A stretch of 64,000 nt of DNA from Micromonospora sp. NBC_00389 (lineage in GTDB: Bacteria > Actinomycetota > Actinomycetes > Mycobacteriales > Micromonosporaceae), in NCBI RefSeq assembly GCF_036059255.1, contig NZ_CP107947.1:3410001-3474000 (forward strand). Direction: 5' to 3'. Both the position numbers and the translations under genes were made by a program. Positions 1-64,000 of the stretch are shown here, in pieces. Under the pieces are notes generated by a model, which had not been told where the DNA came from, searched no databases, and worked only from the letters and a program-made list of their open reading frames with translations. Position 1 is the stretch's first letter; each line of letters begins with the position of its first letter.

Positions 1-1
1 C

Positions 2-607
2 GTGGTCGGCGAGTTCGGCTTCGACCACTCCGACGGCGACCCGGACGAGGACACCATCCTGGCCTACAGCCAGGCCAACGGGATCGGCTGGCTGGGCTGG
101 TCGTGGAGCGGCAACGGCGGTGGCGTGGAGTATCTCGACATGGCCACCGCCTTCAACCCGGCCAGCCTGACCAGTTGGGGCCAGCGGATCTTCAACGGCG
201 CCAACGGCATCCGGCAGACCGCCCGGGAGGCAACGGTCTTCGGCGGCACCCCGCCACCCACGACCCCGCCACCCACCACTCCGCCGCCGACGACTCCGCC
301 GCCGGCCGGTGGCTGCACCGCGACGTACACGATCGTCAACCAGTGGCAGGGCGGCTTCCAGGGTGAGGTGCGGGTGACCGCCGGCGCGACCGCGATCACC
401 GGCTGGAGCGCCCGGTGGACCTTCGCCAACGGGCAGAGCGTCAGCCAGTCCTGGAACGTGACGCTGACCAGCAGCGGAGCCGCGGTGACCGCGCGCAACG
501 TGGACTACAACGGCCGGCTGGCCGCCGGCGCCAGCACGAGCTTCGGCTTCATCGGCGGCTGGACCGGCAGCAACGCCAAGCCGGAGGTGAGCTGCACCGC
601 GAGCTGA
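2..607 (+). CDS. C-terminal part of secreted GH5-type glycanase (cellulase/mannanase) with CBM2
   Basis: The 5' end lies outside the window; 201 residues are visible. Residues 1-80 look like the end of a GH5 TIM barrel: VVGEFGFDHSDGD would hold the nucleophile Glu at the end of beta-7, and WLGWSWSGN the next conserved strand. A Pro/Thr linker of repeated PPPTT units follows (about 83-101), then a CBM2 cellulose-binding module bounded by Cys residues near 104 and 198, with aromatic surface residues such as WQGGFQGEV and GWSARW. The enzyme should be exported and hydrolyse beta-mannan or cellulose outside the cell. The substrate cannot be settled without the rest of the catalytic domain. Confidence 0.85.
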   Translation: MVGEFGFDHSDGDPDEDTILAYSQANGIGWLGWSWSGNGGGVEYLDMATAFNPASLTSWGQRIFNGANGIRQTAREATVFGGTPPPTTPPPTTPPPTTPPPAGGCTATYTIVNQWQGGFQGEVRVTAGATAITGWSARWTFANGQSVSQSWNVTLTSSGAAVTARNVDYNGRLAAGASTSFGFIGGWTGSNAKPEVSCTAS

Positions 608-618
608 CCGACGGGCAG

Positions 619-647
619 GTGGCCGGGCCCGCGACGGGCCCGGCCAC
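619..647. terminator. Hairpin terminator between convergent genes
   Basis: Perfect 12-bp arms, GTGGCCGGGCCC and its complement, separated by GCGAC. The hairpin sits 12 bp after the glycanase stop and 16 bp before the SMR gene's stop, so it probably serves both convergent transcripts. There is no T-run, as is common in high-GC actinobacteria. Confidence 0.7.
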
Positions 648-662
648 CGCGACCCTTCGTGG

Positions 663-983
663 TCAGTGCTCCCCGGCCAGGTTCACGATGACCACCCCGG
701 CGATGATCAGCGCGATGCCGCCGAGCTTGGCCAGCCCGACCGGCTCGTCCAGGAACACCGCACCGATCGCCACGATGGTGGCGGTGCCCAGGCCCGACCA
801 GAGGGCGTACGCGACCCCGACCGGGATCTCCTTGACCGCCTGGGCCAGCAGGATGAACGCCACGACGTAACCGCCGAGGCAGGCCACCGTCGGCCAGAGC
901 CGGCTGAACCCGGCAGTGGTCTTGAGGAGGCTGGTCGCCAGCACCTCGGCGGCGATGGCGATCCCCAGCAACACGTACGCCAT
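663..983 (-). CDS. Small multidrug resistance (SMR) family efflux protein
   Basis: The 106 residues contain four hydrophobic helices, the standard SMR length. The membrane-embedded Glu that binds proton and substrate (EmrE E14) is present as E13 in GIAIAAEVLATS, and the helix-3 signature is present as VAYALWSGLGT. The family works as an antiparallel dimer that exchanges protons for cationic drugs. The start is 7 bp after the stop of the upstream ECF42 sigma gene, so it is probably the last gene of the YciI/ECF42/SMR operon. An EmrE/QacE-type exporter fits better than a SugE-type guanidinium exporter, but this is not certain. Confidence 0.9.
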   Translation of the reverse strand: MAYVLLGIAIAAEVLATSLLKTTAGFSRLWPTVACLGGYVVAFILLAQAVKEIPVGVAYALWSGLGTATIVAIGAVFLDEPVGLAKLGGIALIIAGVVIVNLAGEH

Positions 984-990
984 GCGGCCC

Positions 991-2223
991 TCAGTCCTTC
1001 GTGGTGGGTTGGTGCGCCACGGCGGCGAGTCGGGCCGCCCGCATGGTGAGGTAGCGCTGCTCGGGCAGGCTGCTCGTACGCCCGGCGGCGGCCCGGTAGT
1101 CGGCGATCGCCCGAGTGTGGTCGCCGGCCATCTCGTGCAGGTGGGCGCGGGCGGCGGACAACCGGTGGTGCCCGGCCAGCCGTGGGTCGTCGGTCAGCGC
1201 GTCGAGGGCGGCCAGGCCGGCCTCCGGCCCGTGCACCATGGCGGTCGCCACGGCCCGGTTGAGGGACACCACCGGGCTGCCGGACAGTCGCTCCAGCACC
1301 TCGTAGAGCGCCAGGATCTGCGGCCAGTCGGTCGCCCCGGTGCTCGGCGCCTCGTCATGCAGCGCGGCGATGGCGGCCTGCACCTGGTACGGGCCGACCG
1401 GCCCGCGCGGCAGCGCCCAGGTGACCAGCGCGACGCCCTCGGCGATCGCCGCCGCATCCCAGCGGGTGCGGTCCTGATCGGCCAGTGAGATCAGCTCGCC
1501 GGAGGGCCCCGTGCGGGCCGGGCTGCGTGCCTCGGTGAGCAGCATCAACGCCAACAGCCCAGCCGACTCGCTGTCGGTGGGCAGCCGGGCGTGCAGCGCG
1601 CGGGTCAGCCGGATCGCCTCCACCGCGAGGTCGACCCGGCGCAGGTCCGGGCCGGCGGTGCTGGTGTGCCCCTCGGTGAAGATCAGGTAGAGCACCTGCC
1701 GCACGGCGGCGAGCCGGTCGGCCCGTTCCGCCTCGTCGGGCATCCGGAACGGCAGCCCGGAGGAGCGGATGCGCTGCTTGGCCCGGCTGATCCGCTGTGC
1801 CATGGTCGCTTCCGGCACCAGGAACGCACGGGCGATCTCGGCGGTGCTCAGCCCGCCGACCGCGCGCAGGGTCAGTGCGACGGCCGATGCCGGGGCGAGC
1901 GCCGGGTGGCAGCAGAGGAAGAGCAGGACCAGGGTGTCGTCCCGCTCGGCGGTCAGCTCCTCGTCCGCCGCCGGTGCGTGCTGTCGGTCGTACGGGTCCC
2001 GTTGGGCGACCAGGTCCTCCCGGCGACGCCGGGCCTGCTCGCTGCGGACCAGCTCGATCATCCGGCGGTAGCCGACCTGGATCAGCCAGCCGCGCGGGTT
2101 CGTCGGCGTCCCCTCGGTCGGCCACTGGGTGGCGGCGGCCAGCAGGGCCTCCTGCACCGCGTCCTCGGCGGTGGCGAAGTCCCCGAACCGACGGGCGAGC
2201 ACGCCGAGGACCTGCGGCGCCAA
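991..2223 (-). CDS. ECF42-type RNA polymerase sigma factor with long C-terminal extension
   Basis: The N-terminal 160 residues hold sigma region 2 (FGDFATAEDAVQEALLAA) and region 4 (LSTAEIARAFLVPEATMAQR). The remaining 240 or so residues form a helical, TPR-like extension. Length and architecture match the ECF42 group, which is normally encoded beside a DGPF/YciI protein and has no classical anti-sigma factor; the YciI gene is directly upstream here. The annotated TTG start cuts off residues that still look coding: the frame is open up to a CTG at 2265 and closed by TGA at 2271. The true N-terminus may therefore be 14 codons longer. Confidence 0.88.
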   Translation of the reverse strand: MAPQVLGVLARRFGDFATAEDAVQEALLAAATQWPTEGTPTNPRGWLIQVGYRRMIELVRSEQARRRREDLVAQRDPYDRQHAPAADEELTAERDDTLVLLFLCCHPALAPASAVALTLRAVGGLSTAEIARAFLVPEATMAQRISRAKQRIRSSGLPFRMPDEAERADRLAAVRQVLYLIFTEGHTSTAGPDLRRVDLAVEAIRLTRALHARLPTDSESAGLLALMLLTEARSPARTGPSGELISLADQDRTRWDAAAIAEGVALVTWALPRGPVGPYQVQAAIAALHDEAPSTGATDWPQILALYEVLERLSGSPVVSLNRAVATAMVHGPEAGLAALDALTDDPRLAGHHRLSAARAHLHEMAGDHTRAIADYRAAAGRTSSLPEQRYLTMRAARLAAVAHQPTTKD

Positions 2224-2268
2224 CTCGCGCAGCAGGTCCTCGATGCGGGGATCGGTGGTCGTCAGCCC

Positions 2269-2670
2269 TCACAACTCCACGGGTGGGGCGGACATCACCG
2301 GGTGCACCTCGATCGGCATGTTCAGCGGCCGGCCGCCGGGGCCGGGTGCGGTGGAGATGTGCGCGGCGATCTGGACAGCCCGGTCCGGGGTGTCGCAGTC
2401 GACGACCCAGTAGCCGGCGAGGAACTCCTTGGTCTCGGCGAACGGCCCCTCGGTGACCACCGGCGCGCCGTCGGCCCCGGCGCGGACGATCCGGACCTGC
2501 GCCGGGCCGCCCAGCCCCTGGCCGTCGACCATCTCGCCGTCGCTGACGAGCTTGTCGTTGACCTCCTGCATGAAGCCGATGTGCGCCCGGATCTCCTCGG
2601 GGCTCCAGGTGTCGATGCCCGGGAAGTCGGTCCCGGCGGCGCTGAACTGCATCAGCAACATGTACTTCAT
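2269..2670 (-). CDS. YciI/DGPF-domain protein, partner of ECF42 sigma factor
   Basis: This 133-residue protein starts at an ATG (MKYMLLMQF) preceded by GAGGAG at good spacing; an in-frame GTG five codons earlier is less likely. It has the YCII-related fold signature, with the DGPF motif present as EGPFAETKEFLAGYWVVD. Proteins of this family sit beside ECF42 sigma factors and are thought to be linked to their regulation, though the biochemistry is not established. The sigma gene follows immediately and the two are probably translationally coupled. Confidence 0.88.
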   Translation of the reverse strand: MKYMLLMQFSAAGTDFPGIDTWSPEEIRAHIGFMQEVNDKLVSDGEMVDGQGLGGPAQVRIVRAGADGAPVVTEGPFAETKEFLAGYWVVDCDTPDRAVQIAAHISTAPGPGGRPLNMPIEVHPVMSAPPVEL

Positions 2671-2777
2671 GGTTTCGCTCCTCACGCCTGCGCACCATCT
2701 TCGGTGCTCTCACCCTGAGGTAGAAGCAGGCGGCACCGTTCTCGACACCCCGACCCAAAGAATCTCCGGAAATTTTG

Positions 2778-4916
2778 TCAGCTGGCGGCGATGACCTCCA
2801 GGACCAGGCTCTGCTCCGGGTGCAACGCGGGCAGTTGCACCCCCATCCGGGCCAGTGCCGCCCCGCTGAGCGTGACGCCGGTGGCCAGCCAGCCCGGCGC
2901 GGACCGGTCGATGGTCGCCGGGGGCGGCACGTCCGACACCGGTCGGACCAGGTAACGCCGGCCCGGGTCCAGGCCGGGCAGCCGGACCGCGCCGGGGGAC
3001 TGCGCCACCGAGGTGGCCAGCCGGGCGATGGCGTACACCGCGTGGGTGCCGTCGTGGTCGACCACGCCGTGCGCCCAGACGGCCGGGTCCGGGTGGTCGA
3101 CCCGGACCACGCGGCCGGCGTGCAGCAGCGGCCGGAGCCGCTTGTGCAGCGCCACCCAGGCGGCCAGGTCGGTCTGCTCGGCGGCGCTGATCGACGCGAT
3201 GTCCCACTCGATGCCGTGGTGGCCGAAGAGCGCGGTGGCCGCCCGGAAGCCGAGGTCGTGCACCCGGTTGGTGGTGTGCGAGCGTTCCGGCCCGACGTGT
3301 GTGCCGACCAGCTCCGGTGGCAGCAGCAGCCCGGTCCAGCGCTGGATGCTGAGCCGTTCCAGGGCGTCGTTGCAGTCGCTGGCCCACACCCGGTCGGTGC
3401 GCGCCAGGATGGCCAGGTCCACCCGGGCGCCGCCGGACGCGCAGCTCTCGATCTCCACGCCGGGGTGGCGGCTGCGCAACTCGTCGAGGAGCCGGTAGAC
3501 GGCCAGGGTCTGCTCGTGCACGCCGGGGCGGCCGTGGTGCCCGGCCTCGGTGAGGTCCCGGTTGTGGTCCCACTTGAGGTAGCTGATGCCGGGGTGTTCG
3601 GTGAGCAGCTTGTCGAGCCGGTCCAGCAGGTAGTCGTACGCCTCCGGGCGGCCCAGGTCGAGCACCTGCTGGTTGCGCCAGAGCGGCGGCAGCCGTCCCG
3701 GCACGGCCAGCAGCCAGTCGGCGTGCGCGCGGAACAGGTCGGAGTCCGGGTTGACCATCTCCGGCTCGACCCAGAGGCCGAACTCCAGGCCCCGGCCCGT
3801 CACGTGGTCGATCAGCGGTTGCAGGCCGTCGGGCCAGACGCCCTCGTCGATGAACCAGTCGCCGAGCCCGGCGGTGTCGTCGCGCCGGCCGCGGAACCAG
3901 CCGTCGTCGAGGACGAACCGCTCGACGCCGATCTGCGCGGCCCGGTCGGCGAGCGCACACAGCCGGTCCAGGTCGTGGTCGAAGTAGACCGCTTCCCAGA
4001 CGTTGAGGGTCACCGGGCGGGAGGAACGCGGGTGACCGGGCCGGGCGCGCAGGTGGGTGTGCAGCACGTCGCTGAGCCCGTCCAGCCCGGCGTCGGACCA
4101 GACCGCGTAGAGCAGGGGAGTGGCGTACGACTCGCCGGGGCCGAGCCGGATCTCGCCAGGGGCCAGCAGCTCGCCGCCGCCGAGGGTCGACTCGCCGGTG
4201 GGCCGGCGCTCGGCGAAGGTGACGTGGTCGCCGCTCCACGCGGTGTGCACCGCCCAGACCTCGCCGTGGGCGAAGCCGAACCCGGCGGTGCCGGCCACGA
4301 GCAGCAGGGTGGCGTCGTGCCCGGTACGCCCGTGCCGCCCCTCGCGGACCCAACTGCCCTGCTGCCACGGGTGCCGCTGCGGGGACCGTTCCCGGCACCA
4401 CCGGCCGGTCAGGTCGAGCAGTTCGGTGGCGACCGCCGGCACCGGCAGCACCGGGGCCAGCTCCCGCAGCTCGTACGCGCCGTCGCCGTCATTGCGCAGC
4501 CGGTGGCGCAGCAGCAGCAACCCGGTCGGGTCCACCTCGATCTCGATGGTCAGGGACAGCTCGGCGGCCGGGTCGCTGGCCCGTACGGTCACCCGTGCCG
4601 AGCCCTCGTCGGCCGGCTGGTCGACGTCGACGCCGTCCAGCCGGAAAGCGGTGGACCAGCCGGTGCCGTCGCGGTGCCCGGCCAGCCCTGGCCGGCCGTT
4701 CCAGCCGGCGCTCGCCTCGGGCAGCAGGGAGAGCACGGTGGGCTCGTCGAAGCTGCTCGGCACCACCGGCGGTACGGTCGCGTCGGCGAGCTGGCGCAGG
4801 CCGTCGTCGTCGAGGTCGCCGACGTCGCCGCCCCAGTGCACGATGCGGGGCAGCCCCGGGCCGCGCGCGTCGAGCACCAGGCTGGTCCGCGCGCGGCGCA
4901 GGTGCAGGATCGTCAT
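2778..4916 (-). CDS. Alpha-galactosidase, GH36 (melibiase)
   Basis: 712 residues, the usual GH36 size. The middle (beta/alpha)8 barrel carries YLKWDHNRDL, with the nucleophile Asp in KWD, and RVWASDCNDALERLSIQ, with the acid/base Asp in SDCNDA. SCASGGARVDLA is the conserved substrate-binding loop. There is no signal peptide, so it acts in the cytoplasm and removes terminal alpha-1,6-galactose from imported oligosaccharides such as raffinose or melibiose. Its ATG overlaps the permease stop (ATGA), so it is the last gene of the importer operon. Confidence 0.93.
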   Translation of the reverse strand: MTILHLRRARTSLVLDARGPGLPRIVHWGGDVGDLDDDGLRQLADATVPPVVPSSFDEPTVLSLLPEASAGWNGRPGLAGHRDGTGWSTAFRLDGVDVDQPADEGSARVTVRASDPAAELSLTIEIEVDPTGLLLLRHRLRNDGDGAYELRELAPVLPVPAVATELLDLTGRWCRERSPQRHPWQQGSWVREGRHGRTGHDATLLLVAGTAGFGFAHGEVWAVHTAWSGDHVTFAERRPTGESTLGGGELLAPGEIRLGPGESYATPLLYAVWSDAGLDGLSDVLHTHLRARPGHPRSSRPVTLNVWEAVYFDHDLDRLCALADRAAQIGVERFVLDDGWFRGRRDDTAGLGDWFIDEGVWPDGLQPLIDHVTGRGLEFGLWVEPEMVNPDSDLFRAHADWLLAVPGRLPPLWRNQQVLDLGRPEAYDYLLDRLDKLLTEHPGISYLKWDHNRDLTEAGHHGRPGVHEQTLAVYRLLDELRSRHPGVEIESCASGGARVDLAILARTDRVWASDCNDALERLSIQRWTGLLLPPELVGTHVGPERSHTTNRVHDLGFRAATALFGHHGIEWDIASISAAEQTDLAAWVALHKRLRPLLHAGRVVRVDHPDPAVWAHGVVDHDGTHAVYAIARLATSVAQSPGAVRLPGLDPGRRYLVRPVSDVPPPATIDRSAPGWLATGVTLSGAALARMGVQLPALHPEQSLVLEVIAAS

Positions 4917-5827
4917 CCTTTGGAGGCTCCCAAGGTCAGGCCCCGGACGAAGTGCCGCTGGAGCATAAAAAAGATCACCAGGGTGGGGATCGCGACGAGC
5001 ACGCTGCCCGCCGAGACCAGGTTGTTGTCGGTGAAGAACTCACCGCGCAGGTTGTTCAGCGAACTGGTCACCGGGAACTTGTCGCCGGTGCGCATCAGCA
5101 CGGTGGCCCAGAAGAACTCGTTGTAGATCCAGGTCACCTCCAGGGTCGCCAGCGCCGCCAGGGCCGGCCGGCACAGCGGCATGGTGACCTGCCAGTACTG
5201 CCGCCAGATGCTCGCCCCGTCGACCATCGCCGCCTCGTACAGGTCGCGGGGCAGCGCCTTCATGTAGTTGCTGAGCACGAAGACGCAGAACCCGCACTGG
5301 AAGGCCACGTTGATCAGGATCAGGCCCCAGTAGCTGTCGTAGAGCAGCTCCGAGTCGCTCATGAACTCCGGCAGCGGCACCTCGGTGAACAGCCGGAACA
5401 GGGGGATGAGCAGCGCCTGCTGGGGCAGCAGGTTGGCTGCCGTGAACACCCCGAGCAGCACGAGGTTGAGCTTCCAGCTGAACCGGGCGATGACGAACGC
5501 CACGCACGAGGCGAGGAAGAGCGTCAGCAGCACTGCCGGCACGGTGATGTACACCGAGTTGAGGAAGTGCTTACCGAACTCCGCCGTCTGCCAGGCGGTG
5601 ACGTAGTTGTCGATGGTCCAGCCGCCGAACGAGACGTAGCCGTTGGCGGCGGTGTACTCGTAGGAGCGCAGCGACGTCAGCACCGCCCAGGCGATCGGGA
5701 AGAGCCAGGTCAGCGAGACGACGATGAGGAAACCGTGCAGCAGCAGCCGCAGCGGGGTCAGCTTGCGGCGGCGGCCGGGGGCGTCGGCTTCGCCTTCGGT
5801 ACGCCGGGTCGCGGTCGCGGTGCTCAT
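4913..5827 (-). CDS. ABC sugar importer permease, MalG/CUT1 type
   Basis: 304 residues with six predicted membrane helices. The cytoplasmic EAA loop is readable as YEAAMVDGASIWRQYWQVTM, which couples the permease to the ATPase. A short N-terminal arm rich in Arg/Glu precedes helix 1. The gene overlaps both neighbours by 4 bp (ATGA at each junction), showing tight translational coupling. It pairs with the MalF-like permease to form the translocation channel of a CUT1 oligosaccharide importer. The genetic context suggests an alpha- or beta-galactoside substrate. Confidence 0.92.
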   Translation of the reverse strand: MSTATATRRTEGEADAPGRRRKLTPLRLLLHGFLIVVSLTWLFPIAWAVLTSLRSYEYTAANGYVSFGGWTIDNYVTAWQTAEFGKHFLNSVYITVPAVLLTLFLASCVAFVIARFSWKLNLVLLGVFTAANLLPQQALLIPLFRLFTEVPLPEFMSDSELLYDSYWGLILINVAFQCGFCVFVLSNYMKALPRDLYEAAMVDGASIWRQYWQVTMPLCRPALAALATLEVTWIYNEFFWATVLMRTGDKFPVTSSLNNLRGEFFTDNNLVSAGSVLVAIPTLVIFFMLQRHFVRGLTLGASKG

Positions 5828-6780
5828 TCCCGGTTCTCCCTCATCACGGTCGCCAGGTAGATGGTGATGAAGACGAGCGAGACGACCAGCATGATGGTCG
5901 CCAGCGCCGAGCCGAACCCGATCCGGCTCGCCTCACCCACCACGTTCTGGGTGACCAGCGCGGAGATCAGCTCCAACCCGTTGCGGCCCTTGTTGACCAC
6001 CCAGACCAGGTCGAACGCGCGCAGCGACTCGATGACCGTCACCACCAGGACGATGATGTTGATCGGCCGCATCACCGGGAACACCACCCGGAAGAACGCC
6101 CGGCTCTCCGAGGCGCCGTCGACCGCGGCGGCCTCCCGCAGCGACGGGTCGACGCCCTTCAGCCCGGCCAGGTACAGCAGCATGATGTAGCCGACATGCC
6201 GCCATCCGGAGGCGACCATGACCGCCCAGATGTTGACGTTCGAGTCGCCGTACCAGTCGATGTTGCTGCCGAAGACCGCGTTGATCAGACCCTGGTCGCG
6301 GGAGTAGAGCAGTTGCCAGACGAAGCCGATCAGTGCCAGCGAGAGCACCACCGGCAGGTAGAGCGCGGTCTGGTAGAACCGGCTGCCCCGCAGTTCCTTG
6401 TCGAGCAGGACGGCAAGGAACATGCCGAACGGGGTGGCGACGACGAACAGCGCCGCCAGCCAGAGCAGGTTGTGCTGGACCGCCGGCACGAACGGCGGGT
6501 AGATGTTCACCACGTCGCTGTAGTTGCGGGCGCCGACGAATTCGATCTCGTTCAGTGGGCCGATGCCGTCCCAGTTGGTGCCGGAGAGCAGCACGGTGGC
6601 CACCGCCGGCAGCCAGACGAACCCGGTGACGAGCAGCAGCGGGACGAGCACCATCAGCGTGATGACCACGCGGTCGGTGCGGGACAGGAGCCGTAGCCGC
6701 CGGCGACGACCACCCTTGGAGGTGGTCGCGGCCGGCGGCGGCACGGCGCGATCCGCTTGGATCAGGGGCAGGTCGGACAC
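5824..6780 (-). CDS. ABC sugar importer permease, MalF/CUT1 type
   Basis: 318 residues beginning at a GTG with GGGGAGGA upstream. An Arg-rich N-terminal tail (KGGRRRRLRLL) precedes six membrane segments, and the EAA loop is SLREAAAVDGASESRAFFRV. It is the second membrane subunit of the same CUT1 importer. The binding-protein gene ends 21 bp upstream. No ATP-binding subunit is encoded here; in actinobacteria such importers commonly share the MsiK ATPase, which is the likely partner by inference. Confidence 0.92.
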   Translation of the reverse strand: MSDLPLIQADRAVPPPAATTSKGGRRRRLRLLSRTDRVVITLMVLVPLLLVTGFVWLPAVATVLLSGTNWDGIGPLNEIEFVGARNYSDVVNIYPPFVPAVQHNLLWLAALFVVATPFGMFLAVLLDKELRGSRFYQTALYLPVVLSLALIGFVWQLLYSRDQGLINAVFGSNIDWYGDSNVNIWAVMVASGWRHVGYIMLLYLAGLKGVDPSLREAAAVDGASESRAFFRVVFPVMRPINIIVLVVTVIESLRAFDLVWVVNKGRNGLELISALVTQNVVGEASRIGFGSALATIMLVVSLVFITIYLATVMRENRE

Positions 6781-6801
6781 GATGTCCTCCCCTTTCCGCC
6801 G

Positions 6802-8127
6802 TCAGTCAGTGAAGATCGACTTCTTCTGGTTCTCGATGCTCGAGGTGAGCCCGCCGATGTCCTTGGGGTCCTTGATGAACTGCTGGAGCGCCGGGATGAT
6901 CACCGTGGAGGCGAAGTCCGGCCGGGTGTCCCGGTCGAGGAACTGGGCAATCTCGGTGGCCGACCCGACCAACTCGGCAGCCTTCTTCTGCAGCGCGGTG
7001 TAGCCGCTGACGTCCGCGCCGCTGTTGGCGACGAGGGTGGCCGGGTCGTTCTTGACCGTGATGTCCGCAGCGGCCTTGCCACCGAGGTACTCCAGCAGCT
7101 TCCTGGCGTTGTCCTCGTTCTTGGGCTTGCGGGCCATCATGTAGCCGTCGATCGGTGCGTCCAGCGCCTTGGCGCCGATCGCCGGGTCGATCTCGGGGAA
7201 GGTGAAGAAGTCGAGGTCGCTCTGCTCCTCGTTGCTGAACTGCTGGCCGACGAAGAGACCGAGCAGGTACATGCCGCTCTTCTTCTGCTGCAGCGACTGC
7301 GCCGCCTCCTGCCAGGTGCGGCCGAGGCTGTCCGGCTGGTGCAGGGGGAGCAGGCGGGCCCAGGTGTCGAAGACCTTCTTGACCTTGTCGGAGGTCCAGG
7401 CCTCCTTGCCGGCCATCAGGTCGATGTGGAACTGGTAGCCGTTGATCCGCAGGTTGAGGATGTCGAAGGTGCCCATCGCCGGCCAGCCGTCCTTGTCGGC
7501 GAAGGCGATCGGGGTCAGGCCGTCCTTCTTCATCTGGCCGGCGAGGGTGGTGAATTCGTCGAGGGTCTTCGGCTGCTGGTAGCCGTACTGCTGCCAGACC
7601 GACTTGCGGTAGAAGACCGCCCACGGGTAATACGACGCCGGAACGAAGTATTGCTTGCCGTCATCTCCGGTGGACGCCTTCTTGAAGGCGTCGGAGTAGC
7701 CCGAGAGCTTGCCCCACACGTCGCTGATGTCGCCGGCCAGGCCCTTCTGGGCGAAGAAGCGCATCCGGTAGCCGGCGAACCAGGTGAACACGTCGTCCGG
7801 CTTGCCCTGCAGGTAGTTGTTGATGTTCTCCTGGAACGTGTTGTGGTCGACCGTGTTCACCGCGACCTGGACGCCGGACGAGGTCTTGAAACCGTCCGTG
7901 ACCTTGGCGACGACGTCCTTCGGTTTCGGGTCGGACTGGTTCGAGCCGAGGGACACGTCCTTCGAGTCGGACCCGCCGGAGTCGTCGCCGCAACCGGCGA
8001 GCAGGCCGGTGCCGAGCAGCGCGCCCGTGCCGGCAGCGCCGGCCAGCAGCGAGCGTCGGTTGATACCGGCGACAGAGGACGGTACGAGCCGAGCCAGGTA
8101 CTCGGCTTGGGATCGGGGACGGGACAT
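6802..8127 (-). CDS. Sugar-binding lipoprotein of the galactoside ABC importer
   Basis: The start is set by AGGAGG six bases before the ATG of MSRPRSQAEY; the frame is open 12 codons further up but without an RBS. The N-terminus carries a Tat-like NRRSLLAGAAG stretch and a lipobox LLAGCGDD, so the mature protein is Cys-anchored on the outer face of the membrane. The rest (441 residues total) is an extracellular solute-binding protein of the CUT1 sugar family. It is the first gene of the operon with two permeases and a GH36 enzyme, divergent from a GH42 gene. This points to oligosaccharides containing galactose. Confidence 0.92.
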   Translation of the reverse strand: MSRPRSQAEYLARLVPSSVAGINRRSLLAGAAGTGALLGTGLLAGCGDDSGGSDSKDVSLGSNQSDPKPKDVVAKVTDGFKTSSGVQVAVNTVDHNTFQENINNYLQGKPDDVFTWFAGYRMRFFAQKGLAGDISDVWGKLSGYSDAFKKASTGDDGKQYFVPASYYPWAVFYRKSVWQQYGYQQPKTLDEFTTLAGQMKKDGLTPIAFADKDGWPAMGTFDILNLRINGYQFHIDLMAGKEAWTSDKVKKVFDTWARLLPLHQPDSLGRTWQEAAQSLQQKKSGMYLLGLFVGQQFSNEEQSDLDFFTFPEIDPAIGAKALDAPIDGYMMARKPKNEDNARKLLEYLGGKAAADITVKNDPATLVANSGADVSGYTALQKKAAELVGSATEIAQFLDRDTRPDFASTVIIPALQQFIKDPKDIGGLTSSIENQKKSIFTD

Positions 8128-8200
8128 CTGTGCCTCCTGCGAATGAAGAGGTGCTACGCCCAAGGGCCGTCAGGGGTGGTGAAGGCAGGTTCGGCGCCGT

Positions 8201-8236
8201 GAATACACATCGGGATCCCACGAGAATCCACATTGG
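8201..8236. promoter_or_regulatory. Direct repeats in the divergent galactoside promoter region
   Basis: GAATACACATCGG (8201) and GAATCCACATTGG (8224) are near-identical direct repeats with 23-bp periodicity, about two helical turns. They lie in the 230-bp gap between the binding-protein gene and the GH42 gene. DeoR-family regulators often bind direct repeats, and a DeoR gene is part of this locus, so these are candidate operators by inference. Confidence 0.35.
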
Positions 8237-8360
8237 CAAACACGAACGGCCATTGGGGCCTCAAGCTACCCGTCCGCCGGGCGCTGTCAAGAGGGCAATT
8301 CGCCTCCCAGAACTCAGTCGTGACACGGCTGTTACGTGGTAAACGTTGGAAAAGAAATCG

Positions 8361-10415
8361 ATGTTGGAACCTGTTGACTTCCGTGGGTTGCCAGGTGCAC
8401 CCTCAGCTCTCATGCGGCGATGGCAGGGTGACGGCATCTATTTCGGCGGCGACTACAACCCCGAGCAGTGGCCCGAGCAGACCTGGTCGGAGGACGTCGA
8501 GCTGATGCGTCAGGCCGGGGTCAACCTGGTCTCCGTCGGCATCTTCTCCTGGGCCCTGCTGCAACCCGCCCCCGACCGGTTCGAGTTCGGCTGGCTGGAC
8601 CGGGTGCTGGACCTGCTGCACGACGGCGGCATCCAGGTCGACCTGGCCACCGCCACCGCCAGCCCTCCACCATGGCTGGCCCGTGCGTACCCGGAGACGC
8701 TGCCCCGCCGCGCCGACGGCGCGATCCTCTGGCCGGGCGGGCGGCAGGCGTACTGCCCCAGCTCCCCGGTGTTCCGGGAGCGGTCGCTGGAGCTGGTGCG
8801 GGCGGTCGCCGGCCGGTACGCCGAACACCCGGCGGTGGTGATGTGGCACGTCTCCAACGAACTGGGCTGCCACAACGTGCACTGCTACTGCGACGTCAGC
8901 GCACAGGCGTTCCGCGATTGGCTGCGCGAGCGCTACGGCGACCTGGACCGGCTCAACGACGCGTGGGGCACCGCGTTCTGGAGCCAGCGCTACGGCGACT
9001 GGGCCGAAATCAACCCGCCGCGCACCGCGCCGACCTTCGCCAACCCCACCCAGCAGCTGGATTTCCTGCGCTTCTCCTCCGATGAGCAACGGGCCCAACT
9101 GCGCGCCGAACGCGAGCTGTTGAAGACGATGGTCGGCCAGCCGGTGACCACCAACTTCATGATCGGCACCGGGATCAAGTACATGGACTACCACTCCTGG
9201 GCCGACGACGTGGACCTCGTCTCCAACGACCACTACCTGACCGCGGCCGACCCGCAGGCGCACGTCGGGTTGGCGCTCTCCGCCGACCACACCCGTGGCG
9301 TCGCCGGTGGCGATCCGTGGCTGCTGATGGAGCACTCCACCAGCGCCGTGAACTGGCAGCCGCGCAACGTGGCCAAGCTGCCGGGGCAGATGCGCCGCAA
9401 CAGCCTGGCGCACGTCGCCCGCGGGGCCGATGGGGTGCTGTTCTTCCAGTGGCGCGCCTCCCGGGCCGGCGCCGAGAAGTTCCACTCCGCGCTGGTGCCG
9501 CACGCCGGGCCGGAGACCAAGGTGTTCCGCGAGGTCTGCCAGCTCGGCGCGGACCTCAAGGCGCTGGCCGAGGTGCGCGGGAGTCGGGTGGACGCCGAGG
9601 TGGCCATCCTGTTCGACTGGGAGGCGTGCTGGGGCGTCGAGCTCGACTCGCACCCCAGCGTCGACGTCCACTACGCCGACCGGTTGGCCGCCCTCTACGG
9701 CGCGTTGTGGCGGGCCGGCGTGACGGCCGACATCATCCACCCGTCGGCGGACCTCAGCGGCTACCGACTGGTCCTGGCACCCACCCTCTACCTGGTCCGC
9801 GACGCCGACGCCGACGCGCTGAGCCGGTTCGTCGAGGCCGGCGGCACCGCGGCGGTCACCTACTTCAGCGGCATTGTGGACGAGAACGACCACATCCGGA
9901 TGGGCGGCTATCCGGGTGCCTTCCGGGAGCTGCTCGGCGTACGGACCGAGGAGTTCTTCCCGCTGCGCGAGGGTGAGAGTGTCCGGCTGGACGACGGCAG
10001 CACGGCCGACGTGTGGACCGAGTGGCTGCACGCCGAGGACGCCGAGGTGCTCGCCTCGTACGCCGACGGGCCGTTGCCGGGCGTACCGGCGCTCACCCGG
10101 CATCCGGTCGGCGCGGGCACCGCCTGGTACGTCGGCACCCGGCTGGACGAGCCGGCCACCGACCGGCTGGTCGCCCGTCTGCTCGACGAGGCCGGCGTCC
10201 GCCCGGCGGCGCAGGCGCCGACCGGCGTCGAGGTGGTGCGGCGTCGCGACGGCGAGCGGAGCTGGCTGTTCGCGATCAACCACACCGAGGCCGAGGTACG
10301 ACTCACGGCGACCGGCACCGAGCTGTTGACCGGAGTGCGGTGTGCCGGTGAGCTGACGGTGCCGGCCGGCGAGGTGGCCGTGGTCCGCGAGGACCGGGCC
10401 GCCGACCCAGCCTGA
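8361..10415 (+). CDS. Beta-galactosidase, GH42
   Basis: 684 residues from the ATG at 8361; an upstream TTG (8346) and a downstream ATG (8412, MRRWQGDGIYFGG) are also possible starts. The latter begins exactly where the family's conserved FGGDYNPEQWPE block starts. The GH42 acid/base Glu lies in WHVSNELGCH (about residue 167) and the nucleophile in LLMEHSTSAVNW (about residue 330). A Cys group near CHNVHCYCD matches the zinc-binding cluster seen in several GH42 enzymes. It is cytoplasmic and hydrolyses beta-galactosides. It is divergent from the importer and 37 bp upstream of the DeoR gene, probably in one transcript with it. Confidence 0.92.
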   Translation: MLEPVDFRGLPGAPSALMRRWQGDGIYFGGDYNPEQWPEQTWSEDVELMRQAGVNLVSVGIFSWALLQPAPDRFEFGWLDRVLDLLHDGGIQVDLATATASPPPWLARAYPETLPRRADGAILWPGGRQAYCPSSPVFRERSLELVRAVAGRYAEHPAVVMWHVSNELGCHNVHCYCDVSAQAFRDWLRERYGDLDRLNDAWGTAFWSQRYGDWAEINPPRTAPTFANPTQQLDFLRFSSDEQRAQLRAERELLKTMVGQPVTTNFMIGTGIKYMDYHSWADDVDLVSNDHYLTAADPQAHVGLALSADHTRGVAGGDPWLLMEHSTSAVNWQPRNVAKLPGQMRRNSLAHVARGADGVLFFQWRASRAGAEKFHSALVPHAGPETKVFREVCQLGADLKALAEVRGSRVDAEVAILFDWEACWGVELDSHPSVDVHYADRLAALYGALWRAGVTADIIHPSADLSGYRLVLAPTLYLVRDADADALSRFVEAGGTAAVTYFSGIVDENDHIRMGGYPGAFRELLGVRTEEFFPLREGESVRLDDGSTADVWTEWLHAEDAEVLASYADGPLPGVPALTRHPVGAGTAWYVGTRLDEPATDRLVARLLDEAGVRPAAQAPTGVEVVRRRDGERSWLFAINHTEAEVRLTATGTELLTGVRCAGELTVPAGEVAVVREDRAADPA

Positions 10416-10451
10416 TCCGGCGACAGCGTCGGTGCGAAGGAGGTTCCCCAG

Positions 10452-11228
10452 GTGCTCGCCCAGCAGCGGCAGACCGCCATCCTCGATCTGATCCGTCAGC
10501 GTGGCGGCGTACGGGTGAGCCACCTGGTCAGCCGGTTCGGCGTGTCCGACATGACGATCCGGCGTGACCTGGAGGTGCTGGCCGAGCGCGGGCTGGTGGA
10601 CAAGGTGCACGGCGGCGCGACGCTGGCCGGGCCGGGCTCCGCCGAGGAGCCCGGCTTCGCCGCGAAGTCGATCCGCCAGCAGGCCGAGAAGCGGGCCATC
10701 GCCGAACGGGCGGCGACCATGGTGGAGCCGGGGATGGCCATCGCGCTCTCCGCCGGCACCACCACCGCCGCGCTGGCCACGCTGCTCTCCGACGTACGAG
10801 GGCTGACGGTGGTGACCAACTCGATCCCGGTGGCCGACGCGCTCTACCAGAATCCGCGCGCCGACCAGACGGTGGTGCTCACCGGCGGCATCCGTACGCC
10901 GTCGGACGCGCTGACCGGGCCGGTGGCCGAGGCGGCGATCAGCGCGCTCAACGTCGACCTGCTCTTCCTCGGTGTGCACGGGCTCAGCCCACGGACCGGC
11001 CTCACCACGCCGAACCTGCTGGAGGCCGGGGTCAACCGGTGCCTGATCGGTGCCGCCCGACGGCTGGTGGTGCTCGCCGACCACACCAAGTGGGAGACGA
11101 TCGGCATCGCCACCATCGCCCCGCTGGAGGCCGCCGACGTGCTGATCACCGACGTCGGGTTGCCGGCGGATGCGCGTACGGCGATCGGCGAGCAGGTCGG
11201 CGAGCTGATCCTCGTCGAGGCCGACTGA
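10452..11228 (+). CDS. DeoR-family transcriptional regulator
   Basis: GTG start with AAGGAGG nine bases upstream. 258 residues, the standard DeoR length: an N-terminal winged helix (LIRQRGGVRVSHLVSRFGVS, DMTIRRDLEVLAERGLV), then a sugar-phosphate sensing domain of the phosphosugar-isomerase fold with the typical SAGTTT and TNSIPVADAL blocks. Such proteins repress catabolic operons until a phosphorylated sugar binds. Its position after GH42 suggests it controls this galactoside locus; the direct repeats at 8201-8236 are candidate sites. Confidence 0.92.
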   Translation: MLAQQRQTAILDLIRQRGGVRVSHLVSRFGVSDMTIRRDLEVLAERGLVDKVHGGATLAGPGSAEEPGFAAKSIRQQAEKRAIAERAATMVEPGMAIALSAGTTTAALATLLSDVRGLTVVTNSIPVADALYQNPRADQTVVLTGGIRTPSDALTGPVAEAAISALNVDLLFLGVHGLSPRTGLTTPNLLEAGVNRCLIGAARRLVVLADHTKWETIGIATIAPLEAADVLITDVGLPADARTAIGEQVGELILVEAD

Positions 11229-11232
11229 CGGC

Positions 11233-11256
11233 CTGACGCTCCGACCGCAGCGTCAG
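11233..11256. terminator. Hairpin at the end of the DeoR gene
   Basis: CTGACGCT and AGCGTCAG arms with an 8-base loop. It lies just past the DeoR stop and overlaps the last codon of the convergent small membrane gene, so it is likely a bidirectional terminator. Confidence 0.55.
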
Positions 11257-11471
11257 TCCGGCCGCCCAGCTTGCCGTCGTTTGAGGAGGTACGGCAGCGC
11301 GAACAGGTACAGACCGGTGAACAGGAGCAGGGCGAGGGGAAACAGCGGCACGTAGGACACCCAGACGACAGGCTCGTCCTGTGCCAGGGCGACGAAGGTG
11401 ACGATGACGGTCACCGTGAAGGCGATGGCCAGCCAACGGTGAATCTGTCGCACCCACCGGTTCGAGTTCAA
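11253..11471 (-). CDS. Small two-helix membrane protein, unknown function
   Basis: 72 residues from a TTG start chosen because AAAGGAGG precedes it by six bases; the longer open frame upstream lacks such a site. The protein has a short basic N-terminus (NSNRWVRQIHRW), a first helix (LAIAFTVTVIVTFVALA), a short outside loop (QDEPVVWVSY) and a second helix (VPLFPLALLLFTGLYLFAL), ending in basic residues. I believe similar proteins occur in other actinobacteria, but no function is known to me. Confidence 0.7.
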   Translation of the reverse strand: MNSNRWVRQIHRWLAIAFTVTVIVTFVALAQDEPVVWVSYVPLFPLALLLFTGLYLFALPYLLKRRQAGRPD

Positions 11472-11742
11472 GGAAGCCTCCTTTGAGGACGCGTAACCCG
11501 GCGATGTGCCGGGTGGGATGTCGATGGCGGTCACGCTAACCGCGGCTCGTCGACCAGGGCTTCTCGATTCCTGACCGCTTGCACTCGGGCTGCACGCTGG
11601 CTTGGACGGAACCCTCTGGCTCTTCAAGATGCCAGCCCCGTACTCCGGTGTGGCCCATGCCTGGCAACTGTTTCGAGGGTGTTGGCCAGGAAGTTTGCGT
11701 CATCGGGGACCCGATTTCTGACGGCAGTGCACACCTTTCAAG

Positions 11743-11980
11743 CCCTGTAGAGCTGCCCCAGAAATGGGGCGGGGGCCGCCGGAGGGCTCGATTCAGGGGT
11801 GCGGGGTTGGCCGGAGACCCACGAACCGGCGCAGCCCCTTGATCATCTGCCCTTCCGCCGATATTGCGGTAATCCCCAGCGAGCCGCGATATCGGCGAGA
11901 TGGAGTCGATCAAGCGGCTCAGCTCCGGTGAGGCGGGCCGATCGCGCCGCTCGCCCCATATCTGGGGCAGCTCGACAGGG
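11743..11980. repeat. 238-bp imperfect long inverted repeat (MITE-like)
   Basis: The outer ends are CCCTGTAGAGCTGCCCCAGA (11743) and the near-complement ending at 11980. Each end itself contains a GCCCCA...TGGGGC hairpin. A second, inner pair of arms runs 11831-11869 and 11884-11930, sharing CTTGATC and CGCCGATAT(T/C)GCGG. The element fills most of the gene-free stretch between 11.47 and 12.03 kb. It has no coding capacity and resembles a miniature palindromic element or a structured intergenic repeat. Confidence 0.6.
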
Positions 11981-12025
11981 GCCGACCGCGGCAGGGCGGC
12001 TGCGCTCGGGGGAGTGCGAGGGTCT

Positions 12026-12149
12026 TCAGCTCTCCTGGGAGAGGCGCTGGTCGATCAGGACCTGGATGCCGTCGAGGATCCGCTGTAGGCCGAACTGGTA
12101 TAACCAGTCCCGGTCGGCCTCCGGGTCGTCGGTCGAGGCGAAGCCGGCG
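12026..12149 (-). pseudogene. TetR-family regulator remnant (C-terminus only)
   Basis: The minus strand reads AGFASTDDPEADRDWLYQFG, then LQRILDGIQVLIDQRLSQES and a stop. This matches the end of the TetR_C-type ligand domain. Nothing of the DNA-binding half is present: the homology stops abruptly near 12150, where a plus-strand transporter fragment begins. Confidence 0.65.
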
Positions 12150-12153
12150 TCTC

Positions 12154-12300
12154 CGGTCGGCGGTGCTGGTGGGCCACATCATGGCGAGCGTGGCGCGCAA
12201 CCTGGTGACGAGCATCGTCGTCGGGGTGGCGCTCCTGCTCGGCTTCCAGCCCAAGGCCTCGGTGCTCGGCCGGGTGGCGCTGCTCGGGCTGCGAGTCGCT
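12154..12300 (+). pseudogene. ABC-2 type permease fragment (DrrB-like)
   Basis: The frame reads RSAVLVGHIMASVARNLVTS followed by IVVGVALLLGFQPKASVLG, the characteristic mid-N-terminal stretch of daunorubicin-resistance type ABC-2 permeases. It has no start, no ATPase partner and degenerates after about 50 codons. TetR and DrrA/DrrB genes are usual neighbours, so this and the adjoining TetR remnant are probably what is left of one deleted efflux locus. Confidence 0.6.
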
Positions 12301-12445
12301 GACGCGACGTACCGCGCCTGCGTGGCGACACAGGGTGGCGGCCACCTGCACTTCACAGGCACCTCACAGGGCTGCTGGATAAAGTGCCTGCGAGTCAACG
12401 TCCGACTCCATCCTGGAGCGGTCGGCTGTCGCACAGGAGTTTCCG

Positions 12446-13402
12446 ATGGTCTTCAAGAAGATGTTGAGCGCGTTCGGTGTGGGCGGTCCCAGCGTGGACA
12501 CCGTGCTGACCAACCCCAACACCCGGCCCGGCCTGACCCTCGACGGGCAGGTCAACCTTGTCGGCGGTGACAGCCCGGCGGCGATCGAGCAGGTCGTGAT
12601 CGGCCTGGTCACCCGGGTCGAGGTCGAGGGCCATGACACGGAGTACGCGGGCACCATGGAGTTCCACCGGATGGCCGTCAGCGGCCCCCTCCAGCTCGCG
12701 CCCAAGCAGCAGGTCTCGATCCCGTTCCAGCTTCCGGTTCCGTGGGAAACCCCAATCACCGACGTGTACGGCCAGCGCCTGCACGGCATGACGATGGGCC
12801 TGCGCACCGAGCTGGCCGTGGCCCGCGCCGTGGACAAGAGCGACCTGGACCAGGTGGCGGTGCACCCGCTTCCGGTGCACGAGCGGATCCTGGAGGCGTT
12901 CCAGCGGCTCGGCTTCCGGTTCAAGCACGCTGACCTGGAGCGCGGCCACATCCGGGGCGTGCAGCAGACGCTGCCGTTCTACCAGGAGATCGAGTTCTTC
13001 GCCTCGCCGCAGTACTCCAGCACGATCAGGGAGGTCGAGCTGACCTTCGTGACCAGCCAGCGCGGGGTCGAGGTGATCCTGGAGTGCGACAAGCGGGGTG
13101 GCTTCCTCAGCGCCGGGCACGACGCGTTCGGCCGCTACCAGGTGTCGCACGCCGACGTCGACCGGGTGGACTGGGCGCAGGTCGTCGACGGCTGGCTGCG
13201 CGAGACCACCTCCCGCTACGGCAACCTGCGTACCCAGGGCTTCGGGCCGGGTCACGGGCACAGCCGGGGGCGCGGGATGGGAATGGGCGGCATGGTGGCC
13301 GGCGCGGCACTCGGCGTCGCGGGCGGCATGATCGCCGGCGAGATGATCGAGGACGCCTTCGAGGGTGACGCCGGTGAGGACTTCGGCGGATTCGACGAGT
13401 AG
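12446..13402 (+). CDS. spo0M: Spo0M-like sporulation control protein
   Basis: ATG preceded by AGGAG at six bases. 318 residues with the arrestin-like beta-sandwich of the Spo0M family: VDTVLTNPNTRPGLTLDGQV near the start, and LPFYQEIEFFASPQY and LECDKRGGF in the second half. A glycine/methionine-rich tail (GMGMGGMVAGAALGVAGGMI, residues about 275-300) could contact membrane, followed by an acidic end. In Bacillus Spo0M affects sporulation and cell-cycle timing; the actinobacterial role is not established. A strong terminator follows. Confidence 0.88.
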   Translation: MVFKKMLSAFGVGGPSVDTVLTNPNTRPGLTLDGQVNLVGGDSPAAIEQVVIGLVTRVEVEGHDTEYAGTMEFHRMAVSGPLQLAPKQQVSIPFQLPVPWETPITDVYGQRLHGMTMGLRTELAVARAVDKSDLDQVAVHPLPVHERILEAFQRLGFRFKHADLERGHIRGVQQTLPFYQEIEFFASPQYSSTIREVELTFVTSQRGVEVILECDKRGGFLSAGHDAFGRYQVSHADVDRVDWAQVVDGWLRETTSRYGNLRTQGFGPGHGHSRGRGMGMGGMVAGAALGVAGGMIAGEMIEDAFEGDAGEDFGGFDE

Positions 13403-13414
13403 TCGCCAGATGCG

Positions 13415-13451
13415 ACGGTGGCCTCCGGGAGATTCTCCCGGAGGCCACCGT
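13415..13451. terminator. Strong bidirectional terminator
   Basis: Eighteen-base arms ACGGTGGCCTCCGGGAGA and complement with a one-base centre. It lies between the converging spo0M and small membrane-protein genes. Confidence 0.8.
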
Positions 13452-13467
13452 CTCGTCTCATGGCGCG

Positions 13468-13839
13468 TCAGCGCCGCCTGTTGCTCCGCTCCTTGCCGGA
13501 CCGGCGTGCGGATCCGGCCTTCGACAGACCACGGCTGACCAGGTAACCACCGGTCAGGATGGTCAGGAACCACCACGCCTGGTTCGGGTTGTTGATGTTC
13601 AGCCCGTTGGTGGCGGAACCCCGCCAGAACGCAGCGATCACGACGACTGCGACCGCAGCGGCGTAGATCCAGAATTCCGTCGTCAGGAACGCCTGCTTGG
13701 TCTCCGTACCCGGCGACGGCATCTGTTCCCGGTGCCCGTCAGTCATGACCGGCATTTGCTGGGTCTGCATCGACGCCGGATTCTGCACGTCCGACATCGG
13801 CCGGTTCATCGGCCTGGTGGAAGCAGCCTGCGTGCTCAT
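13468..13839 (-). CDS. Two-helix membrane protein with polar N-terminus, unknown function
   Basis: 123 residues, ATG with GAGGAGGA upstream. The first 45 residues are polar and Met/Gln-rich. Two membrane segments follow: EFWIYAAAVAVVVIAAFW and AWWFLTILTGGYLVSRGL, separated by a short GSATNGLNINNPNQ loop. The C-terminus is very basic (SARRSGKERSNRRR). I do not recognise a named family. It is probably monocistronic between the terminators at 13.4 and 13.97 kb. Confidence 0.72.
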   Translation of the reverse strand: MSTQAASTRPMNRPMSDVQNPASMQTQQMPVMTDGHREQMPSPGTETKQAFLTTEFWIYAAAVAVVVIAAFWRGSATNGLNINNPNQAWWFLTILTGGYLVSRGLSKAGSARRSGKERSNRRR

Positions 13840-13970
13840 CTGGTCCTCCTCAGGATGCGATGAGTCCTACCTGCATTCCCTCGCCCCGCTACCGCGTTTC
13901 GGCCACGGCAGGGTTCGCGTTCGTGGCGGGGACACCCCCCGACTACCCGAGGCCCCTGAGCAGGTAACAC

Positions 13971-14003
13971 CGAACGCCGGCCGGAAAAGCCGGCCGGCGT
14001 TCG
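13971..14003. terminator. Hairpin terminator after the GDPD gene
   Basis: Fourteen-base perfect arms CGAACGCCGGCCGG and complement around AAAAG, 14 bp past the end of the minus-strand GDPD gene. Confidence 0.75.
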
Positions 14004-14016
14004 GGTGGTCAGCGCG

Positions 14017-16059
14017 TCAGCGCAGGCCGTTGCGCACCGCCACGCTCACCAACAGGTCCGGGTCGTCGGTGATCATGCCGTCGACACCGAGGTCGATGAC
14101 CCGCTGCATCACCCGCGCGTCGTCGACGGTGTACGGGATCACCTTCAGGTCATAACGCGTCTGAAGGGTCCGCACGTCCGGTCCGTGGAAGTACGCCGGG
14201 TTCTCCCGCAGGTACCAGTCAGCCGAGGCGACCGTGCCCTGGCGCGAGTCGTGCACCTGCCAGTTCGCCGACACCGTGCCGGCACCCGCGGCCCGGGTCA
14301 GCTTGCCCAGGTCCTGGTACTTCCACCAGTCCAGCCCACCGGTCCACGGGCTCCGCACCGACGGGTCGCCGTACACGGCCTCCAGCGAGCACTCGTCGGC
14401 GAGGGTGGCGCACTCGGCCGGGCCGTACTGCCAGACCAGGCCGACCGTGCCGATCCGGTGGTCGAGCTGCCGCGCGTAGGTGATGGTGCGCCAGTCGAAC
14501 GACTGGATGGTGGCCCGGCTGGTGAAGCCGGCCCGCTGGATCGCCTCGACCAACTTGCGGGTGAAGCTGCGGTACGGCTCGGTGTCGTTCACCACCGGGC
14601 TGATCTTCGTCTCGATGTTCATGCCGATGTCGTTGCGCCCACTCGCCTTCACCAGGGCGAAGACCTCGTCCAGGGTGGGGATTCGGGCACCAGGCGCGGG
14701 CACCTGAGCGGGCAGCTCGGGCAGCGTCTTCGTGCCGCAGTCCACGGTCTTGAGCTGCGCCAGGGTCAGCTCGTGCACCGGCTTGCCCACGTACGGGAAC
14801 TGCCGGTCGCCGGGGCGTACCGGCGCGGTGTCGACGCAGTGCGAACCGTTGACGGTGCGGTCGTGCAGCACGACGAGCTTGCCGTCGGCCGTCACGCCGG
14901 TGTCCAGTTCCAGCGTGGAGATGGCCCGGTTGGCCAGCGCGTTGGCGAAGGCCGGCAGGGTGTTCTCCGGCCGGGTGGCCCGACCGCCGCGGTGCGCCTG
15001 GATGTCGAACGGCGCCGCGTACGCCTTCGGCAGCCGGTAGCCGCGCTGCGCCAGCAGGCCGCGCAGCCGGTCCGGGTAGTCGGTGATGATGCCGTCCACG
15101 CCGTCGTCGATCAGCTTGGCCATGGTCGGCACGTCGTCGATCGTCCACGGGATCACCTTGATCCCGTACCGGTGCGCCTCGGTGACCATTGCCTTCGTCA
15201 CGTACGGCTTGTAGCCGGGGTCGGTGACCGTGCCGTTCTGCGGGAAGCCGTGCACCGGCGAGAAGGCGCTGGCGCCGAAGCTGCGGATCGCCCGGATCGG
15301 GTCACCGCCGAAGTCGTCGATGTCCAGCCCGCCGAGCCACGGCGAAACGCCCGGCTGGCCGGTCTGCAGGAAGTCGTAGTTGGTCAGCGCGACCAGCGGC
15401 AGCTTCGGCTCGACCTGGCGCATCCGCATCAGCGCGCCCCAGTCGAAGCTCTGGATGGTGACCTGCTTGAGCAGCCCGGCGGCCCGGATCTCGGCCGCGG
15501 TGACCCGCACGAACTGCTCACGCGGCGCGGTCTCGGTCGGCGCGCCGGCCTCCACCTTGGTCTCGACGTTGAGCGTCACGTCCTTCGCCCGGTAACGGTT
15601 GACCAGCGCGAACACCTCACGCAGCAACGGCATCCGGGCACCCGGCACGGCGAGCTGACCGGGCTTGTCCGACAGGGTCTTCGAACCGCAGTCGAGAGTG
15701 CGCACCTGGGCCAGGGTGAGCGTGTTGACGTACTTCCCGACGTACGGGAACTCCGGGTCGCCGACGGTCACCGGAGCGGTGTCGACGCACTTGGTGCCGG
15801 TGACCTTCCGGTCATGGGTGACCACGGCCTGGCCGTCCTCGGTGATCTGCACGTCCAGTTCGAGGGTGCTCACCCCGAGCTGGAGGGCGTTGCCGAAGGA
15901 GGCGAGGGTGTTCTCCACCCGCAGCCCGAGGCCGCCGCGGTGGGCCTGCACGTCGAATGTCCGGTCCGGTCGCGGCTTCGCCTGGACGGGCACCGCGAGC
16001 CCGGTCGTCACCGTCGCGGCCACCAGGGCCGCGATGGCGGTACGGCGTACTCTGCGCAC
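14017..16059 (-). CDS. Secreted glycerophosphodiester phosphodiesterase with two tandem GDPD domains
   Basis: The GTG start is chosen for GGAGGGG upstream and because it begins a normal Sec signal peptide (RRTAIAALVAATVTTGLAVP, cleavage near VQA-K); the open frame upstream is non-coding. 680 residues, about twice one GDPD. Each half repeats the metal and catalytic blocks: domain 1 has AHRGGLGLRVENT, LELDVQ, VVTHDR and NVETK; domain 2 has AHRGGRATRPENT, LELDTG, VVLHDR and NIETK. Both end in the KVIPWTIDD / KVIPYTVDD and DGIITD / DGMITD blocks. The enzyme should release glycerol-3-phosphate from glycerophosphodiesters or teichoic-type polymers outside the cell. Confidence 0.9.
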   Translation of the reverse strand: MRRVRRTAIAALVAATVTTGLAVPVQAKPRPDRTFDVQAHRGGLGLRVENTLASFGNALQLGVSTLELDVQITEDGQAVVTHDRKVTGTKCVDTAPVTVGDPEFPYVGKYVNTLTLAQVRTLDCGSKTLSDKPGQLAVPGARMPLLREVFALVNRYRAKDVTLNVETKVEAGAPTETAPREQFVRVTAAEIRAAGLLKQVTIQSFDWGALMRMRQVEPKLPLVALTNYDFLQTGQPGVSPWLGGLDIDDFGGDPIRAIRSFGASAFSPVHGFPQNGTVTDPGYKPYVTKAMVTEAHRYGIKVIPWTIDDVPTMAKLIDDGVDGIITDYPDRLRGLLAQRGYRLPKAYAAPFDIQAHRGGRATRPENTLPAFANALANRAISTLELDTGVTADGKLVVLHDRTVNGSHCVDTAPVRPGDRQFPYVGKPVHELTLAQLKTVDCGTKTLPELPAQVPAPGARIPTLDEVFALVKASGRNDIGMNIETKISPVVNDTEPYRSFTRKLVEAIQRAGFTSRATIQSFDWRTITYARQLDHRIGTVGLVWQYGPAECATLADECSLEAVYGDPSVRSPWTGGLDWWKYQDLGKLTRAAGAGTVSANWQVHDSRQGTVASADWYLRENPAYFHGPDVRTLQTRYDLKVIPYTVDDARVMQRVIDLGVDGMITDDPDLLVSVAVRNGLR

Positions 16060-16244
16060 GCTGTCATCCCCTCCTGCCGGCGGGCGTCTCCCACCGGTCG
16101 CCGGACAGCATGGACACCGGGAAAGACCTGTGGGCGGCTGGCGGGCGGCGCGACGGTGAACCGGGGTGGACGACCTCCCGGTCACGGCGGGTTTGGTCGG
16201 CCGGTGGCCGGGCACGCAGTCAGTTCCACAGCTTCTGCGAGGTG

Positions 16245-16673
16245 ATGGACGTGCGTGAGGACGACATGCGACAGGACGCCGCTCGCCGGGCCGAGGACCG
16301 GATCGCCGGCGGTGTGTACGGCAAGGGCGCCGTCGACGAGGTGACGCTGCCCCGCACGGATGTGGAGCGGGTGATCCAGGACGAGGACCCGTACGACCCG
16401 GCGCACCAGCCGGTCGACCCGAACGTGCTGCGGGACGGCGGTCCCACCCGGGGGCAGGGCGCGGTGACCACCACCGGCGGCACCGCCGGCCCGGCGAGCG
16501 TGCGTCGGGTGGCGCGGCAGCCGGAGCGGCACCGGGGCACGGTGGCGCCGACCACCACCGGCGACGCCACCACCGGCGGCCTGAGCACCCCGGCGGACGG
16601 CGGCAACACCAGCGACCAGTCCACCTCCGCCATCGGCCCAGCCAAGTCCATCAGGGACAGATCCCGAGACTGA
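16245..16673 (+). CDS. Hydrophilic protein of unknown function
   Basis: 142 residues from ATG 16245; the ATG at 16266 (MRQDAARRAED), with GAGGA before it, is an equally good start. The sequence is charged at the front (DAARRAEDRIAGGVYGKGAV) and low-complexity Thr/Gly/Pro later, without membrane segments or Cys. A KGAVDEVTLPRTDVERVIQD stretch looks structured. I do not recognise the family. It converges with helR, and a strong hairpin separates them. Confidence 0.6.
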   Translation: MDVREDDMRQDAARRAEDRIAGGVYGKGAVDEVTLPRTDVERVIQDEDPYDPAHQPVDPNVLRDGGPTRGQGAVTTTGGTAGPASVRRVARQPERHRGTVAPTTTGDATTGGLSTPADGGNTSDQSTSAIGPAKSIRDRSRD

Positions 16674-16697
16674 CCGCGGAGCGGGAGCCCGCCCGCC

Positions 16698-16727
16698 GCC
16701 CCCGCCGATCGACGGATCGGCGGGGGC
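16698..16727. terminator. Hairpin terminator between convergent genes
   Basis: Thirteen-base arms GCCCCCGCCGATC and complement with a short loop, 25 bp after the upstream stop and 16 bp before the helR stop. Confidence 0.75.
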
Positions 16728-16742
16728 GGGCACGGACGTCGG

Positions 16743-19037
16743 TCAGTGGGTGGGGCGCAGGATGCCCAGGCGTTGGGTGGCGCGGGTGAGCGCGACATAC
16801 AGGTCGCTGCGCCCGCGCGGTGACTCGGCCACCATCCGGTCCGGGTCGACCACCAGCACCGAGTCGAACTCCAGCCCCTTGGCCTGCGCGACGGTCAGCA
16901 CCACCACCCGGCTCTCCAGCTCCGGGTGCTCGCCAACGGCGGCCTCCGGCAGCGCGGCGGTCACCGTCGCCCCCAGCACGTCCACCCGGCCGGCCGGCAC
17001 GATCACGCCGAGCCGGCCGTCGGCCAGCCCCGCCGCCTCCCGGGTGGCCGCCGCCACCAACTCCGCCGCCAACTGCTCGTCGGGCACCGCCCGGTCCCAC
17101 GGCGGTACGCCGCTCTCGCGCACCGAGCGCGGCGGCCGCAGCGCCGGGTCGATCTCCGCCAGTACGTCGGCCGCGACCGCCATGATCTCGGCGGGGGTGC
17201 GGTAGCTGACCGTCAGCTCGGTCAACCGCCATCGCTGCGCCACGTACGGGGCGAGGGCGTCCGCCCAGGAGGGCGTGCCGGTGAGCGCGCCGGTCTGCGC
17301 CACGTCCCCGACGATCGTCATCGACCGGCTCGGGCAGCGGCGCATCAGCAGCCGCCACGCCATCGGCGACAGCTCCTGCGCCTCGTCCACGATGACGTGA
17401 CCGAACGCCCACTTCCGGTCGGCGGCGGCGCGCTGCGCGGTGGTCAGGCGGTCGGCCTCCTCCTGCCGCTCCAGCAGCCGATCCGCGTCGATCAGGTCGA
17501 TCACGCCGAGGATCTCACCGCCCTCGGCCTCGTCCTCGACGTCGATCGAGCGGGAACCCCGGGCGATCTCCAGCACGCCCTCGGCGTACTCCCGTTCCAT
17601 CATGCGGATGCGATCCCGCCGGGCGGCGGCGGCGCGCTCGTCCTCGCCGAGCAGCTCGGCGGCCTCGTCCAGCAGCGGCACGTCGGCCGGTGTCCAGCCA
17701 CCCGGCTCGCGGTGCAGCAGGGCCCGCTCCGCGTCGGTGAGCATCGGGGCGGCGGTGGCGATCCGGTCCGGGTCGGCGTACAGGTCGGCGAGCAGGCGCT
17801 GCGGGGTGAGCACCGGCCAGAGCCGGTCGAGGGTGGCCCGGATCTCCGGTTCGTCTCGCAACTCCCGGCGGATCTCGGCCCGGTCGGCCTCGTCGAGCAG
17901 GTTGTCCCCGCCCAGCGGGTCGGCGCCGATCCGTTCGGCCACCTGGTCGGCGAGCGCGTGCACGATCTCCACGTCGAACAGCGCCCGGGCCAGGTTGTGC
18001 GGCCGGTCGGCGCGGCGCACCCGGTCCCGGGCAGCGCGCACGGTCTCCGGGTCGAGGGTCAGCGCCTCCCGCTCCACCTCGATCTCCAGCGGCTCGTTCG
18101 GCACCCACTGCCGGTCCTGTACGGCCAGCGCCAGCACCTCGGCCAGCACCGCTCGGCCCTTGAGCGCGGCGGTCTCGGCCGGCTCGGTCCGTTGCGCACT
18201 GACCCCGGGGAAGAGGTCGCCCTGGGTACGCAGCAGCACGCCGGTCTCGGCCAGCGTGGGCAGCACCTGGGAGATGTAGCGCAGGAAGGTCGCGTTCGGG
18301 CCCACCAGCAGGACGCCCCGACTGGACAGCTCCCGCCGGTGTGTGTAGAGCAGGTACGCCGCCCGGTGCAGCGCGACCGCCGTCTTGCCGGTGCCCGGGC
18401 CGCCCTGGACCACCATCACCCCCGGCAGATCGGCGCGGATGATCCGGTCCTGTTCGGCCTGGATGGTCTCCACGATGTCGCGCATCCGGCCGGTCCGACC
18501 GGCGTTGAGCGCGGCGAGCAGCGAGGCCTCGCCGGTCAGCTCCTCGTGGGCGTCCGGAGCGGCGGTGTCGATGTCGAGCACCTCGTCGTTGAGCCCGGTC
18601 ACCTTGCGCTGACGGGTACGCAGGTGCCGGCGGCGGCGGACGCCCTGCGGGTTGGCGGCGGTGGCGAGATAGAACGGGCGGGCGGCGGGAGCCCGCCAGT
18701 CCATCAGCACAGGGTCGTAGTCGCCGGTGGTATCGAAGATGCCGATCCGGCCGATGTAGCGGCGGGAGTCGTCGTCGCCGTCGAGACGCCCGAAACAGAG
18801 CCCGTCCTCCACGGCGGAGAACTGCTCGACCTGGTCGGCGTACATCGCTACCGAGCTGTCCCGCTGGGAGCGGTCCTGGCGGGTGCCGCCGGTGCTGCGC
18901 AGCTCGTCGGTGAGCCGGGAGGCGGCCTGCTCACGCAGCCCGTCCAGCCGGTCGTAGAGCATCGAGACGTACTCCTGCTCGCGGCCGATCTCGTCGTCGA
19001 GCGGCAATTCGCCGGAACCGCCGGAGTGCCTTGACAA
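16743..19037 (-). CDS. helR: HelR/HelD-type RNA polymerase recycling helicase
   Basis: 764 residues. The N-terminal coiled-coil arm (REQEYVSMLYDRLDGLREQA) inserts into the RNA polymerase channel in HelD structures. Superfamily-1 motifs follow: Walker A GGPGTGKTAVALH (about 208), Walker B VIVDEAQELSPMAWR, motif III IVGDVAQTG, motif V VLTVAQAKGLEFDSVLVVD and motif VI YVALTRATQRLG. HelD/HelR proteins remove stalled RNA polymerase from DNA. In Streptomyces the HelR type also displaces rifamycins and gives tolerance, so this gene may be a rifamycin-resistance determinant. TTG start with AGGGAGA upstream. The leader contains an unusual AT-rich palindrome (19070-19089). Confidence 0.88.
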   Translation of the reverse strand: MSRHSGGSGELPLDDEIGREQEYVSMLYDRLDGLREQAASRLTDELRSTGGTRQDRSQRDSSVAMYADQVEQFSAVEDGLCFGRLDGDDDSRRYIGRIGIFDTTGDYDPVLMDWRAPAARPFYLATAANPQGVRRRRHLRTRQRKVTGLNDEVLDIDTAAPDAHEELTGEASLLAALNAGRTGRMRDIVETIQAEQDRIIRADLPGVMVVQGGPGTGKTAVALHRAAYLLYTHRRELSSRGVLLVGPNATFLRYISQVLPTLAETGVLLRTQGDLFPGVSAQRTEPAETAALKGRAVLAEVLALAVQDRQWVPNEPLEIEVEREALTLDPETVRAARDRVRRADRPHNLARALFDVEIVHALADQVAERIGADPLGGDNLLDEADRAEIRRELRDEPEIRATLDRLWPVLTPQRLLADLYADPDRIATAAPMLTDAERALLHREPGGWTPADVPLLDEAAELLGEDERAAAARRDRIRMMEREYAEGVLEIARGSRSIDVEDEAEGGEILGVIDLIDADRLLERQEEADRLTTAQRAAADRKWAFGHVIVDEAQELSPMAWRLLMRRCPSRSMTIVGDVAQTGALTGTPSWADALAPYVAQRWRLTELTVSYRTPAEIMAVAADVLAEIDPALRPPRSVRESGVPPWDRAVPDEQLAAELVAAATREAAGLADGRLGVIVPAGRVDVLGATVTAALPEAAVGEHPELESRVVVLTVAQAKGLEFDSVLVVDPDRMVAESPRGRSDLYVALTRATQRLGILRPTH

Positions 19038-19069
19038 GCCGTCTCCCTAAAGATTAGAATCCTTTGCAG

Positions 19070-19095
19070 GAACGGCTTTTAAGCCGTTCTTTTTT
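19070..19095 (+). promoter_or_regulatory. 20-bp perfect palindrome with T-run in the helR leader
   Basis: GAACGGCTTTTAAGCCGTTC is a perfect palindrome, followed on the plus strand by CTTTTTT. As a plus-strand signal it would be a factor-independent terminator, yet no plus-strand gene ends here. It could stop antisense transcription into helR or act as an operator or 5'-leader hairpin for helR. Confidence 0.5.
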
Positions 19096-19185
19096 GTGCC
19101 CTCGAACTGTTGAAGATAGCGCGTCTCGCCGGCTCGGACCAAGCCGGACGGGCGGGCGCGCCCGGTGATCGTGAGGTGGCGGCGG

Positions 19186-19821
19186 ATGATCCTGCGGACC
19201 GGGCAACGGGTGGTCTTCATCGGCGACAGCATCACCGACTGCGGCCGGCAGGGCGCCGCCGCGCCGTACGGCGAGGGCTACGTCAGCCTCGTCCGCGCCC
19301 TCGTCAGCGCCCGCCACCCCGAGTTGGAGCTGGAGTGGGTCAACCGGGGTGTGAGCGGAGACACCGTCCGGCACCTGGCCGCCCGCTGGGCGGACGACGC
19401 GATCGCCGAGCGCCCCGACTGGCTCTCCGTGATGATCGGCATCAACGACATCTGGCGGCGCTACGGCGACCGGCCGGACGAGGCCGTCCCGATCGACGAG
19501 TACGAGCGCACCCTGCGTGACCTGCTCCGCCGGGCGGTGGACGCCACCGGCTGCCGGCTGATCCTCGGCGACCCGTTCCTGATTGAGGCCGACCGCAGCG
19601 AACCGCAGCGCGCCGACACCGACCGGTACGCCGCGGTGGTGGCCGCGCTGGCCGCCGAGTTCAACGCGGTGCACGTGCCCACCCAGGCGGCGTTCGACCG
19701 GGTGCTGGCGGTCAGTCCGGCGAAGCGCTGGGCCGACGACCGGGTGCACCCGCACCTGCCCGGCCATGCGGTGCTCGCCGACGCGTTCCTCACCGCTCTC
19801 GGCGCGACCGTCAGCGCCTGA
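19186..19821 (+). CDS. SGNH/GDSL-family hydrolase
   Basis: 211 residues from ATG 19186; a GTG seven codons earlier is possible. The SGNH blocks are clear: block I VVFIGDSITDCG with the catalytic Ser, block II Gly in WVNRGVSGDTV, block III MIGINDIWRR with the oxyanion Asn, and block V DDRVHPHLPGH with the Asp-x-x-His pair. There is no signal peptide, so it is a cytoplasmic esterase, most like the short-chain acyl or acetyl-xylan esterase group. The substrate is unknown. It looks monocistronic. Confidence 0.88.
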   Translation: MILRTGQRVVFIGDSITDCGRQGAAAPYGEGYVSLVRALVSARHPELELEWVNRGVSGDTVRHLAARWADDAIAERPDWLSVMIGINDIWRRYGDRPDEAVPIDEYERTLRDLLRRAVDATGCRLILGDPFLIEADRSEPQRADTDRYAAVVAALAAEFNAVHVPTQAAFDRVLAVSPAKRWADDRVHPHLPGHAVLADAFLTALGATVSA

Positions 19822-19915
19822 CTCAAGCACCGTCGACGCCGGTGCGCGTCGCTCGGCTATGTGCGGTGACGCCGGACACCAATGGGCCGGGCGCGGCGGG
19901 GCCGCAGACGACGAC

Positions 19916-19947
19916 GCGCCGGGCCGACCACAAGGTCGACCCGGCGC
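19916..19947. terminator. Hairpin terminator between convergent genes
   Basis: Arms GCGCCGGGCCGACC and GGTCGACCCGGCGC pair with one mismatch around ACAA, between the SGNH hydrolase and the LolA-like gene. Confidence 0.65.
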
Positions 19948-19960
19948 GAACACCGCTGGA

Positions 19961-21070
19961 TCAGCCGCGGGCGACCTGGTAGAGCCGCTCCGGCGTCACC
20001 GCGCCAGCGAGTACCCGGCCGTCGTCGGTGAGCAGCACGCTGAAGAGCTTGCCGCTGAGCAGCCGACCGCTGCCCCAGTCACCGCTGACCGCCGTGAGCC
20101 CGCCGAGCAGCTTCGACATGTCCACGTCCGGTGCCCCGGCCGGCTTGTCACCGGCCGGCTTGCCGCCGGTCGCTTCGTCGAGGCGGGCGACCAGCACGGT
20201 CGTCCAGCCGGCACCAACGGCCTTGACCTGCGGATCACCGGCCGGCGCGGAGTGGGCGGGTCGGCCCGCGGCCGACGGCTCGGCCGTCTCCTCGGTGACG
20301 GTCACCCCGGGCGGCGGGTTGAAGGTGAACTGGTCGGCGTCGGGGCGCTGGTAGTCGACCTGGGTGAAGGCCACCTCGAACGCCGGCTGGTCGCTGCCCT
20401 TGGCGAGCACCTCGAAGCGCAGCGGCACGTGCTGCTTGGCGTCGATGGCGATCCGCAGTTGGTGCACCAGCGAGTCCTTGTCGCGCGGCTGGAGCACCAG
20501 CTCGTACGCGTCCCGGCCGGCGACGGTGGCCGACCGGCCGACGCTGACCTCGGTGGTCGGGTCGATCGCGCCCAGGGCCAGGTCGGCGGCCTGCTGCGGG
20601 GTGGCCGGCAGGCTCGGGTCGGCCTCCGGTGCGGGCTTGCCCGCATCGGCGCCGAGCGTGCGGTGGCTGGCGGTGTTGCTGCGGCTCTGCCACGTCCACA
20701 CGTCCCGACCGTTGCGGATCACGTCCTGCTCGCCGAGCGTGTCCAGCAGCGCGACCCGCTGCCGCTCCGGCCCGGAGTACCAGACCCGCAGGGTGTGCGT
20801 GCCGGTCAGCAGGGTGGTCAGGTCGTTGCCGGGGACCAGCCCGACCAGCGGCGGCAGGCCGAGGTCGGCGCGCTGCACGACGGTGCCGGACAACCCCTCC
20901 AGCCGGGAGGTCTGCAGATCGACCAGGAGCTGGGCGGCGGTACGCGGCGGCAGGCTCGGCTCGGCCTCGGCGGCGAACGTGCCGATCGCCGCGCCGCCAC
21001 CGATGACGGCGACGGCGGCGGTCGCCGGGACCAGCCAGCGCAGGACGGGACGACTTCTCAGAACGGACAT
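19961..21070 (-). CDS. LolA-like exported protein beside a two-component system
   Basis: The ATG of MSVLRSRPVLRW is preceded by AGGAGG and gives a 369-residue protein; the open frame upstream is not needed. One N-terminal membrane/signal segment (WLVPATAAVAVIGGGAAIGT) is followed by an outer-membrane-lipoprotein-sorting (LolA/DUF2092-like) fold: VWYSGPERQRVALLDTLGEQ, DVWTWQSRSN and YELVLQPRD. In Gram-positives such proteins are secreted or anchored and may handle lipid or sense the envelope. It is divergent from the OmpR regulator (97-bp gap), so it is a plausible target of that system. Confidence 0.8.
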   Translation of the reverse strand: MSVLRSRPVLRWLVPATAAVAVIGGGAAIGTFAAEAEPSLPPRTAAQLLVDLQTSRLEGLSGTVVQRADLGLPPLVGLVPGNDLTTLLTGTHTLRVWYSGPERQRVALLDTLGEQDVIRNGRDVWTWQSRSNTASHRTLGADAGKPAPEADPSLPATPQQAADLALGAIDPTTEVSVGRSATVAGRDAYELVLQPRDKDSLVHQLRIAIDAKQHVPLRFEVLAKGSDQPAFEVAFTQVDYQRPDADQFTFNPPPGVTVTEETAEPSAAGRPAHSAPAGDPQVKAVGAGWTTVLVARLDEATGGKPAGDKPAGAPDVDMSKLLGGLTAVSGDWGSGRLLSGKLFSVLLTDDGRVLAGAVTPERLYQVARG

Positions 21071-21166
21071 GGTGGGCACCTCCTGCGACCATCCTGCCCG
21101 GTCGCCGCTGTGAACGTGCTGAGGACGCGGATCCGTCTCAATTGACCCGGGTGGCACCCTTGAGTC

Positions 21167-21823
21167 GTGCGGTTGCTGGTGGTGGAGGACGAGGCCCGGT
21201 TGGCGGCTGCCCTACAACGCGGCCTACAGGCGGAGGGGTTCGCGGTGGATGTGGCGGCGACCGGCCCGGCCGGCTTGGACGCCGCCCGACACGGCGGGTA
21301 CGACGCGATGATCCTCGACGTGATGCTGCCCGGCCTCTCCGGCTACGAGCTGGTCCGGCGGCTGCGCGCCGAGCAGCACTGGCTGCCGGTGCTGATGCTC
21401 TCCGCCAAGGACGGCGAGTACGACCAGGCCGACGGCCTGGACTGTGGCGCCGACGACTACCTCACCAAGCCCTTCTCGTACGTCGTGCTGCTGGCTCGCC
21501 TGCGGGCGCTGCTGCGCCGGGGCGCGCCGGAACGCCCGGCGGTGCTCGCGGTCGGCGACCTGCGGCTGGACCCGGCCCGGCGGCGGGTCACCCGGGCAGA
21601 CGCGGAGGTGGCGCTGACCGCGCGGGAGTTCGCGCTGCTGGACTACCTCATGCGCCGGCCCGGTCAGGTCGTCTCCAAGATCGAGCTGCTGGACCACGTT
21701 TGGGACGCGAGCCTGGAGACCGCACCGAACGCGGTCGAGGTGTACGTCGGATACCTGCGTCGCAAGCTCGGCCGGGACCGGCTGGAGACCGTCCGGGGCG
21801 CCGGCTACCGGTTGGCGACGTGA
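21167..21823 (+). CDS. OmpR/PhoB-family response regulator
   Basis: 218 residues. The receiver domain has acidic residues in VVEDEAR, phosphoacceptor Asp in MILDVMLPG, and Thr/Lys positions in MLSAKDG and DDYLTKPFSY. The C-terminal winged helix carries LTAREFALLDYLMRRPGQVV and VEVYVGYLRRKLG. GTG start. Its TGA overlaps the GTG of the kinase gene (GTGA), so the two are co-translated. Confidence 0.94.
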   Translation: MRLLVVEDEARLAAALQRGLQAEGFAVDVAATGPAGLDAARHGGYDAMILDVMLPGLSGYELVRRLRAEQHWLPVLMLSAKDGEYDQADGLDCGADDYLTKPFSYVVLLARLRALLRRGAPERPAVLAVGDLRLDPARRRVTRADAEVALTAREFALLDYLMRRPGQVVSKIELLDHVWDASLETAPNAVEVYVGYLRRKLGRDRLETVRGAGYRLAT

Positions 21824-23376
21824 GCACCGACGTCCCGGCCGACCTGACCGCCGGGGTGTCGCCCACTCCCGCGAACACCCCGCCGCCCGCCGCCGGCCCG
21901 ACGACTTCCGCCGGCCCGACGACTTCCGCCGGCCCGCCGCCCGCCGCGGGTCCCCCGGCCGCCGGCAGGCCCTGGCGCGGCCGGTTGCCGGTGCTCGGGC
22001 TGCGGGCCCGGCTCATGGCGATCGGGGCGTTCGGCCTCACCGTCGGGCTGGCCCTCGGCGGGGTGGTGCTGCTCGGGGCGCTCGGCTTCGTGCTCCAGCG
22101 CACCGTGGACACCGAGGCGTTCCGGACCGCCGACGCGGTCGCTCTGCTCGCCGCCGAGGACGCGTTGCCCGATCCACTGCCGGTGGCCGGCGGACAGGTA
22201 CGCGTCCAGGTGGTCGACGCGCAGGGGCGGGTCCGGGCCGCCTCGATCGACGCCGACCGGCTGGTACCGATGGTCCGCCCCGAGCGGTTGGAGCGCGATC
22301 GCCGGCAGCGGCTGGAGGTGTCGGCGGAGCGGGTCGGCCTCGCCGGCCCGGTCCGGGTGGTTACCGTTCCCGCCGGGACCGCAGACGACCCGCTGACCGT
22401 GCTGGTCGCCCGTTCGATGGCCGACGTGCGGCACAGCATGCACGTGGTCCGCACCATCCTGCTGGTGGCGTTCCCGCTGCTGGTGGCCGTGCTGGCCGGG
22501 GTGGCCTGGCGGGTGGTGGGGGCGACCCTGCGGCCGGTGGAGGCGTTGCGCCAGGGTGCCGAGGAGATCACCGGGCGGGCCGGGACCGGCCGACTGCCGG
22601 TGCCCGCCTCAGCGGACGAGATCCACCGGTTGGCGGTCACCCTCAACGGGATGCTGGACCGGTTGGAGTCCGCCCGGATTCGGCAGCGGGCGTTCGTCTC
22701 CGATGCGGCGCACGAGCTGCGCAGCCCACTGACCAACATCCGGACCGAGCTGGAGGTGGCTCAGCGCCTCGCCGGTCAGACGGACTGGACGGCGGTGACC
22801 GCCAACCTGCTCGCCGACACCGACCGGCTGAGCCGGCTGGTCGACGACCTGCTGCTGCTGGCTCGCCTGGACGAGACACCACCGGTCCGGGGGACCGGGC
22901 CGGTGGAGCTGGGAGCCCTGCTGAGCGAGGTCGCCGCCCGGTATCCGTCGCCGCCGGTGCGGGTGGTGCCGCCACCCGGCCCGCTGTGGACCGCCGGGAA
23001 CGCCGACGAGCTGCGCCGGGTGCTGGCCAACCTGGTCGACAACGCGGTCCGGCACGCGCAGGGCAGCGTCCTGCTCGCGGCCGAGGCGACGTCGGTGCAA
23101 CACCGGGAGGCGGCGTACCACCTGGTGACGGTGACTGACGACGGCCCGGGGATTCCGGTGGCCGACCGGGGTCGGGTCTTCGGCCGGTTCACCCGGCTGG
23201 ACGACGGGCGGGCGCGTGACGACGGCGGGGCCGGCCTGGGCCTGGCCATCGTGTGGGAGCTGGTCCGCCGGGCCGGTGGCAGCATCACGCTGACGGACGC
23301 CGACAACCAGCGCGGGCTACGTGTCTGCCTGCTGCTGCCGGCGTTGCCAACCGAGCCGACCGCCGACACCCCGTGA
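21820..23376 (+). CDS. Sensor histidine kinase
   Basis: 518 residues from the GTG that overlaps the regulator's stop. A Pro/Ala/Thr-rich cytosolic lead includes tandem GPTTSAG units from an 18-bp DNA repeat. Then come helix 1 (LMAIGAFGLTVGLALGGVVL), an extracellular sensor of about 110 residues, helix 2 (ILLVAFPLLVAVLAGVAW), HAMP, the H-box FVSDAAHELRSPLTNIRTEL, N-box RRVLANLVDNAVRHA, DDGPGIP and GGAGLGLAIVWELV. It should phosphorylate the paired OmpR protein. The signal is unknown. The neighbouring LolA-like protein suggests an envelope-related role. Confidence 0.94.
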   Translation: MSTDVPADLTAGVSPTPANTPPPAAGPTTSAGPTTSAGPPPAAGPPAAGRPWRGRLPVLGLRARLMAIGAFGLTVGLALGGVVLLGALGFVLQRTVDTEAFRTADAVALLAAEDALPDPLPVAGGQVRVQVVDAQGRVRAASIDADRLVPMVRPERLERDRRQRLEVSAERVGLAGPVRVVTVPAGTADDPLTVLVARSMADVRHSMHVVRTILLVAFPLLVAVLAGVAWRVVGATLRPVEALRQGAEEITGRAGTGRLPVPASADEIHRLAVTLNGMLDRLESARIRQRAFVSDAAHELRSPLTNIRTELEVAQRLAGQTDWTAVTANLLADTDRLSRLVDDLLLLARLDETPPVRGTGPVELGALLSEVAARYPSPPVRVVPPPGPLWTAGNADELRRVLANLVDNAVRHAQGSVLLAAEATSVQHREAAYHLVTVTDDGPGIPVADRGRVFGRFTRLDDGRARDDGGAGLGLAIVWELVRRAGGSITLTDADNQRGLRVCLLLPALPTEPTADTP

Positions 23377-23407
23377 CGAGCCGCCACCACGCTCCGGCTC
23401 ACCATGT

Positions 23408-25204
23408 TCAGCGGCGGCGGGTACAGACCTCGTCGGCGCTGGCGATGGTGTCGGTGGACCAGACGACGGCCACCGTGAAGCAGTAGTCGTTGGTGCGGCT
23501 CAGCGCGTAGACCACGAAGCTGGTGGCGCCGGCGGGCAGCGTGGCGAACGGGCTCTTGCCCTGACCGACCCGACCGCCGGAGACGACCACCGGCCCCTCG
23601 CCGCCGGCCGGGTAGGTCCAGGACAGGGCGATGTTGTCCCGGTTGTCGCGTAGGGCCACCGTGCCCGGTGGGGTGCCGGGTGCGGCTACGGGCGGCGCCG
23701 CGCCGGGCGGAGCCGCGCTGGTGGTGGCCGGTGTGGCGCTGGCCGGTGCGCCCGTACCGGTCGGGCCGGCGCTGGGGGAGCCGGTGTCCGGCGTGGGCAC
23801 CTGGTCGTCCCGCTCGCCGACCCGGGCCACCCCGGCGATTACCGCCGCGGCGCCCAGCAGGACCACGACCACACCGCCCACCAGCACCGGCACCAACCGG
23901 TTGCGCTGCGGCGGCGGTGCCCGGTGTACGGGCACCGGCAGCAATCGGGACGGCGTGTACGGCTCGACCGGCGTGTACGACTGGGACGGCGTGTACGGCT
24001 CGGTCGATGTGTACGGCTCGGCCGACGTGTACGGCTCGGTCGGCGGACCCGGCTCGGACGGCGCGCCGGGTCGGTGCAGCCGGTACACCCCCGACGCCTC
24101 TTCCTCGCCGCCAGCGAGGCCGACCACGGACGGGGGCACCGGCGGGTCGGTGGGGTGGAGCGTGGACTCGTTGGTCGGACCGGGTGGCCACCATGAGCCC
24201 GCCGGCCCACCGGGTTCGTCGGCCGGCACACGGGGATTCGGCACCGCACCGCCGCCCGCGACGGCCCCGCCGCCGGCCGCCGCACCGCCGCTGGCCACGG
24301 GTCCGCCTCCGGCCGCCGCGCCGCCGGCAAGGGCGCCGCCGCCGGCCGTGGCCCCACCGCCGGTAACGGCAGCGTCGGTGGACGCCGGGCCGGAGTGGTG
24401 CGGCGAGGGCTCCGGCGGGTGGTAGCCGGACCCGACCCGCCCGTCGCTGTGCGGCGGGGTGCGGGCGGCCGGCACCGCCGGGGTGTCCGGGGCGGTGGGC
24501 GGGTCGTCGGCGCACACGTGGTCGGGGTTGGCCGCCGCGCGGGCCAGTGCCGCCACCTGCAAGGCCAGCGGGTCGTTGGCGGCCAGGTGCTGCCGGCACA
24601 GCTCACGGGCCAGCGCCAGATTGTCGTGTGCCTCGGCGAACTGCCCACAGTCGCGCTGCATCGCGCCGAGCCGGGCCAGCATCTTGATGCCGCTGGGATG
24701 GCCGTCGCCGTACACCTCGCGGTGCAGCTCCCAGGCGTCCTGGAGCCGGTCGCGGGCCACCGTGCACTGGCCGCGGGCGTACCCGACGGTGGCCAGGTCG
24801 GCATGGGCGGCGAGCACCCGCAGCGACTCGGGGCCGTCCTGCGCCGTCAGCTCGATGATGACTTCCTGGTAGAGCCGAGCGGCACGGGAGTGGCTGCCGA
24901 CCCGGTGCAGCACCGCGGCCAGGGTCGCCGCGGCGGCCACCGTGCGGGGGTCGGTGCGGCCGTGCAGCCGGTTGGTGGCCGCGTACGCGAAGGCGGCCCA
25001 GCCCCGCGCGGAGTGCGGCTCGCCGAGGGCGACCAGCACGCGTGCCTGGAGGCTGGCCGCCTCGGCCAGCTCGGGGCTGGCGTTGGCCGGGCGGGGGTCG
25101 GCGTCGGTGAGCGCGTCGGAGAGCAGCCGCTGCGCGCCGGCCAGGTCACCGGCGGACACGAGGTGGTGCGCCTGATCAGTCAGTTCGCCGAAGCCGGAGG
25201 ACAC
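23408..25204 (-). CDS. TPR protein with one membrane helix and an extracellular Fn3-like domain
   Basis: 598 residues, GTG start. Residues 1-225 are helical TPR-type repeats (AAAATLAAVLHRVGSHSRAA, MLARLGAMQRDCGQFAEAHD). They are followed by about 200 residues of Ala/Gly and Pro/Tyr/Thr low complexity, including tandem EPYT units. One membrane helix follows (LVPVLVGGVVVVLLGAAAVI), then a Ser/Thr/Pro linker and a C-terminal fibronectin-III-like domain ending in DYCFTVAVVWSTDTIASADE. The topology suggests an inner scaffold coupled to an outer binding domain. I know of no function. Confidence 0.75.
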   Translation of the reverse strand: MSSGFGELTDQAHHLVSAGDLAGAQRLLSDALTDADPRPANASPELAEAASLQARVLVALGEPHSARGWAAFAYAATNRLHGRTDPRTVAAAATLAAVLHRVGSHSRAARLYQEVIIELTAQDGPESLRVLAAHADLATVGYARGQCTVARDRLQDAWELHREVYGDGHPSGIKMLARLGAMQRDCGQFAEAHDNLALARELCRQHLAANDPLALQVAALARAAANPDHVCADDPPTAPDTPAVPAARTPPHSDGRVGSGYHPPEPSPHHSGPASTDAAVTGGGATAGGGALAGGAAAGGGPVASGGAAAGGGAVAGGGAVPNPRVPADEPGGPAGSWWPPGPTNESTLHPTDPPVPPSVVGLAGGEEEASGVYRLHRPGAPSEPGPPTEPYTSAEPYTSTEPYTPSQSYTPVEPYTPSRLLPVPVHRAPPPQRNRLVPVLVGGVVVVLLGAAAVIAGVARVGERDDQVPTPDTGSPSAGPTGTGAPASATPATTSAAPPGAAPPVAAPGTPPGTVALRDNRDNIALSWTYPAGGEGPVVVSGGRVGQGKSPFATLPAGATSFVVYALSRTNDYCFTVAVVWSTDTIASADEVCTRRR

Positions 25205-25261
25205 GCCCCATCGTGCTCATTTGACGACGGTAAGTACAAGTCCCGCGCCGGTGTCGATCGG

Positions 25262-25726
25262 TCAGGATCCGGTCAGGTGCTCGGCCAGTGTCTCGCTGAT
25301 CCGGCGTAGCTGGTCGACCTGGGCCGGGCTCAACGCGTCGAACAGATGTCGGCGTACCTCCTCGACGTGGCCGGGTGCGGCGGCGGCGAGGGTGGCGAAA
25401 CCGGCGTCGGTGAGCAGCGCGACCTGCCCGCGCCGGTCCGTGGGGCACTCCTCGCGGCGCACCCAGCCGGCCGACTCCAGCCGGGCCACGGCGTGCGAAA
25501 GGCGGCTGCGCGACGATCCGGTCACCTCGGCCAGATCGCTCATCCGCAGCTGGCGGTCGGGGGCCTCGGAGAGCCGGACCAGGATCTCGTAGTAGGCGTG
25601 CGGCATGCCGGCGTCGCGTTGCAGCTCGCGGTCGAGCGTGTCCATCAGCGCCCGTGAGGCGGTGAGGTACGCCCGCCAGGTGCGCTGCTCGTCGGAGTCC
25701 AGCCAGCGGGTCATGACCGCCATCAT
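25262..25726 (-). CDS. MarR-family transcriptional regulator
   Basis: 154 residues: dimerisation helices, then the winged helix LRMSDLAEVTGSSRSRLSHA, VARLESAGWVRRE, and the wing DRRGQVALLTDAG. Divergent from the VOC gene over a 46-bp gap containing an 18-bp palindrome. The start codon lies very close to that site, so the message may be nearly leaderless. Likely represses itself and the VOC gene, releasing on binding a phenolic or quinone-type ligand (family knowledge). Confidence 0.9.
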   Translation of the reverse strand: MMAVMTRWLDSDEQRTWRAYLTASRALMDTLDRELQRDAGMPHAYYEILVRLSEAPDRQLRMSDLAEVTGSSRSRLSHAVARLESAGWVRREECPTDRRGQVALLTDAGFATLAAAAPGHVEEVRRHLFDALSPAQVDQLRRISETLAEHLTGS

Positions 25727-25734
25727 ACCCGAGA

Positions 25735-25752
25735 TAGTTGAACGCTCAACTA
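25735..25752. promoter_or_regulatory. MarR operator candidate
   Basis: TAGTTGA-ACGC-TCAACTA, perfect 7-bp arms in the gap between the divergent marR-like and VOC genes. The TTGA/TCAA spacing is typical of MarR sites. AT-rich compared with its surroundings. Confidence 0.75.
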
Positions 25753-25772
25753 AACCGCGCTAGCCTGGGGTC

Positions 25773-26294
25773 ATGGGTATCCACCGGCTCAACCACGCGG
25801 TCCTCTACGTCAGTGACCTCGCCCGCAGCGTCGCCTTCTACCGCGACGTGCTGGGCTTCCGCCCGGTGGCGATGACTCCGGACGGCTTCCGGGGCGCCAC
25901 CTTCCTCCAGGCCCCCGACTCGACCAACGACCACGACCTCGGCCTGTTCGAGATCGGCGCCGGCGCCGGACGGTCGACCGCCGGCCGGGCCACCGTCGGG
26001 CTCTACCACCTGGCCTGGGAGGTGGACACCCTCGACGAGCTGGCCGCCACCGCCGAGCGGCTCACCGCCGCCGGCGCGCTGGTCGGCACCTCCGACCACG
26101 GCACCACCAAGAGCCTCTACGGGCAGGACCCGGACGGCCTGGAGTTCGAGATCGTCTGGCTGGTCCCGGCCGACCGGCTCGACGACGCCGCGCTGGCCGC
26201 GCGCAAGCGGATCGGCCGGCTCGACCTGGCCGCCGAGCGGCAGCGCTACGGCGGGCAGACCCGGGGCGGGGTGGGGATCTCCGTCCCGGCCTGA
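25773..26294 (+). CDS. VOC-family (glyoxalase/extradiol dioxygenase-like) protein
   Basis: 173 residues with one full VOC module: LNHAVLYVSDLARSVAFYRD with the first metal His, VGLYHLAWEV with the second, and DPDGLEFEIVW with the terminal Glu ligand. This suits a catechol 2,3-dioxygenase-like or glyoxalase-like metalloenzyme. Pairing with a MarR regulator suggests a role in quinone, phenol or electrophile detoxification, by inference. Confidence 0.88.
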   Translation: MGIHRLNHAVLYVSDLARSVAFYRDVLGFRPVAMTPDGFRGATFLQAPDSTNDHDLGLFEIGAGAGRSTAGRATVGLYHLAWEVDTLDELAATAERLTAAGALVGTSDHGTTKSLYGQDPDGLEFEIVWLVPADRLDDAALAARKRIGRLDLAAERQRYGGQTRGGVGISVPA

Positions 26295-26318
26295 CCGGCC
26301 ATACGGTAGAACGGACCG

Positions 26319-27212
26319 ATGCCGACCAACCGGACCACCAACTTCCTTCGCGAGCTGCTGGTCCGCCAGTTGACGACCTGGCTGCCCGCGGCCCTGCAAC
26401 GCTCCCGGCGGGCCACCGTCGCCCTGGCATGGGCGGGCGCCGACGAAGGCGGCGGCGCGGAGGCCGCGCTGCGGGTGATCGCCGGGCACGCCGACCAGGT
26501 GCGGGGCCGGCGGGTGACCGTGCTGGTACTGGCCGACGGGGCGGCTGACCTGCCGGCCCGGCTCGGCCCGGTCGAGGCGGAGTTGCCCGCCGAGGTCACC
26601 GTCCACCTGCTGCCCGGTGTTCCGGACCGGCTGCCGGTCGCCGTGAAGGCGGCCGGCGCGGCCGGCTCTCCGCTGTTCTCCTTCGTGGACCTGCCCGGCG
26701 CCGCGACTCCGGAGCTGCTCACCGCCACGAGCAACGGCCGCGCTGGCGAGGTGCTGCTGCACGCCGGGAGCGGCACCCGCGACGCCCTCATCGCTGCCGG
26801 CTTCCCGCTGGTCGCCGAGGTGGTGCCGGTGCTCCCGGACAACGAGGCGGCCGGCGTGATCGCGTTCGGCAGCCGCTCGGACCGGAGCCTGGAGGCGGTC
26901 CGCGACGCGCTCTGGGCGATCGGCGCGGATCTCGACGTGCGCTACCGCGACCCGGCAGACCCGGCGGGGGCGCCGGTCGACGTGGCCGGCGATCCCAACC
27001 CCGAGGCGCTGGCCCGAGAGCTGCTGGCCGAGCTGCGCCGAGGCGGGTCGCGACCGGTCACCGAACTACGCCGGCACACCCTCACCACCACCGTCTACCG
27101 GGCGGCCGACGCCAACCGGGCGCTCACCGCCCTGCTCGAGGCGGGCGACGTGCGCCGCGAACGCGAGGCCGGCCGGCTGGCCGGCGACGAGATCATCACT
27201 GTGCGGGGCTGA
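26319..27212 (+). CDS. Conserved-looking protein of unknown function
   Basis: 297 residues, no signal peptide or membrane helix. The N-terminal half reads like an alpha/beta fold (VTVLVLADGAADLPARLGPV, VTVHLLPGVPDRLPVAVKAA, SPLFSFVDLPG). The C-terminus (ELRRHTLTTTVYRAADANRA, LTALLEAGDVRRERE) resembles a winged-helix-like end as found after methyltransferase-type or three-Cys-motif partner proteins. I cannot assign a family. The gene follows the VOC gene by 24 bp and could share its transcript. Confidence 0.65.
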   Translation: MPTNRTTNFLRELLVRQLTTWLPAALQRSRRATVALAWAGADEGGGAEAALRVIAGHADQVRGRRVTVLVLADGAADLPARLGPVEAELPAEVTVHLLPGVPDRLPVAVKAAGAAGSPLFSFVDLPGAATPELLTATSNGRAGEVLLHAGSGTRDALIAAGFPLVAEVVPVLPDNEAAGVIAFGSRSDRSLEAVRDALWAIGADLDVRYRDPADPAGAPVDVAGDPNPEALARELLAELRRGGSRPVTELRRHTLTTTVYRAADANRALTALLEAGDVRREREAGRLAGDEIITVRG

Positions 27213-27236
27213 GCGCGGCGCGCCGGCCGGCGTCAC

Positions 27237-27695
27237 CCGGCCACGGACGCCGAGCAGGGTGCCGGTGATTCACCAGCACCCCGCTCGACCCCCGACGCTA
27301 CCAAGATGCGGGCCAGTGCTCCGCCCCTCCGGGTTGCGCCGCCGACGGACCCGGCGAAGTGCGAGGCTGACCAGAGCCGGTTGGTCCGGTAGTAGTGGCG
27401 AATGAGGTCGGGGAACTCCTGGTGCATCCGATGGGAGGAGACGCCCTTCAGGCTGTCGACCAGCCTCGCCAGGGCCACCTTGGATGGGAAGTTGACCAGG
27501 TGCACGTGCTCGCCTTCGCCGTTGAACGACCAGGTCGCACTCGCAGTCGGTGCACACCGACTGCATAATTTCCTCCAGGCGAACCAAGTGCCTGTCGGTG
27601 AACACGCGGTGCCGGAACTTTGTCACGAAGACCAAGCGGGCGTGCAGCACGAAGACGCAGTGCCGACCGGTACGAACGATGTCAATCTTGGTCAT
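27237..27695 (-). pseudogene. tnpA: tnpA, Y1 (HUH) transposase, frameshifted and decayed
   Basis: Starts as MTKIDIVRTGRHCVFVLHAR and runs to CECDLV near 27525. The reading frame then shifts and continues as FNGEGEHVHLVNFPSKVALA, LVDSLKGVSSHRMHQEFPDL, up to HFAGSVGGA. The HUH motif is recognisable as HVH, and one residue is missing from the usual HVHLLVNFP block. The C-terminal helix with the catalytic Tyr and the usual QYIE-type motif cannot be found. So there is at least one frameshift and a lost active-site residue; the element should not transpose without help in trans. Confidence 0.8.
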
Positions 27696-27709
27696 AGGCC
27701 GATGCTAAA

Positions 27710-29065
27710 TTGTCCGATGTGCAGCTTCGGTACAACTACCGCGTCTACCCGACGCCCTCGCAGCGGGAAGCGCTGGCGCGGGCGTTCGGGTGCGCGCGGG
27801 TGGTGTACAACGACGGGCTGCGCGCACGGCAGGAAGCCCGGGAGGCCGGGCTGCCGTACATCTCCGACGGGGACCTGTCCAAGCAGGTGATCACCGAGGC
27901 GAAGAAGACTGAGGTCCGCGCCTGGCTGGGCGAGGTGTCCTCGGTGGTGCTCCAGCAGGCCCTCGCGGACCTGAACAACGCCTACCGCAGCTTCTTCGCC
28001 TCTGTCACCGGCGGGCGCAAGGGGCGCAAGGTCGCGCCGCCGCGGTTCCGGTCGCGCAAGGACAACCGGCAGGCTATCCGGTTCACCAAGAACTCCCGGT
28101 TCGCGGTGCTGGACAGCGGGCGGCTGCGCCTGCCGAAGGTCGGCGATCTGGCGGTGCGTTGGTCCCGGCAGCTTCCAGTGGACCCTTCCTCAGTGACGCT
28201 CATCAAGGATGCTGCGGGCCGGTACTTCGCCTCGTTTGTCGTGCAAACCGCCGATGAGTCGCTGCCGCCAGCCGAATCCGAGGTGGGCATCGACCTGGGC
28301 CTGACCCACTTCGCTGTCCTGTCCGACGGCACGAAGGTGGTCGCGCCGAAGTTCCTACGTCGGGCCGCCCGCAAACTGCGGCGATTGCAGCAGGATCTCT
28401 GCCGCAAGCAGCGGGGCAGCAACAACCGCACCAAGGCCGTCGTTAAGGTCGCCCGAGCTCACGAGCGGGTGGCCGACACCCGGCGAGACTGGCAGCACAA
28501 GCTCTCGACGCGGATCATCCGCGATAACCAAGCGGTGTACGTCGAGGACCTGTCCGTGAGCGGACTCGCTCGGACCCGGCTTGCCAAGAGTGTCCACGAC
28601 GCCGGGTGGGCCAGCTTCACCGCCATGTTGGAGTACAAGGCCGCCCGGTACGGGCGCACCTTCGCCCGCATCGACCGGTTCGCGCCCACGTCCCAGACGT
28701 GCTCGGTGTGCGGCCGGATCGACGGACCCAAGCCGCTGAACGTCCGGTCGTGGACCTGCCTGTGCGGGCACACCCACGACCGGGACGTCAATGCGGCCAT
28801 CAACGTGCTCGCGGCGGGACGCGCCGAGAGCCTAAACGCCTGTGGAGCGCAGGTAAGACCGGCACCCGTGCCGGCGCAGCGCCATGAAGCAGGAATCCGC
28901 TCGGGCGTTGCGCGCTGTTTCGCGCGCAGCGCGGAGGGAATCTCTACCCTTGAGGGCAGAGAGAACGTCAAGACCGGGACTTGTCCTGCTTCCAGGACAG
29001 CGGACCCGGCAGGTCGACCCGGTGCGCCTTGGCCTTCGAGTTCCAGGACCAGCGCCCGATCTTGA
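27710..29065 (+). CDS. tnpB: TnpB, IS605-type RNA-guided nuclease, stop codon lost
   Basis: Starts at TTG 27710 or GTG 27719 (MQLRYNYRVYPTPSQ). The N-terminal helical region, split RuvC and zinc ribbon are intact: catalytic Asp in VGIDLGLTHFAV, Glu in VYVEDLSV, Asp in HDRDVNAAINVL, zinc Cys in CSVCG and TCLCG. TnpB is an omega-RNA-guided DNA nuclease that helps the element persist. The normal end would be near 28832, where the second tnpB in this window has GAGAGG-TGA-AAC; here it reads GAGAGC-CTA-AAC. Translation would continue about 77 codons through the right end and out of the element, giving 451 residues instead of the usual 370-400. Confidence 0.85.
   Translation: MSDVQLRYNYRVYPTPSQREALARAFGCARVVYNDGLRARQEAREAGLPYISDGDLSKQVITEAKKTEVRAWLGEVSSVVLQQALADLNNAYRSFFASVTGGRKGRKVAPPRFRSRKDNRQAIRFTKNSRFAVLDSGRLRLPKVGDLAVRWSRQLPVDPSSVTLIKDAAGRYFASFVVQTADESLPPAESEVGIDLGLTHFAVLSDGTKVVAPKFLRRAARKLRRLQQDLCRKQRGSNNRTKAVVKVARAHERVADTRRDWQHKLSTRIIRDNQAVYVEDLSVSGLARTRLAKSVHDAGWASFTAMLEYKAARYGRTFARIDRFAPTSQTCSVCGRIDGPKPLNVRSWTCLCGHTHDRDVNAAINVLAAGRAESLNACGAQVRPAPVPAQRHEAGIRSGVARCFARSAEGISTLEGRENVKTGTCPASRTADPAGRPGAPWPSSSRTSARS
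28800..28971 (+). ncRNA. Probable omega RNA region of the first tnpB
   Basis: In IS605-type elements the guide RNA scaffold is made from the tnpB 3' end and the right end. Here that stretch includes AACGCCTGTGGAGC, the GCGCGC-rich hairpin at about 28905-28933 and the terminal hairpin, ending at TCAA (28971). The guide would be the flank from 28972 (GACCGGGACTTGTCCTGCTT). The 5' limit is approximate. Confidence 0.45.
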
Positions 29066-29147
29066 TGCTCCAGGAGGAGAAACCGTTCTCGGTGAAGTTC
29101 AGGATGATCGGACCGTACTTCTTGCGCTTGCGAAACATGAGGCCCAT
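28968..29147 (-). CDS. DUF4236-type small basic protein
   Basis: 59 residues beginning MGLMFRKRKKYGPIILNFTE, then NGFSSWSIKIGRWSWNSKAK, very Lys/Arg/Trp-rich. This matches the small actinobacterial DUF4236 form (FRKR...LNFTENG...SWSIKIG). The ATG has GGAG eight bases upstream. The stop codon lies in the right end of the IS605 element, so the last codons touch foreign DNA. Function unknown. Divergent from the sulfonate operon leader. Confidence 0.75.
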   Translation of the reverse strand: MGLMFRKRKKYGPIILNFTENGFSSWSIKIGRWSWNSKAKAHRVDLPGPLSWKQDKSRS

Positions 29148-29395
29148 CGGAGGACTCCCTTCGTCACCGTTCCCTGCCGTGTCGAAACCGAACATGCCCG
29201 AACCGGCGATTTCTGAAACCCTCTTCGGGTCCGCTCTGGACAGTGGGCCGCACGCACCACGAATCTCTATCCAACAGATAGGTGTTGCGGGGCGGTAAAC
29301 GCTGGTGGAGGCGGCTCGTAACATAGTCAGGGACATAAATCTCACCTTCTGGAAGACCGTTGACCGGTCGATCCCACCGCCGGCAGCATGGGGTC

Positions 29396-29473
29396 ATGTC
29401 GCAGCGGGATGAGCTTCTCCTCACCGCTCGCGTGCACGTCGACCTGGTCCGGCACGCGAGCGCGCTCTGTTGA
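29396..29473 (+). CDS. Cysteine-type leader peptide (uORF) of the sulfonate operon
   Basis: A 25-codon ORF reading MSQRDELLLTARVHVDLVRH then ASALC and a stop. It matches the actinobacterial 'putative leader peptide' pattern LTxRxHxDLxRxxSxxC that precedes sulfur-assimilation genes, where ribosome stalling or arrest at the terminal Cys codon reports cysteine supply. It lies 131 bp upstream of the sulfonate-type binding protein. GTTGAGC, spanning the last Cys codon and stop (29469-29475), is complementary to GCTCAAC at 29524-29530, so ribosome position could switch leader structure. The mechanism here is inference. Confidence 0.8.
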   Translation: MSQRDELLLTARVHVDLVRHASALC

Positions 29474-29604
29474 GCTGACCGGTTCATCCGGCTCGGCTCC
29501 AGCACCGCACTCCCACCGCCCGCGCTCAACGCGGAGCAGCGTGCCTTCGCGCCCATCACCTGGGCGTCCTGCGCTCCCATCGTGGACAGATCAGGAGACT
29601 CCTC
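29469..29604 (+). promoter_or_regulatory. Attenuator region between leader peptide and operon
   Basis: Contains GTTGAGC (29469) pairing with GCTCAAC (29524), and further GC-rich inverted segments (GCGGAGCAGCG near 29531). The first gene's RBS is in CAGGAGACTCCTCATG. A ribosome halted at the leader's Cys/stop would cover the 5' arm. No T-run terminator is visible, so control may act through Rho or RBS access. Confidence 0.5.
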
Positions 29605-30636
29605 ATGTCCCCACCCCGTCGTGCCGTCCTGCGTACCCTCGCCACCGCCGCCGTGCTGGCCCTGGTCACCGGCACCGCCGGCTGCGGTGGCGACGCCGAG
29701 GCCGGCGCCGGACAGGCCACGGAGCTGCGCTACCAGGGCTCGGCCGGCCAGGTCACCCTCCCCGAACTCGCCGCCGACCTCGGCTACCTCGGCGACGTCC
29801 GGCTCAACTGGATCGGCAACGTCACCGGTGGCCCGCAGGACATCCAGGCCACCGCCACCGGGCAGAGCGACTTCGGCGGCGCGTTCAACGGCGCCATCGT
29901 CAAGCTCGCCGCCGCCAACGCCCCGATCACCGCCGTGGTCAGCTACTACGGCTCCGACGCCCAGAGCTTCCAGGGCTACTACGTGCTCGACGACAACCCG
30001 ATCCGCGGCCCCCGCGACCTGATCGGCAAGAAGGTCGGCATGAACACCCTCGGCGCGCACGCCGAGGCGGTGCTGAAGACCTGGCTCGCCCGCGGCCGGC
30101 TCACCCCGGCCGAGATCAAGCAGGTCGAGCTGGTCGCCCTGCCGCCGGTCAACACCGAACAGTCGCTGCGCCAGAAGCAGATCGACGTCGCGGTGCTCGG
30201 CGGGGTGATCCGGGACAAGGCGATCGCCAGTGGCGGCATCCGTACCGTCTTCACCGACCACGAACTGCTCGGCGCGTTCAGCGCCGGCACCTACGTCTTC
30301 CGTGACGACTTCATCAAGCGCAACCCGGACACCGTCAAGGCGTTCGTCACCGGGGTCGGCAAGGCCATCGAGTGGGCCCGCACCCAGCCGCGGGAGACCG
30401 TGGTCGCCCGGATGCGGGACATCATCGCCAAGCGTGGCCGCAACGAGGACCCGTCGCTGGTCGCGTACTGGAAGAGCAGCGGCGTCGCCGGTCGCGGCGG
30501 GGTGATCGGCGAGCAGGAGTTCGGCACCTGGATCGACTGGCTCGCCGCCGAGGGCGAGCTCAAGGGCGACCGGCCGAAGCCCGCCGACATCTACACCAAC
30601 CGGTTCAACCCCTTCGTGGACGGGGGCGGTGCGTGA
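29605..30636 (+). CDS. Sulfonate/taurine-type ABC substrate-binding lipoprotein
   Basis: 343 residues with a lipoprotein signal (RRAVLRTLATAAVLALVTGT, lipobox TAGCGG). The mature domain is of the SsuA/TauA/ThiY NMT1-like fold: GQSDFGGAFNGAIVKLAAAN, DLIGKKVGMNTLGAHAEAVL, WLARGRLTPAEIK. It should bind an organosulfonate or related sulfur compound outside the membrane. First structural gene behind the Cys leader. Its stop overlaps the ATPase start (GTGA). Confidence 0.88.
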   Translation: MSPPRRAVLRTLATAAVLALVTGTAGCGGDAEAGAGQATELRYQGSAGQVTLPELAADLGYLGDVRLNWIGNVTGGPQDIQATATGQSDFGGAFNGAIVKLAAANAPITAVVSYYGSDAQSFQGYYVLDDNPIRGPRDLIGKKVGMNTLGAHAEAVLKTWLARGRLTPAEIKQVELVALPPVNTEQSLRQKQIDVAVLGGVIRDKAIASGGIRTVFTDHELLGAFSAGTYVFRDDFIKRNPDTVKAFVTGVGKAIEWARTQPRETVVARMRDIIAKRGRNEDPSLVAYWKSSGVAGRGGVIGEQEFGTWIDWLAAEGELKGDRPKPADIYTNRFNPFVDGGGA

Positions 30637-31562
30637 GCACCGACAAGATCCTCTTCGACCAGGTGAGCAAGACCTTCCCGGTCCGCGCCACCCGGCGTGG
30701 CGCCGCGGGCGCGGTCACCGCGCTGGACCGGGTGACCCTCGGGGTACGCCCCGGCGAGTTCCTGGTCGTCGTCGGCCCGAGCGGCTGCGGCAAGTCCACC
30801 CTGCTCGACCTGCTCGGCGGGCTCACCGCGCCGACCGGCGGGCAGGTGCTGGTCGACGGCCGCCCGGTCACCGGCCCCGGCCTGGACCGGGGCATCGTCT
30901 TCCAGCAGTACGCGCTGCTGCCCTGGCGCACCGCCGCCGGCAACGTCGCGTTCGGGCTGGAGGCCAAGGGGGTGCCCCGGGCCGAACGCGCCGACCTGAT
31001 CGACCACCACCTGGACCTGGTGGGCCTGCGCGGCTTCGCGGACCGCTACCCGCACGAGCTGTCCGGCGGAATGAAGCAGCGCGTCGCCATCGCCCGCAGC
31101 CTCGCCTACGACCCGGACGTGCTGCTGATGGACGAGCCGTTCGCCGCGCTGGACGCGCAGACCCGCGACTCGTTGCAGGACGAACTGGTGCGGATCTGGG
31201 CCCGCACCGGCAAGACCATCGTGTTCATCACCCACGGCATCGACGAGGCCGTGCACCTCGGCCAGCGGGTGGCGGTGCTGACCTCCCGGCCCGGGCGGGT
31301 CAAGGAGGTCATCGACATCGACCTCGGCGACCGGGACGCCGTCGAGGACGTCCGCTCCACCGACGCGTTCCGCCACCACCGGCACCAGATCTGGACGCTG
31401 CTACGCGACGAGGTGCGCGCCGCCCAGGCCGCCGAAGGCGCCGCCGCCAGCCGCACCGCCCACACCGGAGCAGCCGGTGGTCGTACCCCTGCCGTGGCCG
31501 GAGCCGACGCGCAGCGTGCGGCACCGGCGGCGACCCGTACCGAGGAGGCCCGCGTTGGTTGA
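30633..31562 (+). CDS. ABC transporter ATPase, SsuB/TauB type
   Basis: The GTG at 30633 overlaps the preceding stop and gives 309 residues; the longer open frame upstream is not coding. Walker A GPSGCGKST, Q-loop IVFQQYALLPWRT, signature ELSGGMKQRVAIARSLAYDP, Walker B VLLMDEPFAALD, H-loop FITHGIDEAV. It energises uptake with the adjacent permease. The last 50 residues are a low-complexity Ala tail that overlaps the permease start region. Confidence 0.93.
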   Translation: MSTDKILFDQVSKTFPVRATRRGAAGAVTALDRVTLGVRPGEFLVVVGPSGCGKSTLLDLLGGLTAPTGGQVLVDGRPVTGPGLDRGIVFQQYALLPWRTAAGNVAFGLEAKGVPRAERADLIDHHLDLVGLRGFADRYPHELSGGMKQRVAIARSLAYDPDVLLMDEPFAALDAQTRDSLQDELVRIWARTGKTIVFITHGIDEAVHLGQRVAVLTSRPGRVKEVIDIDLGDRDAVEDVRSTDAFRHHRHQIWTLLRDEVRAAQAAEGAAASRTAHTGAAGGRTPAVAGADAQRAAPAATRTEEARVG

Positions 31563-32418
31563 CATCGCCGAACGTCCAACCCGGCTGGAGGCGCCACCCG
31601 CCGTGCCCGGCGCGGCGGCCGATCCCGCCCCGCCCGGCCTGGCCGGTCGGCTGCTCGGCGCGGGCGGGAGGGTGCTGCACCGCACCGTCGCGATTGCCGC
31701 GCTGGCCGCGATCTGGGAGGGCGCACCCCGGCTCGGGCTGGTGGACCGGGTCTTCCTGCCCCCGCTGTCCGAGGTGCTGGTGGCCTGGTGGGAGCTGCTG
31801 CGCAGCGGGCAGCTCGCCGAGCACGTCGGGGCGAGCCTGACCCGGTCGCTGGCTGGGCTCGGCCTGGCCGTGCTCACCGCCATCCCGCTCGGGCTGCTGA
31901 TCGGCTGGTACCGGCCGCTCGCCGAGCTGCTCAGCCCGCTGCTGGAGGTGTTCCGCAACACCGCCGCGCTGGCGCTGCTACCGGTCTTCGTGCTCATCCT
32001 CGGCCTGGGGGAGACCTCCAAGATCGCGTTGGTGCTGTACGCCTGCTCCTGGCCGATCCTGCTGAACACCATCGCCGGGGTGAAGGGCGTCGACCCGCTG
32101 CTGATCCGGTCGGCCCGCTCGATGGGGCTCAACCACCTGCGGCTGTTCCAGAAGGTGATCCTGCCGGCTGCGGTGCCGACCATCTTCACCGGCATCCGAC
32201 TGGCCGGGGCGTACTCGATCCTGGTGCTGGTCGCGGCCGAGATGGTCGGCGCGAAGGCCGGCCTTGGCTACCTCATCAACTACGCGCAGTACAACTTCGC
32301 GATCCCCGACATGTACTCCGGGATCATCACGATCTCCGCCATCGGTCTGGTCGTCAACCAGCTCCTCGTCGCCCTGGAACGCCGCTTCTCCACCTGGCGC
32401 GTCGACGTCTCCGCCTGA
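31555..32418 (+). CDS. ABC transporter permease, SsuC/TauC type
   Basis: TTG start preceded by GAGGAGG, overlapping the ATPase gene by 8 bp; 287 residues. Six membrane helices with the EAA-like loop LIRSARSMGLNHLRLFQKVI. Forms the channel of the sulfonate-type importer with the two preceding gene products. A Pro/Ala-rich N-terminal tail of about 40 residues precedes helix 1. Confidence 0.92.
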   Translation: MVDIAERPTRLEAPPAVPGAAADPAPPGLAGRLLGAGGRVLHRTVAIAALAAIWEGAPRLGLVDRVFLPPLSEVLVAWWELLRSGQLAEHVGASLTRSLAGLGLAVLTAIPLGLLIGWYRPLAELLSPLLEVFRNTAALALLPVFVLILGLGETSKIALVLYACSWPILLNTIAGVKGVDPLLIRSARSMGLNHLRLFQKVILPAAVPTIFTGIRLAGAYSILVLVAAEMVGAKAGLGYLINYAQYNFAIPDMYSGIITISAIGLVVNQLLVALERRFSTWRVDVSA

Positions 32419-32431
32419 GAGGACACCCGCA

Positions 32432-33766
32432 ATGACCCGCACCCTGCACCTCAACGCGTTCCTGATGGGCGTCGGCCACCACGAGGCCGCCTGGCGGCAC
32501 CCCCGCACCGACCCGCGCCGGGTGACCGACGTGCGGCATTTCCAGGAACTGGCCCGCATCGCCGAGCGTGGCACCCTCGACTCGCTCTTCCTCGCCGACG
32601 GGCTCTCGGTCGGGCCGAACCCCCGGCACAACATCCACAGCGTCTTCGAACCGCTGACCCTGCTCGCCTCGCTGGCCGCGGTGACCGAACACATCGGTCT
32701 CATCGCGACCGTCTCCACCACCTACAACGAGCCGTTCCACATCGCCCGCAAGTTCGCCTCACTGGACCACCTCAGCAGCGGTCGAGCCGGCTGGAACATC
32801 GTCACCTCCGCCCAGGAGCGCGAGGCGGTCAACTTCAACCGGGACAGCCACCCCGCACACGCCGACCGGTACCGGCGGGCCGCCGAGTTCGTCGACGTGG
32901 CGATCAAGCTCTGGGACAGCTGGGAGGACGACGCGCTGGTCTTCGACACCGCGGCCGGGGTGATCGCCGACACTGACCGGGTGCACGAGGTGGCCCATCG
33001 CGGACCGGAGTTCCAGGTCCGGGGTCCGCTGAACATCCCCCGTGGGCCGCAGGGCCGGCCGCTGCTGGTGCAGGCCGGCTCGTCATCGGACGGGATCGGA
33101 TTCGCCGCCCGGTACGCCGAAGCGGTCTTCACCGCCCAGCAGACCCTCGCCGACGGCCAGAGCTTCTACGCCGAGCTGCGGCGGCAGGTCACCGCGGCCG
33201 GCCGGGACCCCGACCTCGTGAAGGTCCTGCCCGGCATCGCGCCGGTGATCGGCGGCACCGAGGCCGAGGCGCGGGCGCTCGCCGCCGAACTGGAGGAGCT
33301 GATCGTCCCCGACTACGCCCTCGCCCAGCTCTCCGGCATGCTCGGCATCGACCTGATCGGCCTGCCGCTGGACGGGCCGCTGCCGGAGCTGCCGGACGCC
33401 GACACCGTGCAGGCCCACCAGAGCCGCTACCAGCTCGTCACCGAGCTGGCCCGCCGCGAACAACTCACCATCCGGCAGTTGATCGGCCGGCTCGGTGCTG
33501 GCCGGGGCCACCGGGTGGTCGCCGGCACCCCGGAGCAGATCGCCGACCAGATCGAGCTGTGGTTCACCCGGGGCGCCGCGGACGGCTTCAACATCATGCC
33601 GCCGCACCTGCCCGGCGGGCTGGCCGACTTCGTCGACCACGTGGTGCCGGTGCTGCGCGCCCGTCGCCTGTTCCGCAGCGAGTACACCGGCCGGACCCTG
33701 CGCGAGCACTACGGCCTGCCCCGACCGGCCAGCTCGTACGCCGCGCCGGCGCTGGTGCCGGCGTGA
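32432..33766 (+). CDS. FMN-dependent LLM-class monooxygenase, NtaA/SnaA/DszA type
   Basis: ATG 13 bp after the permease stop, GAGAGGA upstream; 444 residues, typical for the NtaA/SnaA/SoxA subfamily. Family landmarks include LHLNAFLMGVGHHEAAWRHP, NPRHNIHSVFEPLTLLASLA, SGRAGWNIVTSA, PLLVQAGSSSDGI, GTPEQIADQIELWF and DGFNIMPPHLPGG. It should use reduced FMN and O2 to cleave a C-S or C-N bond in the imported compound. The paired flavin reductase supplies FMNH2. The Cys leader supports a sulfur substrate such as a sulfonate or sulfone. Confidence 0.9.
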   Translation: MTRTLHLNAFLMGVGHHEAAWRHPRTDPRRVTDVRHFQELARIAERGTLDSLFLADGLSVGPNPRHNIHSVFEPLTLLASLAAVTEHIGLIATVSTTYNEPFHIARKFASLDHLSSGRAGWNIVTSAQEREAVNFNRDSHPAHADRYRRAAEFVDVAIKLWDSWEDDALVFDTAAGVIADTDRVHEVAHRGPEFQVRGPLNIPRGPQGRPLLVQAGSSSDGIGFAARYAEAVFTAQQTLADGQSFYAELRRQVTAAGRDPDLVKVLPGIAPVIGGTEAEARALAAELEELIVPDYALAQLSGMLGIDLIGLPLDGPLPELPDADTVQAHQSRYQLVTELARREQLTIRQLIGRLGAGRGHRVVAGTPEQIADQIELWFTRGAADGFNIMPPHLPGGLADFVDHVVPVLRARRLFRSEYTGRTLREHYGLPRPASSYAAPALVPA

Positions 33767-34332
33767 CCACCGTGGAACGTCCGCAGACGGACGCCGCCGA
33801 GCTGCGGCCGGTGGACCGGGACCTGTTCCGCGCGTTGCTGCGCCGGCAGGCCACCAGCGTCACCGTGGTCACCGCGGTGGCGCGGGCCACCGACCCGGCC
33901 TGCCTGGGCGGGATCGGCGCGCCGATCCGGGCCGGATTCACCGCCACCTCGTTCACCTCGGTGTCGCTGGACCCACCGCTGGTCTCGTTCTGCCTCGGGG
34001 TCGACTCGTCGAGCTGGCCGGTGCTGGCCCGGGCCGAGCACGTCGCGGTACACCTGCTGGCCGCCGGGCAGCGGGAGGCCGCCCGGGTCTTCGCCACCAG
34101 CGGCATCGACCGGTTCGCCGCGTACCCGGACTGGACCGCCGGGCCGTTCGGGGTGCCGCTGCTGACCGGAGTGCTGGCCCGGCTGCTCTGCCGGGTGGTG
34201 CACCGGGTGCCGGCCGGCGACCACACGCTCGTGATCGCCGAACCGCTGGCGCTGGGCGACGGCGGCGACGGCCCGCCACTGGTGCACCACCAGGGCGGCT
34301 ACACCACGGCCATCCCGCCGGTGCCGGCGTGA
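33763..34332 (+). CDS. Flavin reductase (DIM6/NTAB-like) supplying FMNH2
   Basis: GTG start overlapping the monooxygenase stop (GTGA); 189 residues. Split-barrel flavin reductase signature: ATSVTVVTAVA, AGFTATSFTSVSLDPPLVSF, VHLLAAGQREAARVF, HHQGGYTTA. Reduces FMN with NAD(P)H for the two-component monooxygenase upstream. Its last codons lie in a 12-bp sequence, GTGCCGGCGTGA, that recurs 80 bp downstream at the next gene's start. Confidence 0.9.
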   Translation: MTTVERPQTDAAELRPVDRDLFRALLRRQATSVTVVTAVARATDPACLGGIGAPIRAGFTATSFTSVSLDPPLVSFCLGVDSSSWPVLARAEHVAVHLLAAGQREAARVFATSGIDRFAAYPDWTAGPFGVPLLTGVLARLLCRVVHRVPAGDHTLVIAEPLALGDGGDGPPLVHHQGGYTTAIPPVPA

Positions 34333-34412
34333 GCGAGCGCAGCGAGCGAACCATTGGGCACAGCAGCGTGGCGCGTCGCGCCGGCACACAGCGAAGCGGA
34401 GTGCCGGCGTGA
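34321..34412. repeat. 80-bp repeat insertion flanked by 12-bp direct duplication
   Basis: GTGCCGGCGTGA occurs at 34321-34332 and again at 34401-34412. Between them is GAGCGAGCGCAGCGAGCGAA, a motif I know as a dispersed actinobacterial intergenic repeat, plus GCGCCGGCAC, the near-complement of the flank. Removing one copy plus the filler restores a stop/start overlap (GTGA) like those elsewhere in this operon. Confidence 0.65.
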
Positions 34413-35020
34413 CTGCACCCGCTCCGACCGACCTGCTCGCGCTGGACCGGGCCGCCCAGGACCTGCTGTTCCGGGCGGCCCGCACGGCCAACACGTTCAC
34501 CGACGAGCCGGTCACCGACGCCCAGGTCACGGCGATCCACGACCTGATCCGGTACGGGCCGACCGCGTTCAACGGCCAGCCGCTGCGGGTGCTGCTGCTC
34601 CGCTCGGCGGCGGCCCGGGCCCGGCTGCTGCCGTACCTCTCGTCGGGCAACCGGGCGAAGACGGCCACCGCCCCGCTGGTGGCCGTGCTCGCCGCCGACG
34701 TGGACTTCCACGATCGGCTGCCCGAGCTGTTCCCGCACCGCCCGCAGGCCCGGGACTGGTTGACCGACCGGGCGGCGCGGGCCGAGCAGGCACGGCTCAA
34801 CGCGACCCTCCAGATCGGCTACCTGCTGGTCGGCGTACGCGCGGCCGGGCTCGCCGCCGGCCCGATGGCCGGGTTCGACGCGGCTGGTGTGACCCGGGAG
34901 TTCTTCCCGGACGGCCGGCACGAGACGCTGCTGCTGATGAACGTGGGCCGCCCCGGCCCCGACGCCTGGCACGACCGCCTGCCCCGGCTGGACGCGACGG
35001 AGGTGATCAGCATCCGGTGA
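34409..35020 (+). CDS. RutE-like nitroreductase-family oxidoreductase
   Basis: 203 residues. FMN-binding nitroreductase fold of the malonic-semialdehyde-reductase (RutE/HadB) group: FTDEPVTDAQVTAIHDLIRY, GPTAFNGQPLRVLLL, NATLQIGYLLVGVRAAGLAA, MAGFDAAGVTREFFPDG. In this operon it could reduce an aldehyde released by the monooxygenase, as RutE does for uracil breakdown (inference). GTG start. Separated from the flavin reductase by an 80-bp repeat. Confidence 0.85.
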   Translation: MTAPAPTDLLALDRAAQDLLFRAARTANTFTDEPVTDAQVTAIHDLIRYGPTAFNGQPLRVLLLRSAAARARLLPYLSSGNRAKTATAPLVAVLAADVDFHDRLPELFPHRPQARDWLTDRAARAEQARLNATLQIGYLLVGVRAAGLAAGPMAGFDAAGVTREFFPDGRHETLLLMNVGRPGPDAWHDRLPRLDATEVISIR

Positions 35021-35032
35021 CCCGACTCGGGC

Positions 35033-35551
35033 TCAGGCCGGGACGGTCTCCCGGTCCAGGGCGAGGACCCGGGTGACGCTGCCATCTTCCTCGGCCATGT
35101 CGCGCTCGTGGACGAAGCCAAGTTTGGCCAGCAGCCCGAGCGAGGCGTGGTTGGCGTCGGCGACCGTCGCGTACACCCGGGTCAGGTCGAGGCGTTCGAA
35201 GCCGTACCGGATCACGGCCGTGGCCAGCTCGGTGCCCAGCCCGCCGCCCCATGCCGACGTCGCCAGGGCGTAGACGATCTCGTGGCCGTCGACGTCGTCG
35301 GTCCGCTTGATCTCGGCGTGCCCGACGTAGCGGCCGTCCCGGCGGACCGCCCACACGTCAAAGAGGTCGTCGGCGTAGACCCGGCTGAACACCCGTCCGA
35401 ACAGGTCGGCGGCGTCCGTCACGGTCATCGGCCCGTCGCCCATGAACCGGCCCACCTCGGGGTCGGCGAGCAGCGTGACGAAACCCTCGGCGTCGGCCGG
35501 CCGGTAGGGCTCCAGCAGCAGGCGATCGGTGTGCAGGGTCGGAGTGGACAT
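35033..35551 (-). CDS. GNAT-family N-acetyltransferase (RimJ/RimL-like)
   Basis: 172 residues from the ATG of MSTPTLHTDRLLLEPYRPAD; the longer open frame is the overlapping Rrf2 gene in another frame. Contains the GNAT core: LEPYRPADAEGFVTLLAD, VGHAEIKRTDDVDGHEIVYA, the acetyl-CoA loop WGGGLGTELATAVIRYGFE and ANHASLGLLAKLGF. Target unknown; this subgroup acetylates protein N-termini or small amines. Start and upstream stop share TGATG, so it is co-translated with the Rrf2 gene. Confidence 0.88.
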   Translation of the reverse strand: MSTPTLHTDRLLLEPYRPADAEGFVTLLADPEVGRFMGDGPMTVTDAADLFGRVFSRVYADDLFDVWAVRRDGRYVGHAEIKRTDDVDGHEIVYALATSAWGGGLGTELATAVIRYGFERLDLTRVYATVADANHASLGLLAKLGFVHERDMAEEDGSVTRVLALDRETVPA

Positions 35552-36006
35552 CAGCGTGGCTCCCAGGCGTCGGGCAGCGCGGTGAGCTTGCGGACGTGGG
35601 CTGGCAGCCGGCCACTGACGATCTCGGCGAGGCTCACCTCGTCGACCACCCGCCGCACGGCGGCGCGCACCGCCACCCACAGGCCGGGCAGGTTCTCCGC
35701 CGAGCCCTCGTACCGGGTCTCCTCCGGGCGCAGGCCGCGTACCCCGGCCAGCGGGCCCTCCACGGCGCGCAGCACCGCGCCGACGGTCACCTCCCGCGGC
35801 GGGCGGGCGAGCGTGTAGCCACCCTCGGCGCCGCGCTGGGCGCGGACGACGCCGGCCCGGCGCAGATCGGCCAGCACCGCCTCCAGGAACTTGCGGGGCA
35901 GGTCCTGCTCTGCGGCGATGGCCTGGGTGGACAGCAGCGAGGGGTACGCGGTGGCGAGGCTGAGCGCCGCCCGTACCGCGTAGTCACCGCGCGCGGAGAT
36001 CTGCAC
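35551..36006 (-). CDS. Rrf2-family regulator lacking Fe-S cysteines
   Basis: 151 residues from a GTG (MQISARGDYAVRAALSLATA). The Rrf2 winged helix includes TQAIAAEQDLPRKFLEAVLA, DLRRAGVVRAQRGAEGGYTL and VGAVLRAVEGPLAGVRG. There is no Cys anywhere, so it cannot bind the usual [2Fe-2S] or [4Fe-4S] cluster and must sense something else or act constitutively. Coupled to the GNAT gene. Confidence 0.88.
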   Translation of the reverse strand: MQISARGDYAVRAALSLATAYPSLLSTQAIAAEQDLPRKFLEAVLADLRRAGVVRAQRGAEGGYTLARPPREVTVGAVLRAVEGPLAGVRGLRPEETRYEGSAENLPGLWVAVRAAVRRVVDEVSLAEIVSGRLPAHVRKLTALPDAWEPR

Positions 36007-36049
36007 CCTGCCATCATGCCCGGCCGCCGCCGCTTGCTGGTCTGGCGGG

Positions 36050-37000
36050 CTACCAGGGTCGGATGGCGTGACCGCCGTTGGCCGGTTCGCCGGGGTTGCC
36101 GGATCGGAACCGCCCGCCGTTGGCGCTCGCCGCCTCGACGGGCGGGCGGGGCCGGACCACCCGGGCGGCCGGCTGCTCCCGGGCGGCCCGGAACGCGCCG
36201 GGGCTGACCCCGACCTCCCGCGTGAAGAAGCGGCCGAAGTTGGTGGGCTCGGAGAAACCGAGATCCCGGCCGATCCGGGCGATCGGCTCATCGGTGGCGG
36301 CGAGCAGCCGCCCGGCCTGCAACGCGACCCGCTCGTCGATGACCTGTTTGGCGCTGCGCCCGGTGACGGCCAGGCAGGCACGGGTCAGGGTCCGCACCGA
36401 GCAGCCGAGGCTGGCGGCATAGTCCTCCACCCGCCGGGTGTGCTGGTAGTCGTGCTCCACCGCCCGGCAGAACCGCTGGAACGTCTCCGCCTCGGGTCGG
36501 GGCGGAGACCGGTCCGCGCCGGGCAGGGTCAGGCGCAGCAGCAGTACGGCGAGTTGGTGGCGGAGCAGGGCGCGGGCGGCGGAGCTGTCGCCATGCCGCT
36601 GGCAGTCCACCGCGAGCTGACTCACCTCGCTGATGACGGCGTCCTCGTCCTCACCGGCCAACTGCCGCCAGGTTGGCGCGTCCGGGTCGACGTCGAAGCC
36701 GCTGAGCGCCTGGGCGTCCCAGCCGACCACGGTGGCGTCGAACTGCGGACCGGCGCAGCGCAGCACCTGGCCGGCATGGACCCGCAGCAGCGTGCCCGGT
36801 CGGCACGGCAGCAGGTGGAAATCCAGCTCGGCGTCCCCATGCCCACGGGTGGTGAGGATCAACAGTTCCCGCTCGACGAGCACGGGCCGACGCCAGCCAC
36901 GGTCGCCGGCCAGGTCGGCGAGCGCGAACGTGGCCATCTCGTCGGGTACGGGTCGAGCCGCTCCGATCGGTGGCGCGGTGAAGGGACCGGTGGAGACCAT
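36050..37000 (-). CDS. AraC-family transcriptional regulator
   Basis: 316 residues from the ATG at 37000. An N-terminal cupin-like ligand domain (LHLLPCRPG-type region FHLLPCRPGTLLRVHAGQVL) is followed by the double HTH: VEDYAASLGCSVRTLTRACL, DERVALQAGRLLAATDEPIA, RIGRDLGFSEPTNFGRFFTR. A basic/Pro tail of about 40 residues follows the HTH. Divergent from the SDR gene by about 210 bp, which may be its target. Confidence 0.9.
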   Translation of the reverse strand: MVSTGPFTAPPIGAARPVPDEMATFALADLAGDRGWRRPVLVERELLILTTRGHGDAELDFHLLPCRPGTLLRVHAGQVLRCAGPQFDATVVGWDAQALSGFDVDPDAPTWRQLAGEDEDAVISEVSQLAVDCQRHGDSSAARALLRHQLAVLLLRLTLPGADRSPPRPEAETFQRFCRAVEHDYQHTRRVEDYAASLGCSVRTLTRACLAVTGRSAKQVIDERVALQAGRLLAATDEPIARIGRDLGFSEPTNFGRFFTREVGVSPGAFRAAREQPAARVVRPRPPVEAASANGGRFRSGNPGEPANGGHAIRPW

Positions 37001-37211
37001 CGCCTGCGACGGTAGCCCGAACCGCAGGTCACCGCATCCCCCGGCCGATGATGCCCGCCGCACCGGACCCGGCGCGCCGCCACGGGGTTGTCGCGGTCCC
37101 GACGGCCGGGCTACGTTACCCGGCGGTAGCGCCGTCCGGTTTCGGCCCGCCCGGCGCCCCGCCGGCCGCACGCCGAGCCGGCGGACCTCGCCGACTCGCG
37201 ATGGGATGGGC

Positions 37212-37988
37212 ATGACGCAGCTGTTCTCGGTCGAAGGCAAGACGGTCCTGGTCACCGGCGGGTCGCGGGGGATCGGTCTGATGATCGCCCAGGGCTTCGT
37301 CCGGGCCGGCGCGCAGGTGATCATCTCGTCCCGCAAGGCGGACGTCTGCGAGGCGGTCGCCAAGGAGCTCTCCGCCGAGGGCCGCTGCGAGGCCATCCCG
37401 GCCGACCTCAGCGACGACGCCGGCGCCGAGGGGCTGGCCGCCGCCGTGCGGGAGCGCTTCCCCCGCCTCGACGTGCTGGTCAACAACGCCGGTGCGACCT
37501 GGGGCGCGCCGCTGGAAAACTACCCGGAGGCCGCGTTCGACAAGCTGTGGGCGGTCAACGTCAAGGCCGTCTTCCGGCTGACCACCGCGCTGCTGCCGGC
37601 GCTGCGCGCCGCCGCCAGCGCCGACGACCCGGCCCGCGTGATCAACATCGGGTCGATCGACGGCGTCCGGGTGCCGTGGCTGGAGGTGTACGCGTACTCG
37701 GCCACCAAGGCGGCCGTGCACATGCTCACCCGCAGCCTGGCCCACCAGCTGGCCGGCGAGCAGATCACCGTCAACGCGATCGCGCCCGGCCCGTTCGAGA
37801 GCAAGATGATGGCGTTCGCGCTGAACGACCCGACGAGCCGGGCCTCCATCGAGCAGCAGGTGCCGCTGGGTCGCATCGGCCGCCCTGAGGACATGGCCGG
37901 CACGGCCATCTATCTGTCCTCGCGGGCCGGCGCGTACCTCACCGGCGCGGTCATTCCGGTCGACGGCGGCATCACCACGCACGGCTGA
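37212..37988 (+). CDS. SDR-family NAD(P)-dependent oxidoreductase (RhlG-like)
   Basis: 258 residues from the second of two adjacent in-frame ATGs (37206 or 37212). Cofactor site VTGGSRGIGLM, NNAG motif VLVNNAGATWG, catalytic Ser in NIGSIDG, and YAYSATKAAVH with Tyr and Lys. Basic residues SSRK after beta-2 favour NADPH. The C-terminus ITVNAIAPGPF and YLTGAVIPVDGG is typical for the classical SDR fold and close to RhlG/FabG-like reductases. Substrate not predictable. Confidence 0.9.
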   Translation: MTQLFSVEGKTVLVTGGSRGIGLMIAQGFVRAGAQVIISSRKADVCEAVAKELSAEGRCEAIPADLSDDAGAEGLAAAVRERFPRLDVLVNNAGATWGAPLENYPEAAFDKLWAVNVKAVFRLTTALLPALRAAASADDPARVINIGSIDGVRVPWLEVYAYSATKAAVHMLTRSLAHQLAGEQITVNAIAPGPFESKMMAFALNDPTSRASIEQQVPLGRIGRPEDMAGTAIYLSSRAGAYLTGAVIPVDGGITTHG

Positions 37989-38102
37989 GGCACCGGCCGA
38001 CCCGGGGCGGGCAGGCCCGCGTGCCCCCGGGTGTGCCGGAGCCGCGCGGTCGGCAGATCCGCGCGGCCCCGTGATGGCCGGTGTTGCCCGTTCGGGCGGT
38101 GG

Positions 38103-38534
38103 TCAGCGACCGGCGAGCAGCCGGTTCACCGCCGTGTCGACGTCCAGGTGCTCGGCCTCCCGGCCGCGCCGGACGACGACGTAGGTCCGTCGAAGGAAAC
38201 GCACCAGGACGCTGCGCGGCACCTCGAAGAGGGCGTTGCCGTCCGGTGACGAGAGGGCCAGCGCGACGAAGTCGCCGCGCGGGGTGGCCCAGGGCCAGAC
38301 CCGCACATCCCCGATTCCGGCTGGCTCGTCCAGGCCGGTGACCAGCAGTTCGCGAGCAAAGGACCAGCTCACTGCCTCGCCACCAGCCGATTCGGCATGA
38401 AACAGGACATGGACCGCATACGGGTCAGCAGGGTCGTAACGCAGACTGGCACGCACCGGCAATGCGGTGGCGTCAGGCGCGACGAGCCTTAGCGACGTCT
38501 CGACCTCTACGGTCGTCGGTCGAATGACACTCAT
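38103..38534 (-). CDS. ssgB: SsgA/SsgB-like sporulation and cell-division regulator
   Basis: 143 residues, the standard SALP length. Recognisable blocks: LRLVAPDATALPVRASLRYD, DPYAVHVLFH, VSWSFARELLVTGL, GIGDVRVWPWATPRGDFVAL and the end LDVDTAVNRLLAG. SsgB recruits FtsZ to sporulation septa in Streptomyces; the single-copy SsgB type is conserved in sporulating actinobacteria. Subtype assignment is from memory of the family. Confidence 0.9.
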   Translation of the reverse strand: MSVIRPTTVEVETSLRLVAPDATALPVRASLRYDPADPYAVHVLFHAESAGGEAVSWSFARELLVTGLDEPAGIGDVRVWPWATPRGDFVALALSSPDGNALFEVPRSVLVRFLRRTYVVVRRGREAEHLDVDTAVNRLLAGR

Positions 38535-38807
38535 GGACGTTCTCCCCCCGGCACCGCTGCGGAACGCGCGTGTCCCGCTTTTCCCATACTCAGGTGCTAC
38601 TCCTGGCTACGCTCCGCCATACGCTGACTTCACCCAGTGGTGGGAAGGGGGACGGAAACGCCTCGTGAATGCGAGGATTCATGTAGGATTTCCGGTTCTG
38701 CCCAGTGTGTGATCCCGCCCGGCATCGGGTGGTTCAGTCGTCGACTTACTCCGGTAACGTCCAGTCGACCGTTGCAGTGACGGGCCCGAGCGACACTGGG
38801 GGGTGAA
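38535..38807. other. Intergenic promoter region between ssgB and a TIGR02611 gene
   Basis: 273 bp with no ORF I can support. It is AT-richer than its surroundings near 38660-38710 and should carry divergent promoters. No clear operator palindrome. Confidence 0.5.
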
Positions 38808-39521
38808 ATGGTTACGAACCGATCCTCAGTGGATCCGGCCGTGGCGTCCGGCCCACCGAACGTCGCGGTCCGAGCAGCCGAAAAGCGGGGGTACGGAGTG
38901 CCGAGGAAGCAGCCCGAGTGGTCCGGTCGGCCGGGGTCCGACGCGGGACGGACCGGCGGTGGCGCGCGCGCCGGTGATGGCGGTGCTGACCAGTCCGGCG
39001 ATGGCGCGGGTCGTGCCGGCGGCGGTGGTGCCGGTCACGGTGGTGCCGGTCATGGTGGTGCGGGTCATGGTGGTGCGGGTCGTGGTGCCGGTGGCGTCAT
39101 CGTCGTGGCGGACCCGCCGCGGCACCCGCGCTGGCGGGATCGAATCTCGACCACCCTCGACCTGATCCGGGCCAACCCCACCGGCCGGATCGCCCTCAAG
39201 GTCTTCATCGCGATCGCCGGTGCGCTGGTGGTGACCATCGGCATCGCCCTCATTCCGCTCCCCGGGCCGGGTTGGCTGCTGGTCATCGCCGGGCTGGGCA
39301 TCTGGGCCGTCGAGTACCACTGGGCCCGCCGGCTGCTCGGCTTCACCCGCCGGCACGTGCACGGCTGGACGCAGTGGGTGAAGCGGCAGTCACTGCTTGT
39401 GCGCATCGTGCTCGGCTCTGTCGGCCTGGTCTTCGTGGGCGTGGTGGTCTGGCTGTCGCTCAAGTACAGCCTCGGCATCGACGTGGTGGCGCAGGCGATG
39501 CACTACCTCGCGACGCACTGA
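38808..39521 (+). CDS. TIGR02611/PGPGW-family membrane protein
   Basis: 237 residues. A disordered N-terminal 100 residues includes four GGAGH-type units encoded by exact 15-bp tandem repeats (39024-39083). The membrane domain follows: VFIAIAGALVVTIGIALIPL, the PLPGPGWLLVIAGLGIWAVE signature, and a last helix LVRIVLGSVGLVFVGVVVWL. Role unknown. Ends 50 bp before tRNA-Val. Confidence 0.85.
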   Translation: MVTNRSSVDPAVASGPPNVAVRAAEKRGYGVPRKQPEWSGRPGSDAGRTGGGARAGDGGADQSGDGAGRAGGGGAGHGGAGHGGAGHGGAGRGAGGVIVVADPPRHPRWRDRISTTLDLIRANPTGRIALKVFIAIAGALVVTIGIALIPLPGPGWLLVIAGLGIWAVEYHWARRLLGFTRRHVHGWTQWVKRQSLLVRIVLGSVGLVFVGVVVWLSLKYSLGIDVVAQAMHYLATH

Positions 39522-39571
39522 CCCCGGATTTCCGGTCTGGTTCCACGATCGGGTAGAGTCATCGGCGCTGA

Positions 39572-39643
39572 GGGCGATTAGCTCAGTGGGAGAGCGCTTC
39601 GTTCACACCGAAGAGGTCGCTGGTTCGATACCAGCATCGCCCA
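39572..39643 (+). tRNA. tRNA-Val(CAC)
   Basis: Acceptor stem GGGCGAT/ATCGCCC with A discriminator, D-loop AGCTCAGTGGGAGAGC, anticodon arm CTTCG-TTCACAC-CGAAG with anticodon CAC, and T-loop GGTTCGATACC. CCA is not encoded. The 3' end adjoins a phage-type integrase, a common integration site. Confidence 0.96.
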
Positions 39644-39651
39644 CGCAGGTC

Positions 39652-39688
39652 AAAGGCCACTTCCCGGCTTCGGGAGGTGGCCTTTCTG
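39652..39688 (+). terminator. Terminator after tRNA-Val
   Basis: Arms AAAGGCCACTTCCCG and CGGGAGGTGGCCTTT pair with one mismatch around GCTT. It is followed by a short pyrimidine tract. Confidence 0.8.
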
Positions 39689-39720
39689 CTTGTGTACAGC
39701 AGCTAAGTACAGCAGCCCGG

Positions 39721-40434
39721 CTATTGCGTTAGCGACTCGCCGAGGCGCTTGAGTGCGTCGCTGGTCGCTCTCGACGAGACCTGGGTGTAGATCTCCATCG
39801 CCACCGAGAAGCGGGCGTGCCGGAGGATCTGCATGACAACTCGCGGGTGGACGTCGAGGTCGGCCAGGAGCGTGGCGCAGGTCCGCCTCGCGTCGTGGAC
39901 GGTGATCAGCTTGACTCCTGCCTTGTCGCATCGGGTCTGCCAGGATCGCTGGAAGTTGCGGGGCTCGATGGGTGTGCCATAGCTGGTGGTGAACACGAGG
40001 TCGTTCTCGTGCCACGCCTTGCCGGCGGTTGCTCGGGCTTCGTCACGTTGCTCGCGTCGCAGCTTCAACGCGGTCAGGCAGATGTCGGGCAGGGGCAGGG
40101 TGGCGTCGGACGCCTGGGTCTTGGTGTCGCAGAGCAGGAGTTGCCCGCGCACGCGTTGCAGTTGGCGGCCGATCGCCAGCTCTCCGGCGTCGAGGTCGAC
40201 GCCCTCCCCGGTGAGTCCCAACGCCTCGCCTTTCCGCAGACCGACGACGAGGACCAGGGCGTAGGCGGCGTAGAGCGGGTCCTCGTCGTGGCGGGCGGAC
40301 TCCAGGAACGTGCGGGCCTCGTCGCTCGACCACGACTTGCCCCGTCGACGGCGGACGGTGGCCAGGGTGACCGCCACGGCCGGGTTCTTGGTGATGAGGT
40401 CTTCGGCCTGGGCGTGAGTGAGGGCAGCTCGACT
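39721..40434 (-). pseudogene. int: Tyrosine recombinase/phage integrase, N-terminally truncated
   Basis: The catalytic domain is intact: Arg in VVGLRKGEALGL, His-x-x-Arg in VHDARRTCATLLA, His in LRHARFSV, nucleophile Tyr in MEIYTQVSS. The SAM-like core-binding domain is missing. Homology begins at ALTHAQAEDLITKNPAVAVT (about 40430), and the open frame upstream to 41586 is unrelated sequence that overlaps a DinB gene on the other strand. Located 78 bp after tRNA-Val, reading toward it, as in integrative elements. Probably the dead end of an old island or phage. Confidence 0.82.
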
Positions 40435-40599
40435 GTCCGAATGCCTGTCGTATGGGGTTCTCCGCGGCTTCGGACACAAGTTGAACCTCGGGCCTGGCAC
40501 TGCAGATCGTCGTCGGATTCGTGTCGGCGAGTTACGAACCACGGCGCTGTGAGGTCCCCGAAGTGCTCCGCTCGCTGTCGGATGGCAAGCTCGTGTCCC

Positions 40600-41208
40600 A
40601 TGATCGATGATTTCGCGAAGGACTGCCTGCATGGCCGGCTCAAGGGGATCCGGGAGGCACTGGTCTGGAAGCTCGACGGCCTGTCCGAGTACGACATCCG
40701 GCGTCCCCTGACAGCGACGGGGACCAACCTCCTCGGCCTGGTGAAGCACGTGGCGACGTTGGAGGCCTGGTATTTCGGTGAGGTCTTCGGCCGCCCGTCC
40801 CCGGATGCGCTGGGGCGATGGCAGGACGCGGACGGCAGCGACCTGTGGGTGTCCCCGGGCGAGACCCGCGAACAGATCATCGACTTCTATCAGCGTGCCT
40901 GGGGGCATGCGGACGCGACGATTCAAGCGCTTCCCCTCGACGCGCCCGGCCACGTGCCGTGGTGGTCGCGGTCGGACGTCAAGCTGTTCGCCATCATGAT
41001 CCACGTCCTTCAGGAGACCACCCGGCATGCCGGACACGCCGACATCCTGCGTGAGCAACTCGATGGCCGCACCGGGGTGAGGCCTGAGTACGAGGAGCAG
41101 ATCGACACGGCGGCCCGCGAGGCGTACCGGGCGAAGATCGAGCGGGCCGCGCAGGAAGGGGCGGGCGGCTCGCGTCATGCCGGCCTGTCCGACACGCATG
41201 GTGCATAG
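40600..41208 (+). CDS. DinB-superfamily (DUF664) protein
   Basis: 202 residues from the ATG of MIDDFAKDCLHGRLKGIREA. Four-helix DinB/YfiT-like fold with the metal His residues in LLGLVKHVATLEAWYFGEVF and VLQETTRHAGHADILREQLD. Members include thiol-dependent metal transferases and detoxification proteins; the exact reaction is unknown. A fragment of a close paralogue lies at 57738-57860. Confidence 0.88.
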   Translation: MIDDFAKDCLHGRLKGIREALVWKLDGLSEYDIRRPLTATGTNLLGLVKHVATLEAWYFGEVFGRPSPDALGRWQDADGSDLWVSPGETREQIIDFYQRAWGHADATIQALPLDAPGHVPWWSRSDVKLFAIMIHVLQETTRHAGHADILREQLDGRTGVRPEYEEQIDTAAREAYRAKIERAAQEGAGGSRHAGLSDTHGA

Positions 41209-41622
41209 TGCCGCATCGTAGAGCTGCTGCGCCACGATGGTCGTCGGGAGAAATCTGGGAGACGATCTTGCTAGCGAGACCCGTCCGCACCCAAGCATGC
41301 CGACGACTGCCCCCACTCGAAGCAGCGCAAATAGTTGTCGATGCATGTCGGGGCCCCGACCTGACCTTGTGCAGGTCAGAAGCCCGTTACCGGAGTAGTC
41401 GGTAACGGGCTTCGCTGTATGTGTGACTTGCATTGGGAACAGCGGCGGAAGTGGCGGTCCCGGTCGGGCCACTGCTGGCGCGATCCGATTGACCGCCCTC
41501 TGAACTCCCAAGCAGCGATCGCGGCCGCTCGAGTGGCAGCCAACGTGCACCGCTGCTGGCAGCAGCAGGCGTAACGCCTTTGGCATGGACTGCCCTGTCC
41601 GTGGTGGCCGTGGCTGCCGCCG
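41209..41622. other. Gene-free stretch with stacked hairpins
   Basis: No supportable gene. It contains three consecutive inverted repeats: GTCGGGGCCCCGAC (41347-41360), CTGACC-TTGTGCA-GGTCAG (41361-41379) and GCCCGTTACCG-GAGTAGT-CGGTAACGGGC (41382-41410). These lie downstream of DinB and could terminate it. Confidence 0.5.
41382..41410. terminator. Hairpin terminator, last of three stacked hairpins
   Basis: Perfect 11-bp arms GCCCGTTACCG and complement with a 7-base loop, followed by TTCGCTGT. Probably bidirectional. Confidence 0.6.
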
Positions 41623-42015
41623 TCACCTGGCGCGCGGTCCGGCCGTGATCGGCGACGAGTACGGCTGAGGGGCCTCGGTGACCCAGCTGTTGTGGTCGTG
41701 CACGCCCCACTGCCACAGCGCCGCCAGCACGGGCCGCAGTGATTGCCCACGCTCAGTGAGCTGGTATTGCACCCGGCCGTCAGTGAACCGCCGCTCGACG
41801 ATGTCGTAGTCCTCGAGCAACCGAAGCCGCTCGGTCAACACCTTGGCGCTGATCGGACTCACGCTGCGGCGCAGGGCGAGGAAATGTCGGGCATCGCCCA
41901 GCAGTTCCCGAATGATAAGTGCGTTCCACTTTCCACCCACGATCTCCAGCGTGCGGGACACGGGGCAATCGTTGGCTGCGAGATCGTGGGACCGCCACTC
42001 ATGCACATCGATCAT
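41623..42015 (-). CDS. HxlR-family transcriptional regulator
   Basis: 130 residues with the HxlR hallmark CPVSRTLEIVGGKWNALIIR, HTH FLALRRSVSPISAKVLTERL and wing DGRVQYQLTERGQSL. The Cys at the start of the motif is the redox or electrophile-sensing residue in several members. Divergent from an MBL-fold gene over 86 bp containing a GGTTACTTGAAGGAAACC element, so it likely controls that gene. Confidence 0.92.
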   Translation of the reverse strand: MIDVHEWRSHDLAANDCPVSRTLEIVGGKWNALIIRELLGDARHFLALRRSVSPISAKVLTERLRLLEDYDIVERRFTDGRVQYQLTERGQSLRPVLAALWQWGVHDHNSWVTEAPQPYSSPITAGPRAR

Positions 42016-42031
42016 CTGTGCAGTGCCCTTT

Positions 42032-42049
42032 GGTTACTTGAAGGAAACC
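42032..42049. promoter_or_regulatory. Candidate HxlR operator
   Basis: GGTTACTTGAAGGAAACC: inverted GGTT/AACC with TACTTGAAG core, similar in layout to YodB/HxlR sites. Located between the divergent hxlR-like and MBL-fold genes. Confidence 0.5.
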
Positions 42050-42101
42050 GGTGTCATCACGCCACACTCAGCCAGTCTCACCGATATGACAGGAGACTGA
42101 C

Positions 42102-42911
42102 ATGACGCACACCACGGTAACGATCACCCGGATCGGCGGCCCGACGGTTCTGCTGGAACTGGACGGCGTACGGCTCCTGACCGATCCCACCTTTGACGAT
42201 GCCGGAACGCAGTACCGGCATGGTCCGCTGTCGTGGACCAAACACCAGGGGCCGGCCATTCCCGTCGCTGCACTCGGGCGGGTCGACGCGGTGCTGCTCA
42301 GCCACGATGAGCACATCGACAACCTAGACCGTAGTGGGCGCGCCTTGCTGGCCCAGATCCCGATGACCATCACCACCCCGGCGGCCGCGCTCAGGCTCGC
42401 TGGCGGCGCAGTCGGCCTGCAGACGGGCGCACACGTTGCCATGCGCGGCGCCTCTGGTGACCTGACCATCACCGCAGTCGACGCTCAACACGGCCCCGAG
42501 CCGCTGCTGCCTGTCCTCGGCCCGGTGACCGGCTTTCTGATCCAGCCCGCCAAGGGCACGGCCGTGTACCTCAGTGGCGACAGTGTATCCACCCATGCCG
42601 TGACCACCGCTGCCGACCTGGCCCCGATCGGGCTGGCCGTGCTACATGGCGGAGCAGCTCGTCTGGCACCATTCGGTGACGCGCTCCTGTCGTTCTCCGC
42701 GGCGGATATCACTCACGCCACGAAGCTGCTCGGAGACTGCCCTGTCCTCGTCGTACACGACGACGGCTGGAGTCATTTCCACGAGGACGCAAGCACCGTG
42801 AAGGCGACCTTCGCCGCCGAGGGACTGTCCCACAGGCTGCTGGCGCCGCGGCTCGGGCAACCAGTGACCGTGTCGCTGGCAGCCGGCCCGACCATGCTCG
42901 GTCACCCGTGA
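42102..42911 (+). CDS. MBL-fold metal-dependent hydrolase with altered metal motif
   Basis: 269 residues, ATG with CAGGAGACTGAC upstream. UlaG/NAPE-PLD-like MBL fold: TITRIGGPTVLLELDG, LLTDPTFDDAG, motif LLSHDEHIDNLDRSGRALL and later metal-site blocks YLSGDS and VVHDDGW. The usual HxHxDH is read here as H-D-E-H-I-D-N, so a normally His position is Glu and the last His is Asn. This may change metal use. Probably regulated by the adjacent HxlR protein. Confidence 0.85.
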   Translation: MTHTTVTITRIGGPTVLLELDGVRLLTDPTFDDAGTQYRHGPLSWTKHQGPAIPVAALGRVDAVLLSHDEHIDNLDRSGRALLAQIPMTITTPAAALRLAGGAVGLQTGAHVAMRGASGDLTITAVDAQHGPEPLLPVLGPVTGFLIQPAKGTAVYLSGDSVSTHAVTTAADLAPIGLAVLHGGAARLAPFGDALLSFSAADITHATKLLGDCPVLVVHDDGWSHFHEDASTVKATFAAEGLSHRLLAPRLGQPVTVSLAAGPTMLGHP

Positions 42912-43100
42912 CAGCACACCGCCTTTGCCGCACTCCACGGCATGCCGCCGCTTGTGGTGCTCGGGGTCGAAAGTCGGTGGACGGCCGCCCTTCGACCCCG
43001 GGCTCCGATAGTGACAAGCACGGGAGTTCATCCGTCGGAGCCACCCGGCGCCGAGGCGGAGGTCCACTCCGGCCGCGTGTGGATCAATCTGGCGGGCAGA

Positions 43101-44267
43101 TTACGCCACTGAGGACCGCCCTCCAGTCGGCCGTTCGATGACCGCGTCATTGAGAGCGGCGAGCAGGCCGCGGGGACGGCGATCGGGATACTCGGCCCGC
43201 GCTTCATTCATCGCGTACGAGAATGCGACCTGCCGCCCCGGCCAGGCTCCGTGCCGGGAACCGCCCGCGCCCGCATGGCCGAACGCGTCAGCCGCCGGTC
43301 CGAAGACCTGTGCCGCGGTGGCGAGCTCGAATCCGGCGCCGTAGGCCATCGGGCTGCCCCACAAGGGGGAGATGCCCCGTCGCCGCTCCCGTCGACCGAG
43401 TTCCACGGTGGAGGCTTGGAGTACGCGCACGCCGTCCAGTGAACCGCCGGCGGCCAGGCAGGCGTAGAACCGGGCCATCGATCTTGCGGTGGCGAACGCG
43501 CCCACTGCGGCCAGCCCAGCGCGGCGGAACTTCGGGCTGTTCCACAGTTGCGGTGAGTCGGGGACGACGATCGGATTGTGGGTGAGCACCGCGAGCGGGT
43601 CGTTGCTGGCTGGTTGTGCGTCGAGAAGGAAGCCGGGGGCGGCCAGCATGGTGGACGCCCGGTCGTGCTGGTCGTCCGGCAGCCCGATCCAGACGTCGAG
43701 TTCCAGTGGGCGCGCGAACTCGTCGGCGAAGAAGGCGCCAACCGTGCGCCCGTCCACTCGCCGGACCAGTTCGTCGACGAGCCAGCCCCAGGTGAGGGCG
43801 TGGTAGATGAACCCGGCCCGCGGGTCGGTCTCGGGTGGCTGCTCGGCGAGCAGCTTGGCCATGATGTCGTGATCAAGCAGGTCGTCGTCAGTGACTGGCT
43901 GCCGCACGCCGGGCAGCCGTGACTGGTGCGACAGGATGTCTCCGACGGTGACGGCGCCTTTGCCGGCCGCCGCGAACTCCGGCCAGTACCGGGCGGCGGA
44001 TGCATCGAGGTCGAGCACGCCGCGCTCGATGAGCAGCAGTACGCAGGCGGTGGCGAGGCCCTTTGTCCCCGAGAAGATCAGCTGCAGGGTGTCGGCCTGC
44101 CAGCGGCGTCCGGTGTCCGGATCGGCGACCCCGCCCCACAGGTCCACCACGAGGTCTCCCTTGTGGTACGCGCTGAAGGCGGCGCCCGTTTCGCCGAATT
44201 CAGTGAAGCTTCGCTCGAATGCGTCGGCCACCGGTTCAAATCCGGCAGCGGTGAATCCTTCGACCAC
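43101..44267 (-). CDS. Serine beta-lactamase-like esterase (EstB/class C fold)
   Basis: 388 residues without signal peptide. Nucleophile in IFSGTKGLATACVLL (Ser-x-x-Lys), second motif Tyr in FIYHALTWGWLVDELVRRVD, third block HAGAGGSRHGAWPGRQVAFS near the C-terminus. This is the cytoplasmic esterase/beta-lactamase-like group that hydrolyses esters rather than cell-wall peptides. Next to a TetR gene transcribed the same way (13-bp gap). Confidence 0.9.
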   Translation of the reverse strand: MVEGFTAAGFEPVADAFERSFTEFGETGAAFSAYHKGDLVVDLWGGVADPDTGRRWQADTLQLIFSGTKGLATACVLLLIERGVLDLDASAARYWPEFAAAGKGAVTVGDILSHQSRLPGVRQPVTDDDLLDHDIMAKLLAEQPPETDPRAGFIYHALTWGWLVDELVRRVDGRTVGAFFADEFARPLELDVWIGLPDDQHDRASTMLAAPGFLLDAQPASNDPLAVLTHNPIVVPDSPQLWNSPKFRRAGLAAVGAFATARSMARFYACLAAGGSLDGVRVLQASTVELGRRERRRGISPLWGSPMAYGAGFELATAAQVFGPAADAFGHAGAGGSRHGAWPGRQVAFSYAMNEARAEYPDRRPRGLLAALNDAVIERPTGGRSSVA

Positions 44268-44281
44268 AGGATGTTCCTTCC

Positions 44282-44869
44282 TCAGCGTTTGGCAGTGGAC
44301 AGCAGCGTCAGCGCGGCCTGCTTGGCGTGCTCCGCGGCGGCATCGGCGGTGTCGTGATGGTCGGCGACGACGGTGGCGCCCTCGATCAGGATCAGCAGTT
44401 GCCGGGCCAGCACCTGCGGTTCACGCGCTCCGGCGCGCTGCGCGATGCCGGTCAGCAGGTTGAGGTAACGGCCCAGATGCCGGACGGCAACCGTGCGGGC
44501 GGGGTCTGCGTGGTGCTGCGTGGCGGCGTTGACGATGGCGCAGCCCCGGAAGGCCGGCTCGGCGTACCAGGTGCCGAGGGCGTCGAAGATCGCCGTCAGC
44601 TCTGCCTCGGGATCCGGCCCGGCCGCCTGTGCCACGTCGGTGAGCCAGCGGATGACCCGATCGCTGCGGGCAGCGAGGACGGCATCGACGAGCCCTTCCT
44701 TCGAGCCGAAGTGACGGTAGAGCGTCTCCTTGGACGCACCGACCGCGGCGCACAGCTCGGCGATCCCGACACCGTCGAGCCCTCGCTCATAGAGCAGGTC
44801 GGTGGCGCAGGCAAGGATCGCTTCCCGGGTGCGCGCCGGGTCGAGTGAGGTTCCTTTGGCCACTGGCAT
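44282..44869 (-). CDS. TetR-family regulator
   Basis: 195 residues: HTH ILACATDLLYERGLDGVGIA, ELCAAVGASKETLYRHFGSK, then a helical ligand domain with GCAIVNAATQHHADPARTVA, typical of the YcdC/AcrR-like group. Divergent from an MFS exporter gene over 77 bp that holds two inverted 21-bp operators. Likely represses both the exporter and its own operon with the esterase. Confidence 0.92.
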   Translation of the reverse strand: MPVAKGTSLDPARTREAILACATDLLYERGLDGVGIAELCAAVGASKETLYRHFGSKEGLVDAVLAARSDRVIRWLTDVAQAAGPDPEAELTAIFDALGTWYAEPAFRGCAIVNAATQHHADPARTVAVRHLGRYLNLLTGIAQRAGAREPQVLARQLLILIEGATVVADHHDTADAAAEHAKQAALTLLSTAKR

Positions 44870-44875
44870 GAAACA

Positions 44876-44931
44876 GATGGTACCGATCGGTTCGATCTTT
44901 CGCTAGGGTCATCGTACCGCTCGGTACCATC
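44876..44931. promoter_or_regulatory. Two inverted 21-bp TetR operators
   Basis: GATGGTACCGATCGGTTCGAT (44876-44896) and the complement of GATGGTACCGAGCGGTACGAT (44911-44931) differ at two positions. Each is itself palindromic around ACCG-N-TCGGT. A TAGGGT -10-like box lies between them (44904). They occupy the tetR/MFS divergent promoter. Confidence 0.8.
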
Positions 44932-44946
44932 ACCGAAGGGAGTTGC

Positions 44947-46122
44947 ATGACCCTCGAAACACCCGTTGCCGCCTCGCGCGCGACGCCCTGGTGGCCGTCC
45001 ATCGGCCTCGCCCTCGGCACCGCCTCCGCTCTGGGACTCGGCCGTTTCGCCTACGGACTGTTCGTGCCGGCCATGTCCCAAGACCTGCAGTGGACGATGA
45101 CCACCGCCGGTGCGCTGACCGCCGCGAACGGCGCCGGATACCTGCTCGGCGCCATTCTGTCCGCAGCAGTGATCCGCCGTGCCGGACTGACGGCGACGTT
45201 CCGCGCCGGGATGGTCCTGACTGCCGTGGCGCTCGCCATCACAGGCCTGGGCCTGTTGACGTGGGGACGCGCGGCGGCCGGACTCGGCGGAGCGCTGACC
45301 TTCATCTCCGGCGCTGCCCTGGCATCCCGACTCGCCGACCGCGCCGCAACCCTGACCCCCGTGACCGTCTACTTCGCTGGTGCGGGAGGTGGCATCGCGA
45401 TCACCGGCGCCGGCGTCCCGCTCCTGCTGCACGTCCACCCCGAGCGCTGGGCGGTCGGCTGGTGGGCGCTGGCTGGTGCGGCCGCGTTGGCCAGCGCGGC
45501 CAGCTGGCGCGCGGCGGCCGTCCGCGACGCCACCACGCCGACCGCGGCGGTAAGCGGGAGGTACCTGTGGCCTCAACGACGGATCGCCGCGGCATATCTG
45601 CTGTTCGGTGCCGGTTACATCGGCTACCTGACGTTCCTGTCGGCGTACCTGGTCGACCGGCATGCATCGCTGCCCATGGTCTGCCTCACATGGATCCTGG
45701 TCGGAGCGAGTGCGATGGCCGCACCCGTCCTGTGGAGCCGCCCGATCGTGACCTGGGGCGGCAACCGACCGCTGTGCGTGATGCTGCTGGGCGTCGCTGC
45801 AGCGGCCGCGCTGGCCAGAGCAGCGCCTACAGCGGCCGGGACGACGGCATCCGCCGTGTTGTTCGGCCTGGCGTTCATGATGGTCCCGGCCGCCGTCACC
45901 GCCCATGTCACTCGAAGCGTGCCACTCGAAGCGACCAGCGCCACGCTCGCAGCATTCACCGTGGTGTTCGCGATTGGCCAGTCCATCGGCCCATGGATCT
46001 CCGGGATCCTGGCCGATCACAATGGCGCGGGCGCGACCCTGACCGTAACAGCGCTGCTGTGCACGCTGGCCGCGTTTCTGGTCTTCAGGCGATCGGCGGA
46101 ACCGGCCGGTGCCAGGGGATGA
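44947..46122 (+). CDS. MFS transporter, YbfB/YjiJ-like
   Basis: 391 residues with about 12 membrane helices. The opening GLALGTASALGLGRFAYGLF, VPAMSQDLQWTMTTAGALTA resembles the YbfB/YjiJ branch of MFS proteins. RRAGLTATFRAGM holds the loop 2-3 basic motif. Probable exporter of a small compound, controlled by the adjacent TetR. The substrate is unknown. Confidence 0.88.
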   Translation: MTLETPVAASRATPWWPSIGLALGTASALGLGRFAYGLFVPAMSQDLQWTMTTAGALTAANGAGYLLGAILSAAVIRRAGLTATFRAGMVLTAVALAITGLGLLTWGRAAAGLGGALTFISGAALASRLADRAATLTPVTVYFAGAGGGIAITGAGVPLLLHVHPERWAVGWWALAGAAALASAASWRAAAVRDATTPTAAVSGRYLWPQRRIAAAYLLFGAGYIGYLTFLSAYLVDRHASLPMVCLTWILVGASAMAAPVLWSRPIVTWGGNRPLCVMLLGVAAAAALARAAPTAAGTTASAVLFGLAFMMVPAAVTAHVTRSVPLEATSATLAAFTVVFAIGQSIGPWISGILADHNGAGATLTVTALLCTLAAFLVFRRSAEPAGARG

Positions 46123-46388
46123 CGGCGGCTGGCCCTTCCGCATCGCGTCGACATGGGCCCGGTGATGGACCGGCGCCCGAGGGAGTGCAGCGCGCAAGAG
46201 ACGACCGTTCAGTTGGCAGGACCGCCGCCGCACCCCTTGGTTTCGCCGCTCATCTAGGTTGACATCTCCTGGCCCACAACCTCGCCACAATCACCGCAGT
46301 CGACGCCGCCGACGCCCGAGACCCCAGCCCTCCAAGCGATCCCGGGATACCGCCTCGGCCACACCCATGCACGGCCACCCCGCCGGAA

Positions 46389-46877
46389 CTACTTCTTCAG
46401 GTCGACGTGGTTAGCCGCGCGGCCTGCCCACACCGGGCTGTCCACGTAGTGGTTGTCGTAGCGGTCCTGGGTCTCGCCGACTTCCTGCCAGGTGGCTTCG
46501 CCCTGGTGCACCTTGTCGAGCAGTCGGTAGTAGTCGAACCGGGGCTTGCCGGGGGTGATTACGACGAGGAAGTCGACGTCCTGGTCGTCGGCGGGGGCGA
46601 AGGCATGCGGGGTGTTCGGCGGGACGAAGAGCACGTCTCCCTTGTGCAGGGTGTGCAGTTCGTCGCCGACGAGCATCTCGAGGGCGCCGTCGAGCACGAA
46701 GAACAGCTCGCCGGAGTGGGTGTGCAGGTGCGGCGGCGCGCCGTCTGTGCCGTGCTTGAGCAGGGTGCGGTTGCTGGTCAGGGCGCCGCCGGTGTGCTCG
46801 GGGTCGAGCAGCAGCGTGATCACGCTGGCCGGGTCGCTGTCGAGAACCTCGGCCTGGGCTGCGCGTACCAGTGTCAT
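46389..46877 (-). CDS. Cupin-domain protein
   Basis: 162 residues. Cupin motif 1: GTDGAPPHLHTHSGELFFVL (metal His, His, Glu); motif 2: VLFVPPNTPHAFAPADD with the last His. Single conserved barrel, probably a metal-dependent dioxygenase, isomerase or sensor. AAGGAG before the ATG. Divergent from an Rrf2 gene, with two matched palindromes between them. Confidence 0.88.
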   Translation of the reverse strand: MTLVRAAQAEVLDSDPASVITLLLDPEHTGGALTSNRTLLKHGTDGAPPHLHTHSGELFFVLDGALEMLVGDELHTLHKGDVLFVPPNTPHAFAPADDQDVDFLVVITPGKPRFDYYRLLDKVHQGEATWQEVGETQDRYDNHYVDSPVWAGRAANHVDLKK

Positions 46878-46904
46878 TGTCGGCTCCTTCGTTGTTTGAC
46901 TGTT

Positions 46905-46986
46905 TCCTGGACACTAGATGTCCAGGATTGTTCGGCGCTAGTGATCATGGCACGCGTCACAAATTCTGGACATGTAAAGTCCAGGA
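46905..46986. promoter_or_regulatory. Two Rrf2-type operators
   Basis: TCCTGGACACTAGATGTCCAGGA (46905-46927, shown as two arms TCCTGGACA and TGTCCAGGA around CTAGA) and a second copy TTCTGGACA...AGTCCAGGA at 46964-46986. The second reaches to 2 bp before the rrf2 start and the first is 27 bp before the cupin start, so both genes should be repressed by one protein. Confidence 0.82.
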
Positions 46987-46988
46987 CT

Positions 46989-47465
46989 ATGCGAATGAGT
47001 CAGGGCGTCGAATGGGCCCTCCACACGTGCCTCAACCTGAGCTGGCTGGACGCCCCGGTGCCAACCGGCACCCTCGCGGCGTTCTACGAGCTGCCGCCGG
47101 CCTACCTGAACAAGCAACTCCAGGCCCTGGTCCGGGCCGGGATCCTGACGTCGACCTCGGGGCCGCGCGGGGGCTTCCAGCTGGCCCGGGCCCCGGGGTC
47201 GGTCTCCCTGTTGGACATCGTGGCCGCGATCGAGGGCCCGGAGGAGTTGTTCCAGTGCGACCAGATCCTCAGCAAGGGGCCGGGGGAGCACGCGGGCGTC
47301 GATTATCGACAGTCCTGCGCGTTCGCCCAGGCCATGCGGGGCGCCGACCTGGCCTGGCGGCGGGAGTTGGCCGGCAAGACCGTGGCTGACGTCCGGGCCG
47401 ACGTCGAGCGCGGGCACCCCGAAGCCCCGGCCAACACCCGGGCCAGGATCGCGCAACTTCGCTAG
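46989..47465 (+). CDS. Rrf2-family transcriptional regulator
   Basis: 158 residues starting MRMSQGVEWALHTCLNLSWL. Winged helix TGTLAAFYELPPAYLNKQLQ, ALVRAGILTSTSGPRGGFQL, then LLDIVAAIEGPEELFQCDQI and YRQSCAFAQAM. Two Cys (QCDQ and SCAF) are present, not the three-Cys IscR set. Probably senses redox or a small ligand and controls the cupin gene and itself through the paired 23-bp operators. The true start overlaps the operator edge, so the message is nearly leaderless. Confidence 0.9.
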   Translation: MRMSQGVEWALHTCLNLSWLDAPVPTGTLAAFYELPPAYLNKQLQALVRAGILTSTSGPRGGFQLARAPGSVSLLDIVAAIEGPEELFQCDQILSKGPGEHAGVDYRQSCAFAQAMRGADLAWRRELAGKTVADVRADVERGHPEAPANTRARIAQLR

Positions 47466-47486
47466 GACTATTGCTTTCCGCGTCGC

Positions 47487-48083
47487 TCAGCGTGGCTGTG
47501 CTTTGCCTTGTGGCCGCGGGCCGTGTTCGAGGGTTGCCAGGAAGCTGTCGGCCGCGTCCTGGACGCGGTCTTGGTCGCCCGTGGCCAGCAGGTCGAGCAG
47601 CAGCCCACGGATCGTCGCGATCACCAGGGTGGCCGTGCGCGTCGCTGTCTCCACGTCGGTGCCCGGTCTTTGCGCATCGACCAGGGCGCTCATCCAGTCG
47701 GTCACGACGCGATCGAGGAACTCCGTGAACTGTTGCGGTGCCTGTAGAGCACGTCCGTAGACCGCGAAGAACAGTCGGAACTCCGCCCACTGGCGCGGGT
47801 CGGAGGCGCGGGTCCAGACCGCACGCGCGGCCGCAGCCAGGTCAGGCTGGTCGCCGACCGCTTCGCTCGTGGCCGTGAAAGCACGCTCCCGCAACCGCCC
47901 GAGTATGGCCTCGAGCATCTGCTCCTTGGTGCCGAAGTGATGGACCAGTGTTGTGGTCGACACCCCGAGGGCGCGGGCCACCGGCCGCCACGACAGCTCG
48001 GCGAACCCGTGCTGCATCGCGTAGTCGACCGCGGCGTCGAGCAGGTCGGCCCGTCGCTGGTGGTTGACCGGCCGTCCCGTCAT
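47487..48083 (-). CDS. TetR-family regulator
   Basis: 198 residues. HTH DLLDAAVDYAMQHGFAELSW, VARALGVSTTTLVHHFGTKE; ligand domain with WAEFRLFFAVYGRALQAPQQ. Divergent from the NAD-dependent epimerase-like gene over 92 bp with two inverted operators, so likely its repressor. Confidence 0.92.
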   Translation of the reverse strand: MTGRPVNHQRRADLLDAAVDYAMQHGFAELSWRPVARALGVSTTTLVHHFGTKEQMLEAILGRLRERAFTATSEAVGDQPDLAAAARAVWTRASDPRQWAEFRLFFAVYGRALQAPQQFTEFLDRVVTDWMSALVDAQRPGTDVETATRTATLVIATIRGLLLDLLATGDQDRVQDAADSFLATLEHGPRPQGKAQPR

Positions 48084-48110
48084 CGCTGCCTCGTGATCCC
48101 TCTGGGTTGC

Positions 48111-48164
48111 GGTTCCTAGAACGATCGTACTACATTCGTTCCTTGTACGGCCGTTCTAGGAACT
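48111..48164. promoter_or_regulatory. Two inverted 20-bp TetR operators
   Basis: GGTTCCTAGAACGATCGTAC (48111-48130) and GTACGGCCGTTCTAGGAACT (48145-48164) are inverted copies differing at three positions. Each contains the palindromic core TTCTAGGAA or its complement. They lie in the tetR/epimerase divergent promoter. Confidence 0.8.
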
Positions 48165-48175
48165 GGGAGTTCCTC

Positions 48176-49108
48176 ATGCGTGTGTTCGTTACCGGAGCGT
48201 CGGGCTGGGTCGGTCGAGGGCTCGTCCCCGAGCTAATCTCCGCCGGCCACAAGGTCACCGGGCTGGCCCGCTCGGATGCGGCGGCCCAATCCCTGCGGGC
48301 GATGGGGGCCGAGGTCCGCCCGGGATCGCTCGACGACCTCGACGCCCTGCACGACGCGGCCGCCGCCTCCGACGGCGTCGTCCACCTCGCGTTCAAGCAC
48401 GACATGTTCTTCGCCGGCGACTTCGCCAGCGCCACCGACGCCGATCGCGCGGCGATCGACGCCTTCGGCGAAGCCCTCGCTTGCACCGTCAAGCCGTTCG
48501 TCATGGCCTCCGGCATGCTCGGCGTGCTCGGGCTACCGTCCGGTGTCGTCGCCACCGAACGCGACGGGCTGGCCCCGGACACCGGCAGCACGGGCCCGAT
48601 CAGCGGCGCCGGCGGACGGATGGCAAACGCCCGCCACGCTCTCACGCTCGCCGGCCACGGGGTCCGCTCCTCGATCGTGCGGCTCCCACCGGCCACGCAC
48701 GGCAAGGGCGACAACGGCTTCACCACCACCGCGATCGGCTTCGCGCGCCAGAAGGGCGCCGCTGCGTACGTCGGCGACGGCAGCAACCGCTGGCCCGCCG
48801 TCCACCGCGATGACGCCGCGCGACTGTTCCGCCTCGCGGTCGAGTCCGCGCCGGCCGGCTCAGTGCTGCACGCGGTCGGCGACGAGGGCGTGCCGATCCG
48901 TGTGGTCGCCGAGACTCTCGCCGCACATCTGCACCTTCCCGCAGTCTCCGTCAGCCCCGAGGAAGCTGGCGACAACGTCGGCTGGCTTGGCGGCCTCTGG
49001 GCAATCGACGGGCCTGCCTCGGCGCAGATCACTCGTGACCTTCTCGGATGGCAACCTGCGGGCCTCGGGCTGATCGCCGACCTCCAGCAGGGCCACTACT
49101 TCGCCTGA
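48176..49108 (+). CDS. Extended-SDR NAD(P)-dependent oxidoreductase/epimerase-like
   Basis: 310 residues from ATG 48176. Rossmann motif FVTGASGWVGRGLVPELISA, SDAAAQSLRAMGAEVRPGSL. The catalytic Tyr-x-x-x-Lys is replaced by GGRMANARHALTLAGH, as in atypical SDRs of this group (Wag31/YeeZ-like NAD-binding family). The middle PATHGKGDNGFTTTAIGFAR and HRDDAARLFRLAVES are family-typical. Substrate unknown. Controlled by the adjacent TetR. Confidence 0.88.
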   Translation: MRVFVTGASGWVGRGLVPELISAGHKVTGLARSDAAAQSLRAMGAEVRPGSLDDLDALHDAAAASDGVVHLAFKHDMFFAGDFASATDADRAAIDAFGEALACTVKPFVMASGMLGVLGLPSGVVATERDGLAPDTGSTGPISGAGGRMANARHALTLAGHGVRSSIVRLPPATHGKGDNGFTTTAIGFARQKGAAAYVGDGSNRWPAVHRDDAARLFRLAVESAPAGSVLHAVGDEGVPIRVVAETLAAHLHLPAVSVSPEEAGDNVGWLGGLWAIDGPASAQITRDLLGWQPAGLGLIADLQQGHYFA

Positions 49109-49231
49109 GGGCAGGCCCCGCCCACTGTTCGAGCACGCGACTGGGTGATAGGCCCAGCGACGTGGTTATCCGCATCTGCCGCAGTCCGAGCTCAGTGGCG
49201 AGCCGGACGAGATTTTCTCTAGGCTGCCCCG

Positions 49232-49624
49232 GTGCAGATCGACTTGGTTGCTCTGATCGTCGACGACTACGACCCCGCGATCGAGTTCTTCGCTGGCGTG
49301 CTGGGTTTCGACCTCGTGGAGGACTCACCCTCACTGACGAATGACGGGAGACCCAAGCGGTGGGTCGTTGTCCGGCCGCCGGGTGCACAGACCGGAATTC
49401 TGCTCGCTCGTGCGGATGGAGACCGTCAACGCGCTGCTGTGGGTGACCAGGCAGCAGGGCGGGTCGGCTTTTTCCTCCGGGTCGACAACTTCGATGCCTC
49501 GTACGCGCGCTTGGTCGAAGCCGGGGTCACCTTCGTCCGAGCGCCGCGCACCGAGCCTTACGGCCGGGTCGCGGTCTTCCTCGATATCGCCGGTAACCGC
49601 TGGGATCTTCTCGGCAGCGGCTGA
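49232..49624 (+). CDS. VOC-family protein
   Basis: 130 residues from GTG: QIDLVALIVDDYDPAIEFFA, RPKRWVVVRPPGAQTGILLA, VGFFLRVDNFDASYARLVEA and RVAVFLDIAGNRWDLLG. One glyoxalase/bleomycin-resistance module. The first metal position is not His (LVALIV) and the last is Asp, so metal-dependent catalysis is doubtful; a binding role is possible. Confidence 0.85.
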   Translation: MQIDLVALIVDDYDPAIEFFAGVLGFDLVEDSPSLTNDGRPKRWVVVRPPGAQTGILLARADGDRQRAAVGDQAAGRVGFFLRVDNFDASYARLVEAGVTFVRAPRTEPYGRVAVFLDIAGNRWDLLGSG

Positions 49625-49872
49625 CTCCCTTGACCCTGCGGTATCTGCCGCAGATTGTTCGTCCCGGTTCCCAGCCGGCGTTCCTCGCCGATGTCCGCTC
49701 CACCGAGGACCGCCCTCCGCGACCGGCGCTCCCATCCAGACGTGACTGACCCGTCTCATGTCACGGAGGTAGCCGCTCCGACGGTGCCAGTCGACCTCAA
49801 GTCAGTCGGCTTCAGTCAGCGGGACTTTGTCGCCCCGATCGGCGTCGCCCTGCTGGTCACCGGCGCCGACGG
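49625..49872. other. Intergenic stretch without a supportable gene
   Basis: 248 bp between converging VOC and ECF41 genes. A plus-strand reading (VPVDLKSVGFSQRDFVAPIG) looks protein-like but has no matching start and no family I know. Possibly a remnant. Confidence 0.35.
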
Positions 49873-50757
49873 TTACCGCTGGAACCGGGCTAGTTTCTGC
49901 GGGTTGAGGACGATCAGCACTCGTTCGATTCCGGCGGGTGAGGCGTCGATGGTGACCAACGCGACCGCTGTTCCGGGCCGCGAGATGAGGATCGCGGCTT
50001 GGCCGTTGGATTCGACGATCTCCGTTGAGAGGTCGTGGCCGAACTTCCGGATCAGTCCCAGGATGTAACGCGCGACGTTGTCACGTCCGACGATGGGTAC
50101 CTGGGCGGCCCGTACGGTGCCGCCGCCGTCGGCATAGGAGGTGGCTGTTGTGGCGAGCAGTTCCTCGAGCCGGGTCAGCTCACCGGACCGGGCGGCGGCG
50201 AGAAAGGCACGCAGCAGGCGGCCGTGGTCGGCGCGGGCGACCGGATCGCGCCGCTGCTGGGCCAGGTGCGTACGGGCGCGTCGGCCGAGCTGCCGTGCGT
50301 ACGCCTCACTGATGTCGAGTACCTCGCCGATCCGCCGGAACGGGTAGTCGAACGCCTCGCGCAGCACGTACACCGCCCGCTCGGCCGGGGTGAGCCGTTC
50401 CAACAGGAGCAGCATGGCGAGTCCGAGTGACTCGTTCCGTTCGGCCTGGAGTGTCGGGTCGGCGGAGGTGTCGACGGGCTCGGGTAGCCACGGTCCGGGA
50501 TACAGCTCGCGTCGGGCGCGAGCCGATGTCGCGGCGTTCAGAGCGAGCCGAGAAGTCGTCGTGACCAGGAACCCGATTGGGTCCCTTACCTGGCTGCGAT
50601 CGGTCTGTTGCCACCGAAGCCAGGCTTCCTGCACGACGTCCTCGGCCTCCGCGACACTTCCGAGCATTCGGTAGGCGATGCCGAAGAGCCGCGGGCGGAC
50701 CGCGTCGAACACCTCTAGCGCGCCGGTCAGTGTCCCGTCTGTCCCTCGCCCTACCAT
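49873..50757 (-). CDS. sigJ: ECF41-type sigma factor with SnoaL-like C-terminal domain
   Basis: 294 residues from MVGRGTDGTL. Sigma-2 FGIAYRMLGSVAEAEDVVQE, the ECF41 linker signature WLPEP (PGPWLPEPVDTS), sigma-4 YPFRRIGEVLDISEAYARQL, then a SnoaL-like extension with DGGG (YADGGGTVRA) and a terminal NPQKL, matching the group's NPDKL motif. In ECF41 proteins the extension acts as an in-built anti-sigma module. Upstream on the same strand is a decayed second sigma gene and a four-helix membrane protein. Confidence 0.9.
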   Translation of the reverse strand: MVGRGTDGTLTGALEVFDAVRPRLFGIAYRMLGSVAEAEDVVQEAWLRWQQTDRSQVRDPIGFLVTTTSRLALNAATSARARRELYPGPWLPEPVDTSADPTLQAERNESLGLAMLLLLERLTPAERAVYVLREAFDYPFRRIGEVLDISEAYARQLGRRARTHLAQQRRDPVARADHGRLLRAFLAAARSGELTRLEELLATTATSYADGGGTVRAAQVPIVGRDNVARYILGLIRKFGHDLSTEIVESNGQAAILISRPGTAVALVTIDASPAGIERVLIVLNPQKLARFQR

Positions 50758-50870
50758 GACCGCCCGCCTCGTCGCTTCTATCCCTGAATCTGCAGGTGAT
50801 TTCGAACTACCGCCGATATCGCCACTGTCCGTTGGGCACCAGCGCATACAGATACCCCTACGCGGCCGGA

Positions 50871-51239
50871 CTACAGCATTGGTGCATGGCGCCAGGCACC
50901 CCACCTCTGACGTGGAGGGCCCGCAACATGGAGGCGACCTGCTCGATCGGCGGTCTGGCCACCGGAGCGGGGCGGCGACGAGTCGAGCAGACCGATACAG
51001 ATCTGCACGAGCGTGCCGACGAGCCAAAGGAAGGGCCTGTCGATGCCGTCCTGTTCGTCGTCCGGCATCGTGTACCAGCCGGCGTACGTCTCCTGCACCG
51101 CGTGTTCGGCCACGTGGACCGAACCGAGCAGGTGATATGCGAGGTTCTTGAGGAGGCGTCGTTCGGCGACGACGACGCAGAACGTGCTGGGTAGCGCGTT
51201 TGACCGAGGTGGCCGGCGGGGTTCCATCGTTTCTCCCAC
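50871..51239 (-). pseudogene. Remnant of a second ECF sigma factor
   Basis: The sequence FCVVVAERRLLKNLAYHLLG followed by SVHVAEHAVQETYAGWYTMP is a degraded sigma region 2 (compare AYRLLGS.ADAEDAVQETY). It ends after VQICIGLLDSS, where region 4 should follow but is absent; the tail is unrelated. Directly upstream of the intact ECF41 gene, suggesting a decayed duplicate. Confidence 0.72.
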
Positions 51240-51256
51240 TGGTTGGTCCGGAAGGT

Positions 51257-51691
51257 TCAGTGGGCGGCCCGAGCCGACTCGAAGCCGCGCCGAGCCACTC
51301 GACGGTCGCGCAGCACCGTCAGCAGGATGATCACCAGGCCGATGAGCGCCACGGCCGCGTTTGCGGTGGTGAGGAGGATCGCCTCACCTACCGTCGCCTG
51401 CTCCATGTTCGTGATGTGGAAGAAGAAATGCGGCACCGCGAAGACCGAATAGGCACCTGCGGCAGGGATGACGAAGTGGGCCTTGGGTTTGACCGCCGCG
51501 ATGCCCAGCAGCAGGGCGATCGCCAATGATGCCGTACCGAAGTCCCGCGCGTAGTGCTCGCTGAACGGCGGCGTGAGGTCCACCGTCGGGAAGTTCGTGT
51601 AGAAGCTGGCCGGCCAGAACGCGTTCCAGGCCCCGACCACGAGGTTGTCGACAAACAAGATCGCCAGCGCGATGCGGATGATGATGGTCAC
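51257..51691 (-). CDS. Four-helix membrane protein, unknown function
   Basis: 144 residues with four hydrophobic segments: IRIALAILFVDNLVVGAWNA, ASLAIALLLGIAAVKP, IPAAGAYSVFAVPHFFFHIT and TTANAAVALIGLVIILLTVL. The first loop FYTNFPTVDLTPPFSEHYAR is well ordered and polar. Resembles DoxX-like or related small membrane proteins but no clear signature. It precedes the sigma remnant and may once have been in the ECF operon. Confidence 0.75.
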   Translation of the reverse strand: MTIIIRIALAILFVDNLVVGAWNAFWPASFYTNFPTVDLTPPFSEHYARDFGTASLAIALLLGIAAVKPKAHFVIPAAGAYSVFAVPHFFFHITNMEQATVGEAILLTTANAAVALIGLVIILLTVLRDRRVARRGFESARAAH

Positions 51692-51876
51692 GAGTTGCTG
51701 CTCCTTGCGCTGTCTCGGATGCCCGCCGCCGGTGGGCGAGTGTCACCAGGTACGGACCGAGCAGGTCTCCGATTCGTGACAGATGGCCCGGCGGCGAGCT
51801 CTGCTGTCACGGATCGGGGGGCCGCTCGGTCCAGTTCGCAGATGCCGCGGTCGTTCGCGGCGGAGGGGAGCACGCC

Positions 51877-52488
51877 ATGAAGAGAAGCGTCGCGGCAGGC
51901 GTGACCGGCGAGTCGGACACCGGTCGGGCGCCTCGCATTCGTCGTACCGTCGGATTGATCGTCGCGGTCGCGCTTGCTGCCGGTCTCCCGCTGGCGGTCA
52001 CGCCCGCCCCCGCGGTCGCCCATGGCGCGACGCATTCGATCACGCCGGCCGCCGGTGCCGCGCTCGCGACTGCTCCGGAACGGGTCGAGGTGGTGTTCGC
52101 CGCCGAGATCATGTCTGACAGCACCGTCACGATCATGGACCACACGGGTACGGATTGGGCCGGCGGTCGGCCGGCTGTCCAAGGAGCGACGCTGATCGAC
52201 CAGGTGAAAGCAGGTATGCCCGACGGCGGGTACGAGATCAGCTGGCGAGCAACCTTCACCGACGGACACCCGGTAGCCGGCACGGCGGAGTTCACCGTGG
52301 GAGCGGACGCTGCGGCGGCCGCCACAGCGAATCCGTTCCGGGCCCGGGTCACCCACGGCGGGGTGGTCGCGTTCTACACCGCCGCAGGCATGGCCGTACT
52401 TGCTCTCCTTCTCGCGATCATGACGCTCTCACGCGGTGTCTACGCCGCCAACAAGCGTGCGGCCACACGTGCCGGCTCCACCCTTTAG
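51877..52488 (+). CDS. CopC-domain copper-binding membrane protein
   Basis: 203 residues. A long N-terminus with signal helix (LIVAVALAAGLPLAVTPAPA) ends at AVAHGATHS, where the His after cleavage is the expected first copper ligand. The CopC beta-sandwich follows: AAGAALATAPERVEVVFAAE, and WRATFTDGHPVAGTAEFTVG with the second His. A C-terminal anchor (VVAFYTAAGMAVLALLLAIM) holds it outside the membrane. CopC proteins bind Cu(II). No CopD domain or gene is present here. Confidence 0.88.
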   Translation: MKRSVAAGVTGESDTGRAPRIRRTVGLIVAVALAAGLPLAVTPAPAVAHGATHSITPAAGAALATAPERVEVVFAAEIMSDSTVTIMDHTGTDWAGGRPAVQGATLIDQVKAGMPDGGYEISWRATFTDGHPVAGTAEFTVGADAAAAATANPFRARVTHGGVVAFYTAAGMAVLALLLAIMTLSRGVYAANKRAATRAGSTL

Positions 52489-52555
52489 ACCGACCTGCTC
52501 GGTTTCCGCCTCTGTGCGGCCTGCTCGTCTGAAGGCGTCGACCCGCCGCCGGTGG

Positions 52556-53755
52556 TCATGTGCTGCTGGAGCGGTGGGGACCTGGTGGGGAGATCGGTGC
52601 GGGGTGCCGTCGTACGCGAATGTTGTCGGCGATGACGATGCCGGTGAGGACTGCGCCGCTAGCGAAGGCATTGATGAGCGGCGGCAGGAGCAGCATCGGC
52701 GGAAGGAGACAGGCGAGCGCGACCAGCCCGATGACGCGGCTTCTGGAGACGTGGCCGAACACCAGGTACTCCAGGAGGATCCGACCGGCAAGGAACAGCG
52801 CGGTACCGCCGAGGATGGTGACGGTCGGGGTCGCGCGTGGATGGCCTAGTGGATCGTCGATGACCAGTTGGGCGCCGACCGAGGCGACGACGAGGCCGGC
52901 GATCATGACCAGGTGTGCGTAGGACACCAGGGTGCCGAGACGGTCGGGATTGGCTGATGCCCCGATGGCTGGCCCGACGTCTTCTCCGGCACGGAAGATG
53001 TAGATCCGCCAGATCAATGCAGTGACGGCGAATGTCAGCACGAACGCCACGGTCCGATCGGTAGCAAAACCGCGACTGGTGAGGGTCGATCCGATGGCCA
53101 GAATGACTTCGCCGAGGCCGATGACGAACAGTGCCCGGTTGCGCTCGGCCAGGAACTCGCCGCCGGCCGGCACCTGTGCACCGCCCAGGCGCATGAGTCT
53201 TGGCAGGGGGTAGCTGAACCACCGTGCGACGTAGATGAGGACAACCGCGAGCGTCCACAGCGCCGTGCGTACTCCGCTTGAGGCGACCGCCCCGACAAGC
53301 CAGGGCACCCCGGTGGCGGCATGCCAGATCGCCGCCCGTCCCGCAACACGTTGTAGCTCCTGGCCCCGCAACAGGACCACGAGGAAAAGACTGCGACCGA
53401 TCTGGATGGCAAGGTAGGCGACCGCGAAGATCAAGCCGGTCCTGCCGAACGCCTCGGGGGCCGCCGCCGAGAGCACCAGGGCACCCACCATGGTGGCGAT
53501 GACCAGCAGTTGCACCGGCGGCCGTCGCGGGTTCAACTGCCCGGTCACCCTCGCGGTGAGGGACCACACCCATCCGATGGCCAGCAACAGCACCAGTGCC
53601 TGGAACGCGCCGGACCAGGTCAGGTTGTTGAGCAACTGCTGGGCGAGCGCGCGGAGCGCGAAGACGAACACGACATCGAAGAACAGCTCCAGGAACGACG
53701 CACGCGCGACGTCCTCGAGCCTGCGAACCAGACCGCTTGTTCCACTTCCTGTCAC
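52556..53755 (-). CDS. Low-temperature-requirement A (LtrA)-like membrane protein
   Basis: 399 residues with roughly ten to twelve membrane helices. The family opening is clear: FLELFFDVVFVFALRALAQQ. Later blocks include RNRALFVIGLGEVILAIGST and RIYIFRAGEDVG. LtrA proteins are widespread and poorly characterised; the Listeria founder was linked to growth in the cold. Confidence 0.9.
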   Translation of the reverse strand: MTGSGTSGLVRRLEDVARASFLELFFDVVFVFALRALAQQLLNNLTWSGAFQALVLLLAIGWVWSLTARVTGQLNPRRPPVQLLVIATMVGALVLSAAAPEAFGRTGLIFAVAYLAIQIGRSLFLVVLLRGQELQRVAGRAAIWHAATGVPWLVGAVASSGVRTALWTLAVVLIYVARWFSYPLPRLMRLGGAQVPAGGEFLAERNRALFVIGLGEVILAIGSTLTSRGFATDRTVAFVLTFAVTALIWRIYIFRAGEDVGPAIGASANPDRLGTLVSYAHLVMIAGLVVASVGAQLVIDDPLGHPRATPTVTILGGTALFLAGRILLEYLVFGHVSRSRVIGLVALACLLPPMLLLPPLINAFASGAVLTGIVIADNIRVRRHPAPISPPGPHRSSST

Positions 53756-53886
53756 CGGCTCGCCCGTTCCTACCGATCTTCGGTTGGTATCAGCGTATCC
53801 GTCCTCTTCGTCTGGGTGGCCTGGTCTCCGACCTCTCCCTCGAGATCGTCCAGCCGGCCTCTTCGAGCACCGTTGAAATGGTCAGG

Positions 53887-54425
53887 TGGTTGCTCTCAGG
53901 ATGGCTGGCGCTTCGGCCTGCCGGACATCGACGGCTTGGAGGTCTGGCGACGCATCCGCAGCTGTAGCGACCTGCCCGTCGTCGTTCTGTCGGCCGACAG
54001 CTCCGAAGACCGCAAGGTGGACGCGCTCGACGGTGGTGCCGACGACTACATGACCAAACAGTTCGGTATGCGGGAACTTGATGCGCGCGTACGCGTCGCA
54101 CCTGGCGGGACCGCGGACGATCAGACGACAGAACTGCGCGCCGGCCCCCTTCGTCTCGACCTCGTGCACTACGAGGCCACCTTCGACGGTCGTCCTCTTG
54201 ACCGCACCCCGAAAGAACTTCCTCGCGTACTTCGCCCGCCACGTCGGAAAAATCTGCACCCGGCGGATGATCCTGGAAAACGTCTGGGGAGCGTCGTACT
54301 CGAAGGAGTTGCAGTACCTCAAGGTCTACGCGTATCGGATCAGGCGGAAGCTTCACGACGAGGACGGCCACTTCCTGGAGAACGACCCCTCCGTCGGCTA
54401 CCGGCTGGTGGTCGCGGACAACTAG
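53887..54425 (+). pseudogene. KdpE-like response regulator remnant, truncated and frameshifted
   Basis: One frame reads GLPDIDGLEVWRRIRSCSDL, PVVVLSADSSEDRKVDALDG and GADDYMTKQFGMRELDARVR; the normally conserved K-P is K-Q. The frame breaks near 54215 (TPKEL), and the C-terminal winged helix continues in another frame as FLAYFARHVGKICTRRMILE, NVWGASYSKELQYLKVYAYR, to the natural stop at 54425. The N-terminal part with the phosphoacceptor Asp is gone. No KdpD partner is present. Confidence 0.8.
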
Positions 54426-54438
54426 CGGACGCTTCGTC

Positions 54439-55221
54439 TCATGGCTGTGGCGGTCGAGACGGCTGCCTATCAGTGGTCTGGACCTGGTTGGCCGGTGCCG
54501 CCGAGGTTGTTTCGAGTTTGGTGTGGAGGACTTCGCGGGCCTGTTCGGCGGCACGGGTGATGCTCTCGCTGATGAAGTCGAGGAAGCGGGCGATGTTCTC
54601 CAGGCGGGTGGCGGCGGGGGTGTTGGGGCCGAGGATGGCGACGCCTTGGCGTGCGGTTTCGACGAGCTGGTCGTTGGATCGGGCGCTGGCGATCGTCGCC
54701 TGGTAGAAGAGCTCGTCGTCGACGACGTAGCGGTCGCGGCGGCGTTCGTCGCGTTCTCGACGGACGAGGCTCTGGCTCTCCAGGAAGGTGATCGCTTTGG
54801 AGATGGACGCCGGGCTGACCTGGAGGCGCTGGGCGAGTTGGGACGCGGTGAGGCTGCCCGCGTCGGTGGTGAACAGGCAGGTCAGCACCCGGGCTGTCAT
54901 CTTGGTCAGGCCGGAAGCCATGAGGACGGTGGTGAACGTCTCCTCGTACTCGGCCACGGCCTCGGCGTCGCGTCCGTGCGGCTGGGGGACTGACTCCGCC
55001 CCCCGGGAGGAGGCGGGCCTGCGCCGGTGGGCGCGGCGTTCGGTGGCGCGGTGGGCCAGGTCGGCGCGGTAGGCGGTGGGGCCGCCGTTGCGCATCACCT
55101 CACGCGTGATCGTCGAGGTGGGACGGTCGAGGCGTCGGGCGATCTCTGCGTAGGGGAGGCTGTCGGCCACCCCCAGCGCGATCTGCTGGCGTTCCTGCTG
55201 GGTGAGCCTGCCTCCCGGCAT
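54439..55221 (-). CDS. IS30-like HTH fused to GbsR/MarR-type regulator
   Basis: 260 residues. Residues 5-50 (LTQQERQQIALGVADSLPYA, EIARRLDRPTSTITREVMRN) are the HTH of IS30-type transposases. After a basic linker comes a GbsR/MarR winged helix: GLTKMTARVLTCLFTTDAGS, LTASQLAQRLQVSPASISKA, ITFLESQSLVRRERDERRRD. So it is a transposase-derived DNA-binding head on a MarR-type body, with two possible DNA-reading heads. Divergent from the DUF4097 gene, with TTGCAA-type repeats between them. Confidence 0.85.
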   Translation of the reverse strand: MPGGRLTQQERQQIALGVADSLPYAEIARRLDRPTSTITREVMRNGGPTAYRADLAHRATERRAHRRRPASSRGAESVPQPHGRDAEAVAEYEETFTTVLMASGLTKMTARVLTCLFTTDAGSLTASQLAQRLQVSPASISKAITFLESQSLVRRERDERRRDRYVVDDELFYQATIASARSNDQLVETARQGVAILGPNTPAATRLENIARFLDFISESITRAAEQAREVLHTKLETTSAAPANQVQTTDRQPSRPPQP

Positions 55222-55284
55222 CGCGATCTCCTTGGTGGTCCTTCATAGCGGTCCCTGATCCCCCCACTATAGCGTTCACTTCTC

Positions 55285-55394
55285 ATTCATTGCAATGATC
55301 AGCCGCTCATCGTTGCATTGAATCCAGAGCCGTTGCAACACTTTCTAGGCTTCTACCTGCACATATGCCCATCCCGTGCAACAAAAGTGTTGCC
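55285..55394. promoter_or_regulatory. TTGCAA-type inverted repeats in the regulator/DUF4097 promoter
   Basis: First site 55285-55323: arms ATTCATTGCAATGATCA and TCATCGTTGCATTGAAT. Second pair: GTTGCAACACTTTCT (55332) with ACAAAAGTGTTGCC (55381). All share TTGCA(A/T) and are AT-rich against the background. Candidate operators of the adjacent two-headed regulator. Confidence 0.65.
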
Positions 55395-55457
55395 GGGCTG
55401 TGGAAAGCAACGTAGCGTTTCCGGTGTCAGAAACACGAACGAGCACAGGAGAGCACG

Positions 55458-56123
55458 ATGCAGAAGTTCGCCACCCCCACCCCGATCTCCGCCGTCCTGG
55501 ACATCCCCGCCGGGCGCATCCAGTTCATCGCCGCAGACCGCGCTGACACCACCGTCGAGGTCCGGCCCGCCGACCCCTCCAAGAGCCGCGACACCAAGGC
55601 CGCTGAGCAGACCACCGTCGCCTACGCCGACGGCGTCCTGCGGATCACGGCCTCGACCCCCAACAGCCAGCTCTTCGGCCCCTCTGGATCCCTGGAGGTC
55701 ACCGTCCAGCTGCCCGCCGGCTCCCGCATCGAGGCCAAGACCGCCAGCGCCGAGCTCCGCGGCGTCGGACGGCTCGGCGACGTCGCCTTCGAAGGCGCGT
55801 ACCGCCAGATCAAGATCGACGAGGCCGCGAGCGTCCGCCTCACTGCGATCGACGGCGACGTCGAGATCGGCCGGCTCAACGGTCCTGCGGAGATCAGCAC
55901 CGCAAGGGGCGACATCCGGATCGCCGAGGCCGTGCGCGGCACGGTCGTGCTCAGCACCCAGTCCGGCAACATTTCGGTCGCCGCCGCCGCCGGCGTCTCG
56001 GCCGCCCTGGACGCCGGCACCGGCTACGGCCGCGTCAGCAACGCCCTCAAGAACGATGGCACCGCCGAACTCGACATCCGCGCCACCACCTCCCACGGCG
56101 ACATCACCGCCCGCAGCCTCTGA
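55458..56123 (+). CDS. DUF4097-family beta-strand repeat protein
   Basis: 221 residues, AGGAGAGCACG before the ATG. A right-handed beta-solenoid of repeated strands: AVLDIPAGRIQFIAADR, LEVTVQLPAGSRIEAKTASA, VRLTAIDGDVEIGRLNGPAE, DIRIAEAVRGTVVLSTQSGN, GDITARSL. No signal peptide, so cytoplasmic. Members are often beside regulators of this two-headed type; role unknown. Confidence 0.88.
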   Translation: MQKFATPTPISAVLDIPAGRIQFIAADRADTTVEVRPADPSKSRDTKAAEQTTVAYADGVLRITASTPNSQLFGPSGSLEVTVQLPAGSRIEAKTASAELRGVGRLGDVAFEGAYRQIKIDEAASVRLTAIDGDVEIGRLNGPAEISTARGDIRIAEAVRGTVVLSTQSGNISVAAAAGVSAALDAGTGYGRVSNALKNDGTAELDIRATTSHGDITARSL

Positions 56124-56146
56124 GAAGCAGAAGGGCTATACGGCCG

Positions 56147-56183
56147 GCCCACCGCGATCGAGATCCTGTCGGTCGCGGTGGGC
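56147..56183. terminator. Hairpin terminator after DUF4097 gene
   Basis: Arms GCCCACCGCGATCG and CGGTCGCGGTGGGC, one mismatch, 9-base loop, 23 bp after the stop. Confidence 0.7.
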
Positions 56184-56266
56184 CCGCCGTCTGTCCAGAA
56201 GGGCTTGCGATCCACGCGTTCGTCGCGACGCACCGGACTCTCCGGCAAGGCGGGTCATTCAGGGCG

Positions 56267-56959
56267 TTACCCCATGATCGAGTTGATGATGTGTTCCGCT
56301 GCTTCCAGGAGGATCAGGAGCCCTGCTATCCAGAGGATCCAGCTCAGTGCCGTGTTGGATCCCGTGGAGAGCTTTCTCTGCCACCGCTCGAACCGTTCAC
56401 GCATCCGCTCGCCCAGGGCGGCCCATGTGACGAAGAGCAGGATGCCGGGGCTCACCATGATGGTCACGTATGCGACGAGGAGCAGCAACCATTGGCCGGC
56501 GGCCAGGTTGGCCGAGGTCATGATGCCGATGGCGCCGAAGTACGGCACGGCGGTGGTGAACTCGAACAGCCAGGTTCCCAGCCCCAGCAGCAGCATCGCG
56601 GGGATGGTGAAGGACCGGGCCCGGACGGGTGCACGTTCCGGCTTGCTCTTCGGGATGAAGTAGCTACCCACAATGAGCGCCGCGCCGAGGGCGGCCTGGC
56701 CCCAGGCCCACACGGTGTCGTCGACAAGTGGCACGACAGCACCCAGGCCGAGCATGAGCAGGACACCCAAGGCGAAGTACGAGATCGCGACCGATCCGAG
56801 GTACACGCCGAGCAGCGTGCCCACGCGGTGCGGACGGGCCAGCAGCAAATAGAGAGTCACCCCGATGACGGTGGGACTTAGCGTATCGAGCAAGGCCAGT
56901 CCGAGCACCGCTCCGATCGTCTCGATCGACAAACCTGTCTCCTTGAGAAGCCAGCCCAT
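56267..56959 (-). CDS. GAP/Sap-family membrane protein (LysE-like fold)
   Basis: 230 residues, six membrane helices: TIGAVLGLALLDTLSPTVIG, GTLLGVYLGSVAISYFALGV, AALGAALIVGSYF and onward. Matches the 'sulfolipid-1-addressing/GAP' family known from mycobacteria, thought to move lipids or small solutes. Divergent from a TetR gene with palindromes in the 48-bp gap. Confidence 0.88.
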   Translation of the reverse strand: MGWLLKETGLSIETIGAVLGLALLDTLSPTVIGVTLYLLLARPHRVGTLLGVYLGSVAISYFALGVLLMLGLGAVVPLVDDTVWAWGQAALGAALIVGSYFIPKSKPERAPVRARSFTIPAMLLLGLGTWLFEFTTAVPYFGAIGIMTSANLAAGQWLLLLVAYVTIMVSPGILLFVTWAALGERMRERFERWQRKLSTGSNTALSWILWIAGLLILLEAAEHIINSIMG

Positions 56960-56965
56960 CTTGGC

Positions 56966-57003
56966 GACACGCCCGTGTCAGCTAAAATAACACGGCCGTG
57001 TTA
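56966..57003. promoter_or_regulatory. Two TetR operator palindromes
   Basis: GACACG-CC-CGTGTC (56966-56979) and TAACACGGCCGTGTTA (56988-57003, perfect 16 bp). Both share ACACG/CGTGT and fill the gap between the GAP-family gene and the TetR gene. Confidence 0.8.
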
Positions 57004-57007
57004 GCAT

Positions 57008-57643
57008 GTGGAAGTGCCGCGACTGGTTGATCACGATCAGCGGCGGGCCGAGCTCGGCGAGGCCGCCATCCGGGTGATCCTTCGCGATGGCCTTGCCGGG
57101 GTGACCGTCCGCGGCGTCGCCGTCGAAACCGGCTGGTCCACCGGGTCGCTGCGGCACTACTTCGGTAACCAGCGCGAATTGCAGGCCTACGTCGTGCAGG
57201 CCACCACCGACGCCCTTCGCCGGCGGATCGTCCCACGCGTGCAGCGACCCCGCACTCACGGCTCGGTGATCGAACGGATCGCCACGATCGTGGAGGAGAT
57301 GCTGCCGCTCGATGCCGAGCGGCGCGAGGAGTACGCGCTGTGGTCGGCGGTGGTGGAATGGGAACGCCAGCATCCTCCGGACGGAGGCTCGGTGACGTGG
57401 ACCGACCAGCGGGCGCTGTATCGCCAGTGCATCGCCGCCTTACGCGGGCACGAGACAACCAGCGAACCCAGCCAGGCCGCCATCCCGCACCCCGATGCTG
57501 AGGTCGAGCTCTGGGCGGCGCTCCTGCACACGTTCGTCGACGGACTCGCCTCTCAGATCATCAACACACCCCGCGAGGTGTCCGCCGTCGCCGCCGCACG
57601 ACTGCTGCGTTCGCTGCTGCAAGCCGTACCTTCTGGTTGTTGA
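57008..57643 (+). CDS. TetR-family regulator
   Basis: 211 residues from GTG 57008. HTH LGEAAIRVILRDGLAGVTVR, GVAVETGWSTGSLRHYFGNQ, with a BetI-like C-terminal domain (FVDGLASQIIN). Starts 4 bp after a perfect palindrome, so nearly leaderless. Likely represses the divergent GAP-family gene. Confidence 0.92.
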   Translation: MEVPRLVDHDQRRAELGEAAIRVILRDGLAGVTVRGVAVETGWSTGSLRHYFGNQRELQAYVVQATTDALRRRIVPRVQRPRTHGSVIERIATIVEEMLPLDAERREEYALWSAVVEWERQHPPDGGSVTWTDQRALYRQCIAALRGHETTSEPSQAAIPHPDAEVELWAALLHTFVDGLASQIINTPREVSAVAAARLLRSLLQAVPSGC

Positions 57644-57737
57644 GACGGCGCCTGGGGTCAGCCCATGGTGGCGGTCGGGAAACGACGTCGGTCGGGGCTG
57701 GCCCCTTGTGGTGGTCGCAGGCTGAGGCCGCCGGGGC

Positions 57738-57860
57738 GAGCACGACATCCGCCGCCCCCTGACCGCGGCTGGCACCAATCTTCTCGGCCTGGTCAAGCAC
57801 CTGTCGGTCTGGGAGGCCAGGTACTTCGGCGAGGTCTTCGGGCGGCCGTTCCCCGAACCC
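57738..57860 (+). pseudogene. DinB-family gene fragment
   Basis: Reads EHDIRRPLTAAGTNLLGLVK then HLSVWEARYFGEVFGRPFPE, nearly the same as residues 33-75 of the DinB protein at 40600. No start, and it is cut at 57860, right before the glycosyltransferase stop. A 41-codon relic of a duplicated or deleted gene. Confidence 0.75.
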
Positions 57861-57865
57861 CGCCC

Positions 57866-59167
57866 TCAGCGGCGGGCGGGCGCATCGACGATTCCGGCGA
57901 TCGCTTCGAACGGGTTGTACTGGCCGATCTCCTTGGCCAGGATCCCGGCCTGGGAGCGGTAGCCCGGGTCGCGCAGCACCGTCTGTACGGCGGCGTGCAA
58001 CTCGGTCGCCTCCGGCATGTTGGTGCGCAGGTTGACGCCGGTGCCGCTCCACTCGACGCGGGCGGCTACCTCCGGCTTGTCCTCGCTGGCACCGGCGACC
58101 ATCAGCGGCACTCCGTAGTACAGGGCGGTCTGCACCCCGCCGTAGCCGCCGTTGGTGACCAATGCGTCGGCGTGTGGCAGCAGCCGGTCGAACGGCACGA
58201 AGCCGGCCAGCCGCACGTTGTCCGGCACTTCGGCCAGCGCCCGGCGTACCAGGTCCGGCCCGTCCTCGCGAACGGTGGCGGCCACCACGAGGACGTCGAG
58301 GTCGGCGAGGGCGCGCACCGTGGGGATGACCAGTTCGTTCAGATCGTTGTTGGCGACGGTGCCCTGGGTGACGACCACCACCGGCCGGCCGGCTGACAGC
58401 TCGGGCCACCATGGCGGCTCTACGTAGTCGCCGGTGGAGGCTGGAGGAAGCGTACCGACGAACTGCAGGTGCTCCGGAAGGTCGCTGCGGGGGTACTCGA
58501 AGCTGGGCACGGTCAGCTGCAGGTAGTGGTCCGTACGGCGGAACGGCGCGTCGAAGAGGTAGCCGGGCACCGTCACACCCAACGACTCGAACGTTGCCTC
58601 GCCGAATCTCTGCAGCTCGGCAAAGACCTGGCGCACCTCAGCATTCATCGCGCGGTTGCGGGCGCGCGCCTCCTCGCCTGGCGTTGGCACGATACCGGCG
58701 CCGAACGCAGGAGTGTCCTCGCTCTGGATCAGCAGGGGGACAGAGCCCAGCGTCACGAGCGTCGGGCGTTCCTCCGGCGCTGTGGAGAGGCTGAGCACCG
58801 GTATCGACCAAAACCCAAGCTCACCAAGCACCACATCCGCGGGGAACCTCGCCAGCAGCGCGCGTAAACCCCGCACCTGCGCGGGCAGATGGCCGAGGAA
58901 GAAGTTCTCAAAGTCGAACGACAACTGGGCCGGTCCTGGTGGCAGTGTGGCCCGCACCGGAAAGAGGGTGTCCAACTTCCGGTCGTCGAGATCGGCTTGC
59001 GGCGGTAGTGCCTGGAATCGTGCTCCGATCGCCAGCGCGCGCTCCTCGAACCGGGATCCGGTGTATACGACCACCTCGTGACCACGCCCAACCAGGTCCG
59101 CCGCGACCGTGAGGACCGGGCTCACGTGTCCCTGAAAGGGAGTCGCTCCAACTATTACCTTGGCCAT
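57866..59167 (-). CDS. MGT-family UDP-glycosyltransferase (GT1)
   Basis: 433 residues from MAKVIVGATPFQGHVSPVLT, with GAGGAG upstream. GT-B fold: N-terminal acceptor domain, catalytic His at GHVSP, Asp region in VVLGELGFWS, and donor motif DALVTNGGYGGVQTALYYGV. The usual HGG is NGG in this subgroup. Related enzymes glycosylate and inactivate macrolides or decorate metabolites. The adjacent LLM oxidoreductase is on the same strand 104 bp upstream and may be co-expressed. Confidence 0.88.
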   Translation of the reverse strand: MAKVIVGATPFQGHVSPVLTVAADLVGRGHEVVVYTGSRFEERALAIGARFQALPPQADLDDRKLDTLFPVRATLPPGPAQLSFDFENFFLGHLPAQVRGLRALLARFPADVVLGELGFWSIPVLSLSTAPEERPTLVTLGSVPLLIQSEDTPAFGAGIVPTPGEEARARNRAMNAEVRQVFAELQRFGEATFESLGVTVPGYLFDAPFRRTDHYLQLTVPSFEYPRSDLPEHLQFVGTLPPASTGDYVEPPWWPELSAGRPVVVVTQGTVANNDLNELVIPTVRALADLDVLVVAATVREDGPDLVRRALAEVPDNVRLAGFVPFDRLLPHADALVTNGGYGGVQTALYYGVPLMVAGASEDKPEVAARVEWSGTGVNLRTNMPEATELHAAVQTVLRDPGYRSQAGILAKEIGQYNPFEAIAGIVDAPARR

Positions 59168-59271
59168 TCGAGTCTCCTCATTTAGTACAGCGCCGCCTTC
59201 ACCACGCGAGGTTGGAGGGAGGTCCCGGCGTTCCGGCCCGATGGGCGCCGGAGCCCGCTGCTCGCTGATCC

Positions 59272-60234
59272 TCACGGCGCGAGGACGCCGAGGCGGTCGG
59301 CCGCCTCGATCACCTCACCGAGCAACCCGAGCCATTGGTCCACGTCGGCGGCCTTCAGGCCCACGTCGAGCCCGAGGCCCTGGCCGCCAGCGAGGTACAC
59401 CTGGGTCACACCACTCTCGCGGGCGGCCATGAGGTCCTCGGCGATCTGCCGGGGCGATCCGCCGAGGAAGGGCCGGCCCTCCCCGATCGGCTCACGGGTG
59501 ACCGGGGTCGGCCAGGGCACCTGGTTGACCACCATGAGATCCCCGGGGTCGCGGCCCGCCTCTCGGGCGGCGTCATAGAACGCGGACACGACGCCGCGCA
59601 GTTCCTGCGCCGAGGAGGTGATCGGGATCAGGCCGTCCGCGATCCGGGCGGCACGCTTGACGGCGGCCGGCGCATTCGCGGCCAGCAGCACCGGAATGCG
59701 GGCCTGGACCGGCTTGGGGTTCACCTGCGACGGCGCGATCCGGTAGAACTCGCCTTCGTGCCGGACCGGGTCCGGGCCCCACGCGGCCCGCATCGCCGTG
59801 ATGAATTCCTCCGTGCGGGCGCCCTTGCGGCCGCTCGACACGTTCGCCGTCTCGAACTCGTTGTGCGGCCAGCCCTGTCCCAGACCGGCGATGACCCGGC
59901 CGCCGCTGAACCGGTCCAGGGTGGCGAGCCGGCGGGCGAGCATCACGGGCACATGCAGCGGCGCCACCAGAACCGCGGTGCCCAGCTTGATCCGCTCGGT
60001 CACGGCGGCGATGTAGCTCAGCGTCTCCAGCGGCTCGTACGTCGAGCCGTAGAACTCCGGCAACATCTCGGGTTCACCCCCCGTCCACAGCACGACCTTG
60101 TCGATCGGGCGGAGCAGGCGTTCAAACGTCCACAGGGCGCTGTAACCGAGCCGTTCGGCCTCCTTGGCGACCTTGACGATCGTCTCCGGCGAGGTCTGCG
60201 GCCCGGCGGTGGGCAGCGCGAGACCGAGTTCCAT
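59272..60234 (-). CDS. LLM-class F420-dependent oxidoreductase
   Basis: 320 residues; the ATG of MELGLALPTAGPQTSPETIV is preceded by GGGAGGA. TIM-barrel LLM signature: ALWTFERLLRP, GTAVLVAPLHVPVMLARRLA, TLDRFSGGRVIAGLGQGWPH. The length and the GGRVIAGLGQGW block fit F420-binding members. Substrate unknown. Next upstream is the second tnpB element, whose left end lies about 25 bp before the start. Confidence 0.85.
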   Translation of the reverse strand: MELGLALPTAGPQTSPETIVKVAKEAERLGYSALWTFERLLRPIDKVVLWTGGEPEMLPEFYGSTYEPLETLSYIAAVTERIKLGTAVLVAPLHVPVMLARRLATLDRFSGGRVIAGLGQGWPHNEFETANVSSGRKGARTEEFITAMRAAWGPDPVRHEGEFYRIAPSQVNPKPVQARIPVLLAANAPAAVKRAARIADGLIPITSSAQELRGVVSAFYDAAREAGRDPGDLMVVNQVPWPTPVTREPIGEGRPFLGGSPRQIAEDLMAARESGVTQVYLAGGQGLGLDVGLKAADVDQWLGLLGEVIEAADRLGVLAP

Positions 60235-60362
60235 GGGTCCTCCCACAGGTCGAATTCATCAGGATCGCGGCGTGGAAACCCGGCCGTTTAGGGCCGGGGG
60301 AGGTAACGGCGCTCCCTCCCCTCGATGCTCGTCTTGCGTGATGGGTGGATAGAATGTGAGGC

Positions 60363-61475
60363 GTGGGTGAGGTGGTGAAGCGGGCGTACAAGTACCGCTT
60401 CTATCCGACCCCGCAGCAGGTTGAACAGTTGAATCGCACCTTCGGGTGCGTGCGCAAGGTTTACAACCTGGCCTTGGAGGCGCGCACCCGTGCGTGGGCC
60501 GTTGACCGGCAGCGCAGCACCTATGTGCAGTCCTCGGCGTGGCTGACCGAGTGGAAGCGCACCGAGGAGCTTTCGTTCCTCAACGAGGTCAGCTCGGTGC
60601 CGTTGCAGCAGACGCTGCGGCACCTGCAAGCCGCGTTCGCCGCCTTTTGGGGCAAGCGGTCGCGGTACCCGCGTTTCAAGTCCAAGCGTAAGTCCCGGGC
60701 GTCGGCGGAGTACACCCGCTCGGCGTTTCGCTGGCGTCACGGGCAACTCACCCTGGCCAAGATGGACGCCCCGCTGGGCATCGTGTGGTCGCGGCCCCTG
60801 CCCGAACGGGCCGAACCGTCGACGGTCACGGTGTCCCGCGACGCGGCCGGTCGCTGGTTCGTGTCCCTGCTGGTCGATGACCCCACCGTCAAGGCACTGC
60901 CGCCGCTGTTCACGGCGGTCGGGGTGGACGTGGGCATCACGAGCCTGCTCACCTTGTCCACCGGGGAAAAGGTCACCAACCCGCGTCATGAGCGCGCTGA
61001 CCGGCGCAAGTTGGCCAAGGCGCAGCGGAACCTGTCCCGTAAGGGCAAGGACACCAAGAACCGGGCCAAGGCTCGCGTGGTGGTGGCCCGGATCCATGCC
61101 CGCATCGCCGATCGGCGGCGGGATCACCTGCACAAGCTGTCGACTCGACTCGTCCGCGAGAACCAAGCGGTCGTGATCGAGGATCTCAGTGTGCGCACCA
61201 TGCTGCGCAACCACAGTCTGGCCCGCGCTATCTCCGACGCGGCGTGGACACAACTGCGCGGCATGATTGAGTACAAGGCCGCCTGGTACGGGCGGACCGT
61301 TATCGCCGTCGACCGCTGGTATCCGAGCACGAAGACCTGTTCGGCGTGCGGGCGGATCAACACCGCGATGGCTCTTGGCGTTCGTGTCTGGACGTGTCCC
61401 GGCTGTGATGCCGTGCATGACCGGGATGTCAACGCCGCGAAGAACATTCTCGCCGCCGGGCTGGCGGAGAGGTGA
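60363..61475 (+). CDS. tnpB: TnpB RNA-guided nuclease
   Basis: 370 residues, GTG start, full length. RuvC Asp in VGVDVGITSLLTL, Glu in VVIEDLSVRTM, Asp in HDRDVNAAKNILAAG; zinc ribbon CSACG and CPGC. The opening KRAYKYRFYPTPQQVEQLNR is the family N-terminus. All catalytic residues are present, so it should be active with an omega RNA made from its 3' end. Different in sequence from the tnpB at 27.7 kb but same family. Confidence 0.92.
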   Translation: MGEVVKRAYKYRFYPTPQQVEQLNRTFGCVRKVYNLALEARTRAWAVDRQRSTYVQSSAWLTEWKRTEELSFLNEVSSVPLQQTLRHLQAAFAAFWGKRSRYPRFKSKRKSRASAEYTRSAFRWRHGQLTLAKMDAPLGIVWSRPLPERAEPSTVTVSRDAAGRWFVSLLVDDPTVKALPPLFTAVGVDVGITSLLTLSTGEKVTNPRHERADRRKLAKAQRNLSRKGKDTKNRAKARVVVARIHARIADRRRDHLHKLSTRLVRENQAVVIEDLSVRTMLRNHSLARAISDAAWTQLRGMIEYKAAWYGRTVIAVDRWYPSTKTCSACGRINTAMALGVRVWTCPGCDAVHDRDVNAAKNILAAGLAER

Positions 61476-61598
61476 AACGCCTGTGGAGGGCCGGTGAGAC
61501 CCGACCCGCGTCAGCGGTGAAGGCGCGGCCCGGTGAAGCAGGAACCCCCTCGGGTGACCGAGGGAATCCCCGCCCTTCAGGGCGGTGGAGGATGTCAA
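61430..61598 (+). ncRNA. Probable omega RNA region of the second tnpB
   Basis: tnpB 3' end plus right end, including GGTGAAACGCCTGTGGAGG (shared with the first element) and the terminal hairpin ending at TCAA 61598. The guide would be the flank starting AAACGGGTTGTCAGAG. Start is approximate. Confidence 0.45.
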
Positions 61599-61916
61599 AA
61601 ACGGGTTGTCAGAGATCGCGCGCAGTCCCGACGAGTCAGCGATGCCAGGACCTGGCCGGTAATTCGTCACGGCCGTATACCGCTGAGGATCTGCTCGGTG
61701 GTCCTGCCGGCACGGTGGCCAACCCACGCCCCGGGCAGCGGAGCTGCATGACGCCTTTCTCAGGCACGAGGAATGGCGTACCCAAGGGGATGAGTCAGGC
61801 ATCGGGAAAGGTGGATCGTGAGGGGTGCCGCAATGGTGATGCTGGTCGCAGGGGTGCATCCGACGACCGCGGCAGCCGTGCCGGCGATCAGCACGCCGCT
61901 GGCATTCGCACACTGA
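61599..61916. other. Gene-free stretch right of the tnpB element
   Basis: 318 bp. A plus-strand reading ending MLVAGVHPTTAAAVPAIS...H-stop at about 61913 looks coding-like but has no family I know. Probably decayed sequence. Confidence 0.35.
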
Positions 61917-62852
61917 TCACGAGTGCTGCGTTCCTTGTTCGTCCGCGACCTGAATGATCGTCTTGCCTGGCGTGCGGCGGCGGGCGAACGCTGAGGCGGT
62001 TTCGGAAAGCGGTCGCACGGCGCCGACGATGGGGTTGAGCCGTCCGGTCCGGAGGCGCTGGGCGAGGTCGGTCAGCCGAGCGCGATCGGGTTCGACGACG
62101 AAGAAGATGGCCCGCCCGTCCTTGGGCTGCACGGTAGGTGGCGTGGCGATGGTGACGAGGGTGCCGCCCGGGCGTACCAGTTTGGTCGATCGCTCGAGGA
62201 TGTCGCCGCCGATGACGTCGAACACCACGTCCACCTCGCCGACGTGCTGCAAATCGTCGGCGTCCAGGTCGAGGAAGGTCTGCGCGCCGAGGCCGAGCGC
62301 GACGTCACGGTCGCCTGCTCGGCCGGTGCCGATCACGCGAGCGCCCACCTCCCGCGCGAGTTGAACGGCGATCGAGCCGACGCCGCCCGCGGCACCGTGA
62401 ATGAGGACGGTCTGGCCGGTCGTGAGGTGGGCGTGGTCGAACAGTCCCTGCCACGCGGTCAGTCCGGAGATGGGCAGCGCGGCCGCCACGGTGTGGTCGA
62501 TGTCGGCGGCGAGGGGGGCGAGGTTGCGAGCCTCCACCGCGGTGTATTCGGCCAGGGATCCGTTGCGGGTCCAGTCGGTCAGTCCGAACACCCGCTGGCC
62601 CACGGTGAGGCCGGTGGTTCCGTAGCCGAGCTCGACCACGACTCCGGACAGCTCGTGCCCGGGGATGCTGGGTGCCCGGTCGCGACCGGCGCGATCGGAC
62701 CACGTTCCCGGCCAGTCGAGTTCTCCGGGGGTGAAGCCTGCGGCGTGCACTTGCACGATGACGTCGTTTTCCGCAGCGTGGGGGTAGGGCATGTCGGTCA
62801 GGGTGAGCCCGCTGACACCCGCGTCACGGTCTCGCACGGTGATCGCTCGCAT
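61917..62852 (-). CDS. Zinc-independent MDR-type NADP-dependent oxidoreductase
   Basis: 311 residues, quinone-oxidoreductase-like medium-chain fold. N-terminal GroES-like part FTPGELDWPGTWSD, SIPGHELSGVVVELGYG; Rossmann motif IHGAAGGVGSIAVQLAREVG; later DVVFDVIGGDILERSTKLVR. No structural or catalytic zinc Cys. Reduces quinones or enones with NADPH. Follows the HD-domain gene (68-bp gap), probably in one transcript. Confidence 0.9.
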   Translation of the reverse strand: MRAITVRDRDAGVSGLTLTDMPYPHAAENDVIVQVHAAGFTPGELDWPGTWSDRAGRDRAPSIPGHELSGVVVELGYGTTGLTVGQRVFGLTDWTRNGSLAEYTAVEARNLAPLAADIDHTVAAALPISGLTAWQGLFDHAHLTTGQTVLIHGAAGGVGSIAVQLAREVGARVIGTGRAGDRDVALGLGAQTFLDLDADDLQHVGEVDVVFDVIGGDILERSTKLVRPGGTLVTIATPPTVQPKDGRAIFFVVEPDRARLTDLAQRLRTGRLNPIVGAVRPLSETASAFARRRTPGKTIIQVADEQGTQHS

Positions 62853-62920
62853 GCTCGAATCCTTTCCAAGAAAGTTCGTCGGCTCTTACCGTTCATCGCG
62901 TGCTCGCGTGAGATGTCCAA

Positions 62921-63559
62921 TCAGCTCGGCCAGGGCGATCCGACGATGCGTTCGACCGTCGTGAAGCGCTGGAAGCCGGGGATGAAGTGTTCGAGCACGT
63001 CGGAGTTCACGGTGCCGTTCGTGGTTTCGGGACGGTTCTTCAGCCCGTCGACGTGGGCCCGCAGAAACTCGTTCTTGAAGTCCCCTCGTGGGTGGACGGC
63101 GAGAATCTCGCCCAGCTGATCGTGTTCCAGTCCGTCCAGGCCCAACCCGAGCACGTCGGTCAAGACACCGAGGTACGTGGTCGCGATTTCCGGGGCCATC
63201 CGGTCGGGGATGCCCGGCGTGGTGTGTAGCGCGATCGCCGTCCAAACGGTCTCGGCGGCAGCCGTCGAGAAACCCCGGTCGAGGAGGAACTTGCGCGCGT
63301 GGTCGGCGCCATCGACTTCGAAGCGCTGCTCGACGTCGGAAAAGGGAGTCAGGAGGCCGGCGTCATGGAACATGGCCGCCAGATAGAGCAACTCCGGGTC
63401 CGGTTTCACGCCGAGCTTGTGAGCGTGAATCAGGCTGAAGAGGAAGACCCTTCGGGAATGGTGGTAGATGAGAGGGCTGGTCGTCTCCCGGATGCGCCCG
63501 GTCGCTTCGGCGACCGCCGCTGTCTCAGGAATCTCCAGCCCCGCGATGACCTCTGGCAC
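62921..63559 (-). CDS. HD-domain phosphohydrolase-like protein (cyanamide-hydratase type)
   Basis: 212 residues. HD metal residues: His in LIYHHSRRVFLFSLIHAHKL, His-Asp in LAAMFHDAGLLT, further His in ADHARKFLLDRG, and Asp in YLGVLTDVLGLGLDGL. Similar to the single-domain HD proteins related to cyanamide hydratase. The substrate is not predictable. First gene of a pair with the oxidoreductase. Confidence 0.87.
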   Translation of the reverse strand: MPEVIAGLEIPETAAVAEATGRIRETTSPLIYHHSRRVFLFSLIHAHKLGVKPDPELLYLAAMFHDAGLLTPFSDVEQRFEVDGADHARKFLLDRGFSTAAAETVWTAIALHTTPGIPDRMAPEIATTYLGVLTDVLGLGLDGLEHDQLGEILAVHPRGDFKNEFLRAHVDGLKNRPETTNGTVNSDVLEHFIPGFQRFTTVERIVGSPWPS

Positions 63560-63802
63560 GATCTCTGACCTTCCCCGAGTGTGCGGACCATGTTTCCGAC
63601 CTCCATGCTGCCCACTGATCGTCGTATGGCGCCGCCTTCGTCCGGACGGAAATCACCTATATCCGGACAGGGCGAAGTCGCAGTCGTGCTCCACGACGCG
63701 CGGTGCCGTGTCCCCCCAGCGGGACGAGCGCGTGGCCTGCGACTTCGTGTCGTCCGTCACGGCCGTTCCACGTGACGCCTGGTGTCGGGTTGATCGCGTG
63801 AG
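63560..63802. promoter_or_regulatory. Upstream region of the HD gene with inverted repeats
   Basis: Holds TTCGTCCGGACGGAA (about 63638-63652), which is palindromic, and a second TCCGGAC (63662-63668). An 11-bp inverted pair follows, CGAAGTCGCAG (63673) with CTGCGACTTCG (63738). These could be an operator and a leader hairpin. Confidence 0.4.
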
Positions 63803-63988
63803 TCAATCGGGCATCGGTTGCGGAAAGAGGATTTCGTCGACCAGCCTTTGCAACGGCTCCGGCGTTTCTTGAATAAACCCCGCTGTGTACATAATCAGCC
63901 GAAGATCGCAGGGAGTTCGTTTACCTGCAATAGTCGAAACGTGAGTAACCCGGCCACGAGGATCCCCGTCGTCTCCGGTAATGGCGTG
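63803..63988 (-). pseudogene. C-terminal gene fragment at the window edge
   Basis: The minus strand reads HAITGDDGDPRGRVTHVSTI, AGKRTPCDLRLIMYTAGFIQ, ETPEPLQRLVDEILFPQPMP-D-stop. It looks like a real protein end, but an in-frame TAG at 63989-63991 closes it and no start is present. Either a decayed gene or one continuing beyond the window through a frameshift. Family not recognised. Confidence 0.45.
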
Positions 63989-64000
63989 CTACCAATAAGC

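Follow-up and report, generated by a model that had tools for sequence, protein, structure and literature searches.

Introduction

Amino-acid attenuators usually depend on runs of codons. For cysteine, candidate leaders in mycobacteria, together with the suggestion that Rho takes part, date from 2005 (Seliverstov 2005; PMC1262725), cysteine attenuation has been shown experimentally in M. smegmatis (Canestrari 2020, as reported in papers that cite it), and leaderless upstream ORFs with cysteine codons have been found to carry ribosomes (PMC4633059). Here, we investigated a leader in a 64,000-nucleotide stretch of the genome of Micromonospora sp. NBC_00389 (hereafter the window; genome size 7.87 Mb). 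Like the mycobacterial polycysteine attenuators (NF042933, Ms5788A; NF042936, Ms4527A), as far as their available descriptions go, it is a short, possibly leaderless, cysteine-containing ORF before sulfur genes, but it has one Cys codon where those leaders have a run. The leaders compared in 2005 are similar in that their Cys codons lie close to the stop, no conserved terminator accompanies them and Rho was suggested, but they contain Cys runs and precede cys operons and cbs, and the available parts of that study do not mention the operon described here (PMC1262725). The uORFC-8-2 leader of Rhodobacterales likewise places Cys codons ahead of a cysteine-related gene, cysS, although its codons are two in tandem and mostly UGC, and its accessible description includes an intrinsic terminator (PMC8632094). 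A reannotation of S. lividans includes eight leader peptides, none named for cysteine in the portion available (PMC8079986).

The kind of leader found here is therefore already known, both from the mycobacterial cysteine attenuators and from family NF042934, whose complete 19-position model it matches. The family entry differs from what we describe in that it is named only 'putative leader peptide', and a protein model can encode neither a bias toward UGU nor a downstream pairing. Among the literature matches listed, no paper treated this leader before this operon and none a UGU preference in these leaders, although Canestrari 2020 may cover part of either subject. Our main reading, to which we assign a probability of roughly 0.72, is that the ORF is a cysteine-sensing leader of the NF042934 family that controls the downstream organosulfur uptake and oxygenation operon. 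The leader of the window is a single-Cys member of a known family, and the most noteworthy parts of the analysis are the UGU codon rule and a predicted start-codon lock specific to one clade.

Results

A 25-codon ORF matches a catalogued leader family

The leader ORF, MSQRDELLLTARVHVDLVRHASALC followed by a stop, occupies 29396..29473 on the plus strand, with its ATG at 29396, a length of 25 codons and a TGA stop at 29471-29473. Its conserved last Cys codon, TGT at 29468..29470 (plus strand), is the proposed sensing codon. The initial annotation had recognized from the letters alone a tiny ORF that ends in Cys and stop, carries a leader motif and lies 131 bp before an operon. These coordinates hold: the ORF scored 31.9 bits against NCBIfam model NF042934 (cis_reg_atten, 'putative leader peptide'; cut-off 27), aligning to profile positions 1-19 of 19, and 131 nt separate its stop from the ATG at 29605 of an SsuA-like binding-protein gene. 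The motif was thus correctly read, though of a kind already catalogued. Judged by sequence comparison, the ORF is genuine and no chance occurrence, since it passed the NF042934 cut-off and since both the spacing of an upstream TTGACC and the TGT codon are constant in 42 of 42 distinct loci. It is not a member of NF042933 (Ms5788A; 14 bits, cut-off 45), a true member of which lies elsewhere in the same genome (63.6 bits against the same cut-off). Because NF042934 sits in NCBIfam, current NCBI annotation could name the leader; one plasmid copy of it has no PGAP feature, in a gene table that is incomplete.

The downstream genes form a sulfonate-type importer and monooxygenase operon

All genes of the operon lie on the plus strand. 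A block, GTGGACAGATCAGGAG (29582..29597), which is well conserved by eye and includes a Shine-Dalgarno sequence, AGGAG, at 29593-29597, precedes the gene for an SsuA-like, NMT1-type solute-binding lipoprotein (29605..30636; PF09084, 79 bits; TIGR01728, 64.6 bits, below its cut-off). Next come an ABC ATPase with a GTG start (30633..31562; PF00005) and an ABC permease of uncertain start (31477..32418; PF00528), which fell below the cut-offs of all the SaoP/TauC/SsuC-type models. An NtaA/DmoA-family FMN-dependent monooxygenase (32432..33766; TIGR03860, 582 bits, cut-off 279.7) and a flavin reductase (33763..34332; PF01613, 127 bits) complete a gene set that agrees with the sulfonate-type importer/monooxygenase operon named at the outset. 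From its spacing we infer that a nitroreductase-family gene (34409..35020; best model NF003768) is co-transcribed with these genes.

The leader is conserved upstream of orthologous operons

The initial annotation had made its proposal depend on orthologous leaders keeping the small ORF and its terminal Cys, and both were found to be conserved. We used the binding protein as the query and then inspected the DNA upstream of each hit, so that the leader itself played no part in finding the loci. The binding protein was present in 31 of the 121 genomes of the relatives set, own genome counted, and a scan of named genomes kept 80 loci from 229 relatives. By a simple motif score, a leader preceded 84 of 110 orthologous loci, or 71 of 97 distinct upstream stretches (two loci were counted twice); the other 26 had none by this score. 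All 58 fetched Micromonospora loci, own locus counted, carry the leader before the orthologous operon. Among them 44 are distinct, 42 of these being of the window's (main) type, and the spacer between leader and gene spans 104-212 nt among the main-type relatives listed. The leader also precedes the orthologue in Streptomyces, Streptantibioticus, Kitasatospora, Lentzea, Nonomuraea, Sinosporangium and Thermoactinospora. None was detected by motif score at the Paenibacillus, Ectobacillus, Rhodococcus, Planosporangium and Wenjunlia loci or in one Streptomyces group, two members of which retain a degenerate leader. By this tally, the leader is kept across several actinobacterial groups besides Micromonospora.

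Some variation was observed within the genus and among orthologous leaders. The stop directly after Cys has been lost in 2 of the 42 Micromonospora orthologues (L018, L020), extending the leader by a few codons, and in three orthologous leaders (L010, L013, L038) an extra Cys codon, TGC, replaces Arg at motif position 4. Where the full flank was available, ATPase and permease genes accompanied 48 of 48 leader-bearing loci and the monooxygenase 43 of 48, and at leaderless loci the counts were 22/22, 22/22 and 20/22, respectively, with flanks that frequently stop inside or ahead of the later genes.

Constant promoter-like hexamers suggest a leaderless mRNA

A candidate -35 element, TTGACC (29360..29365, plus strand), lies 36 nt before the leader ATG, and exactly this distance recurs at all 42 distinct Micromonospora loci of the main type. 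After an 18-nt spacer follows a candidate -10 element, CAGCAT (29384..29389, plus strand), six bases 5' of the ATG; the hexamer reads CAGCAT in 37 of the same loci, CAACAT in 3 and CACCAT in 2. Since both hexamers hold constant places before the ATG, the arrangement suggests that the RNA starts at or beside the ATG, i.e. that the mRNA is leaderless. A strict consensus promoter scan of the leader region returned no promoter. Across the NF042934 family, TTGAC stands 35-37 nt before the ATG in 17 of 84 leaders.

The leader family is linked to sulfur-assimilation genes

At E<=0.01, NF042934 had matches in 118 of the 121 relatives, 112 of them above cut-off, and no match in the 14 control genomes. 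An evenly drawn phylum sample yielded matches in 15 out of 198 genomes, from 6 of the 148 genera (E<=0.001), and the family is therefore not phylum-wide; seven genomes of this sample, which were taken for Streptomyces, had 4 to 11 matches each. From the relatives-set search, 60 family places among the matches listed were fetched, 55 outside the genus and 5 inside it. The even sample gave 28 new loci, of which 18 were used (four had been fetched otherwise and six were below cut-off), and some below-cut-off places still joined the leader set by another route. Downstream families were assigned for 46 of 65 collected proteins, the genes having been chosen by a codon-composition rule that may have taken a wrong frame: rhodanese (10), sulfite/nitrite reductase (9), ABC permease (6), APS kinase (3), PAPS reductase (2), TauE (2), serine acetyltransferase (2) and others.

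The window's genome contains six NF042934 matches, three of them above cut-off. Of the five besides the present leader, two precede genes for a rhodanese and for a sulfite/nitrite reductase; the others lie before genes encoding a YeiH-type transporter (the assigning model scored below its cut-off), a binding protein of the amino-acid type and an M14 carboxypeptidase-like protein. The reductase leader is sub-threshold (E 0.3), and 6 of the 14 control genomes also match at E<=1, none above cut-off, so that its support comes from its genomic place. The leader before the M14 gene (L002; G000:C1:7578287-7578343, minus strand) is above cut-off, and that gene has no obvious sulfur role. From the genes that its members precede, the family is linked to sulfur assimilation, and the operon in the window is likely under cysteine-responsive control via its leader.

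The last cysteine codon is nearly always UGU

The last conserved Cys codon was TGT in 81 of 84 distinct family peptides and TGC in 3, compared with TGT in 17 of 74 of the other Cys codons of the same leaders (Fisher p 1.2e-23, uncorrected for kinship). The 84 distinct 17-residue peptides came from 119 loci, namely 65 plus 54 of a further 58, four having been dropped because no Cys fell at motif position 17 as placed. Two of these, L219 and L223 of the Streptomyces set, truly lack the last Cys and have one four residues earlier instead; in the other two, L222 and L224, motif placement failed. Background usage of TGT was 10 of 144 Cys codons in downstream genes and 9 of 56 in genes of the window. 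The synteny-anchored leaders, which represent one orthologous locus type, had TGT at 113 of 113 loci (31 of 31 distinct peptides). That tally omits, except for L256-L262, a later fetch of 41 loci, in which a leader was present at 24, every one with TGT; the leaders of L247 and L260 were found additionally.

A protein model is blind to codons and therefore cannot create such a bias. Third bases A or T are also raised in the codons for R4 (0.37) and D8 (0.25), indicating that codon bias is partly relaxed in leader ORFs. UGU is expected to be decoded by wobble by the only Cys tRNA. We read the TGT bias as probable selection on the decoding of the last Cys codon, and the spelling of the sensing codon hints at the mode of action. 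A helix within the leader was considered as the cause of the T in UGU and was dropped, as no covariation was seen.

Predicted pairing of the leader end with the downstream start is clade-specific

In most of the fetched Streptosporangiaceae loci (L256-L309, L066-L078), the leader end TGATC(A/G)CG(A/G), which begins with the stop, is complementary to the binding-protein start (T/C)CGTGATCA. Over 31 loci (17 distinct) with spacers of 40-266 nt, pairing of the stop and the six bases behind it with the start region averages 8.5 of 9 positions, against 3.4 in shuffled sequences. Since starts were located by GTGATCA or GTGACCA, selection accounts for part of the core match on the start side; it did not act on the leader side or on the flanking pair. 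At this ninth, flanking position, 9 of the 17 distinct loci have A-U, 4 have G-C and 4 lack a pair, and one inner pair alternates between A-U and G-U. The count took 31 of 37 loci, leaving out L260 (leader missed), L307 (no leader found) and L067, L287, L297 and L305, which are without the searched start motif. RNAduplex pairing of leader end and start gave a modest mean z of -1.81 in Streptosporangiaceae (n = 31), 0.30 in Micromonospora (n = 42) and 0.01 in Streptomyces (n = 15, after 2 of 17 loci without a recognized start were dropped). Pairing in the latter two groups was nothing beyond chance; on these predictions, the start-codon lock is clade-specific.

In Micromonospora, the Shine-Dalgarno sequence is predicted to be mostly paired (mean unpaired 0.17; n = 42), and the share of it paired to the leader ranges from 0.00 to 0.97 across loci. 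Its sequestration by the leader body was tried and rejected, as the mean z was -0.61 and the partner inconsistent, under a crude 'stalled' model that masked the whole leader. A search of Micromonospora for a conserved sequestering or terminator structure found none. By base composition, the spacer at 29474..29592 (plus strand) is C-rich and G-poor (C 0.46 and G 0.275 in its first 80 nt) and is a possible Rho loading region; such a spacer is compatible with Rho without being diagnostic of it.

Proposed mechanism and alternatives

The steps of our proposal that are visible in the sequences are a conserved leader with one conserved Cys, apparent selection for UGU, linkage to the operon and the family-wide linkage to sulfur genes. 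The mRNA would begin at the leader ATG. A ribosome well supplied with Cys-tRNA would pass UGU, terminate and leave, and expression of the operon would stay low. Under a shortage of Cys-tRNA, the ribosome would wait at UGU, a rare codon expected to be wobble-read, and its footprint would cover the stop codon and the next nucleotides, switching the operon on. In Streptosporangiaceae, the covered bases would otherwise pair with the downstream start codon, and in Micromonospora the output may lie in Rho-dependent termination within the C-rich spacer, or else in another sequestration of the ribosome-binding site. The sensor looks conserved while the output RNA structure varies by clade.

How a waiting ribosome would act on the Micromonospora operon admits more than one answer. 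Rho-dependent attenuation, in which the spacer would be exposed to Rho after termination and hidden by the waiting ribosome, has in our estimate somewhat less than an even chance. In 83 of 84 family leaders, the 80 nt that follow the stop contain more C than G; no intrinsic terminator lies in 29250-29650; and the comparative study of 2005 suggested Rho for mycobacterial cys leaders from a prediction given there as 'rather weak' (PMC1262725). On the other hand, C also exceeds G in 10 of 15 control regions, which were ordinary upstream stretches from the window, the 80-nt interval may enter the next gene where the spacer is short, and the Streptosporangiaceae pairing favours translational control. 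The initial annotation had instead proposed a direct switch by ribosome position, in which GTTGAGC, overlapping the Cys and stop codons (29469..29475, plus strand), pairs with GCTCAAC (29524..29530, plus strand). The complementarity is present here, with seven perfect pairs. When this spacer was shuffled, 0.5% of the shuffles contained GCTCAAC exactly and 17% contained some partner matching at 7 of 7 positions if G-U pairs count; a partner of the latter sort is found somewhere in the spacer at 17 of 42 loci, against 5.1 expected. The 5' arm was picked after looking at the sequence, however, and the excess of partners comes mainly from near relatives. Elsewhere the partner is gone although the 5' arm stays: of the 42 distinct Micromonospora loci, 40 retain GTTGAGC and only 8 have an exact GCTCAAC, and no compensating change was seen in the alignment of relatives. 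The pairing was rejected as not conserved, and we regard such a switch as quite improbable. The Streptosporangiaceae lock has a competing explanation of its own, since TGATCA is its own reverse complement, which would make the two sites, one on the stop of the leader and one on the start of the downstream gene, look alike if they were protein-binding DNA sites with no RNA pair, and since the core match at the starts reflects the motifs by which these were recognized. The covariation of the unselected flanking pair, the change of the inner pair from A-U to G-U, the variable spacing and the position of both sites on stop and start codons all argue against DNA sites, which we consider unlikely.

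The sensing step also bears on how much of the peptide matters. Starvation at a codon needs none of the other residues, yet in 60 leaders sampled with the protein model, R4, D8 and R11 never change (60 of 60 each), while their codons vary. In the synteny set of 31 distinct peptides, picked by motif score (6 of 10 or more) to which these residues themselves contribute, S14 and C17 are present in 31, D8, H6 and V7 in 30, R4 in 24 and R11 in 21. Conservation in excess of what starvation attenuation requires keeps nascent-peptide arrest under consideration, with leader residues slowing the ribosome in the exit tunnel and UGU, or bound cysteine or another metabolite, governing release as in TnaC. 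In TnaC-type arrest leaders, too, a conserved peptide ends beside the stop with C-rich RNA behind it, although we know of no sequence common to them and this leader. The reuse of one peptide ahead of unrelated genes also speaks for arrest, but both residue sets were pre-selected, R11 is replaced by H in 10 and R4 by C in 7 of the 31 peptides, and the peptide is without a known arrest motif, so that we hold arrest to be possible but doubtful. Short leader genes have also been proposed to boost downstream translation (PMC4833913), and this leader might merely bring ribosomes to the operon by translation coupling or reinitiation, with no cysteine sensing. Given spacers of 131 nt here and 104-212 nt in main-type relatives, the strong bias on a single UGU codon and the conserved peptide residues, we find that explanation highly improbable.

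Returning to the cysteine-sensing leader, a wider and speculative version, which we offer tentatively and at well under even odds, is that NF042934 leaders form a multi-family actinobacterial regulon of nascent-peptide switches with UGU as the cysteine gate and clade-specific RNA outputs. A peptide of about the form R-x-H-V-D-L-x-R-x-x-S-x-x-C would position the ribosome and one near-obligatory UGU would gate it; slower wobble decoding of UGU, but not of UGC, would let a single Cys codon sense Cys-tRNA; and the same sensor would serve ahead of many sulfur genes, with the RNA output evolving separately in each clade. Several actinobacterial families keep one codon in one spelling, also ahead of unrelated genes, and single-codon sensing of amino-acid supply becomes directly testable through UGU versus UGC. 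The leader further suggests that cysteine supply may control the scavenging of organosulfur compounds in Micromonospora and Streptomyces, and a UGU-marked leader could serve as a simple sequence mark for further sulfur-regulated genes.

Other features of the region

An inverted repeat with 11-bp arms lies inside the leader (5' arm 29425..29435, 3' arm 29452..29462, plus strand; from sequence and predicted folds), but the hairpin was rejected because, despite its 11 pairs, its fold z-score of -1.41 is weak. Against the Rfam 15 covariance models, the region gave only a P13 match at chance level (E 0.79), and no tandem repeats were present in the stretches scanned. Upstream, a TnpB-family RNA-guided nuclease ORF (27710-29065; NF040570, 324 bits) ends ~330 nt before the leader. 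Elsewhere in the window, a tRNA gene lies at 39572-39643 on the plus strand.
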